Below, piece by piece: positions 1 to 64,000 of a stretch of DNA of 64,000 nt. The notes beneath the pieces were generated by a model, which searched no databases, had not been told where the DNA came from, and saw nothing but the letters and a program-made list of their open reading frames with translations. How positions within the stretch are numbered: position 1 is the stretch's first letter; every line of letters begins with the position of its first letter. The DNA comes from an uncultured Clostridia bacterium (GTDB lineage Bacteria > Bacillota > Clostridia > Oscillospirales > Ruminococcaceae): the NCBI GenBank assembly GCA_947627465.1, contig CANQWD010000001.1:80561-144560 (forward strand), given 5' to 3'. The position numbers and the translations under genes were made by a program.

Positions 1-336
1 GGTAACGTGTTTCTGAAAGCGTGCGAGGGTATGGGCGTTTTGATGAAGAATTCGCTGAAACAGGTTTTCTTCGCGAATTTGAAAACGAAGATAGGCGCGC
101 TGTTCGTTAAAAGCAAGCTCGGCGAGGTCATGAAGCACTTGGATTATAAAGAGATAGGCGGTTCGCCGCTTTTGGGAACGGCGAAGCCCGTGTTCAAAGC
201 GCACGGCGCGAGCGACGCTAAGGCGTTTTTCGGCGCGTTCAGACAGGCGAAAGCGTTCGTTGAAAACGACGCAATAGTGAAAATGACCGAAGCTATCGCG
301 AAAATCCGATCGGAGGGAGCGGAGGACGATGAGTGA
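1..336 (+). CDS. plsX: Phosphate acyltransferase PlsX (C-terminal part, cut by window edge)
   Basis: The last 111 residues of PlsX are present; the reading frame is open at base 1. PlsX makes acyl-phosphate from acyl-ACP and inorganic phosphate, the donor for PlsY in the first step of phosphatidic acid synthesis, at the membrane surface. The recognisable family signatures are the LDYxExGGSPLLG stretch followed by KAHGASDAKA, and a final helix ending near the stop. The stop overlaps the start of rnc by 8 bp, so the two are translationally coupled. In many Firmicutes acpP lies between plsX and rnc; it is absent here. Confidence 0.93.
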   Translation, partial: GNVFLKACEGMGVLMKNSLKQVFFANLKTKIGALFVKSKLGEVMKHLDYKEIGGSPLLGTAKPVFKAHGASDAKAFFGAFRQAKAFVENDAIVKMTEAIAKIRSEGAEDDE

Positions 337-1030
337 GTTCAAAGAGCTTGCCGAACTGGAAGAAAAGATAGGCTATAAGTTCAAGAACCGCGAGTATCTT
401 CACCACGCGATGACACATTCAAGCTACTGCGGCGGCAAGAATGTCGAGTGCAACGAGCGGTTGGAGTTTCTGGGAGACGCGGTATTACAGCTTGCCGTGT
501 CGCGCTATCTGTTTACCAATATGCAAAAGACCGTTCCCGAGGGCGGTTTGACAAAGCTTCGCGCGTCGATAGTCTGCGAGAACGCGCTTTACACGTTCTC
601 AAAGCGCATTGATCTTGGCAAATACATTCTGCTCGGCAAGGGCGAGGAACAGTCGGGAGGGCGCGACCGCAAGTCTATTCTCTCGGACGCGTTTGAAGCG
701 ATGATAGCGGCGGTCTATCTCGACGGCGGCTTTGACGAGGCGCAGAAGATGATACTGCGGTTCGTGCCGAGTATCGAAGCTATAAAGTCGGGCAAGGTGC
801 GGCTCGGCGACTATAAGACCGTGCTTCAGGAGATAATTCAGCAGAATCCCGAGGAAAAGATATCCTACGAGGTGGAAGAGTTTGACGGCGAACATAATCA
901 CAAGACATTCAAGGCACGTGTGCTCCTTAACGGACAGGTTATCGGGCGCGGACAGGGCGGCTCCAAAAAGGAAGCGGAACAGGCGGCGGCAAAGGAAGCC
1001 GTAAAACTTATGGGCTATGAAACAGACTGA
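329..1030 (+). CDS. rnc: Ribonuclease III
   Basis: Double-strand-specific endoribonuclease that processes rRNA precursors and structured mRNAs. The 233-residue length is typical. The family signature NERLEFLGDAVL lies at residues 42-53 and carries the acidic residues that bind Mg2+. A second acidic patch (SDAFEAMIAAVYLDGG) follows, and a C-terminal double-stranded RNA-binding domain occupies roughly residues 155-230. The ATG lies inside the end of plsX, preceded by a GGAGGA-like ribosome site within plsX. Its 3' end overlaps the radical SAM gene by 14 bp, continuing the operon. Confidence 0.97.
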   Translation: MSEFKELAELEEKIGYKFKNREYLHHAMTHSSYCGGKNVECNERLEFLGDAVLQLAVSRYLFTNMQKTVPEGGLTKLRASIVCENALYTFSKRIDLGKYILLGKGEEQSGGRDRKSILSDAFEAMIAAVYLDGGFDEAQKMILRFVPSIEAIKSGKVRLGDYKTVLQEIIQQNPEEKISYEVEEFDGEHNHKTFKARVLLNGQVIGRGQGGSKKEAEQAAAKEAVKLMGYETD

Positions 1031-2054
1031 TAAGCATACCGATAGGCAGACCGGTAGGCAGACTAACATTTCGATATTTATTCCGCATATCGGCTGTCCG
1101 CATAAGTGTTCGTTCTGCGACCAGCGGACTATCTCGGGAACGCAAAAGCCGCCTCGCGCCGAGGACATTTCGGCGCTTCTTGAAGAACAGGCTCCGCACC
1201 TTTCGGAACGCGGGATAAGCGCCGAGATAGCGTTTTTCGGCGGCAGTTTTACGGCGATACCGCGGGAGTATATGACGGAGCTTCTTGAAGCGGCGAGCGC
1301 GGCTGTAAAGCGGTTTCCGTGTTATTCGGGAATACGCTGTTCCACGCGCCCCGACTGTATTTCCGAGGAAGTTTTGGATATTCTGAAATCCTACGGAATG
1401 ACGGCTATCGAGCTTGGAGCACAGTCTATGAGCGACGAAGTACTGAAAGCCAACGAGCGCGGTCACAGCGCCGAGGACGTTCGCAAAGCCGCTGTTTTGA
1501 TACGCGGGAGCGGCATTGAACTCGGGCTTCAGATGATGACGGGTCTGTATAAAGATACGGTTGAAAACTGTCTTTACACAGCGGACGAGTTTATAAAGCT
1601 GTCGCCGAAAACCGTCCGCGTTTACCCGACCGTGATACTCAAAAACACGCGGCTCGGAAAACTTTTCGAGAGCGGCGAATACAAGTCATTTTCGTTTGAT
1701 GAAACGGTTGATTTGTGCGCCGAATTGCTTCAAAAATTCGAGCGTAACGATATCAGAGTAATTCGCCTGGGACTTCACGCAAGCCCCGACGTAGAGCGCG
1801 ATAAGCTGGGCGGCGTTTATCACCCCGCATTACGGGAGATAGTTGAGAGCCGCATTGTGCTCCGCGAAATGACGGAGCGGCTGAAAGCGTTACCAAAGGG
1901 CGATTACACAATTTTTACCGACAAAAGAAACATCAGCCGAACGATAGGTCAAAAGCGCGAAAACATTCGCCGACTGTTTGAATTCGGCTATAACATAGAG
2001 GTTAAGGAACGCGCGGGAGAAACGCTTCGCGTTGTTCCGAAAGAGGAGATTTAA
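1017..2054 (+). CDS. Radical SAM protein (Elp3-like) of the rnc-smc operon
   Basis: A radical SAM enzyme of 345 residues. The [4Fe-4S]-binding CxxxCxxC motif is visible as CPHKCSFC around residues 28-35, followed by AFFGGSFTA, the SAM-binding GGSF-type motif. It resembles the Elp3-like oligopeptide of clostridial rnc-smc operons; the substrate is unknown. The first 18 residues are unusually rich in D, K, T, R and Q (DKHTDRQTGRQTN), which comes from a short imperfect repeat of gatAGGCAGAC in the DNA. This may be a slippage product or a sign that the true start is different, but no better start with a ribosome site is visible. Its TAA overlaps the smc ATG (TAATG). Confidence 0.85.
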   Translation: MKQTDKHTDRQTGRQTNISIFIPHIGCPHKCSFCDQRTISGTQKPPRAEDISALLEEQAPHLSERGISAEIAFFGGSFTAIPREYMTELLEAASAAVKRFPCYSGIRCSTRPDCISEEVLDILKSYGMTAIELGAQSMSDEVLKANERGHSAEDVRKAAVLIRGSGIELGLQMMTGLYKDTVENCLYTADEFIKLSPKTVRVYPTVILKNTRLGKLFESGEYKSFSFDETVDLCAELLQKFERNDIRVIRLGLHASPDVERDKLGGVYHPALREIVESRIVLREMTERLKALPKGDYTIFTDKRNISRTIGQKRENIRRLFEFGYNIEVKERAGETLRVVPKEEI

Positions 2055-5000
2055 TGCTGTTTAAAACTCTTGAAATTCAAGGATTTAAGTCGTTCGCCGA
2101 CAAAACCGTGCTTAAGTTCGATACCAAGACCACGGCGGTCGTAGGTTCCAACGGCAACGGAAAAAGCAATATTTCGGACGCGCTGCGCTGGGTAATGGGA
2201 GAGCAGGGCGCGAAAACTCTGCGCGGCGAGAAAATGGAGGACGTTATCTTCCACGGCACTGTGGAGCGCAAGCCCATGGGCTTCGCGCACGTCGCTTTGA
2301 CGATAGACAACGCTGACAGAGCGCTCTCGGTGGACGCGGACGAGGTCGTGATCTCGCGAAAACTCTACCGTTCGGGCGAGAGCGAGTATCTCATAAACGG
2401 CAAGAAATCGCGCCTTAAGGATATTCAGGAAATACTTATGGGAACGGGTCTCGGGCGCGACGGCTACTCAATAATCGGTCAGGGCAGAGTCGCAGAGATA
2501 GTAAACGCGCGTGATACTCAGCGCCGCGAGATCTTCGAGGAAGCCGCGGGCGTTTCGCTGTTTCTCCACAAAAAAGCGGACGCGGAAAAGCAGCTTTCCC
2601 AAGCCGAAGAAAATATCGTCCGTCAGCGCGACCTTATCCGCGTGGACGAGGAACGTCTGCCGATACTGAAAAAGCAGTCGGAAAAGGCTGTCAAGGCGAA
2701 TGAACTTATGTCGCAGAAAAAGGAACTGGAGATATCCGTTTCCGTGGCGCGCCTCAATGAAAAGCGTGACGCGCTCTCGAAAATAAGCGACGACCTCTTG
2801 ATAAACCGCGGCGAGTGCGAGCACTTTGAGCGCGACATCAAAAACGCCGAGACCGAGATAGAAAACCTCGGTGATGATAAAATGGCTTCACAGGCGCGTT
2901 TGGAGAGGATACGTTCAAGCATTCAGTCCGCGAACGACGAACTTGCCGAGAAGAAATCCGATATCTCCGTAGCGGAAAACGACCTTAAACACAACGAGGA
3001 ACGCCGCTTAGAACTTACCGAACAGCTTAAGAGTGCGAAAGAGAACTCCGCGACGTTTGACGAGCAGATAAAACAGGTGAGCGCTCAAATCGACGAAGCG
3101 AGAAAAGCCGCCGCGTCGTTCACCGAGCAAGCCGCCGAGTATCAAAAGCGGCTCGACGATATCTCCGACAGAAACACGGTTGCGGGTGAGGAATATTCCG
3201 CGTTGGAAAGCGAGATAGCGGGTTTACGCGCCGAGGAAGCGAAGCTGGAGCTTTCGGCGGGTATGGCGAAGCGTTCCGCGGAGGAATTTGAAGCGCAAAA
3301 GCAATCGTTTTTAGCCGACCTTTCGGACGGCGAGAGCAAGATAAACGAGTACAAAACGGAACTTGACGGCGTGCGCAAGACAGCCGCGAAAAACGCGGAG
3401 GAAAAAGATACCGCTCAAAACCGTTTGGCGGGTATGGAGCGTCTTGCTGAGGGCAAGCGCAAGCGTTACGACGAAGCGCGAAAGGCTCTGGACGAAGTAA
3501 ACGCCAAACTCGGCGAAAAGCAGCAGCGCTACCGCGTGCTCTCGGATATTGAAAAGAGCCGCGAGGGATATTTCCGTGCCGTTAAGGAGATCCTCACGGC
3601 GGGCGAACAAGGCAGACTTCACGGCATACACGGCATAGTCGCCGACGTTATCACGGTTCCCGAAAAGTACGTCACCGCTATAGAAACGGTGCTGTCGAGC
3701 GTTATGCAGAATATCATCGTCGATAACGATGAGACCGCCACGCGCTGTATTCGTTTTTTGAAAGAAGCTAACGCGGGCAGAGCGACGTTTTATCCGATAA
3801 CCACAATGAAAGGGCGCTATCTGAACGAGCCGCGCCTTAAATCGGAGAGCGGATTTGAGGGCATTGCAAGCGAATTGGTGGAGTGCGCGGATGAGTATTC
3901 GCAGATAATCTCCAACCTTTTGGGAATGACGGCAGTGGTGGACGATATCGATACCGCGACCGTTATAGGCAGAAAATACGGCTACAAATTCCGTATCGTC
4001 ACGCTTGACGGACAACTCGTAAACGCGGGCGGTTCGTTCACGGGAGGTTCCAAGGCGGCTAAAACGGGAATTATCTCGCGAAAACAGGAGCTTGACGCGC
4101 TGTACTCCGAGATATCCAAGCTCCGCGAGGGCGCGAAGTCCAAGTCGGAGGAATTTGAACGCTACAAAGCGGAAATTGCGAAATTCAACATCGAGAGCGA
4201 GGGAATGACCGACCGTATCCGTGAACTGGAACAAGACGACATAAAATCAAGCGCCGAGATATCCCGTTTGTCAAGCCTTATCGAGCAGCTTGAAACTCAG
4301 GGGGAGACTTCTCGTAAAACTCTTGAAAATTTTGACGCGCAGATAAATCAGCAAAACGAAGCCGCAAAGTCCGCGCTTTCCGAAAAGGCGAAGCTGTCCG
4401 AAAAGATAGCCGAACTTGAGAAAAAACACGAGGAGCAGACGGGCGAACGCACCGAAGCCGAGAACAAGATACGCGACATCTCCGAGAAGATAAAGCAGTT
4501 TAATCTTGACAGGCTCGATAAAGAGCGCGATATCGACGTGCTTTCACAGCAGATAAAGAACATCGAGGAAAACCGCCGCACTTTGATAGAGAACAGCGAC
4601 GGCTTCAAAAAGGCAATGGCGGCTCTGGACGATTCCGACCGCGATATCCGCGAGAAGATAGAGCGCATAAAGCGCGAGATTGAGCAAAGCGCGGGCGAGC
4701 TTACCGAGAAAAACGACGAGATAACTACGCTTACGGCGGACGTAAACGAGTTTGACCGCAAGATAAACGAGCTTCACAGGAGCATTAACGAAGCCAATCA
4801 GAATAAAGAGAAGTTTTCACGCGAGGTGGCAAGGCTTGACGAGCGGCAAGTCACCGTTCAGAAAGAATACGACAAGATAGTGTCGCTGCTTTACGACAGC
4901 TACACGCTCACCGTTTCGGAAGCGGCGGAGACCGCCCAAATTCCGGAGAATTTGCTTGCGGCGGAAAACGAGCTTACCGATATCAACAAGCAGATAACCG

Positions 5001-5623
5001 CGCTCGGTATCGTCAATATGGCTTCCATTGAGGAATTTGAGGTGGTTTCGCAAAGATACGAGTTCCAATCAAAGCAGCTTCGCGATATCGAGGACAGCAA
5101 GCGCGAACTTGAAAAGCTGATAGCCGAAATGACAGAGAACATCAAAACGCAGTTTCTGGATGCGTTCAACGACATCAACCGCCACTTCAAAGAGGTTTTC
5201 GTTCAGATATTCGGCGAGGGCGCTCACGCGGAACTGGAACTTACGAACCCCGAGGACGTTCTGGCTTCGGGAATTGAGATAAAAGCCGCGCCCCCGGGCA
5301 AGGTAATAAAGAACCTCATTTCGCTTTCGGGCGGAGAGCAGGCGATGGTGGCTATCACCATTTATTTCGCGATACTTATGCACCGCCCCACGCCGTTCTG
5401 TATGCTCGACGAGGTCGACGCGCCGCTTGACGTCGTGAACGTTGAGAAGTACATAAACTACCTCAACCGTTTCAGTCAGCGCACGCAGCTTATGATAATC
5501 TCGCACAGGCGCGGAACGATAGAGGGCTGTCAGGTGCTTTACGGGGTGTTTATGCAGGAAAAGGGCGTGTCAAGGCTTTTGCGTCAAGAGCTTACGGACG
5601 ACCTTGACGGAGTTACAAACTAA
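2054..5623 (+). CDS. smc: Chromosome partition protein SMC
   Basis: Structural maintenance of chromosomes ATPase, 1189 residues, which organises and segregates the nucleoid together with ScpA and ScpB. The Walker A motif GSNGNGKS is at residues 31-38. Long coiled coils flank a hinge at about residues 500-670 (with the GGSFTGGS stretch at its end). The ABC signature LSGGEQ begins at residue 1091, and Walker B with the catalytic acidic pair (MLDEVDAP) is near 1117-1124. All ATPase motifs are intact and the length is normal. The start codon shares one base with the preceding stop, and ftsY follows after 12 bp. The order smc-ftsY is the standard Firmicutes arrangement. Confidence 0.98.
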   Translation: MLFKTLEIQGFKSFADKTVLKFDTKTTAVVGSNGNGKSNISDALRWVMGEQGAKTLRGEKMEDVIFHGTVERKPMGFAHVALTIDNADRALSVDADEVVISRKLYRSGESEYLINGKKSRLKDIQEILMGTGLGRDGYSIIGQGRVAEIVNARDTQRREIFEEAAGVSLFLHKKADAEKQLSQAEENIVRQRDLIRVDEERLPILKKQSEKAVKANELMSQKKELEISVSVARLNEKRDALSKISDDLLINRGECEHFERDIKNAETEIENLGDDKMASQARLERIRSSIQSANDELAEKKSDISVAENDLKHNEERRLELTEQLKSAKENSATFDEQIKQVSAQIDEARKAAASFTEQAAEYQKRLDDISDRNTVAGEEYSALESEIAGLRAEEAKLELSAGMAKRSAEEFEAQKQSFLADLSDGESKINEYKTELDGVRKTAAKNAEEKDTAQNRLAGMERLAEGKRKRYDEARKALDEVNAKLGEKQQRYRVLSDIEKSREGYFRAVKEILTAGEQGRLHGIHGIVADVITVPEKYVTAIETVLSSVMQNIIVDNDETATRCIRFLKEANAGRATFYPITTMKGRYLNEPRLKSESGFEGIASELVECADEYSQIISNLLGMTAVVDDIDTATVIGRKYGYKFRIVTLDGQLVNAGGSFTGGSKAAKTGIISRKQELDALYSEISKLREGAKSKSEEFERYKAEIAKFNIESEGMTDRIRELEQDDIKSSAEISRLSSLIEQLETQGETSRKTLENFDAQINQQNEAAKSALSEKAKLSEKIAELEKKHEEQTGERTEAENKIRDISEKIKQFNLDRLDKERDIDVLSQQIKNIEENRRTLIENSDGFKKAMAALDDSDRDIREKIERIKREIEQSAGELTEKNDEITTLTADVNEFDRKINELHRSINEANQNKEKFSREVARLDERQVTVQKEYDKIVSLLYDSYTLTVSEAAETAQIPENLLAAENELTDINKQITALGIVNMASIEEFEVVSQRYEFQSKQLRDIEDSKRELEKLIAEMTENIKTQFLDAFNDINRHFKEVFVQIFGEGAHAELELTNPEDVLASGIEIKAAPPGKVIKNLISLSGGEQAMVAITIYFAILMHRPTPFCMLDEVDAPLDVVNVEKYINYLNRFSQRTQLMIISHRRGTIEGCQVLYGVFMQEKGVSRLLRQELTDDLDGVTN

Positions 5624-5635
5624 TAAGGAGAAACT

Positions 5636-6769
5636 ATGGGTTTATTCGATAAATTTAAGAAGAAAAAGAACGAAGAACGGGAAGAACTGATCGCCGAGGA
5701 AGTTAAGGAGCAAGCGAAAAGTTCCGAGGAAGCGACGGAACCCGCCACCGAAGAGAACACGCCGCGTCCGTCTTTGCTGGAGCGTTTGAGCGGCGGCGAG
5801 CCTATCTTCACCGACCACGAGAGCGATATCAAATTTCAGGAAGAATACGAGGCACAGCAAAAGGAGCAGAGCTTCTACAAGCTGAAAGAGGGCTTGAAAA
5901 AAACCAAGGACGGCTTTATGTCCAAGGTGGAGCAGGTGCTCAATTCGTTTACGAAGATAGACGAGGATTTCTTCGACGAACTGGAGGAAACGCTGATACT
6001 TTCCGATATTGGCGCGGAAACTTCCGCGGATATCTGCGACAAGCTCCGCGCGGAAGTCAAGAAAACGGGCACTACCGAGCCGACCGAAGTCAAGCAGATG
6101 TTAAAGAATATCATTTCGGAAATGCTTTCGGGAGACAATTCGCTTAAACTCGACACATCGCCGTCCGTTATCATGGTGATAGGCGTGAACGGCGCGGGAA
6201 AGACTACCACAATAGGCAAGATGGCGGCGAATTTCAAGGCGCAGGGCAAAAAGGTGATAGTTGCGGCGGCGGATACGTTCAGAGCGGCGGCTATCGACCA
6301 ACTCAACGTCTGGACGGACAGAGCGGGCGTGGAGATCGTAAAGCACGGCGAGGGCAGCGACCCCGCGGCGGTCATCTTTGACGCGATAAGCGCGGCTAAG
6401 GCGCGCGGCGCGGATATCGTGCTTTGCGATACCGCGGGGCGGCTTCACAACAAGAAGAACCTTATGGAAGAACTGAAGAAGATAGCGCGCGTAATCTCTC
6501 GTGAGCTTCCCGAAGCAAGCGTCGAGACTTTGCTTGTCCTTGACGCGACAACGGGTCAGAACGCCGTCAATCAGGCGCAGTTATTCAACGAGACTGCCGA
6601 CATCACGGGTATCGTCCTCACAAAACTCGACGGCACGGCAAAAGGCGGCATTATAATCCCGATAAAGAACGAGCTGGGGCTTTCCGTAAAGCTTGTGGGC
6701 GTGGGCGAGAAGATAGACGACCTTCAGCCGTTCATCCCCGAGGATTATGTAAATGCTTTGTTTGAGTAA
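5636..6769 (+). CDS. ftsY: Signal recognition particle receptor FtsY
   Basis: SRP-receptor GTPase that docks ribosome-SRP complexes at the membrane for co-translational insertion. It has 377 residues: a basic then acidic A-like N-terminal region (about 1-80), a helical N domain, and the G domain with P-loop [21 protein letters not shown], the DTAGRLHNK switch and the [10 protein letters not shown] guanine-binding loop. The N terminus ([11 protein letters not shown]) is a short basic amphipathic segment of the sort that binds lipid. It begins 12 bp after smc with an AAGGAG ribosome site. The next operon starts from its own promoter immediately after the stop. Confidence 0.98.
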
Positions 6770-6775
6770 AACATC

Positions 6776-6804
6776 TTGACTTTACGCGAGGAATATGTTA
6801 TAAT
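6776..6804 (+). promoter_or_regulatory. Sigma-A promoter for the rdgB-yhbY-nadD-yqeK-rsfS operon
   Basis: TTGACT (6776-6781), 17-bp spacer, TATAAT (6799-6804), with a TG dinucleotide one base before the -10 box (extended -10). The start codon of rdgB lies 38 bp after the -10 box. Confidence 0.85.
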
Positions 6805-6841
6805 ATTAAAAACGTAAAAACTTTTTGCGAAAGGAAAATAT

Positions 6842-7471
6842 ATGGAACTTCAACATTCGGATGAACAGACCCCCGCCCGAAAACGGCTTATCATAGCTTC
6901 AAACAACGCGGGCAAGATACGCGAGTTTAAGGAACTGCTCAGCCCTTACGGATTTGATGTCATATCAATGCTCGAGGCGGGCTTTAACGAGGAAATAGTC
7001 GAGGATGGCGACACGTTTGAGGAGAACGCTCACATCAAGGCGCGCGCCGTCTTTGAAGCGACGGGCGTGCCGACGATAGCCGACGACAGCGGTCTTGAAA
7101 TAGATTTTCTGAACGGCGATCCGGGCGTTTATTCGGCAAGATACGCGGGCGAGGGCGCGACCGACAAGGACAGGTGCGACAAAGTTTTGCGCGAAATGCA
7201 CGGCGTGGCGCGGGAACTTCGCGACGCGCGGTTCGTGTGTGTTATTCATTTTATTTACGCCGAGGACGACGAGTATTCGGTGCGCGGCGAGATAAACGGC
7301 TACATAGGCGACAAGCCGCACGGCAGAAACGGTTTCGGCTACGACCCTATTTTTATGGTGAACGAGGACGAGAGCATGGCGGATCTCGGCGAAGAGGAGA
7401 AGAACAAGATCTCTCATCGGGCGGAGGCTTTCAAAAAGCTTTCGGATATATTAAAGGAGAAGTTTTCATAG
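6842..7471 (+). CDS. rdgB: XTP/dITP diphosphatase (RdgB/HAM1 family)
   Basis: House-cleaning pyrophosphatase that hydrolyses ITP, dITP and XTP to monophosphates, keeping deaminated purines out of nucleic acids. The family signature SNNAGKIREFKELL begins at residue 20. ADDSGLEIDFLNGDPGVYSARYAG and GRNGFGYDPIF motifs follow in the usual order, and SHRAEAF closes the protein. The length, 209 residues, is a little over the usual ~200 because of a short N-terminal tail. The ribosome site GAAAGGA precedes the ATG. The stop codon abuts the start of yhbY with no gap. Confidence 0.95.
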   Translation: MELQHSDEQTPARKRLIIASNNAGKIREFKELLSPYGFDVISMLEAGFNEEIVEDGDTFEENAHIKARAVFEATGVPTIADDSGLEIDFLNGDPGVYSARYAGEGATDKDRCDKVLREMHGVARELRDARFVCVIHFIYAEDDEYSVRGEINGYIGDKPHGRNGFGYDPIFMVNEDESMADLGEEEKNKISHRAEAFKKLSDILKEKFS

Positions 7472-7918
7472 ATGTTGACAAGTAAGGAACGGGCACGCCT
7501 GCGTTCGGAAGCGCAGAGCTTTGATACTATATTCTATATCGGCAAGGCTGGGCTTTCGGACGAAATCATAAATCAGATAGAAAACGCGATAAACGCGCGG
7601 GAGCTTATAAAACTCGGAGTTCAGGAAAACTGCGAATACACGGCTCGCGAGGCCGCGGACATTATCGCGCCGAAGCTCCGCGCGGAGGTGGTCGCGGTAA
7701 TTGGAAGAAAGTTCGTGCTGTGGCGCAAGTCCGACAAACCAAAGAAAAATCCCGCCGAGCCGAAGAAGCAAGCCGTAAAGCCGCTTTATAAGGCAAAAGC
7801 GCAAAAGCCGCTTTATAAAGCCAAAGAACAAGCCTGCGATAAGAGCAGGACGCAGGCTCGCGGAAAGGTGATACGCAATACGCCGAAGTCGAAGAAGCAG
7901 GTGAAGAATGGCAAGTAA
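7472..7918 (+). CDS. yhbY: YhbY/CRM-domain RNA-binding protein with basic repeat tail
   Basis: The first ~90 residues form a CRM (YhbY) domain, with KERARLRSEA at the start, YIGKAGLS, and VIGRKFVLWR at the end. YhbY binds pre-50S ribosomal particles. Stand-alone YhbY proteins are usually about 95-100 residues. This one is 148 because of a lysine- and alanine-rich tail that repeats KPLYKAK twice in succession (about residues 109-122). The tail probably binds RNA non-specifically (inference). It sits in the usual YhbY-NadD-YqeK-RsfS neighbourhood and overlaps nadD by 11 bp. Confidence 0.9.
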   Translation: MLTSKERARLRSEAQSFDTIFYIGKAGLSDEIINQIENAINARELIKLGVQENCEYTAREAADIIAPKLRAEVVAVIGRKFVLWRKSDKPKKNPAEPKKQAVKPLYKAKAQKPLYKAKEQACDKSRTQARGKVIRNTPKSKKQVKNGK

Positions 7919-8528
7919 GGAGATAAAAACGGGAATTTTCGGCGGCGCGTTCAATCCGCCGCATAACGGGCACGTAAATCTCGCTCGTGAAGCGATAGAG
8001 CAGTTGAATTTGCGCAAGCTCCTTATAATTCCGACTTATGAAAGCCCGCATAAGGACACGAAACTTGCGCCGTTCGAGCAAAGAGCGGAAATGTGCCGCA
8101 GAGCGTTTGAGCCGCTTAACGGCACGGGAAACTGCGACTGTCAAATTGAGATCTCCGATATCGAGCGGGAGCTTGGCGGCGTAAGCTACACGATAAATAC
8201 AATAAGAGAACTGAAAAAGCGTCGTCCCGGCGAGCGTTTTTATCTGCTTATCGGCGGCGATATGCTGTTTTACTTCCCGAAATGGTATAAATACGAGAGC
8301 ATTTTGAAAGAAGCGACAGTATGCGCCGTGTCGCGCGAGGGCGACAGCTTCACCGATATGGTGGAGTTTGCCAATGAAATGGGGCGCGTTAAAGTTTTGC
8401 CGACGGGAGTAGTCGAGGTATCTTCGACGGAGATACGCGAAAAAGCGGCGGACGGCGGCGATATCTCGGCACTCGTTCCCGAAACGGTCGCGGAATTTAT
8501 TAAAGAAAACAATTTGTACAGAGGTTAA
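7908..8528 (+). CDS. nadD: Nicotinate-nucleotide adenylyltransferase
   Basis: Transfers AMP from ATP to nicotinic acid mononucleotide, giving deamido-NAD in NAD biosynthesis. The nucleotidyltransferase motif GGAFNPPHNGH is at residues 12-22, and the second motif, SSTEIR, is near residue 170. Length is 206 residues, as expected. The start lies inside the 3' end of yhbY, preceded by AGGTGAAGA as a ribosome site. YqeK follows after 4 bp. Confidence 0.96.
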   Translation: MASKEIKTGIFGGAFNPPHNGHVNLAREAIEQLNLRKLLIIPTYESPHKDTKLAPFEQRAEMCRRAFEPLNGTGNCDCQIEISDIERELGGVSYTINTIRELKKRRPGERFYLLIGGDMLFYFPKWYKYESILKEATVCAVSREGDSFTDMVEFANEMGRVKVLPTGVVEVSSTEIREKAADGGDISALVPETVAEFIKENNLYRG

Positions 8529-8532
8529 TAAG

Positions 8533-9126
8533 TTGAGCAGATACGCGGATTTTGATGAATATGAGGAGCTTTTGAAGAAAAGGCTTTCAAAAAAACGGTT
8601 CACGCACAGCATGAACGTTGCGGAGGAGTGCTTCAAGCTCGCGGAGAAATACGGTGCGGACAAGCGGCGGTGCTACCTTGCGGGAATGCTGCACGATATT
8701 ATGAAAGAGGACCTGCCCGAACGTCAGCGGCAATACACCGTAGAAAGCGGTCTTTCGCCCGACCCGGTGGAGCTTTCGACAAAGAGCTTGTGGCACGGCG
8801 TGGCGGGCGCGTATTATGTCCGCGAGGTGCTGAAGATAGAGGACAGGGAGATAATCAGCGCGATAAGATATCACACTATCGGCAGTGCGCGGATGAGCCT
8901 TATGGAGAAGATAGTCTATCTCGGCGATATGATAAGCGCGGAGCGTGACTACAAGGGCGTTGATAAAATGCGCGAGTACTGTTACAAGGACATAAATCTC
9001 GCAATGAGCGTCGCGCTGATCTATCAGATAGAATGCGTTTGCTCGAAGTGCGGCGGTCTGCCGCTCAGTACCTTTGAGGCATATAATTATTACCTTAAAT
9101 TCAATAAAAACAAGGAGAAGCTATGA
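8533..9126 (+). CDS. yqeK: YqeK HD-domain hydrolase (diadenosine tetraphosphatase type)
   Basis: An HD-superfamily metal hydrolase of 197 residues. His25 (HSMNVAE) and the HD pair at 54-55 (MLHDIMKED) match the family, as does the later YHTIG motif. YqeK proteins symmetrically cleave Ap4A to two ADP, lowering alarmone levels. The start is TTG, chosen because AGAGG lies about 8 bases upstream and no in-frame ATG or GTG fits. It ends in an ATGA overlap with rsfS, the usual partner. Confidence 0.92.
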   Translation: MSRYADFDEYEELLKKRLSKKRFTHSMNVAEECFKLAEKYGADKRRCYLAGMLHDIMKEDLPERQRQYTVESGLSPDPVELSTKSLWHGVAGAYYVREVLKIEDREIISAIRYHTIGSARMSLMEKIVYLGDMISAERDYKGVDKMREYCYKDINLAMSVALIYQIECVCSKCGGLPLSTFEAYNYYLKFNKNKEKL

Positions 9127-9476
9127 CCGATAAAGAAGAGCTTGAAATAGCCGTAAAGGCATTGAACAGCAAAAAAGCCGAGAAGATCACCGCGCTTAAA
9201 GTCGCGGATCTCACCATTCTCGCGAATTATTTCGTGATAGCCTCGGCGACCTCCACAACGCAGGTGAAAGCCTTGGCGGACGCGGTGGAATATCATCTGG
9301 AGCAGGCGGGCGTTCACCCGAAAAGCGTTGAGGGCATTCAAAGCCGCAACTGGATAGTTTTGGATTACATCGACGTTATCGTACACGTCTTTACCGAGGA
9401 AGCGCGCGATTTTTATCAGTTGGAGCATCTTTGGGCTGACGGCGAGAAGATCGACATTTCCGAAATGCTGAAATAA
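9123..9476 (+). CDS. rsfS: Ribosomal silencing factor RsfS
   Basis: Binds protein uL14 on the 50S subunit and prevents subunit joining when nutrients are scarce. The 117-residue length and motifs (ADLTILANYFVIAS, then NWIVLDYIDVIVHVF and FYQLEHLW) are diagnostic. It is the last gene of the operon that starts at 6842; the ATG overlaps the yqeK stop. No convincing terminator was seen in the 210 bp before rpsU. Confidence 0.96.
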   Translation: MTDKEELEIAVKALNSKKAEKITALKVADLTILANYFVIASATSTTQVKALADAVEYHLEQAGVHPKSVEGIQSRNWIVLDYIDVIVHVFTEEARDFYQLEHLWADGEKIDISEMLK

Positions 9477-9590
9477 CGGCTTGCATTTTCCGCTGCGGGC
9501 GGTGAAACGCAAACAATTTTGAAAAAAGTTGACAGTTTTTGGACAATTTCACCAAATTATCAAAAAATAACGTTTTTTTGTTATAAGTGC

Positions 9591-9619
9591 TTGACAAAAC
9601 GGAAAAGTTGATGTATAAT
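9591..9619 (+). promoter_or_regulatory. Sigma-A promoter of rpsU
   Basis: TTGACA (9591-9596), 17-bp spacer, TATAAT (9614-9619). The A/T-rich tract just upstream (9545-9585) may act as an UP element. A short stem TTGCG/CGCAA (9643-9669) lies in the ~60-nt leader just before the ribosome site GGGAGGG. Confidence 0.85.
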
Positions 9620-9686
9620 ATCTTATGTACTCTATGTATAGCTAATTGCGAAACCTATGCGTAACGCAAAGGGAGGGAAAATATAG

Positions 9687-9860
9687 ATGGCAGAAATTCG
9701 TCTTGGTAAAAACGAATCTCTTGAAACCGCGCTTAAGCGTTTCAAGCGTTCGTGCGCAAGGGACGGCGTTCTTGCTGAAGTTCGTAAAAGAGAGCATTAC
9801 GAAAAGCCTTCGGTAAAACGTAAAAAGAAGTCCGAAGCTGCTCGCAAACGCAAGTATTGA
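9687..9860 (+). CDS. rpsU: 30S ribosomal protein S21
   Basis: A 57-residue ribosomal protein of the 30S platform, near the 3' end of 16S rRNA. It starts [19 protein letters not shown] and ends in the lysine/arginine-rich tail [14 protein letters not shown]. Both length and pattern match S21. The ribosome site GGGAGGG ends 9 bases before the ATG. It is a single-gene unit behind a strong promoter. In Firmicutes S21 often neighbours yqeY or genes of stress physiology; neither is present here. Confidence 0.95.
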
Positions 9861-9894
9861 TTTGCATATCGGCGAACTTGAAAATGCAAATTAT

Positions 9895-9928
9895 GACGGC
9901 GCGTCGTTTTTTTAAAGCGCGTGCCGTC
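9895..9928 (+). terminator. Possible terminator or attenuator after rpsU
   Basis: Two mutually exclusive hairpins can form. One is a short stem GACG/CGTC (9895-9905) followed by G and seven Ts. The other is a longer stem pairing 9895-9903 with 9918-9928 through a 2-nt bulge. An ATTTGCAT/ATGCAAAT dyad (9860-9867 and 9884-9891) lies just upstream. The short hairpin plus T-run is the more terminator-like, but the stem is weak. Confidence 0.4.
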
Positions 9929-9993
9929 AAAAAGAAAAACGGTTGAAGCGGGCAAGATTTGTCCGCTTTAATTGTATCTTTTCGGAGGAATGT

Positions 9994-10422
9994 ATGGAAT
10001 TACAATCGTATAGTCTCGATTTCGGTTGGGAAATATCCGTGCCGCAGGGCTGGCTTATAGAGCGCAAGGAGCAAGGCAGCTGCATGTTTTTCCCCGACAA
10101 CCCCGAGGACGAGACAACAATTTATACATCGGCTTTTCATTCGGAGCACAAAGGAATACTGACCCCCGAGTATACGATGAAAGAGTCGTTTGAAAGAACT
10201 ATTCCCGTGGGAGCGCAGAATGTGGAGATCTTCTCGGAACTTCACAGCAAGGCTTTTTTCGTTTGCGGCGACGATGATACTTACCGTATCGGCGCGGGCT
10301 TTTTCACCGACGGCAATCTTTTGTCGATAAATATTTACGCCAGAGACGCGGAAAAAGCCCGCGCAGCGTCTTTGGGGCTGTCACAGATCAAATTCAGGCG
10401 TGGAGGAAACAATGGTCTTTAA
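9994..10422 (+). CDS. Uncharacterised protein, 142 residues
   Basis: I do not recognise this family. It starts MELQSYSLDFGWEISVP; the GWxISVPxGW opening is reminiscent of small beta-sandwich proteins of the PsbP/DUF1795 kind, but that is only a resemblance. There is no signal peptide or membrane segment. The ATG at 9994 is chosen because TCGGAGGA lies 5 bases upstream; a longer reading from TTG at 9943 has no ribosome site. The last 11 bp overlap yqeG, so they are co-expressed. Confidence 0.75.
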   Translation: MELQSYSLDFGWEISVPQGWLIERKEQGSCMFFPDNPEDETTIYTSAFHSEHKGILTPEYTMKESFERTIPVGAQNVEIFSELHSKAFFVCGDDDTYRIGAGFFTDGNLLSINIYARDAEKARAASLGLSQIKFRRGGNNGL

Positions 10423-10912
10423 ACCGACCTTTTGGCTTAGGAGCGTACTCGCCATTGACGAGGATTTCCTGAGGAAGCATAAGGTGCGCGCGTTGGTGCT
10501 GGATATGGATAACACGCTTTCAATGCACGGAGATCCCGCCGCAGAGAGCGGAGTTCCCGAATGGCTTGACAAAATGCGTTCTCTCGGAATAAAAATGCGC
10601 GTGGTGTCGAACAATACGAAAAGGCGCGTCGCGCCGCTTGCGGCGAAGCTGGGGCTTCCTTTTACCGCGAACGGAGCAAAGCCGCTCACGTTCGGAATAA
10701 ACCGCGCGGTGAGGGCGATGGGCGTTCCCAAGCGATACACGCTCGTGGTCGGCGACCAGATATTCACCGACGTAATGGCGGGAAATTTGGCGGGAATACG
10801 AACGGTTCTTGTGGAGCCGTTCCATTTGGAAAAAACGTGGACGTTTCGCTTGAAACGCAAGGCGGAGAGCCTTGTGTTTCACAGAAATTACGATGATTTG
10901 GAGATGAAGTGA
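10412..10912 (+). CDS. yqeG: YqeG family HAD-IIIA phosphatase
   Basis: A HAD-superfamily phosphatase of 166 residues. The nucleophile motif is DMDNT (Asp31 and Asp33), the Thr/Ser motif is VVSNN, and GDQIFTDVMAGN is the C-terminal acidic motif. YqeG is related to phosphatidylglycerophosphate phosphatases of the PTPMT/GEP4 type, and a role in PGP dephosphorylation is possible; pgsA is in this window at 56569 but not adjacent. The ATG at 10412 follows a GGAGGAAAC ribosome site. The stop overlaps the next gene (TGATG). Confidence 0.92.
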   Translation: MVFKPTFWLRSVLAIDEDFLRKHKVRALVLDMDNTLSMHGDPAAESGVPEWLDKMRSLGIKMRVVSNNTKRRVAPLAAKLGLPFTANGAKPLTFGINRAVRAMGVPKRYTLVVGDQIFTDVMAGNLAGIRTVLVEPFHLEKTWTFRLKRKAESLVFHRNYDDLEMK

Positions 10913-11748
10913 TGATCTCATTCGGACCGGGCGGAAACTCGATAAGCTGGGGAAAGCTGAAATTCCCGCAGGATCTGCCGGAGTACTTGAAAAAACTCGG
11001 GCTTAACGGCTACGAGATTGAGTGCGGGCGCGGAGTGCGTATCTCCGAGGCGGCTAAGGCGCTGCCGAAAATTGCCTCGGAAAACGGTATTTACATCTCG
11101 CTTCACGCGCCGTATTTCATCTCGCTTTCTTCTGTTGAAGAAGAAAAGCGCCTGAACAGCGTGGGCTACATACTTGAAAGCGCGAAAGCCGCCAAGCTTG
11201 TCGGCGCAGAGAAGATCGTGGTGCACAGCGGCTCGTGTTCTAAAATGAGCCGCGCAGAGGCTTGTTATTTAGCGAAGCAGACGCTCGTTAACGCGCAGAA
11301 AGCGCTGGATGATAACGGTCTTTCGGATATTATCATCTGCCCCGAGACCATGGGAAAGATAAATCAGCTCGGAACGCTCGAAGAAGTTCTGGAGCTTTGC
11401 GGTGTCGACGAGCGCTTTTTGCCGACGGTTGATTTCGGGCACTTGAACGCACGTACTCTCGGCGGGATAAAAACGCGGGAGGACTACGCGAAAATGCTCG
11501 ACCTTATCGAAAACGAGCTGGGACATGAGCGGCTTTCAAAAATGCACGTTCACTTCAGCAAGATAGAATATACCAATGGCGGCGAGAAAAAGCACCTCAC
11601 TTTCGAGGACGCGGTTTACGGTCCCGGTTATGAGCCGCTGCTTCAGGAAATACACAAGCGCGGTTTGCAGCCCTCGATAATCTGCGAGAGCGCCGGAACT
11701 CAAGCCGAGGACGCGGCGGTTATGAAAAAATACTATGAAAGTTTATGA
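10912..11748 (+). CDS. Endonuclease IV-like TIM-barrel protein
   Basis: A xylose isomerase-like/AP endonuclease 2 family TIM barrel of 278 residues. Nearly all the metal-ligand positions of E. coli Nfo can be followed: LHAPYF, VVHSGS, ICPETMG, VDFGHLNA, MHVHFS, a His in GGEKKHL, and ICESAG. It may therefore be a zinc-dependent AP endonuclease. Related enzymes also act as sugar-phosphate isomerases, so the substrate is not settled. GTG at 10909 is an alternative start one codon earlier. The gene is coupled to yqeG. Confidence 0.8.
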   Translation: MISFGPGGNSISWGKLKFPQDLPEYLKKLGLNGYEIECGRGVRISEAAKALPKIASENGIYISLHAPYFISLSSVEEEKRLNSVGYILESAKAAKLVGAEKIVVHSGSCSKMSRAEACYLAKQTLVNAQKALDDNGLSDIIICPETMGKINQLGTLEEVLELCGVDERFLPTVDFGHLNARTLGGIKTREDYAKMLDLIENELGHERLSKMHVHFSKIEYTNGGEKKHLTFEDAVYGPGYEPLLQEIHKRGLQPSIICESAGTQAEDAAVMKKYYESL

Positions 11749-11806
11749 TACGGCTGTTTTCCCGATTGCGGATGGGAAAACGACCTATCTCGGAGGTGTG
11801 TTTATT

Positions 11807-12256
11807 TTGACTATTATGGTTATCAACGGTCCGAATTTGAACCTTCTCGGCGAACGTGAGCCGAATGTTTACGGCGGTGAAACTCTGCAAAGCATAAACG
11901 TTCAGCTTGCCGAAAAGGCGGCGGGAATGGGATATGAAATAGAGTTTTTCCAGTCGAACAGCGAGGGCGGCATTATCGACCGTCTGCAAGAGGCTCGGCT
12001 GAACTGCGCGGGAATTATCCTGAACGCGGGCGCGTATACTCATTACAGTTATGCGCTGCGCGACGCTATTGCGGCGGTGAAAATACCCGTTGTCGAGGTG
12101 CACATGAGCAACGTCGACAGCCGCGAGGATTTCCGAAAAAACAGCGTGATAGCGCCCGTTTGTCTGGGCAGTATCTCGGGCTTCGGGAAATACAGCTACG
12201 CGCTGGCTCTGATCGCTTTGGACTACTATCTCGGTGAAAAGAATGAGCGAGATTAA
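11807..12256 (+). CDS. aroQ: 3-dehydroquinate dehydratase, type II
   Basis: Converts 3-dehydroquinate to 3-dehydroshikimate in the shikimate pathway (dodecameric type II enzyme). It has 149 residues. Motifs are INGPNLNLLGEREPxxYG with catalytic Tyr22, the substrate loop NAGAYTHYS, and EVHMSN. The start is TTG at 11807, 10 bases after a CGGAGG ribosome site. A longer in-frame reading (from 11735) would overlap the previous gene and has no ribosome site. No other shikimate gene is nearby. It overlaps the M24 gene by 14 bp. Confidence 0.93.
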   Translation: MTIMVINGPNLNLLGEREPNVYGGETLQSINVQLAEKAAGMGYEIEFFQSNSEGGIIDRLQEARLNCAGIILNAGAYTHYSYALRDAIAAVKIPVVEVHMSNVDSREDFRKNSVIAPVCLGSISGFGKYSYALALIALDYYLGEKNERD

Positions 12257-13325
12257 CGAAAAAAACGCGCTTCAAAGACTTGCCGAGCGTTTGCCCTCGG
12301 AAAATTACGCGGCGCTTGTAACGTCGCCGCTGTCGCTTAGATATTTGTGCGGTTTTGACGTTCAAAGCGGAATGCTCCTTGTCTTTAAGGAGAAAAAGCT
12401 GCTGTTTGTGCCGCCGAAGTCGCCCGCGCTCGGCAAATCGGGAAATCTCGGGCTTGAGATCGCCGAATTGGGCGGCGGCGGGCAGCTTTTGGATATTTTG
12501 ATAAAGTACGGCTTGAAGCATATCTATATAGAAGCGGGAAAAATGACGGTCGCCGAGTTCAACGTATTCAAGGAGAGACTGCACTACGCGAGGTTCGACG
12601 TTTCCGATGTGCTGGATAATACGCTTTTGGAGCTGCGCAGTGTGAAAAACAAGCCCGAGCTTGAATTTGTCGCGAACGCGCAGAAAATATGCGACAAGGC
12701 TTACGACAGGCTGCTCGGTTCCATACGCAAAGGAATGTCCGAAAGGCAGATAGCTTCCATGCTCAGCTTTTATCTGATGAAGTTCGGCTCGGTAGGCGAG
12801 GCGCCGCCCGTGACGGTGCTTTCCGGCGAGAACACCGCCGATTTCACTCTTAAGCCCGGAGAACGTCAGATAGCCGACGGCGATCTGCTTATCCTTGAGT
12901 TTGGCGCGCGTTGGAACGGCTACTGCGCGAAAATGTGCCGCACGGTAGCTGTTGGGCACATCGACTCCAAACGCGAGAACGCTTACAATGCCGTTTCCTG
13001 CGCTATTGAGGACGGATTGAGGACGCTTCGCGCGGGAGTAGGCAGCAAGGTCGCGGACAGCGTGGCGAGGGCTACGCTTAACGCTTGGGGCGTGGACAAG
13101 TACTGCTCTACGCCGTTCGCGCACGGTATCGGCTTGGAGACCGTTGAGCCGCCTTATCTCGGAAGCGGCACGAGCGTTTCCCTTAAAGCGAATACCGCGC
13201 TTTTTACAAAATGCGGCGTTACCGTTCCCGGACGGTACGGCGTAAAGATAGGTGATATGGCTCTGCTTACCGATATCGGGTGCTCTAACCTTACAAAGGC
13301 TACCAAAAGTCTTGTTCATATTTAG
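12243..13325 (+). CDS. M24 aminopeptidase-fold protein, metal ligands lost
   Basis: A Xaa-Pro aminopeptidase homologue of 360 residues. The N-terminal creatinase-like domain covers about 1-125 and the pita-bread fold about 130-355. The family aligns clearly: FGARWNGY, CRTVAVG, AHGIGLE and GRYGVKIGD are all recognisable. However, the conserved metal ligands are changed. The FDxGA Asp is Glu219, the DxTRT Asp is Lys230, the EPG Glu is Lys (TKCG), the RIED Glu is Gly (IGD) and the last Glu is Asp; only the His of AHGIG remains. It is probably a non-catalytic binding protein. It takes the place of PepP, which often precedes efp. The ATG at 12243 is preferred to GTG at 12234. Confidence 0.85.
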   Translation: MSEINEKNALQRLAERLPSENYAALVTSPLSLRYLCGFDVQSGMLLVFKEKKLLFVPPKSPALGKSGNLGLEIAELGGGGQLLDILIKYGLKHIYIEAGKMTVAEFNVFKERLHYARFDVSDVLDNTLLELRSVKNKPELEFVANAQKICDKAYDRLLGSIRKGMSERQIASMLSFYLMKFGSVGEAPPVTVLSGENTADFTLKPGERQIADGDLLILEFGARWNGYCAKMCRTVAVGHIDSKRENAYNAVSCAIEDGLRTLRAGVGSKVADSVARATLNAWGVDKYCSTPFAHGIGLETVEPPYLGSGTSVSLKANTALFTKCGVTVPGRYGVKIGDMALLTDIGCSNLTKATKSLVHI

Positions 13326-13396
13326 GCAAAATCGCTTATTCTAAAGGAAACGGGAAAACTTTTTCGTGAAAAGTTGAAAATTATTCAAAAAAGTAC

Positions 13397-13425
13397 TTGC
13401 AAAATCGGGAAGAATTTGTTACAAT
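13397..13425 (+). promoter_or_regulatory. Sigma-A promoter upstream of efp
   Basis: TTGCAA (13397-13402), 17-bp spacer, TACAAT (13420-13425), with an extended -10 TG. The transcript would include the inverted AATTG repeat that follows. Confidence 0.75.
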
Positions 13426-13439
13426 ATATAATGAGGCTT

Positions 13440-13535
13440 GTATTGGTAATTGACAATTTGCAATTGACAATGGATTTTTTCGGCGGCTTGAATTGTCAAT
13501 TTTCAATTATCAATTATACATTGTAAATTATTTAT
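13440..13535. repeat. Inverted AATTGTCAATT-type repeat in the efp leader
   Basis: The left arm has TAATTGACAATTTGCAATTG-type sequence and the right arm its approximate reverse complement (AATTGTCAATTTTCAATTAT), around a centre of TTTTTTCGGCGGC. Related arms occur at 51846-51876, 57141-57174 and 60833-60968. In RNA it would form a long A/U-rich hairpin between the promoter and the efp ribosome site. Confidence 0.75.
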
Positions 13536-13548
13536 TTGGAGGTTCGCT

Positions 13549-14109
13549 ATGATAACAGCGGGAGATTTTAGAAACGGAATGACATTTGAGGAAGACGGAA
13601 ACGTCATGCAGATAATCGAGTTCCAGCACGTAAAGCCGGGCAAGGGCGCGGCTTTCGTTCGCACAAAGGTAAAGAACGTCATCACGGGAAGCGTGGTTGA
13701 AAAGACTTACAACCCGTCCGCTAAATTCCCGACGGCGTTTGTTGAGAGAAAGGATATGGAGTACACCTATTCGGAAGGCGAGCTGTATCACTTTATGGAT
13801 CAGGAGACCTACGAGGATGTTCCCGTAAACGCTTCGGACGTTGGAGACAACTTCAAGTTCGTGAAAGAGAACATGGTGTGCAAGGTGCTTAGCTACAAGG
13901 GCAAGGTTTTCGGCGTAGAGCCGCCCAACTTTGTTGAGCTTGAGGTAACTCAGACAGACCCGGGCTTCGCGGGAAACACGGCTACAAACGCAACAAAGCC
14001 CGCAACGCTCGAAACGGGCGCGGAGATCAGAGTTCCGCTGTTCATCAACGAGGGCGAGCTTATCCGTATCGACACGAGAACGGGCGAGTATATGGAGCGC
14101 GTTAAGTAA
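13549..14109 (+). CDS. efp: Elongation factor P
   Basis: tRNA-shaped translation factor that relieves ribosome stalling at polyproline runs. The 186-residue length and all three beta domains are present. The loop KPGKGAAFV carries Lys32, the residue modified in other bacteria. No modification enzyme (EpmA/B, EarP, or YmfI-type) was seen in the window. The C terminus has the standard [13 protein letters not shown] ending. The ribosome site is TTGGAGG. The adjacent CD1247-type gene follows after a 67-bp gap. Confidence 0.97.
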
Positions 14110-14176
14110 CGTTTGACTGAGACAGCAGACGTTGGAACCGAGGATTTTGAAGTTTAAATTGAAATAAGGTGGTTTT

Positions 14177-14569
14177 ATGAGCAGTATAGGTGAAAAAGTA
14201 TCGTATTTAAAAGGTCTCGCGGAGGGGCTTAAATGCGATGATAAGATAGTAAACGGGATTTTGGACGTGCTCGCGGATATCGCGGCAAATCTTGAGGAAG
14301 TCGACGAGGAGCTTGACGATGTGGCTTCCGTAATGACGGACTTGGAGGAGAGCGTTGCGGATATCGAGGACGACCTTTACGGAGACGAGGACGATGATTT
14401 CGACGATATCGAGGACGATATTGCGGATATGTACGAAACCGTTTGTCCGAATTGCGGCAACACCATCCGTTTTGATTACGAGCAGGCGAACGCGGGCGGT
14501 ATGGATTGTCCCAACTGCGGCAAGCGCTTGATCTTCGAGTTGGACGAGGACGACTCGGACGAACTGTAA
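14177..14569 (+). CDS. CD1247-type protein with acidic linker and zinc ribbon
   Basis: A 130-residue protein of the type found next to efp in Clostridia (CD1247 N-terminal domain family). Three parts are visible: a helical N-terminal domain (about 1-55), a strongly acidic linker (about 56-90, mostly D and E) and a C-terminal zinc ribbon made by two CPNCG knuckles (VCPNCGN and DCPNCGK). Function is unknown. The zinc ribbon plus acidic stretch suggests binding to a basic or RNA-rich partner such as the ribosome, which is inference from the efp linkage only. It ends at a clear terminator. Confidence 0.85.
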   Translation: MSSIGEKVSYLKGLAEGLKCDDKIVNGILDVLADIAANLEEVDEELDDVASVMTDLEESVADIEDDLYGDEDDDFDDIEDDIADMYETVCPNCGNTIRFDYEQANAGGMDCPNCGKRLIFELDEDDSDEL

Positions 14570-14574
14570 TTTTC

Positions 14575-14608
14575 AAAGCCCGTTCTCGAACCGGAGAATG
14601 GGCTTTTT
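14575..14608 (+). terminator. Rho-independent terminator after the efp operon
   Basis: A 13-bp stem (AAAGCCCGTTCTC / GAGAATGGGCTTT, one wobble) followed by T5. It ends just before the hisC ribosome site. Confidence 0.9.
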
Positions 14609-14621
14609 GTTTGGAGGAAGT

Positions 14622-15671
14622 ATGAGCTGGCGTGATAATCTTATCAAAATAGAGCCTTATGTCGCGGGGGAACAGCCTAATAAGACCGATTTCATAAAGC
14701 TAAACGCGAACGAGAACCCTTATCCGCCCTCGCCGAGGGTGTTGGCGGCTGTCTCAAATTTCAATGCGGAGAGCCTAAAGAAATACCCGAGCGCGAATGC
14801 TTTGCCTTTAGTAAAAGCGATAGCGAAGCGCGAGGGCTTGAACCCCGAAAACGTGTTCGCGGGAAACGGCACCGACGATGTGTTGTCGCTTGCGTTCAGA
14901 GCGTTTTTCAATTCGAAAAAACCGATAATCTTTCCCGATATCACCTATTCGTTCAATACCGTGTGGTGCGGCATTTTGAATATCCCGTATGAGACCGTGC
15001 CGGTTGATGAGAATTTCAACATCAACGCCAAGGACTACGCGCGGGAAAACGGCGGCGTGGTTATCGCAAACCCAAATGCGCCTACTTCTATCGGGCGCGG
15101 ACTTGATTTTATCCGAGAGATACTTGACAACAACCGCGAAAGCGTGGTGATCGTTGACGAGGCGTATGTGGATTTCGGCGGTACAACGGCTGTACCGCTT
15201 CTTAAAGAATACGATAATCTGCTGATAACGCGCACGTTCTCTAAGTCAAGAAGTCTTGCTGGTATGCGTTTGGGCTGGGCTATGGGAAGCGCGGAGCTTA
15301 TCTCGGCGCTTTACGCGACCAAAGACAGCATGAACAGCTATCCCGTTGACAGCATAGCGCAGGCGGCGGGCGCGGCTTCGTTCGAGGACGAGGAATATTT
15401 CCAAAGCACACTAAAGCGCGTTATTGCAACGCGCGACAGGCTTACAAAGGAGCTTCGGGCAATGGGATTTAAGCTCCCCGACAGCCAAACCAACTTCGTG
15501 TTCGCGAGTCACCCGAAACATTCCGCAAGGGAGATCTTCGAGTATCTTAAAACCAAGGATATTTACGTGCGGTGGTGGGGCAAGCCGAAAATCGACAACT
15601 TCCTGCGGATAACCGTCGGCACGGACGAGGAGACGGACGCGCTTATAGCGGCGCTTAAGGACTTTATATAA
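14622..15671 (+). CDS. hisC: Histidinol-phosphate aminotransferase
   Basis: PLP-dependent fold-type I aminotransferase that converts imidazole-acetol phosphate to histidinol phosphate; some members also take aromatic 2-oxo acids. It has 349 residues. LNANENPYPPSP opens the enzyme, the PLP lysine is Lys208 in TFSKSRSLAGMRLG, and FLRITVGT closes it. No other his gene is near. The ATG at 14622 follows TTTGGAGGAAG; an upstream in-frame ATG at 14598 lies inside the terminator hairpin and is not used. Confidence 0.92.
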   Translation: MSWRDNLIKIEPYVAGEQPNKTDFIKLNANENPYPPSPRVLAAVSNFNAESLKKYPSANALPLVKAIAKREGLNPENVFAGNGTDDVLSLAFRAFFNSKKPIIFPDITYSFNTVWCGILNIPYETVPVDENFNINAKDYARENGGVVIANPNAPTSIGRGLDFIREILDNNRESVVIVDEAYVDFGGTTAVPLLKEYDNLLITRTFSKSRSLAGMRLGWAMGSAELISALYATKDSMNSYPVDSIAQAAGAASFEDEEYFQSTLKRVIATRDRLTKELRAMGFKLPDSQTNFVFASHPKHSAREIFEYLKTKDIYVRWWGKPKIDNFLRITVGTDEETDALIAALKDFI

Positions 15672-15691
15672 GCCGAAAAGGGGGCAGAGAT

Positions 15692-16276
15692 TTGGTCGTC
15701 AAGCTAAGATACGGCAATACGAATACGTTTTTTATTCGCGGAACAAGCGGCGGTCTGCTTGTCGATACCGATTACGCGGGTACTCTGCCCGCATTTTTCG
15801 GGGAAATAAAAAAGCACGGTATCGTTTTGGGAGACATAACCTATGTTTTGGCGACGCATTATCACCCCGATCATATCGGTCTTGTCGGCGAACTTCAAGA
15901 ACATGGCGTTAAGCTTTTGCTTATCGAAACGCAAGCCGATCATACAGGGTTTTCCGATGAGATCTTCGCGAGGGAAAAACGAGCGGGATATGTGCCCGTA
16001 AACAAGGATAAGGCAGTCGTTATCAAATGCCGCGAGAGCAGGGCGTTTCTTCAAGGCATAGGCATCGAGGGCGAGATACTGTCCACACCGAGCCACTCCG
16101 CCGACAGCGTTTCTTTGATATTGGACGACGGAACTTGTTTAGTCGGAGATCTCGAGCCGATAGATTATCTCGGTGCTTATGAAAGCAACCCCGAGCTTAA
16201 AGCGGATTGGGAGCTGATTATGAGCCGAAGACCCAAAAGAATTTGTTATTCTCACGTCAATGAAAGAGCGTTATAA
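15692..16276 (+). CDS. Metallo-beta-lactamase fold hydrolase
   Basis: A 194-residue MBL-fold protein. The metal-binding HxHxDH motif is present as HYHPDH (residues 56-61). Later ligands are plausible in STPSHSADS, LVGDLEP and CYSHVNE. The substrate is unknown; small stand-alone MBL proteins include glyoxalase II-like and lactonase-like enzymes. The start is TTG, 20 bp after hisC, preceded by GGGGGCAGAG, so the gene is probably expressed with hisC. Confidence 0.82.
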   Translation: MVVKLRYGNTNTFFIRGTSGGLLVDTDYAGTLPAFFGEIKKHGIVLGDITYVLATHYHPDHIGLVGELQEHGVKLLLIETQADHTGFSDEIFAREKRAGYVPVNKDKAVVIKCRESRAFLQGIGIEGEILSTPSHSADSVSLILDDGTCLVGDLEPIDYLGAYESNPELKADWELIMSRRPKRICYSHVNERAL

Positions 16277-16367
16277 TTCGCGCAAATTTCGGACGGACGC
16301 ATGAATTTCGGCGTCGTTTAAAATGCGGCAGTCGGGAAATAATCATAATGTTGAAAGGAGCGCTGTA

Positions 16368-16817
16368 ATGAAAAAGTTAATGGTTTTGTTATGCGCGGCT
16401 TTGTGCTTGATGTTTACGGGGTGCGATTCCGCGTATGCGAAGAACGAGTACAATTCCGACAAGAAAATCTCGGCGTCAACGGATAAGTACGATTCAACGG
16501 GCTGGGACCTCAAGAACAATTTCGGCGATATGACTATAACCGCCTCGGCATTCAGCGGCAGGCAGACGATCTGGAGCAGCAAATACGACAACTCCGAAAA
16601 ATCAACCGCCACGGCTGAGATAAGTCTTTCAGCGGGCAAGGCAAAGGTGGTTTTTATCGACGATTCGGGCGCGGTAAAGACCGTAGCGGAGCTTGAGTAT
16701 TCTGACAGCCAAAAGGAAGTCTCAAAATCAATAGACGTTGTTTATACAAAGGGAACAAACCGATATAAACTTGTGGGTTACGACTGCAAGGACGTTAAAA
16801 TTTCGCTGTCTATCTGA
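16368..16817 (+). CDS. Small lipoprotein, paralogue of the one at 18969
   Basis: A predicted secreted lipoprotein of 149 residues. The signal peptide MKKLMVLLCAALCLMFTGC ends in a lipobox with Cys19, which should be lipidated. The mature part is a small beta-rich domain of unknown family. Its C terminus (NRYKLVGYDCKDVKISLSI) closely matches the end of the lipoprotein at 18969-19430 (NYFKLLGCDAKNVKAKLSI), and the opening of the mature part matches too, so the two are paralogues. The ATG follows AAAGGAGCG. Confidence 0.82.
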   Translation: MKKLMVLLCAALCLMFTGCDSAYAKNEYNSDKKISASTDKYDSTGWDLKNNFGDMTITASAFSGRQTIWSSKYDNSEKSTATAEISLSAGKAKVVFIDDSGAVKTVAELEYSDSQKEVSKSIDVVYTKGTNRYKLVGYDCKDVKISLSI

Positions 16818-16851
16818 CAAATCGCAGTACAGCGTTAATAAGGAGAAGAAA

Positions 16852-18117
16852 ATGAGAATTGAAACCAAATGTTTACACGAGGGATATACTCCCAAAAACG
16901 GCGAACCGAGAGTAATGCCGATAGTTCAAAGCACGACTTACCGCTACGACAGCACCGACGACGTAGCGGCGGTGTTCGACGACCCGACCAAGAGCCTTAT
17001 CTACTCGCGATTTGAGAACCCCACAACCGATTGTGTGGAGAAGAAGATTGCGGCGCTGGAGGGCGGCGCGGCGGCTATGTGCACGTCAAGCGGTCAGGCG
17101 GCGTCTCTCTTGTCGATACTGAATATCTGCGAGGCGGGAGATAGCTTTATCGCAAGTTCCTCTATCTACGGCGGAACTATCAATCTGTTTGGCGTAACGC
17201 TTAAAAGAATGGGCATTGAGTGTATATGGGTAGACCACGATATTTCCGAAGCAGACTTGAACGCGGCGTTCAAAGACAACACCAAGGCGGTTTTCGGCGA
17301 AACTCTCGCGAACCCCGCGCTTACCGTTCTTGATATCGAGATGTGGGCGAAAGCGGCTCACGCGCACGGCGTTCCGCTGATAGTCGACAACACGTTCGCT
17401 ACGCCTATACTTTGCCGCCCTATCGAATGGGGCGCGGATATCGTTATCCACTCCACGTCAAAATATATGGACGGTCACGCTGTTCAAGTCGGCGGCGTTA
17501 TCGTCGACAGCGGCAAATTCGACTGGACAAACGGCAAGTTCCCGTGTATGACCGAGCCTGACGAGAGTTATCACGGAATTGTTTACACAGAGAAATACTC
17601 TTTCGCGCCGTATATCGTCAAGGCGAGAATGCAGCTTATGCGCGATTTCGGGTGCTATCCCGCGGCGAACTCCTCGTTCCTCTTGAATTTGGGGCTGGAA
17701 ACGCTCCACGTAAGAATGAAGCAGTACTGCGAGAACGCGCTGACAGTCGCGAAATATATCCAAAGCACCGGCAAGACGGAGTTCGTGACTTATCCCGCTT
17801 TGGAGGGCAGTAAGGGTCATGAGCTTGCGAAGAAGTATCTTCCGAACGGCACGAGCGGCGTAATCTCGTTCTCGATAAAGGGCGGACGTTCTGTTGCCGT
17901 GAAGTTTATGGACAGCTTGAAACTCGCTTCAAACGAGGTTCACGTTGCGGATATCAGAACGTGCGTTCTTCACCCGGCGAGCGCAACGCACCGTCAGCTT
18001 ACCGACGAGCAGTTAGTCGCGGCGGGGATAGACGGCGGTCTTATCAGACTGTCGGTAGGCCTGGAGAATGTCGAGGATATTCTTGACGACCTCAAACAGG
18101 CATTCGCGAAAATATAA
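16852..18117 (+). CDS. metY: O-acetylhomoserine aminocarboxypropyltransferase (homocysteine synthase)
   Basis: PLP enzyme of the Cys/Met metabolism family (421 residues) that makes homocysteine directly from O-acetylhomoserine and sulfide. MRIETKCLHEGY at the start, YSRFxNPTxD, the SSSIYGGT loop and the PLP lysine Lys204 in STSKYMDGH match MetY rather than cystathionine synthase. The C-terminal HPASATHRQL and GLIRLSVGLEN blocks are intact. The ATG follows AAGGAGAAGAAA. No S-box or T-box leader is visible in the 34 bp upstream; the gene is probably read through from the lipoprotein gene. Confidence 0.92.
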   Translation: MRIETKCLHEGYTPKNGEPRVMPIVQSTTYRYDSTDDVAAVFDDPTKSLIYSRFENPTTDCVEKKIAALEGGAAAMCTSSGQAASLLSILNICEAGDSFIASSSIYGGTINLFGVTLKRMGIECIWVDHDISEADLNAAFKDNTKAVFGETLANPALTVLDIEMWAKAAHAHGVPLIVDNTFATPILCRPIEWGADIVIHSTSKYMDGHAVQVGGVIVDSGKFDWTNGKFPCMTEPDESYHGIVYTEKYSFAPYIVKARMQLMRDFGCYPAANSSFLLNLGLETLHVRMKQYCENALTVAKYIQSTGKTEFVTYPALEGSKGHELAKKYLPNGTSGVISFSIKGGRSVAVKFMDSLKLASNEVHVADIRTCVLHPASATHRQLTDEQLVAAGIDGGLIRLSVGLENVEDILDDLKQAFAKI

Positions 18118-18134
18118 AAACTCAGGGAATTATT

Positions 18135-18497
18135 ATGACGTTCAAAATTATAAAAAAAAATGGCGTTAAATGCGCGGCGGTGTGCGATAACGAGAAAGTC
18201 ATCAAGGATGCGCAGTCGGCTCTGGACTTGCTAATGAGCGCGAAATATGAAGCGGATACCAAGAATATCATTATCGACAAGCGGTTGATTGCGGATGAGT
18301 TTTTCGTTCTAAGCACCGGACTAGCAGGCGAGATATTGCAGAAATATATAAACTACGGCGGCAGAATAGCGATATACGGCGATTTTTCCCATTATACAAG
18401 CAAGCCGCTGAAAGATTTTATGTATGAGAGCAACAAGGGTAAAGATGTTTTCTTCGTTTCCGACGAGGAACAAGCGGCGGAGATGCTGGCACGTTAG
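18135..18497 (+). CDS. DUF4180 domain protein
   Basis: A 120-residue protein of the DUF4180 family (function unknown; SpoIIAA/STAS-like fold suspected by resemblance). Characteristic blocks are GLAGEILQKYINYGGRIAIYG, DFSHYTSKPLKDF and YESNKG. It is cytosolic, with no signal or membrane segment. It follows metY by 17 bp with a weak ribosome site (AGGGAATT). Confidence 0.85.
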   Translation: MTFKIIKKNGVKCAAVCDNEKVIKDAQSALDLLMSAKYEADTKNIIIDKRLIADEFFVLSTGLAGEILQKYINYGGRIAIYGDFSHYTSKPLKDFMYESNKGKDVFFVSDEEQAAEMLAR

Positions 18498-18565
18498 CCG
18501 CGATAACTGTTTGATAACGGTAAGCGTTGTAAGCGTAAGAATGACGGCGTTATTGGGGTGATTGT

Positions 18566-18934
18566 ATGAACGATGATATCCACGCTAAACTGAAAACCGT
18601 GCTGAAAGCCAAGCCGAAGCGGTTAACGGATTTTGAGCAATGGCTGTTTGTGACGGTAAACACCGCCAAAGCGATAATTGACAACGCCGATAAAGACAAT
18701 CTGAACGCCGTGTCAGAATTTGCGGAATGCGGCAGCGTCGCCGAGCTTCAGCGGCAGTTTGATATCGTGCAGGGCAAATTCGGGCGGGAGAACTTTTCCG
18801 AAAGACGCAGCCCCGATTATATCTATCTTTGTTCGTTGGTCGCCGATTTTCCCGATAGGGAACTGACCGACGAGGACAGGAAAATTATCGGGCGGTTTTG
18901 CAAAATCAATTCGTACCTTTTATATGAAATATAA
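18566..18934 (+). CDS. Uncharacterised protein, 122 residues
   Basis: I do not recognise this family. It is a soluble, mostly helical-looking protein with no signal peptide, cysteine cluster or repeat. The start ATG follows GGGGTGATT. It lies between the DUF4180 gene and the second paralogous lipoprotein. Confidence 0.7.
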   Translation: MNDDIHAKLKTVLKAKPKRLTDFEQWLFVTVNTAKAIIDNADKDNLNAVSEFAECGSVAELQRQFDIVQGKFGRENFSERRSPDYIYLCSLVADFPDRELTDEDRKIIGRFCKINSYLLYEI

Positions 18935-18968
18935 GCCTTCGGGTTTCGTAACACTTAAAGGAATATTT

Positions 18969-19430
18969 ATGAAAAAAATCTTCATTATGATGACCGCGGC
19001 GCTTTGTGTGCTTTTGACGGGCTGCAATAATAAGTTTGCGCAGGACGAGTACGACGACCCCGCGAAGATAGCTTCAAGTGACCGTTACGCAAAGGAAAAA
19101 TCGGTGATCAACACGAACGACAGCGGTTTTACGCTGGAGATAGGCAGATTTGACGGGCGCGAAACCGTGTGGAAATATACGGCGGACGAGGACGGCGAGC
19201 TTAGTTTCAGCACGTCGTTTGAAATATCCGACGGGAAAGCGAAGCTTGTATTCGTCAGCGCCGATGAGAATATTACAATAATCTCTGACCTTATTGCGGA
19301 TAAAATGGATCCGCTCGGCGTTTCTTCGGATAAAGTGACAGTAAAAGTTAAAAAAGGCGAAAATTATTTCAAGCTGTTGGGCTGCGACGCCAAAAATGTA
19401 AAAGCCAAGCTTTCAATCGAGGGCTCGTAA
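18969..19430 (+). CDS. Small lipoprotein, paralogue of the one at 16368
   Basis: A predicted lipoprotein of 153 residues. The signal peptide MKKIFIMMTAALCVLLTGC has its lipobox Cys at residue 19. The mature part begins NNKFAQDEYDDPAKI and ends NYFKLLGCDAKNVKAKLSI, both similar to the protein at 16368. The repeated pattern DGKAKLVFV/AGKAKVVFI in the middle confirms common ancestry. The ATG at 18969 follows AAAGGAAT; the longer in-frame reading from 18924 lacks a ribosome site. Confidence 0.82.
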   Translation: MKKIFIMMTAALCVLLTGCNNKFAQDEYDDPAKIASSDRYAKEKSVINTNDSGFTLEIGRFDGRETVWKYTADEDGELSFSTSFEISDGKAKLVFVSADENITIISDLIADKMDPLGVSSDKVTVKVKKGENYFKLLGCDAKNVKAKLSIEGS

Positions 19431-19446
19431 AGATAAATACAGATAC

Positions 19447-19548
19447 TATAGCAATCTACGAAAATAACGCTACAGTTCAATTAAAGGTTATAATGCGCAG
19501 CAGGGGCTTAAAAGCACTAATGTTGCCTTAATTGTGTGGATTGCTATA
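19447..19548. repeat. 102-bp segment bounded by 14-bp inverted repeats, before the ABC-F gene
   Basis: TATAGCAATCTACG (19447-19460) and TGTGGATTGCTATA (19535-19548) pair over 14 positions: the outer 10 bp are exact and two of the inner four are G-U pairs in RNA. The right arm ends 4 bases before the AGGAG ribosome site of the ABC-F gene. A TATAAT (19489-19494) lies inside, without a good -35. It is either a MITE-like element (ends TA, IS630-like) or a regulatory leader. Confidence 0.6.
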
Positions 19549-19566
19549 AGAACAGGAGAAACTAAA

Positions 19567-21180
19567 TTGATAACAGTAAGCGATGTAAACGTCAGCTTCG
19601 GCGGACAGGTTTTATTTAAGGACGTGGACTTGCAGTTCAACCCGGGTAACTGCTATGGAGTTATCGGAGCGAACGGCGCGGGAAAATCCACGTTTCTGAA
19701 AGTGCTCTGCGGAGAGTTGGAGCCGACCAAGGGCACGGTAACGCGTCCACCCGAACTTCGTATGAGCGTGCTTCGTCAAGACCACTACGCGTTTGACGAG
19801 TACACGGTGCAGGACACCGTGATTATGGGCAACAAGAAGCTCTACGACATTATGCAAGAAAAGGACGCGCTCTACGCGAAAGAGGACTTTTCGGACGAGG
19901 ACGGCGAAAGAGCTTCCGTTTTAGAGGGCGAGTTTGCCGAGCTTAACGGCTGGGAAGCGGAAAGCGACGCTTCAAAGCTTGTTCAAGGTTTGGGACTTCC
20001 CGAGGAGATACTGCAAAAGCAGATGAGCGAGCTTACGGGTAACGAGAAAGTCAAGGTGCTGTTGGCGCAGTGCCTTTTCGGAAGCCCCGACATTATCCTA
20101 ATGGACGAGCCGACGAACCACCTCGACGTTGAGGCGGTGTCGTGGCTTGAGGATTTTCTTGCGGACTATTTCGGCACGGTAATTGTCGTGTCGCACGACC
20201 GCCACTTTTTAAACAACGTCTGCACGCATATCGTGGATATTGACTACGGAAAAATCAAGATGTATGTGGGCAACTACGAGTTTTGGTACGAAAGTTCGCA
20301 GCTTATTCAGCGTATGATAAAACAGCAGAACAAGAAAGTCGAGGAGAAGATAAAGGAACTGCAAAACTTTATAGCGCGGTTCTCGGCGAACAAGTCCAAG
20401 TCCAAACAAGCGACCTCGCGCCGCAAGCTGCTCGACAAAATGACCGTTGAGGAAATGCCGGCGAGTTCGCGTAAATACCCGTATATCGGCTTCGATATGG
20501 AACGCGAGGCGGGCAAGGACATTCTCCAAGTGACGGGGCTTTCCAAGACCGTGGACGGCGTGAAAGTCCTCAATAACGTCAGCTTCACCGTGGCTAAGGG
20601 CGACAAGATAGCGTTCGTCGGCACGAACGAGATAGCCGTCACAACGCTGTTCAAGATACTCACCGAGGAAACGAAACCCGACGAGGGTACGTTCAAATGG
20701 GGCGGCACGATAACAACAAGCTACTTCCCGAACGACAACAGCGCGTTCTTCAACGACTGCGAGCTGTCGATAATCGACTGGATAAGACAGTATTCAAGCG
20801 ACGAGACCGAGAGTTTTCTGCGCGGATTTCTGGGGAGAATGCTGTTCAGCGGCGACGACGTTTACAAGCCCGTGAACGTGCTTTCGGGTGGCGAGAAAGT
20901 GCGCTGTATGTTCAGCAGAATGATGTTGTTCCACTCGAACGTGCTCATTCTCGACAGACCCACAAACCACCTTGACTTGGAAAGCATTACGGCGGTAAAC
21001 AACGGTCTTTCGGAGTTTAAAGGCAACGTGCTTTTCGCTTCTCACGACCACGAGATACTCGATACCGTGCCGAACCGCATAATCGAGATAACCGAGAACG
21101 GATGTTACGACCGTCAAGGCAACTACGACGAGTATATCGAGTGGAGAAAAGAAAACGTCGGTGGAGGGCTGTCTATCTGA
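19567..21180 (+). CDS. ABC-F family ATPase (YkpA/YbiT-like)
   Basis: Two ABC ATPase domains with no membrane segments: a ribosome-associated translation factor of the ABC-F family, 537 residues. The first domain has an intact Walker A (GANGAGKST, 34-42), a modified signature (ELTGNEKVKV), Walker B with Glu (LMDEPTNHLD) and the H-switch (SHDRHF). The linker (P-site tRNA interaction motif) at about 240-290 is rich in K and S. In the second domain Walker A reads GTNEIAVTT, lacking the Gly-Lys, and the catalytic Glu is Arg (LDRPTNHLD), while LSGGEK is intact. The start TTG follows AACAGGAGAA. Confidence 0.88.
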   Translation: MITVSDVNVSFGGQVLFKDVDLQFNPGNCYGVIGANGAGKSTFLKVLCGELEPTKGTVTRPPELRMSVLRQDHYAFDEYTVQDTVIMGNKKLYDIMQEKDALYAKEDFSDEDGERASVLEGEFAELNGWEAESDASKLVQGLGLPEEILQKQMSELTGNEKVKVLLAQCLFGSPDIILMDEPTNHLDVEAVSWLEDFLADYFGTVIVVSHDRHFLNNVCTHIVDIDYGKIKMYVGNYEFWYESSQLIQRMIKQQNKKVEEKIKELQNFIARFSANKSKSKQATSRRKLLDKMTVEEMPASSRKYPYIGFDMEREAGKDILQVTGLSKTVDGVKVLNNVSFTVAKGDKIAFVGTNEIAVTTLFKILTEETKPDEGTFKWGGTITTSYFPNDNSAFFNDCELSIIDWIRQYSSDETESFLRGFLGRMLFSGDDVYKPVNVLSGGEKVRCMFSRMMLFHSNVLILDRPTNHLDLESITAVNNGLSEFKGNVLFASHDHEILDTVPNRIIEITENGCYDRQGNYDEYIEWRKENVGGGLSI

Positions 21181-21183
21181 TAT

Positions 21184-21609
21184 ATGAAACGCGAAATAAA
21201 GTTTTCATTTGATTACAAATGTACGCCGCTATGGTTATTGGGTGAGGGCGACGTTCTTGTAAACGGCGGCGGATATTTCTATTGGGATTATTATACTCTT
21301 GACGGACAGCCCAAAGATATTCGAGAGCCGGAGGAACGCTTAAAGGGCGAATACGAGCTTGAACGGCGCGTTAAGCTGATATACGAGATATACTGCCGGA
21401 TATGGGATATCAATAACTTCGGCACTTATGATGACCCGTATATCGGGTTTGAGGACGAACGTGAGAAAACCGAGTTCTTTGACGCTTGCGATTATGTTAT
21501 CAAGCGAATGAAAAAAATTTTCGGCGATGAGTTTACCGTAAATAAATACGACGAAACGGTAGTCAAGGAACGGGCTTTAGGCTGCAGACAAAAGTTAAAG
21601 AAAGAATGA
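21184..21609 (+). CDS. Uncharacterised protein, 141 residues
   Basis: I do not recognise this family. It is soluble, with an aromatic-rich stretch (YFYWDYYTL) near residue 40 and a charged C terminus. It begins 3 bp after the ABC-F gene and ends 4 bp before the exonuclease gene, so it belongs to the same transcript. Its ribosome site would lie within the end of the ABC-F gene (GGTGGAGGG). Confidence 0.7.
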   Translation: MKREIKFSFDYKCTPLWLLGEGDVLVNGGGYFYWDYYTLDGQPKDIREPEERLKGEYELERRVKLIYEIYCRIWDINNFGTYDDPYIGFEDEREKTEFFDACDYVIKRMKKIFGDEFTVNKYDETVVKERALGCRQKLKKE

Positions 21610-21613
21610 TCGT

Positions 21614-22618
21614 ATGAACTACATTATAATGGACTTGGAGTGGAACCAGGCGGTTTCGGCGGCGCGAATGATACGCACTCCCGTAATGCTCCACGGCGAG
21701 ATAATCCAAATCGGGGCGATAAAAACGGACGACAAGTTCAACATTATCGACAAAATAAAGATAAACGTCCGCCCGAAATATTACAAGATAATGAACTCCC
21801 ACGTTGAAAAGCTCACGGGAATAACGCAGTCACAGCTTGCCGTCGGAGAGACGTTTCCACAAGCGTTTAGGCGCTTTAAGACTTGGTGCGAGGGTGACCG
21901 TGAAGCGGTCACTCGCGAGGAGTTCCGCTTCATAACGTGGGGATTTGACGATTTGGGCGTGTTCGCCGACAATCTCTCGCTTCACGGCTTAGACCCGTCG
22001 TTCGGCGCGGATTACATCAATTTGCAGTTGATTTATAACCGTCAAACCAACGCGGAGCACCTGCAATGCGCGTTATCCGCCGCCGCTGAAAGTCTCGGCA
22101 TACCGTTGGACGTGCAGTGTCACGACGCGTTTAACGACGCGTATTTGACGTGGGAGCTGTGCCGAAAACTGGATATGGCGCTAGGGTTAGCGGAGTATTC
22201 AGAGTATGTCGCGGCGCTCCCTACTCCGCTTGTCAAGGACGCTGTTCAGGGAGTGGACGACCTCAAGAAAATGCTGTTTAACAGGCGCGTCGTTGAGATA
22301 CCTTGCCCCGACTGCGGAAAAAAACTCAAGCACGGACAATGGCTGTTCAGTTCGGGAAAGAGCTGCAAGACCATTTCGCAATGCACGAATGACCGCTGCA
22401 ACCGGTCAACCTCGAATGGCAATTTTTTAATAAAATTAAAGGCGGCGCGTGTAAGCGATAACAACTATACCGTCACGAGAGCCGTTTTCGCCGCTTCGGA
22501 CGAGGATATCGCGGCATTCAACGAAAAGTTAAAGAAGCGGGAAGAGCGCCGCAGAAAGGCAAAAGCGGCTGAAAACACGGAGGACAACAATGATAAAAAC
22601 AATACTCATAGACCTTGA
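21614..22618 (+). CDS. DEDDh-type 3'-5' exonuclease with C-terminal cysteine cluster
   Basis: An exonuclease of the RNase T/DNA polymerase III epsilon fold, 334 residues. The catalytic acidic residues are Asp7 and Glu9 (MDLEWN), Asp112 (WGFDD), His170 and Asp175 (HDAFNDAY). This is the group often annotated as a sporulation inhibitor KapD-like exonuclease. After the nuclease domain, residues 231-262 carry cysteines at 231, 234, 251, 257 and 262 (CPDCGKK and following), suggesting a zinc-binding knuckle. The tail is highly charged. It overlaps the HAD gene by 29 bp. Confidence 0.85.
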   Translation: MNYIIMDLEWNQAVSAARMIRTPVMLHGEIIQIGAIKTDDKFNIIDKIKINVRPKYYKIMNSHVEKLTGITQSQLAVGETFPQAFRRFKTWCEGDREAVTREEFRFITWGFDDLGVFADNLSLHGLDPSFGADYINLQLIYNRQTNAEHLQCALSAAAESLGIPLDVQCHDAFNDAYLTWELCRKLDMALGLAEYSEYVAALPTPLVKDAVQGVDDLKKMLFNRRVVEIPCPDCGKKLKHGQWLFSSGKSCKTISQCTNDRCNRSTSNGNFLIKLKAARVSDNNYTVTRAVFAASDEDIAAFNEKLKKREERRRKAKAAENTEDNNDKNNTHRP

Positions 22619-23297
22619 CGGCACGCTGTTGCCGTTCATTCAGGATGAGTTCATAAAGCTGTACTTCGGCACTTTAACGCAATGCGCTGTGCATAACGGC
22701 TATGACGCGCAGAAATTCGTGCACGACCTTTACAAGGGCTGCGAAGCCATGGTGAAGAACGACGGCTCGCGTACAAATCACGACGCGTTCTGGGACACAT
22801 TCCGCACGGCAAACTCGGATAAAGTCGATATGGAACCGGTCTGCAACGAGTATTATGTCGGCGAGTTCGACAACGTGAAAAAGTGCCTGAAATATCAAGT
22901 CAACCGCAAACCGTTAATCGAGAGCATTAAGAGCGCGGGCTTTGAGGTCGCGCTCGCGACTACGCCGATGTTTCCGAGGTGCGCCGTGAAAACGCGGCTG
23001 TCTTGGGTGGGGCTTGATGAGAGCGATTTCGCGTACATAACCGACTACACGAACAGCCGCTTCTGCAAGCCGAACACAAAATACTACGAAGAACTCGCAA
23101 GCAAGCTCGGCAGAAAACCCTCGGAGTGCCTGATGATAGGCAACAGCGTTCCCGAGGATATGATCCCCGCCGAAAAGCTCGGTATGGCGCGTTTTCTCGC
23201 GTCCGAGTTTATTGAGAACCCCCAAAACGCCGACATTTCGGGCTTTAAGCCGCAAGGCACGCTCGACGGTGTTTTGGACGTGATTTCGTCCTTATAA
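22590..23297 (+). CDS. HAD-superfamily hydrolase
   Basis: A phosphatase-like HAD protein of 235 residues. Motif I is DLDGT (Asp8, Asp10), motif II is ATTPMF, and motif III/IV is KPNTKYYEE followed by MIGNSVPEDMIPAEKLGM. The cap is helical, between residues 15 and 100. The substrate is unknown. It begins inside the end of the exonuclease gene. Confidence 0.88.
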   Translation: MIKTILIDLDGTLLPFIQDEFIKLYFGTLTQCAVHNGYDAQKFVHDLYKGCEAMVKNDGSRTNHDAFWDTFRTANSDKVDMEPVCNEYYVGEFDNVKKCLKYQVNRKPLIESIKSAGFEVALATTPMFPRCAVKTRLSWVGLDESDFAYITDYTNSRFCKPNTKYYEELASKLGRKPSECLMIGNSVPEDMIPAEKLGMARFLASEFIENPQNADISGFKPQGTLDGVLDVISSL

Positions 23298-23316
23298 CGC
23301 GTATTATCTCAAAATT

Positions 23317-23352
23317 CCCCGCATAAACTGTCTTAAAGACAAGATTGCGGGG
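23317..23352 (+). promoter_or_regulatory. Hairpin that holds the ymxH ribosome site
   Basis: CCCCGCA (23317-23323) pairs with TGCGGGG (23346-23352), enclosing a smaller TGTCT/AGACA stem. The GGGG of the right arm is the only Shine-Dalgarno candidate for the ATG at 23360. It could damp translation of ymxH, or act as a weak terminator for the upstream genes; the downstream T-run is short (TGATTTT). Confidence 0.5.
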
Positions 23353-23359
23353 TGATTTT

Positions 23360-23647
23360 ATGGTTTACAGCTTCAATGATTTAAAATGCAAGGAGATAAT
23401 CAACGTGAAAACGGGCGCTCGACTCGGGTTTCCCGACGACGTGGAGTTCGACAGCTGCACCGCAAAGATATGCAGAATAATCGTTTACGGACGGGCGAAG
23501 TTTTTCGGATTGTTCGGACGAGAGGACGATTTGTTCATCAAGTGGTGCAACATTGAGGTTATCGGCGAGGACACGATACTCGTTTCCTGCGACATTCCGT
23601 CAAAATGCACAAATAATTGCGGCAGAAGGCATAGAAAATTCGGCTAA
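23360..23647 (+). CDS. ymxH: YlmC/YmxH family sporulation-associated protein
   Basis: A 95-residue PRC-barrel-like protein of the YlmC/YmxH family, present in most endospore formers. Diagnostic features are the opening SFNDLKCKEIINVKTGARLG, the FFGLFGREDDL block and IKWCNIEVIGEDTILV. The exact role is unknown. The ATG at 23360 follows GGGGTGATTTT, which lies in a hairpin. The last ~12 residues are cysteine- and arginine-rich (CTNNCGRRHRKFG). Confidence 0.87.
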   Translation: MVYSFNDLKCKEIINVKTGARLGFPDDVEFDSCTAKICRIIVYGRAKFFGLFGREDDLFIKWCNIEVIGEDTILVSCDIPSKCTNNCGRRHRKFG

Positions 23648-23667
23648 TCAGACGAATGAAAACCCAC

Positions 23668-23696
23668 TTGAAATAAATAGCAGATTGTGGTATAAT
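23668..23696 (+). promoter_or_regulatory. Sigma-A promoter of rpsB-tsf
   Basis: TTGAAA (23668-23673), 17-bp spacer, TATAAT (23691-23696), with an extended -10 TG (23688-23689). The leader to rpsB is about 235 nt. Confidence 0.85.
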
Positions 23697-23714
23697 AATA
23701 CAGTAAATGTGCGA

Positions 23715-23796
23715 GTGACTGCTTCGCAGTCACCCTCACACAATATTCTTCGCAGACTTTGTCTGCGATTTCGCTTCGCGAAACCGAATATTGTGT
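23715..23796 (+). promoter_or_regulatory. Folded rpsB leader: hairpin plus three-way junction
   Basis: Perfect stems in order: GTGACTGC/GCAGTCAC (23715-23733, loop TTC). Then an 11-bp outer stem ACACAATATTC/GAATATTGTGT (23738-23748 with 23786-23796) encloses TCGCAGAC/GTCTGCGA (23750-23768) and TTTCGC/GCGAAA (23769-23783). The hairpin loops are TTT or TTC. It could be an autoregulatory S2-binding leader or a palindromic repetitive element inserted in the leader; the stems are too regular for chance. Confidence 0.75.
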
Positions 23797-23938
23797 GTGT
23801 AGCCGCGTTGAGGTTACTCGTACAAATACACACGCACGGGCAGCGGCTTACGGTGTGCCTTTCGGTATGTGAGCGGCGTTCCCGAGCGGAGGAAAACGGC
23901 GAAAAGCCGAATTTAACCAAAATCAGGAGGAAAACAAA

Positions 23939-24670
23939 ATGGCAGTAGTATCTATGAAACAGCTTTTGGAGGCGGGCGTCCACTTCGGACACCAGACAAG
24001 ACGTTGGAACCCTAAAATGGCTCCTTACATCTTCACCGAGAGAAACGGCATCTACATCATCGACCTGCAGAAGACCGTAAAGAAGCTGGACGAGGCGTAC
24101 AACTTTATCCATGACACGGCGGCGGAGGGCAAGGAGATCCTCTTTGTCGGCACAAAGAAGCAGGCTGCGGATTCCATTAAGGAGGAAGCTACCCGCGCGG
24201 GCGCACACTATGTAAACGCTCGCTGGCTCGGCGGCATGATGACGAACTTCAAGACCATTCAGCGCCGCATTGCTCGTTTGGAGCAGCTCCACACAATGGA
24301 AACAGACGGCACGTTCGACTTGCTCCCCAAAAAGGAAGTTATCAAGCTCAACCTTGAGATCGAGAAGTTGGAAAAGTTCCTCGGCGGTATCAAGAATATG
24401 AAGAAGCTCCCCGGCGCGCTGTTCGTTGTAGACCCGCGCAAGGAGAAGATCGCGGTTGCCGAAGCGCGTAAGCTCGGTATTCCCGTTGTCGCTATCGTCG
24501 ACACCAACTGCGACCCCGACGAGATAGATTACGTTATCCCCGGCAACGACGACGCTATCCGCGCTGTAAAGCTTATCGCGGGCGCAATGGCTGACGCGAT
24601 AATCTCCGCTAATCAGGGCGGCGCCGAAACGTCTGAACAGCCCGTTGAAGAAGCGGAAGCTGCAGAATAA
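23939..24670 (+). CDS. rpsB: 30S ribosomal protein S2
   Basis: Structural protein of the 30S subunit, 243 residues. The opening [20 protein letters not shown] and the block VGTKKQA are standard, as are the C-terminal [13 protein letters not shown] and [13 protein letters not shown]. It ends in a short acidic tail. AGGAGG precedes the ATG. It is co-transcribed with tsf 28 bp downstream, as in nearly all bacteria. Confidence 0.98.
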
Positions 24671-24698
24671 TATGTTGAAAATTTAAGGAGAATAACTT

Positions 24699-25604
24699 AT
24701 GGCTGATATATCTATTCAGGAAGTAAAAGAGCTTCGTGAAATGACGGGCTGCGGCATTTCCGACTGCAAAAAGGCTCTTACCGAAGCTAACGGCAACCGT
24801 GAGGAAGCTGTTAAGATACTCCGCGAGAAAGGTCTCGCGAAAGCGGCGAAGAAAGCGGGCAGAATTGCCGCTGAAGGCGTCGTTAAGGCAAAGGTCGACG
24901 GCACAAAGGGCGTTATCGCGGAGATAAACTGCGAGACCGACTTCTGCGCTAAGTCCGACAAGTTCCTCGAGCTTGTTGAAACTATTGCGGATACCATTCT
25001 CGCGAACGATGTTGCCGATGTTGAAGCATTGAACAATGTTACGATCGCGGGCGGTTCGCAGACCGTTAAGGAGTATATGACCGACAAGATCGCGACTATC
25101 GGCGAGAATATGAACATTCGCCGTTTTGTTAAAATGGAGGGCACGCTTATTCCGTATATGCACGACGGCGGTCGTCTCGGCACGCTTGTTAAGCTTGACA
25201 CGGACAAGCCCGAGGACGCGGAGGTTCTCGCGTGCGGCAAGAATATTGCGCTTCAGGCTACGGCTATGGGCGCTGAATATGTAAGCCGCGACGATGTTCC
25301 CGCTGAGGTTCTCGCTAACGAAAAAGAGGTTCAGCAGAAGCTCGTTGAGCAGGAGGGCAAGCCCGCGAACGTTGCCGAGAAGATCGTTGAGGGACGTATT
25401 CGCAAGTTCTACGAGGAGAAGTGCCTGCTCGATCAGGAGTACTTTAAGGAGTCCAATATGAAAGTCGGCAAGTATATCGAGAGCGTTGCAAAGGCTCAGG
25501 GCGCTTCCATTAAGGTAGATTGCTTCGTTCGTTACGAGCGCGGCGAGGGTATCGAGAAGAAAGAGGACAACTTCGCGGACGAGGTTGCTTCTATGATTAA
25601 GTAA
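24699..25604 (+). CDS. tsf: Elongation factor Ts
   Basis: Guanine-nucleotide exchange factor for EF-Tu, 301 residues. The N-terminal UBA domain carries the signature LREMTGCGISDCKKAL, and the core has INCETDFCAKSDKF and the TDKFV-like contact region. The C-terminal half contains the dimerisation subdomain. AAGGAGAATAA precedes the ATG. The gene is followed by a strong terminator. Confidence 0.98.
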   Translation: MADISIQEVKELREMTGCGISDCKKALTEANGNREEAVKILREKGLAKAAKKAGRIAAEGVVKAKVDGTKGVIAEINCETDFCAKSDKFLELVETIADTILANDVADVEALNNVTIAGGSQTVKEYMTDKIATIGENMNIRRFVKMEGTLIPYMHDGGRLGTLVKLDTDKPEDAEVLACGKNIALQATAMGAEYVSRDDVPAEVLANEKEVQQKLVEQEGKPANVAEKIVEGRIRKFYEEKCLLDQEYFKESNMKVGKYIESVAKAQGASIKVDCFVRYERGEGIEKKEDNFADEVASMIK

Positions 25605-25626
25605 TTTGGTTTATTAGTTTAATACA

Positions 25627-25657
25627 AACGCCTTTCCGGTTCGGAAAGGCGTTTTTT
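25627..25657 (+). terminator. Rho-independent terminator after tsf
   Basis: A perfect stem AACGCCTTTCCG / CGGAAAGGCGTT with loop GTT, followed by T6. It closes the rpsB-tsf transcript. Confidence 0.95.
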
Positions 25658-25660
25658 ATG

Positions 25661-25724
25661 TATTTGCCGCAAAATTCTACGTCCGTGTATTTGCCGCAAA
25701 ATTCTACGTCCGTGTATTTGCTGC
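25661..25724. repeat. 27-bp tandem repeat, 2.4 copies, at the 3' end of spoIIID
   Basis: The unit TATTTGCCGCAAAATTCTAC plus GTCCGTG occurs at 25661-25687 and 25688-25714 without a mismatch, followed by a partial copy TATTTGCTGC (25715-25724). The partial copy and the start of the second one encode the last codons and stop of spoIIID on the - strand. The rest lies between the converging genes. Confidence 0.9.
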
Positions 25725-25991
25725 TTTTTTATGGGATAACTCCTCGTATTTTCGTTTTGTGGCTTCTCCTCCGCGTATATGGCGTTCCTGCTTGTTTCTG
25801 TCAAGGACGGCTTTCACCTCGTCGTGGAGCGGTTTGTTTATCTTCTCCAGCTTTTCCGTGATATCCTGATGTACGGTGCTCTTGCTTATTCCGAACTGCC
25901 GCGCGGCGGCGCGTACCGTCGCGTTGTTTTCTACGATATAATGCCCTAACATAACACATCTTTCGTCTTTACTTTCGGCGCACTGTTTCAA
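25704..25991 (-). CDS. spoIIID: Sporulation regulator SpoIIID
   Basis: Small DNA-binding regulator of mother-cell gene expression in sporulation, 95 residues. The helix-turn-helix is GHYIVENNATVRAAARQFG then SKSTVHQDITEKL, and RHIRGGEATKRKYE is the family's basic C-terminal block. The start is taken as TTG at 25991, six bases after a GGGGGGA ribosome site. A longer ATG start at 26024 would overlap the promoter -10 box. The last residues (AANTRT) come from the 27-bp repeat. A sigma-E-type promoter lies upstream, as in Bacillus. Confidence 0.92.
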   Translation of the reverse strand: MKQCAESKDERCVMLGHYIVENNATVRAAARQFGISKSTVHQDITEKLEKINKPLHDEVKAVLDRNKQERHIRGGEATKRKYEELSHKKAANTRT

Positions 25992-26022
25992 ATGTTTTCC
26001 CCCCTTGAATGTGATACAGTAC

Positions 26023-26051
26023 ATATTATGTTGACGTATCTCCTTTTATGA
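26023..26051 (-). promoter_or_regulatory. Sigma-E-type promoter of spoIIID
   Basis: On the - strand: -35 TCATAAA (26051-26045), 14-bp spacer, -10 CATAATAT (26030-26023). These match the Bacillus sigma-E consensus (KMATAWW and CATAnnnT). The expected transcription start near 26016 gives a short leader with the ribosome site at 26004-25998. Confidence 0.65.
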
Positions 26052-26075
26052 ATGCGGACAAATCTTAAAATTGCC

Positions 26076-26104
26076 TTGACAAGCTGCGCGTAATGTTGTA
26101 TAAT
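26076..26104 (+). promoter_or_regulatory. Sigma-A promoter for the gene at 26141
   Basis: TTGACA (26076-26081), 17-bp spacer, TATAAT (26099-26104). It is divergent from the spoIIID promoter, 25 bp away. Confidence 0.85.
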
Positions 26105-26140
26105 AAATGTGTATGCGGTTATTGGGACAGGGGGAGCATT

Positions 26141-26416
26141 ATGGATAGATCTGCGCTGCGCTTGACTAAGCGGCAATTTCTTGATACAATGGGTGAAAAA
26201 ATGTTCGACGCCTCGGAAAAAGCCGAATTTCCCGAAAGTATACACAAGGAGCGCGTTTACGCCGTTTATGACAATATAACCGGAACGTTTCGACATATTT
26301 TGCTGCCTTGCGATAAGAAAAATTGTTTTACGGTGATAATAGTGGATCTGTCGGACGGCTCAATTTACGGGTATTATCCGTTGGATTTGAATGAGGAATA
26401 CGGATTGGACAAGTGA
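26141..26416 (+). CDS. Uncharacterised protein, 91 residues
   Basis: I do not recognise this small soluble protein. It begins MDRSALRLTKRQF and has a beta-rich middle (VYAVYDNITGTF, CFTVIIVDLSDGSIYGYY). The ATG at 26141 follows GGGGGAGCATT. It has its own promoter and is followed by two further genes on the same strand. The window shows nothing about its role. Confidence 0.7.
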   Translation: MDRSALRLTKRQFLDTMGEKMFDASEKAEFPESIHKERVYAVYDNITGTFRHILLPCDKKNCFTVIIVDLSDGSIYGYYPLDLNEEYGLDK

Positions 26417-26491
26417 TATATCGAAACAATTCAATGTATGAAACGTACAGCGAAAAGTTTCGGATCGTATTACATAATATTGGTAAGGAAA

Positions 26492-26992
26492 ATGGGACGG
26501 CAGATAAATTATTATATTGAGCACGAGAGTATTTTGCAGATTGCGGAATTGGCTTTGGAATGTGGTTGTGAGATCATCAAGGAAAATCTTGAAGTTCGCC
26601 CGACGAGGGTTATCCGCACGCGTGATATTTCATTGCTAAAGCCCAATGATTGGCATTTTTGGTTTTACGTTCCCGAGGCGGGGAAGTTTGCGGTCAAAAA
26701 ATACGATTGCGGCGAACGGGTTGATCACAGCTTCAGCGAAAGCGGAAACTCTCTTATCGAAGCGGGAGTGTCGCTTGTCCTTGATGATGAAAAGGAAATA
26801 CGAAGAAACCGTTTGTATGTTCAGTCGGGTTATTACGACAGCAATGGAGTTTGGGTTCCGCGACCGAAATGCGTTGACGCGGTCTACAATAAGTTGGTGC
26901 GGCGTGTGAAGAAGCTGACTGCCTACGACGGATTTTACTACGTCACGGAGCATTGCCAAAAGCTGTTTGACGAGGGATATAATAAGAGGTAA
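26492..26992 (+). CDS. Uncharacterised protein, 166 residues
   Basis: I do not recognise this family. A soluble protein with the opening MGRQINYYIEHESILQIAE and an aromatic-rich middle (NDWHFWFYVPEAGKF, SGYYDSNGVWVPRP). The ATG at 26492 follows GGTAAGGAAA; an earlier in-frame ATG at 26438 has no ribosome site. It lies 3 bp before the PLP-lyase gene and is probably co-expressed with it. Confidence 0.7.
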   Translation: MGRQINYYIEHESILQIAELALECGCEIIKENLEVRPTRVIRTRDISLLKPNDWHFWFYVPEAGKFAVKKYDCGERVDHSFSESGNSLIEAGVSLVLDDEKEIRRNRLYVQSGYYDSNGVWVPRPKCVDAVYNKLVRRVKKLTAYDGFYYVTEHCQKLFDEGYNKR

Positions 26993-26995
26993 ATT

Positions 26996-28246
26996 ATGGA
27001 TTTTTTTGAGTTTTCGGATAAAATAAAATCGGCGGCGGACAAGGCATTGGAGATTACAAAGCCGCAGTTTGCGGAACTTGACAGGCTTGCCGAGTATAAC
27101 GGTCAGCGTGTTTTAAAGGCGTTTATCGACAACAGGGTGAGCGAAATGCACCTCAAAGGCACGACGGGCTACGGGTACAACGACGACGGGCGCGATAAGC
27201 TTGACACGGTTTTCGCGCAGGTGCTCGGCACGGAGGACGCTTTGGTGCGTTTCAATTTCGTGAACGGTACGCACGCGCTTACCACTGCACTTTTCGGAGT
27301 TCTCCGCACGGGCGATACATTGCTGTCCGTCACGGGAATGCCTTACGATACTATGCAAGAGGTGATACTCGGCGAGGGGTGCGGTTCGCTGAGGGATTTC
27401 GGTGTGAACTTCGGAATGGTGCCGCTGCTCAATGACGGAACTCCCGATTACGCGGAAATAACAAAACGCGCTCCCGAAGCTAAGCTTGCGTATATCCAGC
27501 GTTCGCGTGGATATTCGCTGCGCCCGTCATTCGATATCGCGACGATCGAGAAGATCGTAAAGGCGATACGCGGCGGCAATAAAAATTGCATAATTATGGT
27601 GGATAACTGCTATGGCGAACTTGTCGAGGAGCGTGAGCCTACATCGGTCGGCGCGGACATGATAGTCGGCAGCCTTATCAAGAATTTGGGCGGAGGTATA
27701 GCCGAAACGGGCGGTTACATAGCGGGCAGAGCCGATTTGATAGAGCAGTGCTCTTATCGTTTGACGTGCCCGGGCGCGGGAAAAGAGGTCGGCTGTACGC
27801 TGAACCAGAACCGCGGCTTGTATATGGGGTTGTTCCACGCGCCCGAGGCAGTCTGCGCGGCGCTGAAAACAAGCGTTTTCGCGGCGGCATTCTTTGAGAA
27901 TTTGGGCTACGAGGCGTTTCCTAAGTACAACGAAAAGCGCACGGATATCATAGCGGCGTTAAAGCTCGGAACTCCCGAAAAGCTTATCGCGTTCTGCGAG
28001 GGAATACAAAGCGGCTCGCCGATCGACAGCAATGCCGCGCCCGAGCCTTGGGATATGCCGGGCTATGACAGTAAGGTGATTATGGCGGCGGGCGCGTTCA
28101 CAATGGGAGCTTCGATAGAACTTTCCGCCGACGCGCCGCTTCGAGAGCCGTTCGCCGTATGGCTGCAAGGCGGACTTACGTTCCCGACAGGCAAGGCGGG
28201 GATAATGCTTGCGGCTCGGCGAATGGAAGAAAAGGGCTTGCTATGA
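26996..28246 (+). CDS. Methionine gamma-lyase-type PLP protein (YnbB/aluminium-resistance family)
   Basis: A fold-type I PLP enzyme of 416 residues. It matches the family annotated as methionine gamma-lyase family or aluminium-resistance protein (YnbB in Bacillus). Visible blocks are KGTTGYGYNDDGRDKLD, GTHALTTALFG, IMVDNCYGELVEE, and the PLP-lysine block VGSLIKNLGGGIAETGGY. AGAFTMGASIELSADAP and PTGKAGIMLAARR close the protein. The catalysed reaction is not established for this family. It overlaps the CrtO-like gene by 4 bp (ATGA). Confidence 0.88.
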   Translation: MDFFEFSDKIKSAADKALEITKPQFAELDRLAEYNGQRVLKAFIDNRVSEMHLKGTTGYGYNDDGRDKLDTVFAQVLGTEDALVRFNFVNGTHALTTALFGVLRTGDTLLSVTGMPYDTMQEVILGEGCGSLRDFGVNFGMVPLLNDGTPDYAEITKRAPEAKLAYIQRSRGYSLRPSFDIATIEKIVKAIRGGNKNCIIMVDNCYGELVEEREPTSVGADMIVGSLIKNLGGGIAETGGYIAGRADLIEQCSYRLTCPGAGKEVGCTLNQNRGLYMGLFHAPEAVCAALKTSVFAAAFFENLGYEAFPKYNEKRTDIIAALKLGTPEKLIAFCEGIQSGSPIDSNAAPEPWDMPGYDSKVIMAAGAFTMGASIELSADAPLREPFAVWLQGGLTFPTGKAGIMLAARRMEEKGLL

Positions 28247-28788
28247 GTAAAACAAAGCGGTTTATGTACATTGCGGCAGGCGGCAGTCTTGCTTTGATGT
28301 TCCTGTTTTTTATACTTATGAGAAACACGAGCCGAAACGCGTTTATGACGCTTGGGGTAACGTTTATGACAATCTGTTATCACTTTACGGTAAGGCTTGT
28401 GATAGGCGAGTTTGCGGGCAGAATAAATCTTGAAAGTTTCGATTTTGACGCGGGGCGTTTCCGCGAGTTCGGGTTTGAGAGAAAACTGTACAGGGCTTTG
28501 CGCGTTAGAAAGTGGAAAAAATTCATTCCAACTTACGATGAAAAGCAGTTTTCTTTTAAAGAATGTTCGCTTGGCGATTTGGCGCGGGCGACCTGCCGCG
28601 CGGAAGTTACGCATTGGCTGTGTATTTTGGCAAGCCTTGCGACGATCTTCTTTTCAACATGGTTCGGCTCGACGGCGGCGTTTGTTATAACGGGAATTTT
28701 CGGCGCGCTTATCGATCTGGTTTTTGTGATCGTTCAGAGATACAACCGTCCGCGTTTGCTGAAAGCGCAGAAAAGGAGAAACGGATGA
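28243..28788 (+). CDS. CrtO-like membrane acyltransferase
   Basis: A 181-residue membrane protein resembling staphylococcal CrtO, the glycosyl-4,4'-diaponeurosporenoate acyltransferase that finishes staphyloxanthin. Shared features are the VRKWKKFIPTY block, RAEVTHWLCIL and the C-terminal VQRYNRPRLLK. Four hydrophobic segments are visible: two at the N terminus (about 8-27 and 33-55) and two near the C terminus (about 118-135 and 140-160). No carotenoid biosynthesis genes are in the window, so it may acylate another lipid or glycan. The ATG at 28243 overlaps the preceding stop, and the stop overlaps the GNAT start. Confidence 0.8.
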   Translation: MSKTKRFMYIAAGGSLALMFLFFILMRNTSRNAFMTLGVTFMTICYHFTVRLVIGEFAGRINLESFDFDAGRFREFGFERKLYRALRVRKWKKFIPTYDEKQFSFKECSLGDLARATCRAEVTHWLCILASLATIFFSTWFGSTAAFVITGIFGALIDLVFVIVQRYNRPRLLKAQKRRNG

Positions 28789-29285
28789 TCGAAATAACAA
28801 AGGCGCTTCCGTGCGACGCGGAGGAAATTTTCGCGATCTACGAGCAGCTCAAAGGCTCTCCGGGCTGCACGTGGGACGAGGATTATCCGACGCTGGAATT
28901 CGTGCGACGTGATATTGAGGAGCGCAATTCGCTGTACAAGCTGAGCGAGGACGGCGTAATAATCGCGGCGGCGTATTTGGGCGATTTTGAGGAGTGTGAG
29001 CGCCCCGAATGCTTCGACGGGTCGATAAAGCGGCTGGGGGAACTCTCGCGCGTTGGGGTTCGCCGAGGATATCACCGAAAGGGATACGCGGAGCGGCTGT
29101 TGAGTACGTTGTTGAACGAGGCGGCGGCTCTTGGCTACGACAATTTGGCGCTGCTTGTCGGAACGAAGAATTTCGCCGCAATAGCGCTGTATGAGAAAAT
29201 GGGATTTCGGCGCTGCGGCGAGGGCGATATGTATGATACGCATTGGTTTTTCTACGAAATAACATTAAATGAGGTGCAAAAATGA
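28785..29285 (+). CDS. GNAT family N-acetyltransferase
   Basis: An acetyl-CoA-dependent N-acetyltransferase of 166 residues. The acetyl-CoA-binding motif A is VGVRRGYHRKGYAERLL, with Q/RxxGxG/A in the form RGYHRKGY; motif B is FAAIALYEKMGFRRCGE. The acceptor is unknown. ATGA overlaps couple it to the CrtO-like gene before and to yloC after. Confidence 0.9.
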   Translation: MIEITKALPCDAEEIFAIYEQLKGSPGCTWDEDYPTLEFVRRDIEERNSLYKLSEDGVIIAAAYLGDFEECERPECFDGSIKRLGELSRVGVRRGYHRKGYAERLLSTLLNEAAALGYDNLALLVGTKNFAAIALYEKMGFRRCGEGDMYDTHWFFYEITLNEVQK

Positions 29286-30160
29286 TCAGAAGTATGACGG
29301 GCTTTGGCAGAGGTCATCAAGTGTTGGGCGGCAGAGACATCACCGTTGAGATACGCGCGGTAAACCACCGCTATTACGAGTTTTCAAGCCGTTTGCCGCG
29401 GACTTATACGTTCGCCGAGGAAAAGCTTAAGGCTCTGCTTCAAGGGAAAATTTCGCGCGGCAAGGTCGAGGTTTCGGTGCTTGTGCAGAACGTCACCGCC
29501 GTTTCCGAAAAGATAACAGCGAACAAAGAGGTGATCGCGGAATACGTTGCGGCGCTTCGTGAGATAAAGGACGAACTTGAACTTTCGGACGACCTTTCGC
29601 TGTCGTCGATAATGCGGCTTCCCGACGCGTTCACCGTGGTTAAAGAGGAAGCGGACGAGGAGCAGATGTGGCTCGATCTGAAAACGGTCGCCGAGGAAGC
29701 TCTCGAAAACTTTATTAAAATGCGCGAGACCGAGGGTGAGCGTATGAGAGCGGATATCGCGGGGCGGCTCGATACGATAGAAAACAACGTAGAGTTTATC
29801 GAAAAGCGTTCGCCTATCATTGTTGAGAGTTACAGAAAACGGCTTTACGATAAGATGTGCGAGGTGCTTGAGGGAAAGGGTATCGACGAGAACCGCATAC
29901 TTCTCGAAGCGGGGATATTCTCCGAGAAAACCGCCGTCGATGAGGAAACCGTGCGTTTGCGTTCGCATATAGCGCAGTTCCGCGAAATGCTGAACAGCGC
30001 GGAGCCGATAGGCAGAAAGCTCGACTTTCTGGTTCAGGAAATGAACAGAGAAACCAATACGATAGGCTCCAAAGTTCAAGATATTGAAGTAACGAAAATC
30101 GTCGTCGACCAGAAAAGCGAGATTGAGAAAATACGCGAACAGATCCAGAATATTGAATGA
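29282..30160 (+). CDS. yloC: YicC/YloC family endoribonuclease
   Basis: An endoribonuclease of the YicC family, 292 residues. It opens MIRSMTGFGRG, the family hallmark, with VEIRAVNHRYYEFSSRLPR. The C-terminal DUF1732 block includes GRKLDFLVQEMNRETNTIGSK. In most Firmicutes yloC is followed by remA, gmk and rpoZ; none is present here, so the gene has been separated from that block. Its start overlaps the GNAT stop. Confidence 0.94.
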   Translation: MIRSMTGFGRGHQVLGGRDITVEIRAVNHRYYEFSSRLPRTYTFAEEKLKALLQGKISRGKVEVSVLVQNVTAVSEKITANKEVIAEYVAALREIKDELELSDDLSLSSIMRLPDAFTVVKEEADEEQMWLDLKTVAEEALENFIKMRETEGERMRADIAGRLDTIENNVEFIEKRSPIIVESYRKRLYDKMCEVLEGKGIDENRILLEAGIFSEKTAVDEETVRLRSHIAQFREMLNSAEPIGRKLDFLVQEMNRETNTIGSKVQDIEVTKIVVDQKSEIEKIREQIQNIE

Positions 30161-30168
30161 GGTGAAAT

Positions 30169-30699
30169 ATGCAGTTACCGCAGGAGATCATTAACAGCCG
30201 ACAACTCGACGCGTACACGGATACGGACGCGGAATTGTTGTTCGCGGTGAAGAATTATAATGAAAAAATGGCGCTGGCGCAGAGATTCAAGCGGCGGCTT
30301 CGACTGCTCGAAAATGTGTTTTTGGCGGCGAATATCGGTATACTGATAATCTTCGGAATGATACCGACGGGCGTTGTGTTTTTGATAAATAATCCGCGGA
30401 TAATATGGTTTGAAAACGCGTGCGCTATCGTGTTTATCGTCGCGTTTATCATATTCGGGCTGTGGAAGCGCGTGCCTGTTGCCGTGACTGCGGCTTCGGC
30501 GCTGCTGATTTTTTCCGATGCGCGGTATTTTATGCTTGTCGGCGTGAATATCGTATTTACCGTTTTTATTCTGAAAAACCGCGCCGTTATGCGGGCTATG
30601 GACGGCTATCCGAACTTTTACCGAATACACGTCGAGAAGCATAATGGAAAAAAAACTAATAATTCCGAAAAAGATATTGACAAATCGGAAGAAAAGTAA
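30169..30699 (+). CDS. Uncharacterised membrane protein, 176 residues
   Basis: I do not recognise this family. The first ~45 residues are charged, followed by four hydrophobic segments (about 46-67, 72-90, 96-113, 117-132), then a charged C-terminal tail. The ribosome site is GAGGTGAAAT. It follows yloC by 8 bp. The promoter of the FMN riboswitch begins inside its last codons. Confidence 0.72.
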   Translation: MQLPQEIINSRQLDAYTDTDAELLFAVKNYNEKMALAQRFKRRLRLLENVFLAANIGILIIFGMIPTGVVFLINNPRIIWFENACAIVFIVAFIIFGLWKRVPVAVTAASALLIFSDARYFMLVGVNIVFTVFILKNRAVMRAMDGYPNFYRIHVEKHNGKKTNNSEKDIDKSEEK

Positions 30700-30705
30700 T
30701 ATAAT
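30677..30705 (+). promoter_or_regulatory. Sigma-A promoter of the FMN riboswitch-ribU unit
   Basis: TTGACA (30677-30682), 17-bp spacer, TATAAT (30700-30705), about 20 bp before the aptamer. The -35 overlaps the 3' end of the preceding gene. Confidence 0.88.
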
Positions 30706-30728
30706 AATATCGTAACAACAAAATCTGT

Positions 30729-30850
<122 letters not shown>

Positions 30851-30860
30851 ATATTTGTAC

Positions 30861-30901
30861 GCCCCCTTTGTAACCGCGTCAAGCGGTCGGAGGGGGCTTT
30901 C
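30861..30901 (+). terminator. Riboswitch expression-platform terminator
   Basis: GCCCCCT pairs with AGGGGGC (about 30861-30897), enclosing a CCGC/GCGG mini-stem, followed by TTTCCGATTT. It is expected to form when FMN is bound. Confidence 0.8.
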
Positions 30902-30933
30902 CGATTTCCCCCCGAGGAAAGGGAATTTTCACA

Positions 30934-31563
30934 ATGGAAAACATCAAAACAACAAGAAAATTTGATGTAAGACGGCTGGTGTTTACGGCGCTTATGGGAG
31001 CTATCTCAATCGTGCTGGCGGAGTTCTTGAAGTTTAGACTTCCCGTAATGCCCGGGTTTATCAAGTTCGATTTCTCGGACGTGCCCGCGATGTTGGCTTC
31101 TCTTACAATGGGACCTATTTCGGGAGTGTTCGTGTGCGTTATCAAGAATGTGTGGGGCTGCCTTACAAGCTCCACGGGGTGCGTGGGCGAGTTGCAAAAC
31201 CTTGTTTTAAGTGTGGCGCTGGTGCTTCCCGCGGGTCTTATGGCTCACAAAAACGGCAGCGTTAAACGCGCGGCGGTCGGTTCGCTTTTGGGAGCGGCGG
31301 CTATGGCGGCGATAAGTTTTCCCGCGAATTATTTCATTATGTATCCAATCTACGCGCAGGTGTTTAAAACGCCTATGGAGGGCATTATCGGAATGTACAA
31401 GGCAATTTTGCCGAGCGTTGAAACCTTGCCGCAGTGTCTGCTTATCTTTAATGTGCCGTTCACACTCGTTAAAGGGCTTGTCGCGGGAATTTTCTCCGTG
31501 GTTCTGTATAAGAAATTAAGACCCGTGTTCAACGGAATGTATCGGGGGCACGCGAGTGTTTGA
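30934..31563 (+). CDS. ribU: Riboflavin ECF transporter S component RibU
   Basis: Substrate-binding membrane subunit of an energy-coupling-factor transporter for riboflavin, 209 residues. About six hydrophobic segments are visible. Family features are VFTALMGAISIVLAEFLKF at the start, FDFSDVPAMLASLTMGP, and a GxxNxxNYFxMYPIY-like stretch (PANYFIMYPIY). The FMN riboswitch directly upstream supports the assignment. The shared EcfA/EcfT module is not in the window. The ATG follows GGAAAGGGAATTTTCACA. Confidence 0.95.
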   Translation: MENIKTTRKFDVRRLVFTALMGAISIVLAEFLKFRLPVMPGFIKFDFSDVPAMLASLTMGPISGVFVCVIKNVWGCLTSSTGCVGELQNLVLSVALVLPAGLMAHKNGSVKRAAVGSLLGAAAMAAISFPANYFIMYPIYAQVFKTPMEGIIGMYKAILPSVETLPQCLLIFNVPFTLVKGLVAGIFSVVLYKKLRPVFNGMYRGHASV

Positions 31564-31622
31564 CTAAAGCGGAACTATCGCGATAAACCGCAGAAAGTCG
31601 GTTTACGGAATATTATAAAAAA

Positions 31623-31654
31623 TGCCGCGCGGTGAAATTCACGCGGCGTTTTCT
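31623..31654 (+). terminator. Terminator after ribU
   Basis: Stem GCCGCG-GTGAA/TTCAC-GCGGC (small bulge) followed by GTTTTCT. The next promoter begins at once. Confidence 0.8.
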
Positions 31655-31655
31655 A

Positions 31656-31684
31656 TTGACATTGAGCCAAAAAAGCGCTATAAT
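31656..31684 (+). promoter_or_regulatory. Sigma-A promoter for the DUF5662 gene
   Basis: TTGACA (31656-31661), 17-bp spacer, TATAAT (31679-31684); start codon 35 bp downstream. Confidence 0.88.
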
Positions 31685-31718
31685 AGAATGGTAGAAATTT
31701 GAAAAGGGGACGGAGAAA

Positions 31719-32282
31719 ATGTCGATAAAGGACGAGCGCCGACTGCAAGGCGCGATTTTGCATTTCAAGACCATAACGAAGCACCGCCACAAGGTTATAG
31801 AGAATTGCGCGAAAGCGGGGATTTTGTTTCAAGGACTTTTTCACGACCTGTCGAAGTACACTCCGGAGGAGTTTTTGCCGGGAGCGGAGTTCTGCACGGG
31901 AACGCGCTCTCCGAACGAGGGTGAGCGCGAAAAGTACGGCTACTCCAAGGCGTGGATGCACCACAAGGGAAGAAACCGCCACCATTTCGAGTACTGGACG
32001 GATTACGACCCCGTAACGCGCGTGATGTCGCCCGTAAAAATGCCTTTGCGGTATGTTGTCGAGATGTTCTGCGACCGATTAGCCGCAAGTAAAATATATA
32101 AGGGTGAAAATTATACCGACAGTTGTCCGCTCGAATACTTTCTAAAGGGTAAAAAAATGCGCAAGATACATCCCGAGACCTCGCGGCTCTTGGAGAAGCT
32201 GCTGCGAATGCTCGTTGAAAAGGGTGAGGACAAAACGTTCGCGTACATTCGTTGGCTTTTAAAGCGAAATAAGGAATATTGA
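31719..32282 (+). CDS. DUF5662 family protein
   Basis: A 187-residue protein of the DUF5662 family, sometimes labelled catalase by transfer. It has many conserved histidines: HFKTITKHRHKV at the start, LFHDLSKYTPEEF, and KAWMHHKGRNRHHFEYW, followed by PLRYVVEMFCDRLAASKIYKG. This pattern resembles an HD-domain metal site (HD plus later HH pairs). Function is unknown. It is a single-gene unit with its own promoter and terminator. Confidence 0.86.
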   Translation: MSIKDERRLQGAILHFKTITKHRHKVIENCAKAGILFQGLFHDLSKYTPEEFLPGAEFCTGTRSPNEGEREKYGYSKAWMHHKGRNRHHFEYWTDYDPVTRVMSPVKMPLRYVVEMFCDRLAASKIYKGENYTDSCPLEYFLKGKKMRKIHPETSRLLEKLLRMLVEKGEDKTFAYIRWLLKRNKEY

Positions 32283-32301
32283 AAAACCCGTATCAATAAA
32301 A

Positions 32302-32326
32302 GTCCGCGTTTTCCGCGCGGATTTTT
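32302..32326 (+). terminator. Terminator after the DUF5662 gene
   Basis: Stem TCCGCG/CGCGGA with loop TTTTCCG-type, followed by T5. Confidence 0.85.
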
Positions 32327-32327
32327 A

Positions 32328-32347
32328 CTGTGTCAATTTTGGCACAG
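32328..32347. promoter_or_regulatory. Dyad CTGTGTCAA-TT-TTGGCACAG upstream of the Ltp gene
   Basis: Nine-base arms (32328-32336 and 32339-32347) with one mismatch around a TT centre, ending 7 bp before the -35 box. The geometry is that of an operator for a dimeric regulator. No regulator gene is adjacent. Confidence 0.45.
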
Positions 32348-32354
32348 ATAACCC

Positions 32355-32383
32355 TTGACGGCGAAGTTTTTAAAGCGTATAAT
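32355..32383 (+). promoter_or_regulatory. Sigma-A promoter of the Ltp-type lipoprotein gene
   Basis: TTGACG (32355-32360), 17-bp spacer, TATAAT (32378-32383). Confidence 0.85.
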
Positions 32384-32416
32384 ATACTTACACAATAAAA
32401 AAATGGAGGTAATTTT

Positions 32417-33310
32417 ATGAAAACAAAAATGATATCAACGGCGGTATGCGCCCTGTGCGTATTGGCTTTAACGGGCTGCGGCGAAATATCTTCGCCCGTC
32501 TCCGACGGTTCCGGCGCGTCGTCGGCAAGTTCAGCGGCAAGCCCAATGGTTAGCACGTCGACAAATTCAACATCAAGCGCCGCGTCAAATCAGTCGTCGA
32601 GTTCCGCGAAAACTTCGTCAACAGTCTCGGCGGTTTCGACCGAGCAGTCAAAAGCCGAGAGCTTGCCCGCACTATCTCAAAGCGATAAATACGTTGAAAT
32701 TTCTGTGCCCGATGAAACGTCGGAAAATTCGGAGGTCGGCAGTTTGTCGCAGAGGAACGCGGTCAGCAAGGCACGCGATTATTTGAAGTTCACTTCGTTT
32801 TCGCACGACGGTTTGGTTGAACAGTTGAAATTTGAGGGATTTTCCGCAGAGGACGCGGCATACGGAGCGGACAATTGCGGCGCGGATTGGAAAGAACAGG
32901 CGGTAAAAAAAGCCAAAGAATATTTGAAGACGCAATCTTTTTCGCGAGATGGTTTGATAGAACAGCTTGAATTTGAAAAATTCACTCACGAACAGGCGGT
33001 CTACGGCGTGGATAACGCGGGGCTTGATTCGTCAAGTCAGGCGGGCAAAAAAGCCGAGGAGTATCTGAAATACTCGGCGTTTTCGTACAGCGGTTTGGTG
33101 GAGCAGCTGGAGTTCGAGGGCTTTTCTCACGCCGACGCTGTGGCGGCGGTGGATTCCTGCGGCGCGGACTGGAACGAACAGGCTGCGAAAAAAGCGGAAG
33201 AATACCTGAAATACAGCTCGTTCTCGCGCACGGAACTTATCGAGCAGCTGGAGTTCGAGGGTTTCACTGCGGGTCAGGCGGCTTACGGAGCGCGTGCGGC
33301 GGGTCTTTGA
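32417..33310 (+). CDS. Ltp-type lipoprotein with four tandem repeats
   Basis: A surface lipoprotein of 297 residues. The signal peptide ends at lipobox LALTGC (Cys21). A Ser/Ala/Thr-rich spacer follows (about 22-85). The C-terminal half has four tandem Ltp repeats (Pfam host cell surface-exposed lipoprotein family) of about 47 residues, each with xAxxYLKxxxFSxxGLxEQLxFEGF and xAxYGxDxxGxDW. The phage TP-J34 Ltp protein of this family blocks injection of phage DNA (superinfection exclusion). No other phage genes are near, so this is a chromosomal copy. The ATG follows TGGAGGTAATTTT. Confidence 0.9.
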   Translation: MKTKMISTAVCALCVLALTGCGEISSPVSDGSGASSASSAASPMVSTSTNSTSSAASNQSSSSAKTSSTVSAVSTEQSKAESLPALSQSDKYVEISVPDETSENSEVGSLSQRNAVSKARDYLKFTSFSHDGLVEQLKFEGFSAEDAAYGADNCGADWKEQAVKKAKEYLKTQSFSRDGLIEQLEFEKFTHEQAVYGVDNAGLDSSSQAGKKAEEYLKYSAFSYSGLVEQLEFEGFSHADAVAAVDSCGADWNEQAAKKAEEYLKYSSFSRTELIEQLEFEGFTAGQAAYGARAAGL

Positions 33311-33318
33311 GCTTGCTC

Positions 33319-33347
33319 TTGACATTTCCGTGAAAATATGTTATAAT
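33319..33347 (+). promoter_or_regulatory. Promoter 1 upstream of the gene at 33509
   Basis: TTGACA (33319-33324), 17-bp spacer, TATAAT (33342-33347), extended -10 TG. It is the first copy of a duplicated promoter segment. Confidence 0.82.
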
Positions 33348-33470
33348 ATGAAAAGCGCAATAAACTTACAGCGAAAACGCTAAAAGTTGATTGGGTATAT
33401 CATTGGTATTGAAAAAATGTTATAATATAGAAAACGCGGTAGATTTACAGCGAAAATTCTGCGGGTTAAT
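33331..33470. repeat. Duplicated promoter-leader segment
   Basis: TGAAAATATGTTATAATATG with the following AAAGCG-TTACAGCGAAAA block is repeated about 79 bp later as TGAAAAAATGTTATAATATA with AAACGCG-TTACAGCGAAAA. Each copy ends in TTGATTG or TTAATTG. The second copy keeps the extended -10 (33421-33426) but lacks a good -35. Confidence 0.75.
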
Positions 33471-33508
33471 TGTGAGCCGTCGGAAGTAAAAACGAGAGGT
33501 GATGTCGA

Positions 33509-33895
33509 ATGAAAAAAGCATATAAAGTAACGTCGGTGTTGTGCTTGCTTATGGCGGTAATGGCGGTGATAGTCGGAATTGTCGCGCTGACTGTGGGCAG
33601 GCGTTCGTTCTTTTTCGGTTACGCTTTGTTTGGATTGATCGCGAGAGGCGGCGTGATGGGCTTTATCGGAAATGTTTTCTTGATTTTGTTCACAGTGGCG
33701 TGTTTCGGGCTGACAGGGCTTAGCGCTCTTGTTGACAACAAGAAAAGCGCTTTGATATGGGGCGCACTTTCCTGTCTTTTGGCGATTGCTTCTTTGATCG
33801 CGTCATTTGCCGGAAAAACTACGACTTTCGGAGACTTTATAGTTACCGCGATACCAATCGCACATACGCTGTTTATCGTCAAGAGCGCGGATTGA
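33509..33895 (+). CDS. Uncharacterised small membrane protein, 128 residues
   Basis: I do not recognise this family. Four hydrophobic segments can be seen: about 9-29, 34-50, 53-72 and 78-125 (the last may be two). A conserved-looking GRRSFFFGYALFGL loop lies between the first two. The ribosome site is GAGAGGTGATG. It is a single-gene unit with the duplicated promoter upstream and a terminator downstream. Confidence 0.72.
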   Translation: MKKAYKVTSVLCLLMAVMAVIVGIVALTVGRRSFFFGYALFGLIARGGVMGFIGNVFLILFTVACFGLTGLSALVDNKKSALIWGALSCLLAIASLIASFAGKTTTFGDFIVTAIPIAHTLFIVKSAD

Positions 33896-33911
33896 TATTG
33901 CATAATAGATT

Positions 33912-33945
33912 ATCTCATCGTATGAAAGCTGCGGTGAGATTTTTT
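33912..33945 (+). terminator. Terminator after the gene at 33509
   Basis: ATCTCATCG pairs with CGGTGAGAT (9 bp with one T-G wobble), followed by T5. Confidence 0.85.
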
Positions 33946-34025
33946 GTTACATTCTTAACGAACTTGGTATAAAAAATCTTAATTTTAACGGTTTTAAGAG
34001 AAATTTTGCGAAAATGTAACTTTTT

Positions 34026-34043
34026 TTGTGAAATTCTTGACAA
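34026..34043. promoter_or_regulatory. Candidate Rex operator on the acnA promoter
   Basis: TTGTGAA-ATTC-TTGACAA: two 7-base arms with exact 4-base spacing, one arm mismatch from the TTGTGAAnnnnTTCACAA consensus of Gram-positive Rex. The right arm is also the -35 box of the acnA promoter, the usual position for Rex repression. The rex gene lies 5.6 kb downstream. Confidence 0.55.
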
Positions 34044-34065
34044 GCCGCAAGATATGGTGTATAAT
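34037..34065 (+). promoter_or_regulatory. Sigma-A promoter of acnA
   Basis: TTGACA (34037-34042), 17-bp spacer, TATAAT (34060-34065). Confidence 0.87.
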
Positions 34066-34100
34066 ATATTTAGTTGACCGTTACTGTTGGGCGGTGCATA

Positions 34101-34197
34101 AAATTTGCAAAAGCGAGAGATATTGCCGTAGTGGAGCGTAAGTGGAACGCAAGCAATGTCTCTCGGCTGGCGAACGAAGTGAGCGGTTTGCAAATTT
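34101..34197 (+). promoter_or_regulatory. Nested inverted repeats in the acnA leader
   Basis: The outer stem is AAATTTGCAAA (34101-34111) with TTTGCAAATTT (34187-34197), exact. The inner stem is CGAGAGATATTGC (34114-34126) with GCAATGTCTCTCG (34153-34165), 13 bp with one wobble. A GCGT/ACGC mini-hairpin lies within. GCGGTTTGCAAATT recurs at 34208-34221, so a second right arm could compete. Confidence 0.7.
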
Positions 34198-34244
34198 ATT
34201 CAAATAAGCGGTTTGCAAATTAATTTAAATGAAGGAGAACGACT

Positions 34245-36176
34245 ATGGGACTTACACTTACAGAAAAGATAATCAAGGCGCATATTGTGGACGGCGAAAT
34301 GACGAAAGGTACGGAGATAGGGCTTCGTATCGACCAAACGCTGACGCAGGATGCAACGGGCACTATGGCTTACCTGCAGTTTGAGGCTATGGGTGTGGAC
34401 CGCGTAAAAACGGAGCGTTCGGTAGCGTACATAGACCACAATACTTTGCAGAGCGGCTTTGAGAACGCCGACGACCACCGCTTTATAGGCTCGGTGGCGA
34501 AAAAGCACGGCATTTGGTTCTCGCGCCCCGGCAACGGAATTTGTCACCAAGTGCATTTGGAGCGGTTCGGAAAGCCGGGCAAAACGCTTATCGGCTCGGA
34601 TTCGCACACCCCCACGGGCGGCGGTATCGGTATGCTCGCAATGGGCGCGGGCGGTCTTGACGTAGCCGTGGCTATGGGCGGCGGCGCTTATTACATCACA
34701 ATGCCGAAAGTAGTCAAGATTAACCTCACGGGCAAGCTGAACGACTGGGTAAGCGCAAAGGACGTTATTTTAGAGGTTCTGCGCCGTCTTACCGTTAAAG
34801 GCGGCGTGGGTAAGGTTATGGAGTACACGGGCGAGGGCGTGAAGAGTCTGTCCGTGCCCGAGCGCGCGACTATCACGAATATGGGCGCGGAGCTTGGCGC
34901 TACAACGTCGATTTTCCCGTCCGACGAGACAACTCTTAAATTTCTTAAAGCGCAAGGCAGAGAGAAAGATTACGTTGAGCTTTCCGCGGATGCGGACGCC
35001 GTTTACGACGAGGAAGTAGACATCAATTTGAGCGAACTTGTGCCGTTGGCGGCGTGCCCTCACTCCCCCGACAACGTTAAGACAGTCGAGGAAATAGGCA
35101 AAATTAAGATAGATCAAGTCTGCATAGGCTCGTGCACGAACAGCTCCTTACAGGATCTGCGCAAAGTTGCACACATACTTAAAGGCAAGACCGTTCACCC
35201 GGACGTTTCGTTGGCTATCGCTTGCGGCTCGAAACAGGTGTTTAATATGCTTGCGGACGGCGGCGAGTTGTCGATTTTGATTGACGCGGGCGCGAGAGTT
35301 CTGGAGTGCGCGTGCGGTCCTTGTATCGGTATGGGTCAGTCGCCGAACAGCAAGGGCATTTCGCTCAGAACGTTCAACCGCAACTTCGAGGGAAGAAGCG
35401 GCACCAAGGACGGACAAATTTACCTTGTTTCTCCCGAGACCGCGGCGATCTCCGCGATTACGGGCGTGTTTACCGACCCGAGAACTGTAGGCGAAATGCC
35501 GCCTTACGTAATGCCCGAGAAGTTCCTTATCAACGACAATATGATAACTCCTCCCGCTTCGCCCGAGGACGCTCCCAATGTGGAGATCTTGCGCGGGCCG
35601 AACATCAAGCCGTTCCCGATAAACAAGCCCCTCGCGGAGGATATCGAGAGCGGAGTTACGCTCAAAGTCGGCGACAACATCACCACCGACCACATTATGC
35701 CCGCGGGCGCGAAAATTCTCCCGCTCCGCTCGAACATTCCCGCTATCTCGGAACACTGCTTTGCGGTATGCGACGAGACATTCCCCAAGAGAGCGAAAGA
35801 AGCGGGAACTTCCATAATTGTCGGCGGCGTGAACTACGGTCAAGGCTCTTCGAGAGAGCACGCGGCTCTCGCTCCCCTGTATCTCGGCGTTAAGGCGATA
35901 ATCTGCAAGAGCTTCGCTCGTATTCACCGCCAGAACCTCATCAACAACGGCATTCTGCCGCTGGAGTTCGTAAACGAAGCGGACTATGACAAAATCGACC
36001 AAGGCGACAAGCTGAAAATCGCGGATATCCGTCATATCGTTGAAACTGACGGCAAGATTATCGTCGAGAACGAGACCAAAGGCTTCAGCTTTGAGGTGAA
36101 GTGCGAGCTTTCCGAGCGCGGCAAGGGTATGATGCTCGCGGGCGGTCTGCTTAATTTCACAAAGCACAACGGGTGA
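34245..36176 (+). CDS. acnA: Aconitate hydratase (short clostridial type)
   Basis: Converts citrate to isocitrate with a [4Fe-4S] cluster. The 643-residue form is shorter than the ~900-residue AcnA and matches the mitochondrial-like aconitase type found in Clostridia. Cluster cysteines are visible in GSCTNSS and CACGPCIGMG. The substrate motifs SDSHTPTGGG and NYGQGSSREHAAL are intact. The swivel domain with IVGGVNYGQGSS lies in the last third. With icd at 38306 and the citrate synthase at 44882 it completes the oxidative branch to 2-oxoglutarate for glutamate synthesis. The ATG follows GAAGGAG. Confidence 0.95.
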   Translation: MGLTLTEKIIKAHIVDGEMTKGTEIGLRIDQTLTQDATGTMAYLQFEAMGVDRVKTERSVAYIDHNTLQSGFENADDHRFIGSVAKKHGIWFSRPGNGICHQVHLERFGKPGKTLIGSDSHTPTGGGIGMLAMGAGGLDVAVAMGGGAYYITMPKVVKINLTGKLNDWVSAKDVILEVLRRLTVKGGVGKVMEYTGEGVKSLSVPERATITNMGAELGATTSIFPSDETTLKFLKAQGREKDYVELSADADAVYDEEVDINLSELVPLAACPHSPDNVKTVEEIGKIKIDQVCIGSCTNSSLQDLRKVAHILKGKTVHPDVSLAIACGSKQVFNMLADGGELSILIDAGARVLECACGPCIGMGQSPNSKGISLRTFNRNFEGRSGTKDGQIYLVSPETAAISAITGVFTDPRTVGEMPPYVMPEKFLINDNMITPPASPEDAPNVEILRGPNIKPFPINKPLAEDIESGVTLKVGDNITTDHIMPAGAKILPLRSNIPAISEHCFAVCDETFPKRAKEAGTSIIVGGVNYGQGSSREHAALAPLYLGVKAIICKSFARIHRQNLINNGILPLEFVNEADYDKIDQGDKLKIADIRHIVETDGKIIVENETKGFSFEVKCELSERGKGMMLAGGLLNFTKHNG

Positions 36177-36231
36177 TGACAGTTGACAGTGTAAAGTTTA
36201 CTCTTGACAGTTTGACGCGGAAAGGTAAATT

Positions 36232-36810
36232 ATGGGATTGTTCAAAAAAGACCCTTTGAAAGAGATTTTCGAGGATTACGAATACGGCGACAGCGACGAT
36301 ATTCTCGAAACGGCGAAAATCATTTCGGGGAACGCCCCCGAGGTTATGGAGCGCGTGGAGTTCGCGCTGAGAGAGCCAGTAAAGTACATAAAGCAATATG
36401 CGGAGCGCTTTTCGGAGCGCTTTATAGAGCTTGACGACCCGGACAGCTTTGAGGATTTGGATTCCGATGAATTTCTGTTTCTCGCTATGCTGGATATGCT
36501 TGAAGAGCATAACTTCGCGTTCGAGTTCGATTACAAATGCGGGCTTGAAGATTTTCTATGGGGTCTGGAGCAGCTCAAGAATTATTCGCTTATCAAGGAC
36601 GCTGTGCAGACCTTGAAACTTGACGAGGACGGCGATGTCGAGGGCTGGGGCAAGGAGATAAACGCTGCCGTTGACAAGGCTTGGAACGGTGCGCTTGATA
36701 AAAAAGCGGCGTTGTGCTATATTGACATTGACAGCGACAGCTATCCGTTGACGATACTCACTTATGAGGAACTGGGCGCTCTGCCGCTTCCGTGGATCAT
36801 GGCGATGTGA
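36232..36810 (+). CDS. Uncharacterised protein, 192 residues (possibly DUF6630)
   Basis: A soluble, acidic protein starting MGLFKKDPLKEIFEDYEYG. The C-terminal block ALCYIDIDSDSYPLTIL resembles DUF6630 proteins, but I am not certain of that. The first residues resemble those of the protein at 36854 (MGLFGKKKK). It is preceded by a stretch with three TTGACAGT or TTTGAC copies (36183-36218) and GAAAGG as ribosome site. It probably follows acnA in the same transcript. Confidence 0.7.
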   Translation: MGLFKKDPLKEIFEDYEYGDSDDILETAKIISGNAPEVMERVEFALREPVKYIKQYAERFSERFIELDDPDSFEDLDSDEFLFLAMLDMLEEHNFAFEFDYKCGLEDFLWGLEQLKNYSLIKDAVQTLKLDEDGDVEGWGKEINAAVDKAWNGALDKKAALCYIDIDSDSYPLTILTYEELGALPLPWIMAM

Positions 36811-36853
36811 CGAAGTTGTCGGTTTATTCGGCTTTCGGAAAGGAACATAAACT

Positions 36854-37192
36854 ATGGGATTGTTTGGCAAAAAGAAAAAACAGGACGCTCCCCAAGAGCG
36901 CAACGAGATAGATAATCGCGACCTCAAAATGAACCTTGCCGACACAGCGATGAGCATTCTCGAAGCGGGCGTGGATTACGGCGAACTCGCGGGAACAAAA
37001 TGCGAATTCGGTTATCTGTTCGATATTGACGGGCACGGCTTGGAAGCGCTTTTCAAGATAATCACCGACAAGACGACCGCTTATTTCGCAGCACAGGGCG
37101 ACAAGCTAATGCGGCTCGATTTTAACGAGGAACTGTTTAACACTACCACGGACGGCTTTCTCTCTATGCACGGAGGGAATAATGAATCTTGA
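36854..37192 (+). CDS. Uncharacterised protein, 112 residues
   Basis: Unrecognised. The N terminus MGLFGKKKKQD is basic and resembles the N-terminal lipid-binding segment of FtsY. The rest is soluble, with the pattern CEFGYLFDIDGHGLEALFKI and KLMRLDFNEELF. AAAGGAAC precedes the ATG. The last 11 bp overlap the PH-like gene, so the two are coupled. Confidence 0.7.
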   Translation: MGLFGKKKKQDAPQERNEIDNRDLKMNLADTAMSILEAGVDYGELAGTKCEFGYLFDIDGHGLEALFKIITDKTTAYFAAQGDKLMRLDFNEELFNTTTDGFLSMHGGNNES

Positions 37193-37586
37193 TTACTTAA
37201 ATTCTCTGCCCGAGGAGAAAAACAAGTTTAAAGTACCGCTCGGCGAGGGCGAAAAGGTCGTTTTCATAGCTAAGGGAGTAATTTTCGGCACGGAAACGGG
37301 TCGCGCTCTGGGTTACGACACCAAAGTCACAATGACGAACAGCCGCATTATACTCGACAACGGCAAGGGCATTTGGACTGCCGATATTGCGAACGACATC
37401 ACGGGCTGTCAAGTCGTCGACCGCGGCAAGGGGCTTATGAAAGAGCATTTTGTTCAGCTGGATCTGAAAACGCCTGTCGTATGCGGAGACGCTCGCGAGC
37501 AGATAACCGTTTACGGCTATGAGCTGGCGTTCAAGAAAAAGGACGAGCCGAAATTCGTGGAAATTATGGGCAAGGTTTTGGCGTGA
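37182..37586 (+). CDS. PH-like domain protein
   Basis: A 134-residue protein that looks like a bacterial PH-like (GRAM/bPH) fold: GEKVVFIAKGVIFG, then VTMTNSRIILDNGKG, then DITGCQVVDRGKG and a C-terminal helix. The TNxRIIL motif is typical of these domains. Bacterial PH-like domains usually bind membrane or protein partners. The stop overlaps the GTG start of the next gene. Confidence 0.72.
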   Translation: MNLDYLNSLPEEKNKFKVPLGEGEKVVFIAKGVIFGTETGRALGYDTKVTMTNSRIILDNGKGIWTADIANDITGCQVVDRGKGLMKEHFVQLDLKTPVVCGDAREQITVYGYELAFKKKDEPKFVEIMGKVLA

Positions 37587-38278
37587 GTACGGCGGAATAT
37601 TTACGAATTAAATCGGAGAACGACCGAATTTTTGCCGAGGGCGAATGGGTTATGAAAAGCCGCTTTATAGAGGATTTTCAGCCCGTGCCGCTCAAACGAA
37701 AAGACGAGTTTGTTTTGTCCGATAACATACAACAATTGACTACAATCGAATGTATACTGCAAAACAGCGGAAAAAACGTTATCGCGCTGAATTTCGCGAA
37801 CGCTCACCACGCGGGCGGCGCGTATACTCTCGGCGGGAACGCGCAGGAAGAATCGCTTTGCAGAGCTTCGCTGCTCTATTACGCGATACGTGATGTAAAA
37901 GCGTTTTACGCGAACAACCGCAAGCGTGTTTCCGCGCTTTATACCGACGGTATGATACTCTCCGAGAACGTTCCCGTAATCAGAACCGAGGACGGTATGC
38001 GGCTTGAAGAAACGGTTTACGCGAATTTTGTTACATCTCCCGCGGTAAACCGTCACGGTGTTCCGCCGTGGCAAACGATCATTGCCAATGAAACAATGGA
38101 ATCCAGAATACAAAAAATAGTGTCGCTTATGCAGTCCGAAAAGCCCGATGTAATGATACTCGGCGCGTTCGGGTGCGGAGCGTTCGGAAACAAGCGGGAA
38201 AAGGTCTTGCCCGCCTTTGAAAGGGCGATAAACAAATACACGGACGGCTCTGCGGAGATAATCTTCGCAATTCCGTAA
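37583..38278 (+). CDS. TIGR02452 family protein (PARG-like macrodomain)
   Basis: A 231-residue protein of the TIGR02452/DUF2263 family, related to bacterial-type poly(ADP-ribose) glycohydrolases. The catalytic signature is intact: AGGAYTLGGNAQEESLCR gives GG plus a spacer and QEE, with two adjacent Glu. LNFANAHHAGG and LGAFGCGAFGN are the phosphate- and ribose-binding loops. It would remove ADP-ribose from proteins or nucleotides. The start is GTG, overlapping the previous stop (GTGA). No obvious ADP-ribosyltransferase is beside it. Confidence 0.88.
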   Translation: MSTAEYLRIKSENDRIFAEGEWVMKSRFIEDFQPVPLKRKDEFVLSDNIQQLTTIECILQNSGKNVIALNFANAHHAGGAYTLGGNAQEESLCRASLLYYAIRDVKAFYANNRKRVSALYTDGMILSENVPVIRTEDGMRLEETVYANFVTSPAVNRHGVPPWQTIIANETMESRIQKIVSLMQSEKPDVMILGAFGCGAFGNKREKVLPAFERAINKYTDGSAEIIFAIP

Positions 38279-38305
38279 CATAAGCGAAAAAGAAAGGAAA
38301 CAGCT

Positions 38306-39520
38306 ATGTCAAAAATTCAAATGAAAACCCCAATCGTTGAAATGGACGGCGACGAGATGACACGCGTTATCTGGAAATGGATAAAGGACATCTTGATTTT
38401 GCCGTACATAGACTTAAAGAGCGACTACTACGACCTCGGTTTGGTTCACCGTAACGAGACCGACGACCAAGTCACCGTAGACAGTGCGAACGCGGCTTTG
38501 AAATACGGTGTTGCGGTAAAGTGCGCGACTATCACTCCGAACGCTCAGCGTGTTGAGGAGTACAAACTCAAGGAAATGTGGAAGTCGCCCAACGGCACTA
38601 TCAGAGCGATTATGGACGGCACGGTGTTCAGAAAACCCATTCTCGTCAAGGGCATTACGCCGTACATTCCCACGTGGACTAAGCCGATAACCATTGCCCG
38701 TCACGCTTACGGAGATATTTACAAGAATACCGAAATGCGCGTGGAGCAAGGCTCCAAGGCGGAGCTTGTCGTTACCGATAAGAACGGCAAGGAGACCCGC
38801 GCTTTAATTCAGGATTTCAAGAACTCGGACGGTATCGTTCAGGGCGTTCACAATCTCGATAAGTCCATAGCAAGCTTCGCGCGGGCGTGCTTTAACTACG
38901 CTCTCGACGCTAAGGAAACATTGTGGTTCGCTTCAAAGGACACTATCTCCAAGGTCTACGACCACAGATTTAAGGATATTTTCGCGGAGATTTACGAGAA
39001 CGAATACAAGGATAAATTCGCGGCGGCGGGTATCGAGTATTTCTACACGCTTATCGACGACGTTGTTGCCCGCGTTATCCGTAGCGAGGGCGGCTTTATC
39101 TGGGCTTGCAAGAACTACGACGGCGACGTTATGTCGGATATGCTCGCGACGGCGTTCGGCTCTCTCGGACTTATGACGAGCGTTCTTGTGTCGCCCGACG
39201 GAAAATACGAGTATGAAGCGGCGCACGGCACCGTAACGCGCCACTATTATAACTACTTAAAGGGCGAGAAAACTTCCACCAACCCCATAGCGACAATTTT
39301 CGCGTGGAGCGGCGCTTTGAGAAAACGCGGCGAACTCGACAACATTCCAGAACTTTGCGATTACGCGGATAAATTGGAAAAGGCTTCCATTCAGACAATG
39401 GAGGACGGCATTATGGATAAGAACCTCTCTACGCTGTCCAAGCTTGAAAACAAGCGCGTAGTTGACACAGAAACTTTCCTCAACGAGATAAATAACAGGC
39501 TTGCAAAACTTATGGGCTGA
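38306..39520 (+). CDS. icd: Isocitrate dehydrogenase (NADP-type, eukaryotic-like)
   Basis: Oxidative decarboxylation of isocitrate to 2-oxoglutarate. The 404-residue sequence resembles eukaryotic IDH1/2 (subfamily II) rather than E. coli Icd: [49 protein letters not shown], and [11 protein letters not shown]. The substrate and metal loops are intact. AAAGGAAACAG precedes the ATG. It is separated from acnA by four small genes, yet no terminator was found between them, so they may share a transcript. The terminator after icd is clear. Confidence 0.96.
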
Positions 39521-39543
39521 TACCTCAATGGCGAGGGCAGAAT

Positions 39544-39579
39544 AAAATTTTCTCTCTCCGCACGGGGAGAGAATTTTAT
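39544..39579 (+). terminator. Bidirectional-looking terminator after icd
   Basis: AAAATTTTCTCTC-CC and GGGGAGAGAATTTT form a long stem with loop GCAC; it has a T-run in either direction. Confidence 0.85.
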
Positions 39580-39598
39580 ATAATTGGAGCGGGGAATT

Positions 39599-40255
39599 AT
39601 GGAAAAAAACATATCAAAATCGGTTATCCGCAGACTGCCGCGTTATTACCGTTTTCTGGAGGAGCTTTTAAGCGAGGGCGTTGAAAAAATATCCTCGGGA
39701 CAGCTTGCCGAGCGTATGCGCTCTACGGCTTCGCAGATACGGCAGGACTTGAACTGCTTCGGCGGCTTCGGTCAGCAGGGCTACGGCTACAACGTCGCGG
39801 AGCTTCGCGCGGAAATAGGAGCCATACTCCACCTTGATGGCAAGCGCAAAGTGATACTTATCGGCGCTGGCAATCTCGGGCGGGCTATCGCGGCGCATAT
39901 TGATTTCGCGCAGTACGGCTGTGAGCTTATTGGCATTTTTGACCGCGACAGGGCGCTTTTGGGACTGGATATCGCGGGTTTGAAAATATGTTCCACCAAC
40001 GCTCTTGGCGATTTCTGCCGTGAAAAAAAGCCCGATATGGCGGTGTTGTGCATTCCTAGAGAGGGCGCAAAGGAAGCGGTCAAGCTGCTTGTGGAGCACA
40101 ACGTCCGCGCGTTTTGGAACTTCTCGCATTACGACATTCAAGGCGATTTTCCCGAAGCGGCTGTGGAAAATGTTCACCTCACCGACAGTCTTATGACGCT
40201 TTCTTATATAATGGAGAACAATGAGTTCAGCGCTAAAGAGGAACAAAATACATGA
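39599..40255 (+). CDS. rex: Redox-sensing transcriptional repressor Rex
   Basis: Senses the NADH/NAD ratio and represses fermentation and respiration genes when NADH is low. It has 218 residues. The N-terminal winged helix carries SVIRRLPRYYRFLEEL and TASQIRQDLNCFGGFGQQGYGY. The Rossmann domain carries GAGNLGRAI, and the C-terminal swap helix is present. The ATG at 39599 follows GGAGCGGGG; a TTG at 39584 is less likely. It sits directly after icd. A matching operator candidate lies on the acnA promoter. Confidence 0.97.
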   Translation: MEKNISKSVIRRLPRYYRFLEELLSEGVEKISSGQLAERMRSTASQIRQDLNCFGGFGQQGYGYNVAELRAEIGAILHLDGKRKVILIGAGNLGRAIAAHIDFAQYGCELIGIFDRDRALLGLDIAGLKICSTNALGDFCREKKPDMAVLCIPREGAKEAVKLLVEHNVRAFWNFSHYDIQGDFPEAAVENVHLTDSLMTLSYIMENNEFSAKEEQNT

Positions 40256-40872
40256 AAACAAAGGTCGTACCAATCATTTTACTAATTATTTTTGCAGTAA
40301 TCGGGACAACTTGCATTGCGGCGGGTATGGCGGGGATCGTCGAAAAGCCCTTAAATCACGAGATAGCCGCGGCTGAGTTCGGCGAATGTATCGATGAGAA
40401 CTCTGAGGGGCTTTCGTATGCGTATACTCACGAGCATAAGCTTGGCTTTATCACCGTCGCGAAAGAGTATTACTACATACTTTACAACACGGCAAACGAG
40501 GGTTATTTTGTTCGGTCTACGAAAAATTTTGACAATATCGCCGCCGGCGCGTTCATTGAAAAGGGCAGCGTTTACGCCGCGGGTAAGGTGAAACCGCTAA
40601 AAGACTGCCCCGAGCTTTCCGACGCTCTGCGCGAACTTGAGCTTGCGGGCGTTACCGTAATAAACGGACGTTACCTCGACACCCTTTACCTGCTGAACAG
40701 CCTGTTAAGGTTCGGCGCGGGGCTTGGCTTTCTGTTCGCCGCGGGAGCGTTCGCTATGCTGGGCTTCCGGAAACGTCCGCTCGGCGACGCGGTGAAGATA
40801 TACTGCGTATTCTCTGCGATAATCGGCGCGGGAGCGGCTCTTGTCTGCGGCTATTTAATTATTATGGGGTGA
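40252..40872 (+). CDS. Uncharacterised membrane protein, intact paralogue of the split gene
   Basis: A 206-residue membrane protein that I do not recognise. It has a hydrophobic N terminus (6-29), an external domain with the block EYYYILYNTANEGYFVRS, and two hydrophobic segments at the C terminus (about 143-165 and 172-198). The block KVKPLKDCPELSDALREL is shared with the disrupted gene downstream (KVKRLKATPELSAAVRQL). ATGA overlaps the rex stop. Confidence 0.78.
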   Translation: MKTKVVPIILLIIFAVIGTTCIAAGMAGIVEKPLNHEIAAAEFGECIDENSEGLSYAYTHEHKLGFITVAKEYYYILYNTANEGYFVRSTKNFDNIAAGAFIEKGSVYAAGKVKPLKDCPELSDALRELELAGVTVINGRYLDTLYLLNSLLRFGAGLGFLFAAGAFAMLGFRKRPLGDAVKIYCVFSAIIGAGAALVCGYLIIMG

Positions 40873-40875
40873 ATT

Positions 40876-41664
40876 ATGAAACGAAAAACTGCTGTCGCCG
40901 CGTCAATGATAGTTTTCGCGGCGGGATTGTTTTGCGTTATATCGAGCGCCACGGGGCTTTTACAGCCAAAGCGCGAGTGCGGCTTTTTTTCAGCGGACAT
41001 CGGCGAACGAATTACCGTTGAAACCGAGTATTTAATACTAATTCCCGATTGAAAATAGACAAAGATTTGCGAGGATGATTTTTGCAAGACAAGGCGGAGG
41101 ACGAAGCAAGGCTGACGCCTTGCGAGGACGACAACGCAGTATTGCAAAAATCAGACCGCAAAGATTGTCTATTTTCTGTCGGGTATTAGTATAACGCCCT
41201 GCGTTTACGAGACGGAGCACAAGGTGAATTTCATTCCCGCGGTTCACGAGTATTACTACGCGTTTATGAGTTCGGACGGCAGGGCGTATCTCGCGCGGCT
41301 TAACGGGAGCTTCGGCGACGGATTGGACGGCGAGGGTTTTCGGCACGTTTCTCGGCTATGTTTGTGCGTTACGGGAAAGGTGAAGCGTCTTAAGGCTACG
41401 CCGGAACTCAGCGCGGCGGTTCGGCAGCTTGCCGAGACGGGTATAGAACTTGACGGAGAATACTATCTTGACACGATTTATCAAGTTAACTATCTGTGGC
41501 GAATAGCTGTGGGCGTTGGATTTTTGATCTTCTCGTGCGCGCTTTTTGTGAATTTCCGAACGATAGGCACCGTAACCGCGGCAACAAAGTTTTTCTTCGG
41601 CTTTGCCGTGATCGCGGGAATTCTTTCAATGCTCGGCGGAGTATATCTTTTGAATATGGGCTGA
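40876..41664 (+). pseudogene. Membrane-protein gene disrupted by a 156-bp element
   Basis: A paralogue of the gene at 40252, split in two. The first part (40876-41052) encodes 58 residues starting MKRKTAVAASMIVF and stops at TGA 41050-41052, inside the insertion. The second part runs in the same frame to 41664 (VNFIPAVHEYYYAFMSSDG onward). Deleting 159 bp (one copy of the element plus one TAA repeat) gives a continuous 209-codon gene, with TEYLTPCVYETEHK across the junction. This aligns with the 206-residue intact neighbour. The protein is therefore disrupted in this strain, and recently, since both halves are otherwise intact. Confidence 0.9.
41036..41191. mobile_element. MITE-like palindromic element, 156 bp
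   Basis: The ends TACTAATTCCCGA and TCGGGTATTAGTA are inverted repeats that continue as GAAAATAGACAAAGA.TTTGCG and its complement, and as GATTTTTGCAA/TTGCAAAAATC, giving roughly 50-bp imperfect arms. An inner CAAGGCG/CGCCTTG stem fills the centre. It is flanked by a direct TAA (41033-41035 and 41192-41194), a 3-bp target duplication. It contains no gene. It would fold as one long hairpin when transcribed. Confidence 0.9.
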
Positions 41665-41668
41665 CCGC

Positions 41669-41704
41669 AAAAAAACAGCGAGGATCTATTCTCGTTGTTT
41701 TTTG
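41669..41704 (+). terminator. Terminator after the split gene
   Basis: AAAAACAGCGAG pairs with CTCGTTGTTTTT (loop GATCTATT), followed by T-rich sequence. Confidence 0.85.
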
Positions 41705-41767
41705 TTATAAAAACCGCATTGCAAAGCCAATGTTAACTTTGGTTGACAAAGTTCAAACGGAAATTGG

Positions 41768-41796
41768 TAGACATTTTCGGGCGGATGTGTTACAAT
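41768..41796 (+). promoter_or_regulatory. Promoter of the XRE pentad-repeat gene
   Basis: TAGACA (41768-41773), 17-bp spacer, TACAAT (41791-41796), extended -10 TG. An imperfect dyad TGTTAAC/GTTGACA (41731-41748) lies 20 bp upstream and may be a binding site. Confidence 0.7.
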
Positions 41797-41843
41797 TTAA
41801 GTAACGAAAGACTTTCGATAAAATCTATTGAGGAGAAAGAATT

Positions 41844-42647
41844 ATGGATTTTGCCAATAAGATGATGGAGCTGCGCAAATCGCGCGGCTGGTCGCAGGAG
41901 GAACTTGGAGAGCGTCTGGGAGTGACGCGGCAGACGGTGTCGAAGTGGGAGCTGGGATTGACAACTCCCGAAATGGAAAAACTCGCCGCGATGAGTGAGC
42001 TTTTCGGAATAACGACAGACGAGCTAATCAAGGGCGGCGCGGCGCTCAACGAGGAGAAGCCCAATTCGTCCGACGGTTTGCCGAAAACCGAATGCAAACG
42101 GCGTTTTATAAACGGCGAGTACAAAAGCAAAAAGACGCTGTGGGGTATGCCGCTTGTTCATATTACGAGGCACGGCGTTGCGAAAGGCTTTGTGGCTATC
42201 GGAATACGCGCCCGCGGCGTAATTTCGATCGGGGTGCTGTCAATGGGCGGCGTTTCGGTGGGGCTGCTTTCTCTCGGCGTTTTGGCTTGTGGAATGCTGG
42301 CGGCGGGCATTGCCGCTATTGGAATGATCGCGGCTGGAGTGTTTGCATTGGGCGGCGTTGCTGTGGGCTTGTATGCGTTGGGTGGAGTGGCGGTCGGATG
42401 GCTGACTTTCGGCGGCGCGTCAATAGGCAAGTATGCGTTTGGCGGTTATGCTCGCGGCGATATAGCAATAGGCGGCACGGCTAATGGCGTGATCGCGCTC
42501 GGAAAAAGGGTGAGCGGAGAGATAACGTTCCGCGGAGCGGTTTCAGCGGAGGAATTCAGGGCGGCAATAATGTCTCGGCTGCCGAATACTCCGAAGTTTA
42601 TCGCGGATATTTTCTCGCGGCTTGCGGAGAACATTACGCTGAAATAG
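41844..42647 (+). CDS. XRE-type regulator fused to a glycine-pentad repeat domain
   Basis: Residues 1-62 form a classical XRE helix-turn-helix (SQEELGERLGVTRQTVSKWELGLTTP). After a linker comes a block of about 23 uninterrupted five-residue repeats ending in Gly (about residues 110-224, for example VISIG, VLSMG, LLSLG, GVAVG). The pattern is hydrophobic-hydrophobic-A/S-hydrophobic-Gly. The last ~35 residues are a helical tail. The regular pentad suggests a beta-helix or a stacked repeat, soluble or membrane-inserted. It is probably a sensor-coupled regulator; the ligand is unknown. Ribosome site GAGGAGAAAG. Confidence 0.82.
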   Translation: MDFANKMMELRKSRGWSQEELGERLGVTRQTVSKWELGLTTPEMEKLAAMSELFGITTDELIKGGAALNEEKPNSSDGLPKTECKRRFINGEYKSKKTLWGMPLVHITRHGVAKGFVAIGIRARGVISIGVLSMGGVSVGLLSLGVLACGMLAAGIAAIGMIAAGVFALGGVAVGLYALGGVAVGWLTFGGASIGKYAFGGYARGDIAIGGTANGVIALGKRVSGEITFRGAVSAEEFRAAIMSRLPNTPKFIADIFSRLAENITLK

Positions 42648-42668
42648 CGTGCAAATAAGTAAATTCCC

Positions 42669-42697
42669 TTGCTTTTTTTTGACAGATATGCTATAAT
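42669..42697 (+). promoter_or_regulatory. Promoter of the DUF1266-like gene
   Basis: TTGCTT (42669-42674), 17-bp spacer, TATAAT (42692-42697), extended -10 TG. Confidence 0.72.
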
Positions 42698-42759
42698 ATA
42701 TTTAGATGGTTACCGTATACTGTCAATTATTATATGACGTAAACTGATGTGGGGGAATT

Positions 42760-43812
42760 ATGGAAAACGAAAATTACACCAAAACAATATCGGAGCTTGA
42801 GATTATCCCGCGTGAAAAGCGCACTCTTGGACAGCGTCTGGCGCTCACAGACGCTTACATAAGGACTAATGAGTTCCAGAAAGCCAACGATGAACTTTAC
42901 GGCGCGGACGAGCTTTGTGAAACTCCACAGCAGCTTGCCAGATACAGCATAATGCGCGCGATGACCTGTTCCTGTGCCGATCATATTTTTGCGGCGCGGA
43001 AGTTTTTTAAGGACGTGGAAAAGCTCGACCCCGATTACGCTAAGGCAATCGAGGTGAATATTCCCATAGCCGACGCGGACAAGCAGATTGAAAAGGAGCT
43101 GAACCAATTCGGTGAGCTTTGCGCGGCTGTCGACAAGGACGTTAAAAAGCGCTGCGGGGAAAGCACAGAAAAGAAAGCGCTCTCCGATGAACAGTTCGCG
43201 CTGTATCTCGGCTTTTTTCCCGCAATTCGCAAAGTTCCGGGCTTCGACAGCGTAATAGGTCTCGACGACGTGTTTTCCAAATACGACGACGCGGACAGCG
43301 TTAAGGTTCGCGAGTGGCTTGAAGATTTCGGCGTTACGGACGTAGACAGCTTTTTCAAGTTTATCCAGAACGACCCTAAATGCAATATTTCTTCAATGGC
43401 GAACGACGTTACAGCTTACCTTAACGGCAAGCCGAACTTCGACGTGTCCGAGCTTGACGAGAACGGCGCGGACGCGTTTCAAAACGCCGTGTCGTTCATA
43501 AAGCGGTTCGCCGAGTACTTGCCCGAGGGCGGCGTTATGGCGTGGGATCTTGGCGAGAAAATAGGCTTCGCGCGGCACGCTTACAAATGCGGTATTCTCT
43601 CGAACACCGACTATATGACGGGTCTCGACGCGCTGTCGGGGCAGGCGAAAAAGAGTTTTTCGGGTTGGGAAGAATATATGCGTTCGCTGCTTTTCGGCGC
43701 GGCGCTGTTTATGTTTAGGCTCGATAATTTCGGCATTTCAAGCGCGGCGGAGTTCCTGTCGAATATGACGTCCATGCTGCTTAAAAGCGACATTGCGGAC
43801 ATGGAATGGTAA
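42760..43812 (+). CDS. DUF1266-like protein, 350 residues
   Basis: A soluble protein. The N-terminal third is helical, with a tetratricopeptide-like look (GQRLALTDAYIRTNEFQKANDELYG). The C-terminal region around AWDLGEKIGFARHAYKCGILSNTDYM and GWEEYMRSLLFGAALFM follows the DUF1266 pattern (AWD, R.GY.., W..Y). Function is unknown. GTGGGGGAATT precedes the ATG. The gene ends head-to-head with the - strand SpoIID-like gene, with no gap (43812 and 43813). Confidence 0.75.
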   Translation: MENENYTKTISELEIIPREKRTLGQRLALTDAYIRTNEFQKANDELYGADELCETPQQLARYSIMRAMTCSCADHIFAARKFFKDVEKLDPDYAKAIEVNIPIADADKQIEKELNQFGELCAAVDKDVKKRCGESTEKKALSDEQFALYLGFFPAIRKVPGFDSVIGLDDVFSKYDDADSVKVREWLEDFGVTDVDSFFKFIQNDPKCNISSMANDVTAYLNGKPNFDVSELDENGADAFQNAVSFIKRFAEYLPEGGVMAWDLGEKIGFARHAYKCGILSNTDYMTGLDALSGQAKKSFSGWEEYMRSLLFGAALFMFRLDNFGISSAAEFLSNMTSMLLKSDIADMEW

Positions 43813-44691
43813 TTATTTAACAGCCTTAAATTCACAGTCGGGGTAGAAAACGTTCAGTATCTCCTCGGCTGTTTTTCCTTTTTGGGCGAGATAATTCGCG
43901 GCGCTTATGCTCAAACCCTTGTTGGTTCCGAGACCTTTAGTAGTGAAAATGAATTTGTCCGCGGAGAATTGCACGGATATCGCGGTGCTTCGCAAATTGA
44001 ACGCTTTTTTAAACTCTTCGCCGCTTATGTTCTTCCCGTCGAATGTTATGAACAGAAGCGCCCCGTTATCGCTGTAAACGGGATCTTTAAGCCATTCCGA
44101 GCAGTTGTAGGATAGATTGCCGCCGCCCAAAGCTGCGCGGACTTCTTCGGGAGTGAACGCGGCGCTGCCCGCAAATCCGTCCGCCTTTTCGTCGCACGGC
44201 AAGCCTACGGACGGCGAGTATGGCGGGCATTCGTCCGTGCGCCCCGAGGATATCCTGCATATAGGCGCGTTGAACGGTTCTCCGCCAAAGCTGAGCGAAT
44301 GCCGCAAAGCGTATTTCGCCGCCGCGAGTGCTTTTGCGCTCGGAGCTTCGGGAGTGTAAGGAACGTCCTCGTTTACCGACAGATCCGCGCCGAGGTTTTC
44401 AAAGCCGCTTTTTATGTTCAGTAAATATTTGACGCGCGTGTTTTCGGCGACCGCCACGGCGTTCAAGGCTTCAGGCTCAAATTCAGCGCCGCTTGGCAGC
44501 AAGCCCTCAACGCACCCCGCGAGAAAGTTCTCGTAGGACGGCGTGTAAATAACGCCCGCCGCGCTGTCATAAACGCTTATACTTTCGGGAACGTCGGACG
44601 GTTTATTGGCGGTAAGCTTCACGGTTATCATGATCACGGCGATAAGCAAAACCAGTGCCGCTGCGGAAACCATTGTAATTTTTTTTGGCAT
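43813..44691 (-). CDS. SpoIID-like protein, apparently degenerate
   Basis: A 292-residue protein with one N-terminal membrane segment (about 8-28). FLAGCVEGLLPSG, FEPEALNAVAVAENTRVK, CRISSGRTDE and the C-terminal block KGLGTNKGLSISAANYLAQKG with EILNVFYPDCEF follow the order of SpoIID, the peptidoglycan lytic transglycosylase of spore engulfment. In SpoIID the first motif normally reads SEMP, with the catalytic Glu; here that position looks like Leu (GLLP), and GHGVGMSQ is altered to GLGTNKGLS. It may lack enzymatic activity. AGGAG precedes the ATG. No sigma-E-like promoter could be recognised. Confidence 0.78.
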   Translation of the reverse strand: MPKKITMVSAAALVLLIAVIMITVKLTANKPSDVPESISVYDSAAGVIYTPSYENFLAGCVEGLLPSGAEFEPEALNAVAVAENTRVKYLLNIKSGFENLGADLSVNEDVPYTPEAPSAKALAAAKYALRHSLSFGGEPFNAPICRISSGRTDECPPYSPSVGLPCDEKADGFAGSAAFTPEEVRAALGGGNLSYNCSEWLKDPVYSDNGALLFITFDGKNISGEEFKKAFNLRSTAISVQFSADKFIFTTKGLGTNKGLSISAANYLAQKGKTAEEILNVFYPDCEFKAVK

Positions 44692-44766
44692 TTTAACTCC
44701 TTTACACAGATATTACTCACTTTGTGTATTTTGCAATGCGTTATTTGAGAAAATTCACTCGCCCTC

Positions 44767-44795
44767 TTGACTTTACGGAAAATATGGTGTATAAT
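44767..44795 (+). promoter_or_regulatory. Sigma-A promoter of the citrate synthase gene
   Basis: TTGACT (44767-44772), 17-bp spacer, TATAAT (44790-44795). It is divergent from the SpoIID-like gene. Confidence 0.85.
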
Positions 44796-44881
44796 AGTGT
44801 AAAAAGAAATAATCGTGACAGATAAATTTGCACAGCGGAAATTATGCAACTGTCAAATATAAATAAAGGGCGTGTAATTTT

Positions 44882-46258
44882 ATGGACAAAATCGATAAAC
44901 TGGAACAACTGAAATCAACCGACAAACTTCGTCACATGTGCGAGGACTTCACTAAAAACAGCGTTATCGACAGAGAACTTTACAGCAAATTCGGCGTAAA
45001 GCGCGGTTTGAGAAACGCAGACGGCTCGGGCGTAGTCGCGGGAATCACGAACGTGTGCTGCGTTCACGGATATGTTATCAGCGAGGGCGACAAGCAGCCT
45101 ATCGACGGCGAGCTTATCTACCGCGGCTACAATATCCGCGATTTGGTCAGCGGAGCGTTGAACGACCGCCGCTACGGTTACGAGGAGGTTGCGTATCTTC
45201 TGCTTTTCGGAGTATTGCCGAACGAGACCGAGCTTACGAACTTTGCGCGGCTTATCGCCGAGTACCGCGAGTTGCCGAGATATTTCAGCGAGGACGTGAT
45301 AATGCGCAACCCTTCGCCGAATATTATGAATAAAATGCAGCAGGCAGTGCTGACCTTGTACAGCTACGACAGCGACCCGGAGAATAAGTCCGTTGAAAGC
45401 GAGATGCTTAAGGCTATCTCGGTTATTTCAAAGCTGCCCGCGATAATGGTGGATTCTTATCAGGCGCTGCGCCGCTTCTATAACAACGACACCATGGTAA
45501 TGCACCAGATAAACAAGGACGAAAGCCTTGCCGAGAGTATTTTGTCCACCTTGCGCGATGACCGCGCTTATACACCCGAGGAAGCGAAGCTTCTTGACTT
45601 GTGCCTTATGCTCCACGCCGAGCACGGCGGCGGCAACAACTCAACGTTCACTTGCCGCACGGTGTCAAGCTCGGGCACGGACGCTTATTCCGCATACGCG
45701 GCGGCGATAGGTTCGCTGAAAGGACCTCGTCACGGCGGCGCGAATATCAAGGTCATGCAGATGCTCGATTTCGTAAAGGTGGGCGTCAAGGATTGGGAGG
45801 ACGACGAGGAGGTCGCGGCGTTCCTTAAAAAGCTTCTCCGTAAGGAAGCAGGCGACAGATCGGGGCTTATTTACGGAATGGGACACGCGGTTTATACGCT
45901 GTCCGACCCGAGAGCCGTAATCCTTAAAGAAAACGCAATGAATTTGGCGCGCGGCACGGATTTTGAGCGCGAGTTCAAACTTCTCAATTCCATAGAGCGG
46001 CTTACTCCCTGGGTTTTCGCCGAGGAACGCGGAGCTATCAAAAATATATGCGCGAATGTTGATATGTATTCGGGGCTTGTTTACAAAATGCTGCGTATCC
46101 CCGTTGAGATGTACACGGCGCTGTTCGCCTGCGCGAGAATGGCGGGCTGGTGCGCTCACCGTATGGAAGAGATGATAAACGGCAAGCGTATTATCCGCCC
46201 CGCTTATAAGGCAATTAACCTTAATAAAGAGTACATACCGATAGATAAACGACCTTAA
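44882..46258 (+). CDS. gltA: Citrate synthase
   Basis: Condenses oxaloacetate and acetyl-CoA to citrate. It has 458 residues. The catalytic His in LMLHAEHGGGNNSTF, the GLIYGMGHAVYTLSDPRA region (second His), and FEREFK are intact. ELIYRGYNIRDLV near residue 75 and LKGPRHGGAN are family marks. The N-terminal extension (about 40 residues) fits clostridial citrate synthases. The ribosome site is weak (AAAGGGCG). It is a single-gene unit with its own promoter and terminator. Confidence 0.95.
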   Translation: MDKIDKLEQLKSTDKLRHMCEDFTKNSVIDRELYSKFGVKRGLRNADGSGVVAGITNVCCVHGYVISEGDKQPIDGELIYRGYNIRDLVSGALNDRRYGYEEVAYLLLFGVLPNETELTNFARLIAEYRELPRYFSEDVIMRNPSPNIMNKMQQAVLTLYSYDSDPENKSVESEMLKAISVISKLPAIMVDSYQALRRFYNNDTMVMHQINKDESLAESILSTLRDDRAYTPEEAKLLDLCLMLHAEHGGGNNSTFTCRTVSSSGTDAYSAYAAAIGSLKGPRHGGANIKVMQMLDFVKVGVKDWEDDEEVAAFLKKLLRKEAGDRSGLIYGMGHAVYTLSDPRAVILKENAMNLARGTDFEREFKLLNSIERLTPWVFAEERGAIKNICANVDMYSGLVYKMLRIPVEMYTALFACARMAGWCAHRMEEMINGKRIIRPAYKAINLNKEYIPIDKRP

Positions 46259-46265
46259 TAATTAT

Positions 46266-46292
46266 TCCCCCCCGCTTAAAGCGGGGGGGTTG
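46266..46292 (+). terminator. Terminator after gltA
   Basis: CCCCCCCGC/GCGGGGGGG with loop TTAAA, a very strong stem, followed by a weak T-run (TTGAGTTT). Confidence 0.85.
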
Positions 46293-46331
46293 AGTTTCGC
46301 CAAAAATTCACATATCATGTCAAATAAGGTA

Positions 46332-46360
46332 TTGAAATAATTGGGAAGATGTGCTATAAT
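46332..46360 (+). promoter_or_regulatory. Promoter of the membrane protein-lipoprotein-two-component operon
   Basis: TTGAAA (46332-46337), 17-bp spacer, TATAAT (46355-46360), extended -10 TG. Confidence 0.82.
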
Positions 46361-46415
46361 ATATATGTATGTAAAAATTACAAATGCGTATGAACATTGG
46401 ATAAGGGGATACACA

Positions 46416-47309
46416 ATGAAGAAAAACAGCAAGTTAACGCTTTTGATTTTGGCGCTCGGCGTGGTGTTAAGCACGGCGGCGCGGGTATTTGTTATTTCGG
46501 CGCATACTGATATGAATACGGGCTTTTTATATCACGGCGACGAGCTTTTGTGCAATCTGCTTTATTACGGAGTTATCGTGATAGCGTCGGCGGCTGCTGT
46601 TTTTACGGCAAGGCTTGACGAAAACAGCGGAATTAAGGAGCGCTCTGCGGCGGATATTTCGGGCGCGGGAACCGCGCTTATAGGTTTTTTGACTATATTT
46701 GCCGGGGTGTTCGCGGTGTATGAGGGAATTACGGAGATCGACGCGATAACGCCAAACAAGTTTTTGATGTTCGCCGACTTTATCTTCGGAGCGGTGCAGG
46801 TGGCGCTGGCGTTTGTGACGCTTGTCAAAAAGAAATTCACGCCCGGCGTGGGATATTCTTATTCGCTGATCGGAGTGTACTGCATTTGCCGAGGTATCTA
46901 CTGCTTTATGAACCGAATGGCTATCACTACCGTGCCCGAGTACCTCATTGAGTGCATGAGTCTTATCGGAATGGCGGTGTTCTTTGTGCTGCTTGGGAGA
47001 TTTCTTTCGGGAAACGAAACGCCGCGCACACGCAAAGCACTGAGCTTTTGGGGAGTTTTAACGGCGTCCCTCACGCTTTCAAACGCGTTCGGCGTGATGA
47101 TAGCAAAACTTACCGCGCCGTCTTCGGTGAGCGGCCGCATAGTTTACACAAGCTTTGCCGCGGAGAGATTTAAACAAGCGCAAAAGGGCATTGACGCTTA
47201 TAACATGGTGTTTTCCCCTTGGGTGAATTTGCTGCTCGGAGCGTTGACTGCGGTGGCTCTTGTAGTGTTGTTTGCGGGAAGAACCGCCAAATCGGACGAA
47301 GATGTTTAA
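46416..47309 (+). CDS. Uncharacterised membrane protein, 297 residues
   Basis: I do not recognise this family. Seven or eight hydrophobic segments are visible, spread over the whole length (about 8-25, 44-62, 82-105, 113-135, 143-165, 175-193, 212-232, 270-290). There is no signal peptide. The ATG at 46416 follows AAGGGGATACAC. It is 9 bp from the following lipoprotein, so it lies in one operon with the two-component system. Confidence 0.72.
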   Translation: MKKNSKLTLLILALGVVLSTAARVFVISAHTDMNTGFLYHGDELLCNLLYYGVIVIASAAAVFTARLDENSGIKERSAADISGAGTALIGFLTIFAGVFAVYEGITEIDAITPNKFLMFADFIFGAVQVALAFVTLVKKKFTPGVGYSYSLIGVYCICRGIYCFMNRMAITTVPEYLIECMSLIGMAVFFVLLGRFLSGNETPRTRKALSFWGVLTASLTLSNAFGVMIAKLTAPSSVSGRIVYTSFAAERFKQAQKGIDAYNMVFSPWVNLLLGALTAVALVVLFAGRTAKSDEDV

Positions 47310-47318
47310 GGAGTTAAT

Positions 47319-48680
47319 GTGAAAAAAAGAGGGCTGTTAAATTTTGTCGGGAAATCGGTAATTTGCCTTTTGTGCCTTTCGATGTGCGGCTGTTCGCTGA
47401 CGGCTTCGGTGGAAAACCTGCTGTCGCCGCCAAAGCTTACCGCCGAACAGGACGAGATATACAACGAGCTTATAAACAGCGTGGGCAAGAATGTAAAATT
47501 GAAATATCCCAAAAGCGGCGATTACCGTTCTCCGTTCGTGGTGCGAAATATCGACAACGAGCCGGGCGAGGAGGCTTTGGTGTTCTACGAAAGCAAGGAC
47601 ATCCGCTCGGGCGAGAGCGCGCTGCGGCTGAAATTTCTTGACAAGTCGGACGGGAAATGGCAGTCGTCATACGATCTCGCCTGCCCGGGAAACGATATCG
47701 ACAGCATTACTTTCGCGGAGCTGGGCGCGGCAGGAGCCGAGTCGCCGACCGTTATTTTAAGCTTCACACTGCTTAATCAGACGGAAAAGGCATTTTCCGT
47801 GCTGAAATACAAGGAAAAAAAGCCCTCGGAGCTTCTCGCGTCCACTTATTCCTGTATGGAGATCGCCGATCTTAACAAAGATAAGCAAAACGAGCTTATT
47901 ATCGTCAATGTCAGCAAGGAGCTTCAAACGGCTTCGGCGCTTATGTACACGGAAGCGGGCGATAAGCTGGAGCTTGTATCGAACACCCCGCTTTACGGCG
48001 GCGCGGCGGATTATATAAGAGTTACCAAGGGTAATATCGACAAAAACACGCCCGCGCTTTTTCTGGATTATTCAAAAGGCGGCGGACAGTCTGGCACCGA
48101 CGTGCTCTATTGCTACGGAAGCCGTCTGTTTTGCCCCGACAGCGTGGGAAACAACACCGCGGCGGGCATTATCTCGCGGCAGGTTAACGACTATATGGCG
48201 GAGATATACAGCTTTGATATAGACGGCGACGGGTTTGTGGAAATTCCCTCAACAACGCCGCTTCCGGGCTACGAAACGCTCACAAAGCCCGAGCAGCTGT
48301 GCGCCGTGCAGTGGTATACCGTGCAAAACGACAACTTTACTCAAAAGGCTTACAGCTACTTTTCCGGAAAATATCGTTTCGCGCTTCTGTTTCCGAACCG
48401 ATGGACGGGCGTTGTAACGGCGGTCGCGGATTTCAACAACAATGACATCGTATTTATTTCTTATAACGCCAAAACGGGCTTGAAAGTCACGAAAAACAAC
48501 GAGATAATGCGTATCCACGCTGTTGAGAAAAACAACAAGGACGAGGACGAAACGTCTAAGGGGATGCAGTATCTCGGAGAGAGCGATGAAATGCTGTACT
48601 ATACGGCAAAGGGCAATATCAAAAACCGTAAGCTCGCGCTTACCGACAGCGAGCTGAAGGACAGCTTCAAACTGCTTTAA
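47319..48680 (+). CDS. Lipoprotein with VCBS-like repeats, next to a two-component system
   Basis: A 453-residue lipoprotein. The signal peptide ends in a lipobox around Cys23/Cys25 (LSMCGCS). Two Asp-rich Ca-binding-like loops (ADLNKDKQNELI and FDIDGDGFVEIP) resemble VCBS/FG-GAP blades, so a beta-propeller is likely outside the membrane. The GTG start follows AAGGAGTTAAT. Neighbouring response regulator and histidine kinase genes suggest that it supplies or modulates the signal (inference). A similar order of lipoprotein, regulator, kinase and DUF1385 is not known to me in named systems. Confidence 0.8.
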   Translation: MKKRGLLNFVGKSVICLLCLSMCGCSLTASVENLLSPPKLTAEQDEIYNELINSVGKNVKLKYPKSGDYRSPFVVRNIDNEPGEEALVFYESKDIRSGESALRLKFLDKSDGKWQSSYDLACPGNDIDSITFAELGAAGAESPTVILSFTLLNQTEKAFSVLKYKEKKPSELLASTYSCMEIADLNKDKQNELIIVNVSKELQTASALMYTEAGDKLELVSNTPLYGGAADYIRVTKGNIDKNTPALFLDYSKGGGQSGTDVLYCYGSRLFCPDSVGNNTAAGIISRQVNDYMAEIYSFDIDGDGFVEIPSTTPLPGYETLTKPEQLCAVQWYTVQNDNFTQKAYSYFSGKYRFALLFPNRWTGVVTAVADFNNNDIVFISYNAKTGLKVTKNNEIMRIHAVEKNNKDEDETSKGMQYLGESDEMLYYTAKGNIKNRKLALTDSELKDSFKLL

Positions 48681-48697
48681 TGTAGAGGTAAAAAACA

Positions 48698-49393
48698 ATG
48701 AAAAGAATATTGGTGGTTGAGGACGAAAATTCAATACGCGATTTTGTGGTAATCAATCTTCGGCGCGCGGGGTACGACGTTACCGACGTTGCGAGCGGCG
48801 AGGAGGCTGTTGACGAATACGGAAAGCAAGGCGGTAATTTCGATATCGCGCTGCTGGATATTATGATGCCCGGAATGGACGGTTTTTCACTGTGCCGCTG
48901 GATACGCGAACAGTCAAGCGAGATAGGCATTATAATGCTTTCGGCGAAGTCGCAGGAGATGGATAAGGTAAATTGCCTGATGATCGGCGCGGACGATTAT
49001 GTAACAAAGCCGTTCTCGCCGTCCGAGCTTGTGGCTCGGGTGGACGCTATCTACCGCCGCGTCAGCATTAACCGTTCCCACCGCGAGAAGCCGAAAACGC
49101 TCTCCTCGGGTCCGTTCACTCTGGATTATCAAAGCAGAATGATCTATAACCGCGGCAAGCCCATTGATCTTACTCAAATAGAATATCATATTTTGGAGTT
49201 TTTGATGAAAAACCGCAACTCGCCCGTGGACAGAACTTCGCTGTTAAAGCACATTTGGGGCGAAAGCTATGTCGGCGAGGACAAGGTAATAGACGTCAAT
49301 ATCAGACGTCTGCGTATGAAGATTGAGGACGACCCCTCAACGCCGAAGTATATACAAACGGTTTGGGGATTTGGATATAAATGGAATGGTTGA
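48698..49393 (+). CDS. OmpR/PhoB-family response regulator
   Basis: A 231-residue two-component response regulator. The receiver domain has the phosphorylation Asp54 (LLDIMMPGMDG), the acidic pair EDE at 8-10 and Lys in TKPFSPSEL. A winged-helix output domain follows (VDVNIRRLRMKIEDD and VWGFGYKW). It is immediately followed by its kinase gene, 6 bp apart. The target genes are not identifiable from this window. Confidence 0.95.
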   Translation: MKRILVVEDENSIRDFVVINLRRAGYDVTDVASGEEAVDEYGKQGGNFDIALLDIMMPGMDGFSLCRWIREQSSEIGIIMLSAKSQEMDKVNCLMIGADDYVTKPFSPSELVARVDAIYRRVSINRSHREKPKTLSSGPFTLDYQSRMIYNRGKPIDLTQIEYHILEFLMKNRNSPVDRTSLLKHIWGESYVGEDKVIDVNIRRLRMKIEDDPSTPKYIQTVWGFGYKWNG

Positions 49394-49399
49394 GAGTAA

Positions 49400-50833
49400 A
49401 TGGAAAATGACATAAAACCCTTGAAACATCGCGGATTGGGCAGACGCTCGATCTCCGTTCGGTGGATGGTGAATACATTATCTGTGGCGGCGGTGCTGCT
49501 TATCATCGCGAATATTTGCGTGTATTATTTCACAAAGAGATATTACTATGGATCTGCGGAAAGCTATGTCGTATCGGAGGCATATGCTTCTCAGACGATA
49601 CTTTCGAGACTTTATGAGGATCTTTCGGTGAATTTTTCTTCCGAAGTGCGAAATATCGTGGAAAGCTTCGACAAGAAAGAGCAGATGGAGCTTATGTCAA
49701 TAAACAAGGACGGCGAGGTGGCGCTGTCGTCAAGCGGTTTTTCAACCGACAGGGAATATTTTATGCCCGATTATGAGCGTGCGCTTCAAGACGAAAACGG
49801 CTTGGGGGTATACCTGGGACGGGACGGCGGGGATAACATCCTCGCGGTGACGACGATAATCGAAAATTCCGGGAGCAATTACAGCGCGCTGCGCTTTGTG
49901 ACGTCGCTTAAAATGATAGACAATCAAATATCGGGGATAATGTTCACGACGCTTTTGCTAAGCGCGTTTATACTGCTTATCGTGGCGCTTGTGGGAGTGT
50001 ATTTCGTGAAGTCTATTTGCGTGCCGCTCGCGAAGATCGGCGGTACGGCGAAGAAGCTTGCCAAGGGCGATTTTTCGGAGCGCATTGCCGTTACAAGCAG
50101 CGATGAAATAGGGCAGTTGTCGAAAGCGTTGAACGAAATGGCGGACGAGATCAAAAACTCCGAGCAGATAAAGAACGATTTTATAAGCTCCGTGTCGCAT
50201 GAGCTGCGCACGCCGCTCACCGCGATAAAGGGCTGGAGCGAAACTCTTGAGGGCGGTTACGACCCCGAGACGTTCCGCAAGGGAATGAAAGTGATAACGG
50301 GAGAGACTAAGCGGCTTGAACAGATGGTCGAGGATCTGTTGGATTTTTCGAGAATACAAAGCGGACACTTTTCAATGCAGTTTACGACAATTGACGTTAT
50401 CGCGGAGCTTGAGGACGCTTTACTTATCTACAACGACAAGGCAAAAAAGGAGAACATTTTGTTGTCTTACAACGAGCCGGAGTTTATGTGCGCGGTGGAG
50501 GGCGACAAAAACCGTTTGCGGCAGGTTTTCATAAATATTATAGATAACGCGCTGAAATATACCGAGCCGGGCGGTTCCGTTGAGGTGGTCGCCGAGAAGA
50601 GCGACAGCGCGGTGACGATATCGGTGAGCGACACGGGCGCGGGCATAGCTCCCGAGGACTTGCCTAAGGTGAAGCAGAAGTTTTTCAAGGCGAATAAGAC
50701 AAAGCACGGCTCGGGCATAGGGCTTGCGGTAGCGGACGAGATAATAACGCTTCACGGCGGTACGCTCGACATTCAAAGCGAGCTTGGAAAAGGCACGACG
50801 GTGACGATCATTCTGCCGCTTAAGAACAATTAA
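49400..50833 (+). CDS. Sensor histidine kinase (HAMP, HisKA, HATPase)
   Basis: A 477-residue membrane-bound sensor kinase. There are two membrane segments (about 26-46 and 180-203), an extracellular domain between them of about 130 residues, then a HAMP linker and HisKA with the phospho-acceptor His267 (SVSHELRTPL). The HATPase domain has the N box (FINIIDNALKYT), G1 (VSDTGAGIAPED) and G2 (GSGIGLAV). The extracellular domain has no family I recognise. It is paired with the regulator directly upstream. Confidence 0.95.
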   Translation: MENDIKPLKHRGLGRRSISVRWMVNTLSVAAVLLIIANICVYYFTKRYYYGSAESYVVSEAYASQTILSRLYEDLSVNFSSEVRNIVESFDKKEQMELMSINKDGEVALSSSGFSTDREYFMPDYERALQDENGLGVYLGRDGGDNILAVTTIIENSGSNYSALRFVTSLKMIDNQISGIMFTTLLLSAFILLIVALVGVYFVKSICVPLAKIGGTAKKLAKGDFSERIAVTSSDEIGQLSKALNEMADEIKNSEQIKNDFISSVSHELRTPLTAIKGWSETLEGGYDPETFRKGMKVITGETKRLEQMVEDLLDFSRIQSGHFSMQFTTIDVIAELEDALLIYNDKAKKENILLSYNEPEFMCAVEGDKNRLRQVFINIIDNALKYTEPGGSVEVVAEKSDSAVTISVSDTGAGIAPEDLPKVKQKFFKANKTKHGSGIGLAVADEIITLHGGTLDIQSELGKGTTVTIILPLKNN

Positions 50834-50849
50834 GGAGATCTAAGTACAG

Positions 50850-51842
50850 ATGAGCAAAAACAAACCCAAGGATACAGGCAAAAAGACCACGGTAGGCGGA
50901 CAGGCGCTTATTGAGGGCGTAATGATGAAAGGGGTATCGGTCGGCGCAATGGCAGTCCGCCAAAAGGACGGCGGAATATATACCGAGGAATGGGAGCTTA
51001 AGGAAAAAAAGTGGTACAACAAAGCTCCCGTTATAAGAGGCTGCTTTAATTTTGTGCAGACGCTTAAAGAGGGATATACTTGTATGAACAAGTCCGCGGA
51101 GATAAGCGGCATTGGAGAGGACAACGACGGAGAAGAACCGTCCAAGCTGGATAAATGGCTGGACGCGCACGTCAGCGAAAAAGGCGCGGAAGCTATCGCG
51201 GGCGTGATCTCGTTTGTGATGATAGTCGCGCTTATGGCGGTGTTCCTCTTTGTGCCAAGTTGGCTCTTCGGGTTGATAGAGGGCGCGGCGGGCAGCGGTA
51301 TCTCGCCGTGGAAATCCGCGTTTGAGGGCGTTTTGAAGCTGATACTGTTTGTGGTATATATGGCGATAATCGCGCAGATGAAGATGATGAAGCGCGTTTA
51401 CGAATATCACGGCGCGGAACACAAAACAATAGCGTGCTATGAGGCGGGCAAGGAGCTTACCGTTGATAACATCAAGCCAATGTGCCGTTTTCACCCGAGG
51501 TGCGGCACGAGTTTTATCATTATAACTCTGCTTGTGAGCATTTTGGTGTATTCGATAGTCCCGATAAATCCCGGGGAGTGGTGGGGTATTGAAAACAAGG
51601 CGCTGGCGGCTTTGCTGCGCGTTTTACTGAAGCTCCCGCTGCTGCCCGTGGTCGTGGGGCTGTCTTATGAGCTTATTCGGCTTGCGGGAAGATATTCCAA
51701 CCCCGTGACCAAGTTTTTCAGCGCACCCGGACTTTGGATGCAGCGGCTCACCACCCGCGAACCGGACGCTTCTCAAATAGAGTGCGCAATAGCCGCCGTC
51801 ACGCCCTGTCTGCCCAAGGACGGCGAGGACGATAACTGGTGA
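50850..51842 (+). CDS. DUF1385 family membrane protein
   Basis: A 330-residue DUF1385 protein (YqhQ in Bacillus). Opening GGQALIEGVMMKGVS, MCRFHPRCGTSFI and EYHGAEHKTIACYEAG are family blocks. Several hydrophobic segments (four or more) follow. The role is unknown; the gene very often lies beside prmC and prfA. prmC follows here but prfA is absent. The end nearly reaches the prmC start. Confidence 0.9.
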   Translation: MSKNKPKDTGKKTTVGGQALIEGVMMKGVSVGAMAVRQKDGGIYTEEWELKEKKWYNKAPVIRGCFNFVQTLKEGYTCMNKSAEISGIGEDNDGEEPSKLDKWLDAHVSEKGAEAIAGVISFVMIVALMAVFLFVPSWLFGLIEGAAGSGISPWKSAFEGVLKLILFVVYMAIIAQMKMMKRVYEYHGAEHKTIACYEAGKELTVDNIKPMCRFHPRCGTSFIIITLLVSILVYSIVPINPGEWWGIENKALAALLRVLLKLPLLPVVVGLSYELIRLAGRYSNPVTKFFSAPGLWMQRLTTREPDASQIECAIAAVTPCLPKDGEDDNW

Positions 51843-51845
51843 TGG

Positions 51846-51876
51846 CAATTGACAATGTATAATAGACAATTGACAA
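51846..51876. repeat. AATTGACAATT-type repeat arm at the start of prmC
   Basis: CAATTGACAATGTATAATAG and ACAATTGACAATT are the same motif as at 13440, 57141 and 60833, here as a single direct pair. It supplies the start codon and first ~8 codons of prmC. Confidence 0.75.
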
Positions 51877-52697
51877 TTCAATCGGTTTATGCGATCGTGC
51901 GGCAAAAGTTGGAAGAAAACGGCAATGAAAATGCGCGGTTTGAAGCGGAACAGCTTCTGCAAAGCGAGGGATTTGACAAGCTGACGCTCGTTACCGAACC
52001 GAATTGCCCGATATCAAACGAGATTTCCGCGGAAATATTCGGAAAACTCGAGCGGCGGCTGTCGGGCGAGCCATTGCAGTACATTCTCGGCGAGTGGGAG
52101 TTTTGCGGTCTGCCGTTCAAGGTGGGAAAAGGCGTGCTTATCCCGCGCCAAGACACCGAAACGCTGGTCGAGGTCTGCGAGGAGTTCCTTAGAGGACGGC
52201 AAACGAGGAAAACGCTCGATTTATGCGCGGGGAGCGGTTGCATCGGGATAGCGTTGGCGAAGTTCTGCGGCGCTGATGTCACCTGCATTGAAAAGTCCGA
52301 GGAAGCGTTTTGTTACCTTAAAGAGAACACCGCGCTTAACGAGGTTCGGATAAACGCGGTTTTGGGCGATGTATTAACGGAAAACGCCGTCGGCGGCGAG
52401 TTCGACCTGATAACGTCAAATCCGCCGTACCTCACCGAAGCCGATATGAGCTCACTTCAAAAAGAGGTGGAGTTCGAGCCGCAAAGCGCGTTATTCGGCG
52501 GCGCGGACGGTTTGGATTTTTACAGGCGTATTCTCAAAATATATCCCCAAAATCTTAAAAGCGGCGGTATGCTGGCTGTGGAAATAGGGATAAACCAAGA
52601 TGAGGACGTGTGCGGAATTTTCCGCGAAAACGGCTTGAAACCGCAGATACGAAAGGATATGTGCGGCGTGAACAGAGTAATTTACGCATATAAATAA
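51855..52697 (+). CDS. prmC: Peptide chain release factor N(5)-glutamine methyltransferase
   Basis: Methylates the Gln of the GGQ motif of release factors RF1/RF2. It has 280 residues. The N-terminal helical domain ends in [19 protein letters not shown], and the SAM-binding motif [14 protein letters not shown]. The catalytic NPPY is intact (SNPPYL). The first ~8 residues (MYNRQLTI) are encoded by the dispersed AATTG repeat, which suggests the original start was remodelled. GGTGATGG is the best ribosome site. It lacks prfA beside it. Confidence 0.93.
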
Positions 52698-52756
52698 CCC
52701 TTTTCGCCGCGTTTGCGGGGGAAAATACTGTAATCAAATTCGGAGGTAAGATAAGA

Positions 52757-53977
52757 ATGGCAATGACAAAGAAAAGCGATAAGACACCCGCGAAGTCCGC
52801 GGATAAGGTGATCGACCCGCAAGAACGCAAAAAGGCTCTGCAAACCGCGATCGCGCAAATTGAGAAGCAGTTTGGCGAGGGCACAATAATGTTTATGGGC
52901 GCAAACCGCAAAATGGACGTGGAACACACGTCAACGGGTTCTTTGATGCTCGACCTTGCGCTTGGCATAGGCGGACTTCCCAAGGGGAGAATTATCGAGA
53001 TATACGGCGCGGAAAGCTCGGGCAAAACGACGCTTGCGCTGCATTCCGTAGCCGAAGCGCAAAAGGCGGGCGGCACGGCGGCGTTTATAGACGTTGAACA
53101 CGCGCTCGACCCCGTTTACGCGAAGCGTCTCGGCGTTAACGTCGACGATTTGTTGGTATCTCAGCCCGACACGGGTGAACAGGCGTTGGAGATAATCGAA
53201 ACGCTCGTTCGTTCGGGCGCGGTCGATATCGTGGTTCTCGATTCCGTTGCGGCAATGGCGACCAGAGCCGAGATCGACGGTGAAATGGGCGACGCGCATG
53301 TCGGCGTGCAGGCGCGTTTGATGTCGCAGGCTATGAGGAAGCTCACGGCGGCGATCAGCAAGACCAACTGCATTTGTATATTTATCAACCAGATACGCGA
53401 GAAAATAGGCGTGCTTTACGGCAACCCCGAGACTACGCCCGGCGGACGCGCGCTGAAATTCTACGCGTCCGTGCGTATCGACGTCCGCAAGGGCGAGCCG
53501 CTGAAAAACGGCGCGGAAATTATAGGAAACCGCGTGAAGTGCAAGGTCGTAAAGAACAAGGTCGCGCCGCCATTCAAGACCGCCGAGTTTGATATGCTCT
53601 TCGGCGAGGGAATTTCCAAACTGGGCGAGATAATTGATTGCGCCGTGGAGTTCGACATCATTAAGAAAAGCGGCTCGTGGTTCAGCTACGACGATATGAA
53701 GATAGGTCAGGGCAAGGATAAGGTAAAGGAATTTCTCCAGAATAACAAGGAGATCTGCGACGAAGTTGAGCAAAAGGTGCGCGACGTTTTCGCGAAGAAT
53801 TCCGACCTTATCCCCGAGGATCATGGCGACGAGACTTCCGAAGCGCCGTCGGAAGCTGCGGAAGTCGCGGAAGCGCCCACTGAAGCCGCCGCGGAGGAAA
53901 AGCCCAAAAAACGCGGCAAGAAAAAAGAAGAACCCGAGGAGGATTTCTCCGAGTTTTCGACAGAGGACATTGAGTAA
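52757..53977 (+). CDS. recA: Recombinase A
   Basis: DNA strand-exchange protein and SOS co-protease. It has 406 residues, longer than the usual ~350, because of an N-terminal extension (about 15 residues) and an acidic, Ala/Glu-rich C-terminal tail of about 50 residues. Walker [10 protein letters not shown] is at 84-92, and the L1/L2 loops ([21 protein letters not shown]) are intact. AATTCGGAGG precedes the ATG. No GAAC-N4-GTTC LexA box is visible in the 59 bp upstream; a CG-rich hairpin (52701-52725) lies there instead. Confidence 0.98.
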
Positions 53978-54633
53978 TGGAGATAACGGAGCTTTGCGAA
54001 TACAAGGGAGACACTTGGCAGATTGAGCTTGACGGCGCGCGGAAATTTTACGTGAACGGTTCGATAATTGAGAGCTTTGAGCTTGAAAAGGGACAGCGGT
54101 TAACGTTGGAGGAGCTTTCGGATATACAGGGCGCGGATGTTTTGCGAAAGGCGAAGAAACGCGCGCTTTATCTGCTCGGCGAGCGGCTGATGTGCCGTGC
54201 GGAGCTTGTTCAAAAGCTCTCAAAAACCTACGGAGCACAGGTCGCCGAGGAAGCGGCGGAGTACGTCGCGGGGCTTGGCTACATAAACGACGAGGAGTAC
54301 GCGCCGAAGCTTGCCGAATATCTGATACGACGCAAGCATTGGGGAGTTCGCCGTGTGCGGCTTGAAATGCTGCACCGCGGGCTTGACCGCGAATTGGTCG
54401 AGAACGTTCTCGCGGATATTTCAGAGGACGATTTGGACGAGGAATTGATGTCGCTTATCGAGAAAAAATACGCGCTGAAAGTTCAAGATTTTGACGACCG
54501 CCGCAGAACGATTGCGGCATTGGCGCGGCGCGGGTACGATTTCGGCGCTATAAAGCGGTGTATCAACGCGTATGTGCAGAATAACGAGGACTTTGGTGAA
54601 TTTGACGAAATATATAACGAGGATGAAATATGA
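53977..54633 (+). CDS. recX: Regulatory protein RecX
   Basis: Inhibits RecA filaments. 218 residues with the RecX helical repeats: AKKRALYLLGERLMCRAELVQKL, then the EAAEYVAGLGYINDEEYA and LIRRKHWGVRRVRLEM blocks, and a third repeat to the end. The recA stop and recX start overlap (TAATG). The following rimO gene overlaps by 4 bp. The recA-recX-rimO arrangement is usual in Clostridia. Confidence 0.9.
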   Translation: MEITELCEYKGDTWQIELDGARKFYVNGSIIESFELEKGQRLTLEELSDIQGADVLRKAKKRALYLLGERLMCRAELVQKLSKTYGAQVAEEAAEYVAGLGYINDEEYAPKLAEYLIRRKHWGVRRVRLEMLHRGLDRELVENVLADISEDDLDEELMSLIEKKYALKVQDFDDRRRTIAALARRGYDFGAIKRCINAYVQNNEDFGEFDEIYNEDEI

Positions 54634-55976
54634 GTGAGAGTAGAGTAAAAGTAGCGGTAGTTTCGCTTGGCTGCGCTAAAAATCAAGTTGACGCGGAGCA
54701 GATGATGGCGCGGCTTGCCGAGGCGGGTTACGCGTTTGTTGAAGAACCGGGAATGTCGGACATCGTTTTGCTGAACACTTGCGGCTTCATAACCGCCGCA
54801 AAAGAAGAAGCTATCGAGTGGCTGAATGAATTGATAACTCTGAAAAACGAGGGCACAATAAAGTATATAGTCGTAACGGGCTGTTTGAGCGAGCGCTACA
54901 GAGAAGAGTTCGAGCGCGAATATCCCGAGGTCGACGCGATCGTCGGCATTGCAAAGTATGAAAAGATCGCGGAGATTTTCGGCGAAATGACCAAAGAGCA
55001 CGACGGTCAGCTGTGCTATTTCGGCAAAAAAGAGGAACACTCGATGGAGGGCAAGCGGATAATTTCCACGCTGCCGCATTACGCGTACCTCCGTATCGCG
55101 GACGGCTGCGATAACTGCTGCACCTACTGCGCTATTCCGCAAATTCGCGGCAGATATCGTTCCAGACCTATTGAAAACATAGTCGAAGAAGCGCGGAAAC
55201 TCGCCGAGGACGGCGTTAAAGAGCTTGTTGTTATCGCACAGGACACGACGCGTTATGGCTTAGATTTGTACGGCGAACTGTCGTTGGCAAAATTGCTGAA
55301 CGAATTGTGCAAAATTGACAAACTCAAATGGATACGCATTTTGTACGCTTATCCCGAGCGGATAACCGATGAATTGATAGATACAATAGCAAAGCAAGAC
55401 AAGGTTGTGAAATATCTCGATATCCCGCTTCAGCACTGCGACGGCGGACTACTCAAAAAAATGAACCGCCACGGCGATGAAAGTTCGCTGAAAGCGCTTG
55501 TGGCAAAGCTTCGTGAGAAAATCCCGGGGATAACGCTTCGCACGACGTTCATCACGGGGTTCCCGGGCGAGACCGAGGAGCAGTTCAACGCTCTTGGTGA
55601 ATTTGCACAAGAAATGCGCTTCGAGCGTATGGGTTGCTTCGCGTACTCCGAGGAAGAAGGTACGGTCGCCGCTACAATGCCCAATCAGGTGGACGAGGAA
55701 GTCCGCGAACACCGCAAGGAAATTCTCGAGGAGCAGCAGGACACGCGCGTCGCGGAAATGTACGAGGCGATGATCGGAGAGCAGGCGGAAGTCGTCGTTG
55801 AGGGCTTCGACCGTTACGCGGAACTGTATTTCGGGCGCTCGGCGATGTTCGCGCCCGAGATAGACGGAATGATCTACTTTACCGCGCCCGAGGACAGAAA
55901 ACTGTTTATTGGCGAATTTGTACAAGTTCGCTTTAACGAAGTTCTTGACAATAATTTGATCGGCGAAGTGGTGTAA
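54630..55976 (+). CDS. rimO: Ribosomal protein S12 methylthiotransferase RimO
   Basis: Radical SAM enzyme that methylthiolates Asp of ribosomal protein S12. It has 448 residues. The N-terminal UPF0004 cluster cysteines are Cys15 (SLGCAKNQVD), Cys51 and Cys85. The radical SAM cluster is Cys160, Cys164 and Cys167 (CDNCCTYC). A C-terminal TRAM domain covers about 380-445. SLGCAKNQVD and GFPGETEEQF are typical of RimO rather than MiaB. ATGA overlaps recX. Confidence 0.96.
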   Translation: MSESRVKVAVVSLGCAKNQVDAEQMMARLAEAGYAFVEEPGMSDIVLLNTCGFITAAKEEAIEWLNELITLKNEGTIKYIVVTGCLSERYREEFEREYPEVDAIVGIAKYEKIAEIFGEMTKEHDGQLCYFGKKEEHSMEGKRIISTLPHYAYLRIADGCDNCCTYCAIPQIRGRYRSRPIENIVEEARKLAEDGVKELVVIAQDTTRYGLDLYGELSLAKLLNELCKIDKLKWIRILYAYPERITDELIDTIAKQDKVVKYLDIPLQHCDGGLLKKMNRHGDESSLKALVAKLREKIPGITLRTTFITGFPGETEEQFNALGEFAQEMRFERMGCFAYSEEEGTVAATMPNQVDEEVREHRKEILEEQQDTRVAEMYEAMIGEQAEVVVEGFDRYAELYFGRSAMFAPEIDGMIYFTAPEDRKLFIGEFVQVRFNEVLDNNLIGEVV

Positions 55977-55992
55977 TTACGGAGGAAGAGCT

Positions 55993-56553
55993 ATGAAAAG
56001 ACTTTTTATCGTTTTGTTGACGATATTGCTTACTTTATTTGTTTCCGGCTGCGATAAGGGCGAGAGTTCCGTTGACATTTCGCTGCTCCCGGAGATAATG
56101 ATGATCAAAGTCCACGAAAATTACGCATGGGGCAGACATCAAAGTATAACCGTGATTGATCGTGACGGAAATCAATACTCGCAAAGCAATGACACTAATG
56201 ACGATGAGAAGCCTAACGGCTGGGTTGAGCTTTCCGAGGAGGGCTGGTATGAAAGTCTGCTTGGGATCGCGGAAAACGGCGAATCGGGAGGAACGCTTTC
56301 CGCGAACGTGATTGGCTCCATTCACCGAAACGCAGGGAATTTTGCGGAGTGGAACGCTTTGCCGCGCAAGGATTACGGGGAGATCATGATGGATTACGGC
56401 AAGGACGCGCTTTACGGCGTATATCTCGACGATAACGGCGAGCCGCGCTTGGCTTGGCTTGCGGAATACGGCGACAACCCGTACTGCGCGGATAATTCGC
56501 AGGTGATGAAATTTGTGAACGGACTGAAAATATTTGATTATAAATTCAAATAA
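55993..56553 (+). CDS. Lipoprotein, 186 residues
   Basis: A predicted lipoprotein. The signal peptide MKRLFIVLLTILLTLFVSGC ends at Cys20. The mature part is soluble, acidic, and of unknown family, with a WGRHQSITVIDRDGNQYSQ block and a C-terminal NGLKIFDYKF. GGAGGAAGAGCT precedes the ATG. It lies between rimO and pgsA, without an obvious functional link to either. Confidence 0.75.
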   Translation: MKRLFIVLLTILLTLFVSGCDKGESSVDISLLPEIMMIKVHENYAWGRHQSITVIDRDGNQYSQSNDTNDDEKPNGWVELSEEGWYESLLGIAENGESGGTLSANVIGSIHRNAGNFAEWNALPRKDYGEIMMDYGKDALYGVYLDDNGEPRLAWLAEYGDNPYCADNSQVMKFVNGLKIFDYKFK

Positions 56554-56568
56554 CCGGGGTGATTTTAA

Positions 56569-57141
56569 ATGAATTTGGCGAATAAGCTGACGATGTTCCG
56601 CGTGATAATAGTGCCTTTTTTCGTGCTGTTTATGAGCGTTGAAGCCATTCCGTACCGCTTTTTGTGGGCGCTGATACTTTTTGCTTTGGCGAGTATCACG
56701 GACTTGTTCGACGGGAAGATAGCGCGGAAATACAATATGGTGACGAATTTCGGGAAGTTCCTCGACCCGCTCGCCGACAAGATACTCGTAATGGCGGCTC
56801 TCGTCTGCTTCGTAGAGCTTGAATGGACGAGCGCTTGGGTGGTTTTCGTCATTCTGGCGCGGGAGTTCGTGGTGTCGGGAATACGGTTAGTAGCCGCTTC
56901 TTCCGAGAAAAAGGCGGTGATACCCGCGAATATGTGGGGCAAAGTGAAGACCGCCGTCACAATGGGCGCTATCGTGATTTCGATAGCTTTGGGCGTTCTG
57001 AACGACGACTTCGGGCTTTGGATAGGCGTTACGGCGCAGTTTATCCGCGATATTTTGCTGTATCTGTCGGCTCTGCTGACGGTTATCTCGGGCGTTAAGT
57101 ATTGCTATGACGCGCGGGAATTCGTAAACCCCGCGAAATAA
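56569..57141 (+). CDS. pgsA: CDP-diacylglycerol-glycerol-3-phosphate 3-phosphatidyltransferase
   Basis: Membrane enzyme that makes phosphatidylglycerophosphate, committing CDP-diacylglycerol to phosphatidylglycerol. It has 190 residues. The CDP-alcohol phosphotransferase motif D-G-x2-A-R-x8-G-x3-D-x3-D runs from Asp48 to Asp70 (FDGKIARK to DPLADK). Four to six hydrophobic segments are visible. In many Firmicutes pgsA lies next to rimO, recA and cinA, which agrees with the cluster here. GGGGTGATTTTAA precedes the ATG. Confidence 0.95.
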   Translation: MNLANKLTMFRVIIVPFFVLFMSVEAIPYRFLWALILFALASITDLFDGKIARKYNMVTNFGKFLDPLADKILVMAALVCFVELEWTSAWVVFVILAREFVVSGIRLVAASSEKKAVIPANMWGKVKTAVTMGAIVISIALGVLNDDFGLWIGVTAQFIRDILLYLSALLTVISGVKYCYDAREFVNPAK

Positions 57142-57174
57142 TTGACAATGTACAATTGACAATTGACAATTATT
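57141..57174. repeat. AATTGACAATT repeat arm after pgsA
   Basis: AATTGACAATG then TACAATTGACAATTGACAATT, followed by TATTGTC. It supplies two TTGACA boxes; one could pair with TGTAAT (57178-57183, spacing 16) as a promoter for the next gene. Confidence 0.7.
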
Positions 57175-57224
57175 GTCTGTAATCGTAATACCAACGCGCT
57201 TACAATTCGAGAAAGGACAGTTCA

Positions 57225-57737
57225 ATGAAAGACGCTAAAAAAGCGAAAAGCACTTTAAAAGCCTTTTTGGTTATTGCCATAGTAATCGCGGTTATATCGT
57301 TTGGCGGTTCCGTATATTACACGGTGTTGCGTGTTTTGCGTGCCGATTGGATAGTCACCGACGCGGAAATTACGCTTATCAGTTCCCTCTCGGGCGGCGA
57401 AGTATTGGGAACTTTTACGGATTACAACGGTAAGGTTCACGCGGAAAAGTATTTATATTCCGACGGTGATTTTGTGGGCTTCGGTATCGGCAAACCGATA
57501 TTCCCGCCGTTACTCGACCCCGACAAATATATCGGCACAACGGTTAGAATTATGTACGCCCCCGACCCGCAGGCTCTTGATGAAGATATAGAGGGCACTT
57601 CGGAAAGCGACATTGATATTGAGAGTTATGACAATTGGCTTCAAGGCTTTATCATTATGGTGAGCGTATTCGGCGTTTCTTTGGCGCTTACCGCAGTCTT
57701 TTCGATTTTGCTTAAAAGAAAGCGCACCCGCGATTAA
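57225..57737 (+). CDS. DUF3592-like membrane protein
   Basis: A 170-residue membrane protein. It has one N-terminal hydrophobic segment (about 13-34) and one near the C terminus (about 142-162); the part between lies outside the membrane. The pattern (IVTDAEITLISSL, then Y.DPDKYIGTTVRIMYAPDP and a second membrane helix) fits DUF3592. Function unknown. AAAGGACAGTTCA precedes the ATG. Confidence 0.74.
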   Translation: MKDAKKAKSTLKAFLVIAIVIAVISFGGSVYYTVLRVLRADWIVTDAEITLISSLSGGEVLGTFTDYNGKVHAEKYLYSDGDFVGFGIGKPIFPPLLDPDKYIGTTVRIMYAPDPQALDEDIEGTSESDIDIESYDNWLQGFIIMVSVFGVSLALTAVFSILLKRKRTRD

Positions 57738-57769
57738 CGCGGCGATAATGTTAAATAAAGGAGAAAGAT

Positions 57770-58657
57770 ATGAGCGACAAAGTTTTCGACCAAAACACAA
57801 GCGAACGCGTTTTAGACCGTCCGCAAATGCTGATAGTATCGCTGTTATTTAAGGAGAAGCCCGATATGGCGGCGGTCGCGGACATTCAAGCGGCGTTTGA
57901 ACCGCTCGTTGGGGAGACGGAGAATATCGCGGAAGACAAGCCTGATTTGGCAATGCTTGCCGTGCCGAAGTACAAAGCTGTATTCAAGGACGCTCCGCAA
58001 GGCGTGCCCGTAATTGCGAACTTTGTCGCTCCGCACGAGTTCAGCTCGGAGAAGATAGACGAGTTCACGAGAAGTCAGTTTTGGGACGTAAAAAACGGCT
58101 CGGAGCTTCTCGATGAGTGCAGGTTCGCCGTGGACGTATTCGCGATGACCGCGGCGGCTCTTCCTTATAAAGAGCAGGCGGAACTTATTCTCGCGCAAGT
58201 CGGGGCGGCGCTGAAATACTATCCGACTTGTGACGCGCTTTACGTTCACACGAGCGGCAAGCTGACAACTCCCGAGCAGTTCGAGGAGTGTAAGCAGTAC
58301 GACCTTTCGGGGAGATTTATTCGGTTGGCAGTGAACGCGCGGTTTTTCACGATAAACGGCACGGACGATATGATAGTCGATACGATTGGATTTTACACGT
58401 TCGGCGGCGCGGACGTTCAGGTGCATTTCCACGGACTGGATCAAAACTATGTTGTGAATTACGTTTACAACCTCGCAAGCTATCAGTTCGACAACGATTT
58501 TCCAATAAAGGACGGCGATACCGTGGACAGTATCGGCGCGGACGGCAGTATGCAGTGGGAACCGCAATGGAAAACGCAATACGAGGACGCGCTTATACAG
58601 CCCGTCCGCGCGGTTTTGGACGTAAACTGCGGAGAATATGCGGCGGGAACGCGGTAA
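57770..58657 (+). CDS. DUF4261 family protein
   Basis: A 295-residue soluble protein of the DUF4261 family. Typical elements are LIVSLLFKEKPD, the SQFWDVKNGSELLDECRFAV block, and the C-terminal GFYTFGGADVQVHFHGLDQNYVVNYVYNLASYQFDND. Function is unknown; the family often occurs with other small-domain proteins near stress or defence genes. AAGGAGAAAGAT precedes the ATG. It ends 192 bp before the topoisomerase gene. Confidence 0.85.
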   Translation: MSDKVFDQNTSERVLDRPQMLIVSLLFKEKPDMAAVADIQAAFEPLVGETENIAEDKPDLAMLAVPKYKAVFKDAPQGVPVIANFVAPHEFSSEKIDEFTRSQFWDVKNGSELLDECRFAVDVFAMTAAALPYKEQAELILAQVGAALKYYPTCDALYVHTSGKLTTPEQFEECKQYDLSGRFIRLAVNARFFTINGTDDMIVDTIGFYTFGGADVQVHFHGLDQNYVVNYVYNLASYQFDNDFPIKDGDTVDSIGADGSMQWEPQWKTQYEDALIQPVRAVLDVNCGEYAAGTR

Positions 58658-58777
58658 CGGGTCTTAACGGAGGGTTTTATTGACTTGGAGCGGTTAAAAC
58701 AATTTTACTTAATTAAGTTATCGCTTGAGGGCGTTTTCGTATAAAAATATACCCACTGCAAAATTTTGCGGTGGGTA

Positions 58778-58806
58778 TTGCAATTTACAACAAAATATGG
58801 TATAAT
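58778..58806 (+). promoter_or_regulatory. Promoter of the type IIA topoisomerase pair
   Basis: TTGCAA (58778-58783), 17-bp spacer, TATAAT (58801-58806), extended -10 TG. A 58749-58778 hairpin (ATACCCAC/GTGGGTAT) directly upstream may terminate the preceding gene. Confidence 0.8.
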
Positions 58807-58849
58807 ATATATGTATTGTATTTTAAAAATAAAAGGTGATAGAACAAAA

Positions 58850-60832
58850 ATGGCTAAACAATCAAATTACAACGACTTAAAGGCGCTTAAAGGTCCCGAC
58901 CAAGTGCGTTTGCGCCCCGCCGTAATTTTCGGCTCGGACAGTATCGAGGGCTGTCGGCACTCGGTTTTCGAGATTATCTCAAACTCGATCGACGAGGCGC
59001 GTGAGGGTTTCGGTAAGAAAATCATAATCACGCTTTATAATGATAAATCGGTGGAAGTCGAGGACTTCGGGCGCGGCATACCGATAGACTTCAACAAAAA
59101 CGAGGACAAGTATAACTGGGAACTCGCGTTCTGCAATCTTTACGCGGGCGGAAAATTCGACAACAACAGCGGCGAGAACTACTCCTACGCGCTCGGCTTG
59201 AACGGCTTGGGACTTTGCGCGACGCAGTTCGCCAGCGAATATATGGACGTTGAGAGCGCGAACGGACAGTGGCTTTATAAGCTTCGCTTTGAAAAGGGTT
59301 TCAACGTCACCGACAACGAAAAAGGCTTTGTTCGGTCAAAAAGCGCGAATACGGGCACGAAGATACACTGGAAGCCAGATTTGGAGGTCTTCACGGATAT
59401 CGATGTTGGCGCGGAATATCTCGACGATATGCTTCGCAGACAAGCTGTCGTAAACGGCGGCATTGAATTCCTGCGCCGCGTGGAGTTGGAGGACGGCACG
59501 TTCGATGAAAAAACGTTCCTCTATGAGGACGGCATTTTTGATTATTTAAAGGAAGTAGTCGGCGACAAATCGCTTACCACGCCGCAGTATTGGCAGGCTC
59601 AGCGTCAAGGCAGAGACCGCGAGGATAAGGACGAGTACAAGCTCAAAATGAACGTCGCGTTCACTTTTTCCAAGGAACTGCATTTTGTGGAACATTACCA
59701 CAATTCCTCGTGGCTGGAGCACGGCGGTTCACCCGACGACGCTATGAAACGTGCGTTTTTGTCGCAAATCGACAGCTATCTGAAAACCAACAACAAGTAC
59801 AACAAGGGCGAAAAGTCGATAAAATGGGACGACGTAGCGGATTGTCTGGTGTTTATATCCTCTAACTTCTCCACGCAGGCAAGCTACGCCAATCAGACCA
59901 AAAAGGCGATAACCAACGTTTTCATTAAGGAAGCCATGACGGAGTGGCTTAAACACTCCTTGGAAGTATATTTCATTGAGAACCCCGACGAAGCTGTAAA
60001 AATCGCCGAACGAGTTTTGGTGAACAAGCGTTCTCGTGAAAACGCCGAAAAAGTGCGCTCAACGAGTATCGCTAACCTCTCCGCGAAAATCGACCTCACC
60101 AACCGTATAGACAAGTTCGTCGACTGCCGAAGCCGCGATGTTTCGCGCCGCGAAGTTTACATCGTGGAGGGCGATTCGGCGCTCGGTTCCGTAAAACTCG
60201 CACGCGACGCGGATTTCCAAGCTGTGATACCCGTGCGCGGAAAAATTTTAAACTGCCTGAAAGCGAGTTACGACAAGATTTTTAAGTCCGAGATAATCAC
60301 TAATCTTATCAAGGTGCTCGGGTGCGGAGTTGAGGTGAAGTCAAAGGCGAATAAAAATCTCAATTCGTTCAATATTGAGAATTTGCGTTGGAATAAAGTG
60401 GTAATTTGTACCGATGCCGACGTGGACGGCTTTCAGATCCGCACGCTGATTTTAACGATGATACAGGAGCTTTGCCCGACGCTTATCGAGCGCGGTTACG
60501 TTTATATCGCGGAATCGCCGCTATACGAAATAAACAGCGGTCAGAACACGTATTTTGCTTATACGGAAGCCGAGAAAACTAAAATTCTCGATAAGATCGG
60601 CGAGAAAAAGTACACAATTCAGCGATCGAAAGGTTTGGGCGAGAACGACCCCGATATGATGAGCCTGACTACTATGAACCCCGACACTCGCCGCCTTATC
60701 AAGGTTACGCCGACCGACGCGGAACAAACGCGGAAGATGTTTGACGTGCTGCTCGGAAACGATTTGGACGGGCGCAAGGAGTTTATCCGCGAAAACGGCA
60801 GTAAATATCTGGAAGTAGCAGACGTAAGTTAA
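58850..60832 (+). CDS. Type IIA DNA topoisomerase, B subunit (divergent)
   Basis: ATPase subunit of a DNA gyrase/topoisomerase IV-type enzyme, 660 residues. The GHKL domain has ISNSIDEARE (catalytic Glu nearby), EDFGRGIPID and GLNGLGLCATQFAS. The TOPRIM domain has EGDSALGSVKLARD and TDADVDG. Both active regions are intact, but the loop sequences differ from GyrB (normally GLHGVGASV and PLRGKILN; here PVRGKILN). This is the second, ParE-like class kept by some Clostridia. The partner A subunit lies 156 bp downstream. ATG at 58850 follows AAAAGGTGATAG. Confidence 0.9.
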   Translation: MAKQSNYNDLKALKGPDQVRLRPAVIFGSDSIEGCRHSVFEIISNSIDEAREGFGKKIIITLYNDKSVEVEDFGRGIPIDFNKNEDKYNWELAFCNLYAGGKFDNNSGENYSYALGLNGLGLCATQFASEYMDVESANGQWLYKLRFEKGFNVTDNEKGFVRSKSANTGTKIHWKPDLEVFTDIDVGAEYLDDMLRRQAVVNGGIEFLRRVELEDGTFDEKTFLYEDGIFDYLKEVVGDKSLTTPQYWQAQRQGRDREDKDEYKLKMNVAFTFSKELHFVEHYHNSSWLEHGGSPDDAMKRAFLSQIDSYLKTNNKYNKGEKSIKWDDVADCLVFISSNFSTQASYANQTKKAITNVFIKEAMTEWLKHSLEVYFIENPDEAVKIAERVLVNKRSRENAEKVRSTSIANLSAKIDLTNRIDKFVDCRSRDVSRREVYIVEGDSALGSVKLARDADFQAVIPVRGKILNCLKASYDKIFKSEIITNLIKVLGCGVEVKSKANKNLNSFNIENLRWNKVVICTDADVDGFQIRTLILTMIQELCPTLIERGYVYIAESPLYEINSGQNTYFAYTEAEKTKILDKIGEKKYTIQRSKGLGENDPDMMSLTTMNPDTRRLIKVTPTDAEQTRKMFDVLLGNDLDGRKEFIRENGSKYLEVADVS

Positions 60833-60968
60833 TAATTGAAAATGCACAATGAAAAATTGATAATTGCGGTGCGCTTTGCGCGATTTTGATTGTACGCGGA
60901 CTTTGACGCCGCGTCAGCGTTTCCGTCCGCGACAGTAATTGTCAATTGTCAATTTTACATTGTCAATT
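60833..60968. repeat. Inverted AATTGTCAATT-type element between topoisomerase subunits
   Basis: The left arm AATTGAAAATGCACAATG...AATTGATAATT and the right arm TAATTGTCAATTGTCAATTTTACATTG are approximate inverses. They flank a GC-rich centre of about 65 bp that itself holds short stems (GCGC/GCGC, GGACTTTG...TCC). The unit is about 136 bp and resembles the element before efp with a larger centre. Confidence 0.75.
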
Positions 60969-60988
60969 TAAAAGTTGGAGCGTATAAA

Positions 60989-63211
60989 TTGAAGAAAAAG
61001 ACAACAAAAAAACCGCAGCCCAATGCGGTAAATGCATATATTGAGGGATCGGGACAGGTCGTCGAGACCAATATCGTGGAAACTCTTGAAGAAAACTATA
61101 TGCCCTATGCGATGAGTGTCATCGTGTCCAGAGCGCTTCCCGAGATCGACGGTTTCAAGCCGTCCCACAGAAAACTTTTATATACAATGTATAAAATGGG
61201 CTTGCTGAACGGTGCGCGAACGAAATCGGCGAATATCGTCGGACAGACAATGAAGCTCAACCCGCACGGCGACGCGGCAATCTACGAAACAATGGTGCGT
61301 TTGGCGCGCGGAAACGAGGCTCTGCTGCACCCCTACGTTGACAGCAAGGGCAACTTCGGCAAGGCTTACAGCCGCGATATGGCTTACGCGGCAAGCCGTT
61401 ACACCGAGGCGAAGCTTGACAACATCAGCGCGGAGCTGTTCGCCGACATCGACAAGGACGCGGTCGATATGGTGCCGAACTACGACAACTCAATGTTGGA
61501 GCCGAGCCTTTTTCCGGTGCGGTTTCCTGCGGTTTTGGTGAACTCGAATTTCGGACTTGCCGTTTCAATGGCGAGCAACATCTGTTCGTTCAATCTCGCA
61601 GAAGTGTGCGAGACGGCGGTCTCGCTTATCAAAAATCCCGAACATAACGCGCTTTCCACGCTTAAAGGTCCCGATTTTCCGGGCGGCGGCTACATCGTTT
61701 ACGACGAAACGGAAATGGAAAAGATATACCGAACGGGCTTGGGCTCGGTAAAGGTTCGCGCGAAGTATAATTTTGACGCGGAAGCGCGCTGTATAGAGGT
61801 TACGCAGATACCGCCGACGACCACCGTCGAAGCCATAATCGACCGTGTTGTCGATCTTGTGAAAGACGGAAAAGTCAAGGAAATATCCGACGTTCGCGAC
61901 GAGACCGACCTTTCGGGTTTGCGGCTGACGTTCGATTTGAAGAAAGGCTACGACCCCGATCAGGTTATGCTTAAGTTATTTAAGTTATCACCTCTGCAGG
62001 AGAATTTCAACTGTAACTTTAACGTGCTTATAGCGGGAACGCCGCGAGTAATGGGCGTTTACGAGATCTTAAACGAGTGGACGGACTTCCGCAGACAGTG
62101 CGTCAAGCGCAGAATTTACTTTGATTTAGGTAAAAAGAAAGAAAAACTGCACTTGCTGCAAGGTTTAAAAAAGATATTGATGGATATCGATTACGCAATT
62201 AAGCTAATTAGGGAAACCGAGGAGGAAGCCGAGGTCGTGCCGAATTTGATGATAGGATTTGGCATTGACGAGCCGCAGGCGGAATATGTTGCCGAGATAA
62301 AGCTGCGTCACATTAACAGGGAGTATATCCTCAAACGCACCGAGGAGACCGATAGCTTATCGAGCGAAATCCAAGAAATGGAAGATATCCTAAACTCTCC
62401 TAAGAAAATTGACAAGGTAATTATTAACGAGCTTAACGAGGTTGCGAAAAAGTACGCGCAGCCGCGCCGAACGCAGTTCCTGTACGACATGGCGGACGAT
62501 TACGTAATAGAGGAGGAGCAGCCCGAGGGCTATCCCGTCAACGTTTTCTTCACGCGCGAGGGATATTTCAAGCAGATAACGCCGAAATCGCTCAGAATGG
62601 CGAGCGAGCAGAAGCTCAAGGAAAACGACGAAGTCATATTTACCGCCGAGGTCTCAAACAACTCGGAGTTGCTGTTTTTCACGAACCAATTCAAGTGCTA
62701 CAAGTCGCGGTGCGGCGATTTTCCCGAAACGAAAGCGTCCGTTATGGGCGATTACATTCCCGCGAAGCTCGGAATGGAGGACGGTGAAACGCCGATATAC
62801 ATGGCGGTGACGGAGAATTTCTCGGAAACGCTGGTCATCTTCTTCCAAAACGGAAAGTGCGCAAAGATACCGTTTTCGTCCTTTGAAACGAAAACCAAGC
62901 GCAAGGTGCTTTTGAACGCGTATTCGGCGATTTCGCCTGTGGTAGCGATGTTTACGATAACCGAGGATTGTGATTTTGTGCTTAAATCCACGGCGGGCAA
63001 GGTGATCTTGTTCAACACCGCGCTTATTCTGGCAAAATCCGCGCGGGATACGCAGGGCGTTCAAGTAATGCGCTTAACAAAAGCGGAGCTTGCCGGCGCG
63101 TATCCTGCGGATAACGTTGAGATCGGCGATATAGAGCGCTTCCGCATAAAAACGGTTCCCGCCGCGGGGCTGCTTTCGGATGATGACATCGATCAATTAA
63201 AGTTAATTTAA
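60989..63211 (+). CDS. Type IIA DNA topoisomerase, A subunit (divergent)
   Basis: DNA-cleaving subunit, 740 residues. The catalytic Tyr138 is in AASRYTEAKL, with the winged-helix residues before it (MYKMGLLNGARTKSAN). The tower and coiled coil follow. The C-terminal region is a short beta-pinwheel of about 200 residues, and the GyrA box (QRRGGKG) is absent, so it should behave more like ParC (decatenation, relaxation) than gyrase. The start is TTG at 60989, after TTGGAGCG. The longer readings extend into the repeat element. It follows its B subunit. Confidence 0.9.
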   Translation: MKKKTTKKPQPNAVNAYIEGSGQVVETNIVETLEENYMPYAMSVIVSRALPEIDGFKPSHRKLLYTMYKMGLLNGARTKSANIVGQTMKLNPHGDAAIYETMVRLARGNEALLHPYVDSKGNFGKAYSRDMAYAASRYTEAKLDNISAELFADIDKDAVDMVPNYDNSMLEPSLFPVRFPAVLVNSNFGLAVSMASNICSFNLAEVCETAVSLIKNPEHNALSTLKGPDFPGGGYIVYDETEMEKIYRTGLGSVKVRAKYNFDAEARCIEVTQIPPTTTVEAIIDRVVDLVKDGKVKEISDVRDETDLSGLRLTFDLKKGYDPDQVMLKLFKLSPLQENFNCNFNVLIAGTPRVMGVYEILNEWTDFRRQCVKRRIYFDLGKKKEKLHLLQGLKKILMDIDYAIKLIRETEEEAEVVPNLMIGFGIDEPQAEYVAEIKLRHINREYILKRTEETDSLSSEIQEMEDILNSPKKIDKVIINELNEVAKKYAQPRRTQFLYDMADDYVIEEEQPEGYPVNVFFTREGYFKQITPKSLRMASEQKLKENDEVIFTAEVSNNSELLFFTNQFKCYKSRCGDFPETKASVMGDYIPAKLGMEDGETPIYMAVTENFSETLVIFFQNGKCAKIPFSSFETKTKRKVLLNAYSAISPVVAMFTITEDCDFVLKSTAGKVILFNTALILAKSARDTQGVQVMRLTKAELAGAYPADNVEIGDIERFRIKTVPAAGLLSDDDIDQLKLI

Positions 63212-63230
63212 GTAATTTAAGGAGGACACT

Positions 63231-64000
63231 ATGCTAACAGATATTGAGATCGCTCAGCAAGCGAAAATGCTGAAAATTGGGCAAATTGCACAAAAGCTTG
63301 GGATATCCGAGGAGGAAATCGAACCTTATGGGCACTACAAAGCCAAATTATCACAAAAACTCATCGACAGAGTGAGTGCGAACCCCGACGGCAAGCTGAT
63401 TTTGGTGACTGCGATAAACCCCACGCCCGCGGGCGAGGGAAAGACTACCACTTCGGTAGGTCTTTGCGAGGGTATGAACAAAATCGGCAAAAAGACCGTT
63501 GTGGCGCTTCGTGAACCGTCTCTCGGTCCTGTTTTCGGAATTAAAGGCGGCGCGGCCGGCGGCGGCTATTCTCAAGTCGTTCCTATGGAGGACATCAATC
63601 TGCACTTTACGGGCGATATGCACGCGATCACGTCCGCAAACAATCTTCTCGCCGCAATGATAGATAACTCAATTCAACAGGGAAATCCGCTTAACATCGA
63701 CGTTCGGCGTATCTTGTTTAAGCGCTGTCTCGATATGAACGACCGCGCTTTGAGAAATTGTATCGTCGGAATGGGCGGCAAGGTGAACGGTGTGCCGCGC
63801 GAGGATCATTTCCAGATATCGGTCGCGAGTGAAATTATGGCGATTTTGTGCTTAGCTAATGACTTAAACGACTTAAAAAAACGCCTCGGAAATATTCTCG
63901 TTGCGTACACTTACGACAACAAGCCCGTGTTCGCGCGTGATTTGAACGCCGTCGGAGCGATGACAGCGCTTCTTCGTGACGCGATAAATCCCAATCTCGT
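63231..64000 (+). CDS. fhs: Formate-tetrahydrofolate ligase (N-terminal part, cut by window edge)
   Basis: ATP-dependent synthesis of 10-formyl-THF from formate and THF, supplying one-carbon units. The first ~256 residues are present, and the gene runs off the window. It opens [20 protein letters not shown]; the P-loop [15 protein letters not shown] and the block [35 protein letters not shown] are diagnostic. GGAGGACACT precedes the ATG. It is 19 bp after the topoisomerase gene. Confidence 0.97.

Follow-up and report, generated by a model that had tools for sequence, protein, structure and literature searches.

Background

Bacterial MITEs are characterized in the available part of PMC10969869 as elements of less than 500 bp with terminal inverted repeats (TIRs), a target duplication and a stable hairpin, which are present in several copies and can inactivate genes. 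The Correia/NEMIS elements of Neisseria fall into two classes of ~155 and ~107 bp, the short one without the internal segment and the long one with stops in all frames (PMC2229807, in extract). TIMEs, which are miniature elements derived from Tn3, generate mosaic non-autonomous elements (PMC4133298, in extract). Small palindromes are represented by the CGTC-tagged REPs, for which the accessible sections of PMC3733652 name no dedicated transposase; some of them lie inside longer palindromes, and the phyla given in these sections for CGTC repeats exclude Bacillota.

It is normally the ends that give a MITE family its name. In the stretch of 64,000 nucleotides from an uncultured Clostridia bacterium that was analysed here (the window; own assembly of 2.52 Mb in 52 contigs, 97% complete), a small gene is split by a MITE of a family designated A, and this gene disruption is in itself ordinary. 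The interesting part beyond it is a 34-bp core at the apex of the element, which is independent of the ends: one and the same centre is located under unrelated ends and target rules, both within the genome and across Clostridia. The shared apex therefore matters more than one further MITE insertion, and it makes testable by which route the centres and ends of MITEs are exchanged and whether REP-like hairpins that lack their own transposase ride as MITE passengers.

Family A corresponds to the bacterial MITEs of PMC10969869 in size, TIRs, duplication, hairpin, copy number and gene inactivation, but departs from the general picture in the available part of that source by its arms of about 50 bp and by a centre common to MITEs with unrelated ends. 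With Correia/NEMIS it shares the presence of two size classes (here 156 and 81 bp) and stops in all frames, whereas in the extract of PMC2229807 the internal segment carries an IHF site and the ends carry TA; family A is distinguished by TNA duplications and a CGTC-type hairpin. Mosaic-making miniature elements are common to the TIMEs and the present case, but the former are Tn3-derived (PMC4133298, in extract), whereas several unrelated end types share one centre here.

Results and Discussion

Structure of the split gene and its inserted element

The features of the locus are as follows (positions in the window).

40252..40872, plus strand: uninterrupted paralogue next to the split gene, 206 aa, without a Pfam family above cut-off
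40876..41035, plus strand: 5' portion of the interrupted gene with 53 codons, ending in VETEYL; 41035 is base 1 of the next codon
41033..41035, no strand: left TSD TAA flanking the family-A window copy
41036..41191, no strand: family-A MITE, 156 bp, with the ends TACTAATTCCCGATTG... and TACTAATACCCGACAG...
41036..41086, plus strand: left arm of the imperfect inverted repeat, ~50 bp (inverted-repeat search, folding)
approx. 41069..41143, no strand: 75 bp absent from the 81-bp copies on contigs C18 and C21, with a junction placed to within a few bases
41098..41131, plus strand: core, 34 bp, AGGACGA-stem-loop-AGGACGA, hairpin apex, recurring in MITEs of other end types
41106..41123, plus strand: core stem of 7 bp (41106-41112 pairs with 41117-41123) with the loop TGAC (folding, alignment)
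41141..41191, minus strand: right arm of the imperfect inverted repeat, ~50 bp (inverted-repeat search, folding)
41192..41194, no strand: right TSD TAA flanking the family-A window copy
41192..41664, plus strand: 3' portion of the interrupted gene, in which an ORF of 146 codons stays open from GTG 41224

The preliminary description of this locus had reported imperfect TIRs of ~50 bp and a TAA duplication; its coordinates are exact, and both the arms and the TAA flanks were confirmed. Complementarity of the arms amounts to 89% for the pair 41035-41062/41165-41192 (28 nt) and to 93% for 41076-41090/41139-41153 (15 nt). The window copy is the sole separated inverted repeat of the 64 kb (seed 11, length 18+, distance <=450), and its predicted ssDNA fold reaches -46.8 kcal/mol compared with a mean of -15.7 (sd 2.9) for 200 dinucleotide shuffles, none of which is as good (z = -10.6). 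With less than 500 bp and no transposase gene, the 156 bp contain one or more stop codons in each of the six frames. A second pair from the same repeat search is the overlapping palindrome ATACCCACTGCAAAATTTTGCGGTGGGTAT at 58749-58778. Between 40800 and 41700 we found one promoter-like site (expected 1.0) and one terminator-like site (expected 2.0). The sole Rfam match over the window at gathering score lies away from the element and represents an FMN riboswitch (RF00050, 30722-30838, 117.9 bits).

Five copies of family A are located on five contigs of the own assembly, namely, the window copy on C1 and those on C4, C6, C18 and C21, and the 10 matches to its ends form five pairs, all of which are MITE-sized. 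The long copies on C4 and C6 exhibit 99% and 98% identity to the window copy; the C18 and C21 copies of 81 bp each lack ~75 bp of the centre and have an identical junction. Perfect 3-bp TNA duplications flank four of the five copies (TAA in the window and on C18, TTA on C4 and C6), and the C21 copy shows TTA on the right, its left side being covered by an E-like end of another MITE. The duplications of relatives are TTA or TGA at three loci (L038, L039, L050) and imperfect at two (L037, CTA/TTA; L049, TAA/TAC). Family A thus combines a length below 500 bp, the lack of a transposase gene, TIRs, a TSD and dispersed copies. MITE E itself has 188 bp, the ends GGGCGTGTTCACATTACC and a TA duplication, often at CTA-ATT-like sites; it was located at G000:C4 10059-10246 (L234) and on C6, C13, C17, C39, C46 and C47 (L235-L242). 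A reading of the C4 and C6 copies as fusions with MITE E was dropped, given that E, with its 188 bp and TA duplication, lies inside the TACTAATT end of the family-A element. The nested A+E unit at L002 is enclosed by a further repeat with the ends AGAGCCTGTT...AACAGGCTCT.

Excision on paper of 159 bp, that is, the element plus one TAA, yields 630 nt corresponding to 209 codons and a stop. The repaired frame aligns end to end with the 206-aa neighbour (32.7% identity over 211 columns, E = 4e-28) and is colinear over the junction, in agreement with the in-frame repair proposed from the letters alone. The present frame stops after 58 residues, 53 of which derive from the gene and five (ILIPD) from junction and element; both gene halves are free of additional stops or frameshifts. 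If a 2-bp TA duplication is assumed, the repaired frame hits a stop at the junction, and the gene's own frame therefore favours the 3-bp TAA reading. The preliminary description had also pointed out that 159 equals 3 x 53. The frame is indeed kept, but the length is a coincidence of the subfamily, because family-A elements of relatives measure 157 bp in the cases with both outermost ends identified (L123, L143, L186, L189), and 157 + 3 is not divisible by three.

The Pfam search assigned no family at its cut-off to the neighbour (40252-40872) or to the downstream part. With the latter as query, relatives were detected in 12 of 100 genomes (own included), all from the same genus and with 21-35% identity, the self match aside. 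The joined protein was compared with 15 loci, some of which are two views of one region. It spans the junction in seven ORFs without internal stops from five genomes including the own one (two in G028, two in G041, one each in G039, G020 and on own contig C10; 23-31% identity); the remaining eight loci are without a match to this protein at E<=0.001, one of them matching the neighbour only. The rex gene was not found in the ~1.5-kb flanks of the homologue loci searched. Owing to this result and to their distance, we do not claim these homologues as orthologues.

Uninterrupted homologues, five copies with matched ends and TNA duplications at four of them corroborate the earlier proposal that a MITE-like insertion broke a once-open gene, and it is very probable that a MITE inserted at TAA in this small gene. 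A non-autonomous cut-and-paste element would have entered the TAA, thereby breaking the reading frame, and its long hairpin is probably added to the mRNA.

Relatives and age of the insertion

With the element as query, 9 of 100 genomes matched, own included. The same insertion in orthologues, which had been named as evidence of a conserved feature, was not encountered: several of the matches in eight of the 99 relatives concern the core only, and no match listed lies in a homologue listed. Full-length relatives of family A are present in G014, G018 and G041 with 75-79% identity. The perfect duplication, the near-identical long copies and the two open halves are consistent with a recent insertion. 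The alternative that the insertion is old, with the halves as separate functional parts, or that the gene was already dead beforehand would account for the persistence of the downstream 146-codon ORF, and family-A copies can persist, since G018 and G041 have one insertion in common at the same site with 95.6% identity over about 3 kb. We regard it as quite improbable in view of the perfect TAA duplication, the near-identical sister copies and the lack of any extra stop or frameshift in the halves.

The question of the transposase

Family-A ends were retrieved by the end-pattern search from 8 of 43 genomes at genus level and from 3 of 394 at order level, both counts including the own genome. 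The genus-level search returned 30 loci, of which 20 have an end pair with a widest spacing of about 245-250 bp and 10 are one-ended, six of these at a contig edge. The full transposon with the same ends for which the preliminary description had proposed to look was not found: no transposase or full-length transposon with family-A ends was seen in the own genome or in the loci returned from the 43 genus and 394 order genomes. A longer family-A-ended element may still exist, because 10 of the 30 genus loci show one end only. Phage and plasmid records gave no match to the family-A element. PF01609, the one transposase family searched, was hit twice in the own genome, both times without family-A ends. 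The hit on C3 (L198) is a frame that contains an internal TAG and is enclosed by matching CACGGCAACAGCATTTAC ends; the hit on C43 (L199) is a fragment inside an ORF that we take to be IS256-like.

IS5 elements follow the rule of a 3-bp TNA duplication and IS630 elements that of a TA duplication, and family A exhibits the 3-bp TNA duplication that characterizes IS5-family-derived MITEs. It is nevertheless not assigned as IS5-derived, because the PF01609 search of the own genome revealed no IS5-type transposase with its ends. Mobilisation in trans by a transposase is plausible. The enzyme would originate from an element that is lost or unassembled in the own genome, and the TNA rule points to an IS5/PIF-Harbinger-like type. 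The transposase may have read the ends alone, because a perfect duplication also flanks a copy that lacks the entire centre.

Distribution of the core among MITE families

At <=3 mismatches the 34-bp core is present 18 times in the own genome, three times in family A and 15 times in family B, a MITE with the ends GGCAACAYYGC and a 4-bp duplication in 12 of the 14 rows scored. The exact core pattern has 76 matches in 75 stretches of 84,980 species genomes, and 74 of these matches in 73 stretches belong to Clostridia, Oscillospiraceae, Ruminococcus and similar labels, as taken from records that include one MAG tagged Roseburia and some merely assigned to Bacillota or Eubacteriales. The matches in Devosia (L153) and Sumerlaeota (L178) look like chance, with 4/6 and 0/6 free stem positions paired, and were left out of the core alignment. 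With a covariance model (E<=0.001), the core was located in 32 of the 391 genomes of the class, the own one among them, and in 21 of 223 genera. The single core match in viral contigs lies inside an element with family-B-like ends (L197).

The ends around the core were grouped by eye into the types TACTAAT (A), GGCAAYACCGC (B), CTAGTGTRCTG (D), TATAGTCGAT (G) and TTATAGCAATCC (H), and a class X of about 270 bp, the ends of which differ between copies; a further core-bearing end type, TCCTCATTCTGAGC (L219), came from the model search. No ends were found for seven stretches (L124, L130, L138, L142, L160, L184, L193), six of which lie close to the end of a contig, and for several others the search settled on an inner pair; neither group is counted as proven MITEs. 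Rfam searches of 18 loci gave three matches, all outside the core-bearing elements by position, and a permissive search of nine loci gave 18 matches, none of them positioned on these elements. In the open-access literature no account was recognised as the family-A element or the core.

Conserved form of the core

In the 36 distinct cores, 93.7% of the stem cells are paired compared with 71.5% in shuffles, and 64 cells have changed on both sides compared with 19.2 in shuffles, a value reached by none of 500. The outer stem pair is G-C in 26 of the 36. RNA folding of 17 elements chosen by us places the core at the apex with facing AGGACGA repeats and the same pairing in 17/17; the stem is complete in 13 of them, has 6/7 pairs in three and 4/7 in one. 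The arms of A-, D- and G-ended elements are alike, about 58-64 bp per side. Pairing, two-sided changes, facing repeats and similar arm lengths are what would be expected if the core were a selected functional module, such as a site recognised on ssDNA or on an RNA hairpin by a factor of the host or of transposition. However, AGGACGA and GCTGACGC had been preset by the search pattern for 34 of the 36 cores, which builds in part of their conservation, and two other measures show no excess over shuffles, namely, the pairs in which both partners have changed (269/500 as high) and the further pair types (371/500 as high). Template-switch (quasi-palindrome) repair of palindromes can moreover yield paired changes without selection. 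The perfect duplication at a core-less copy and the occurrence of the core in only 32/391 class genomes at E<=0.001 likewise stand against a functional role, which appears rather unlikely to us.

Possible exchange of centres and ends

The comparison of family A from G018 with L194 reveals 32/40 and 31/40 identical positions in the inner arms, but 8/22 and 8/20 in the outer ends (ungapped). Conversely, three copies in G310 (L200, L202, L203) are 158 bp long and have family-A-like ends around a different interior with the palindrome TGTCATTGCGAGGAGCGAA; in our own comparison, this interior resembles the CGTC/TGTC-tagged REPs in the accessible sections of PMC3733652. Since the ends differ in the first case and the interior in the second, centre and ends need not move as one unit. 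The centre is probably dispensable for movement, because the core-less copy on C18 has a perfect TAA duplication. Both core-less copies share one junction; their origin by parallel deletion is possible, though less simple. These observations point to a central hairpin that may be a passenger, MITEs with unrelated ends having come to share it by an exchange of arms or centres, and we give this reading of the core an even chance.

The core resembles the CGTC-tagged REPs but departs from their definition. Its minus strand represents a TCGTC-stem-loop, and the CGTC adjoining a small palindrome and the 4-nt loop are in common with the REPs in the accessible sections of PMC3733652. In contrast to the latter, whose tag is unpaired and at one end, CGTC is present on both sides as a direct repeat, with one base paired in the predicted fold, and two defining REP features are missing, since the 7-bp stem does not correspond to the AT-starting stem of 8-9 bp and there is no CCA tail. 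A small REP-like CGTC-tagged palindrome might accordingly have been inserted, separately for each MITE family, into the middle of palindromes that already existed, a scenario suggested by the REPs described within longer palindromes in the same sections and by the family-A copies without core. The two missing features weigh against it, as does the fact that some pairs of families stay similar beyond the core, and we consider independent entry doubtful. In a wider and unlikely scenario, Clostridia would harbor a superfamily of mobile hairpins defined by the apex and not by the ends, with one conserved CGTC-type stem-loop that has opposed AGGACGA repeats and is read by a shared factor, and with arms and ends exchanged between transposase systems.

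Core-bearing X-class elements of ~270 bp are present, for example, at L137, L140 (62-95 and 367-400), L141, L128, L136 and L139. Their outer 16 bases vary between copies, even within one genome, as seen in JAFSBF, where the copies share 6 to 13 of 16, and the two ends of one copy agree at at least 13/16 positions, a value biased by choosing ends that match. This bias applies to the entire end comparison, which covers 35 typed copies and not all rows. Another MITE-like family at L025, L026 and L043 has ends like GGGYRYCTCTAAAAACC and harbors the related core GACGAAGCAAGGCTGTATGCCTTGCGAGGAGG.
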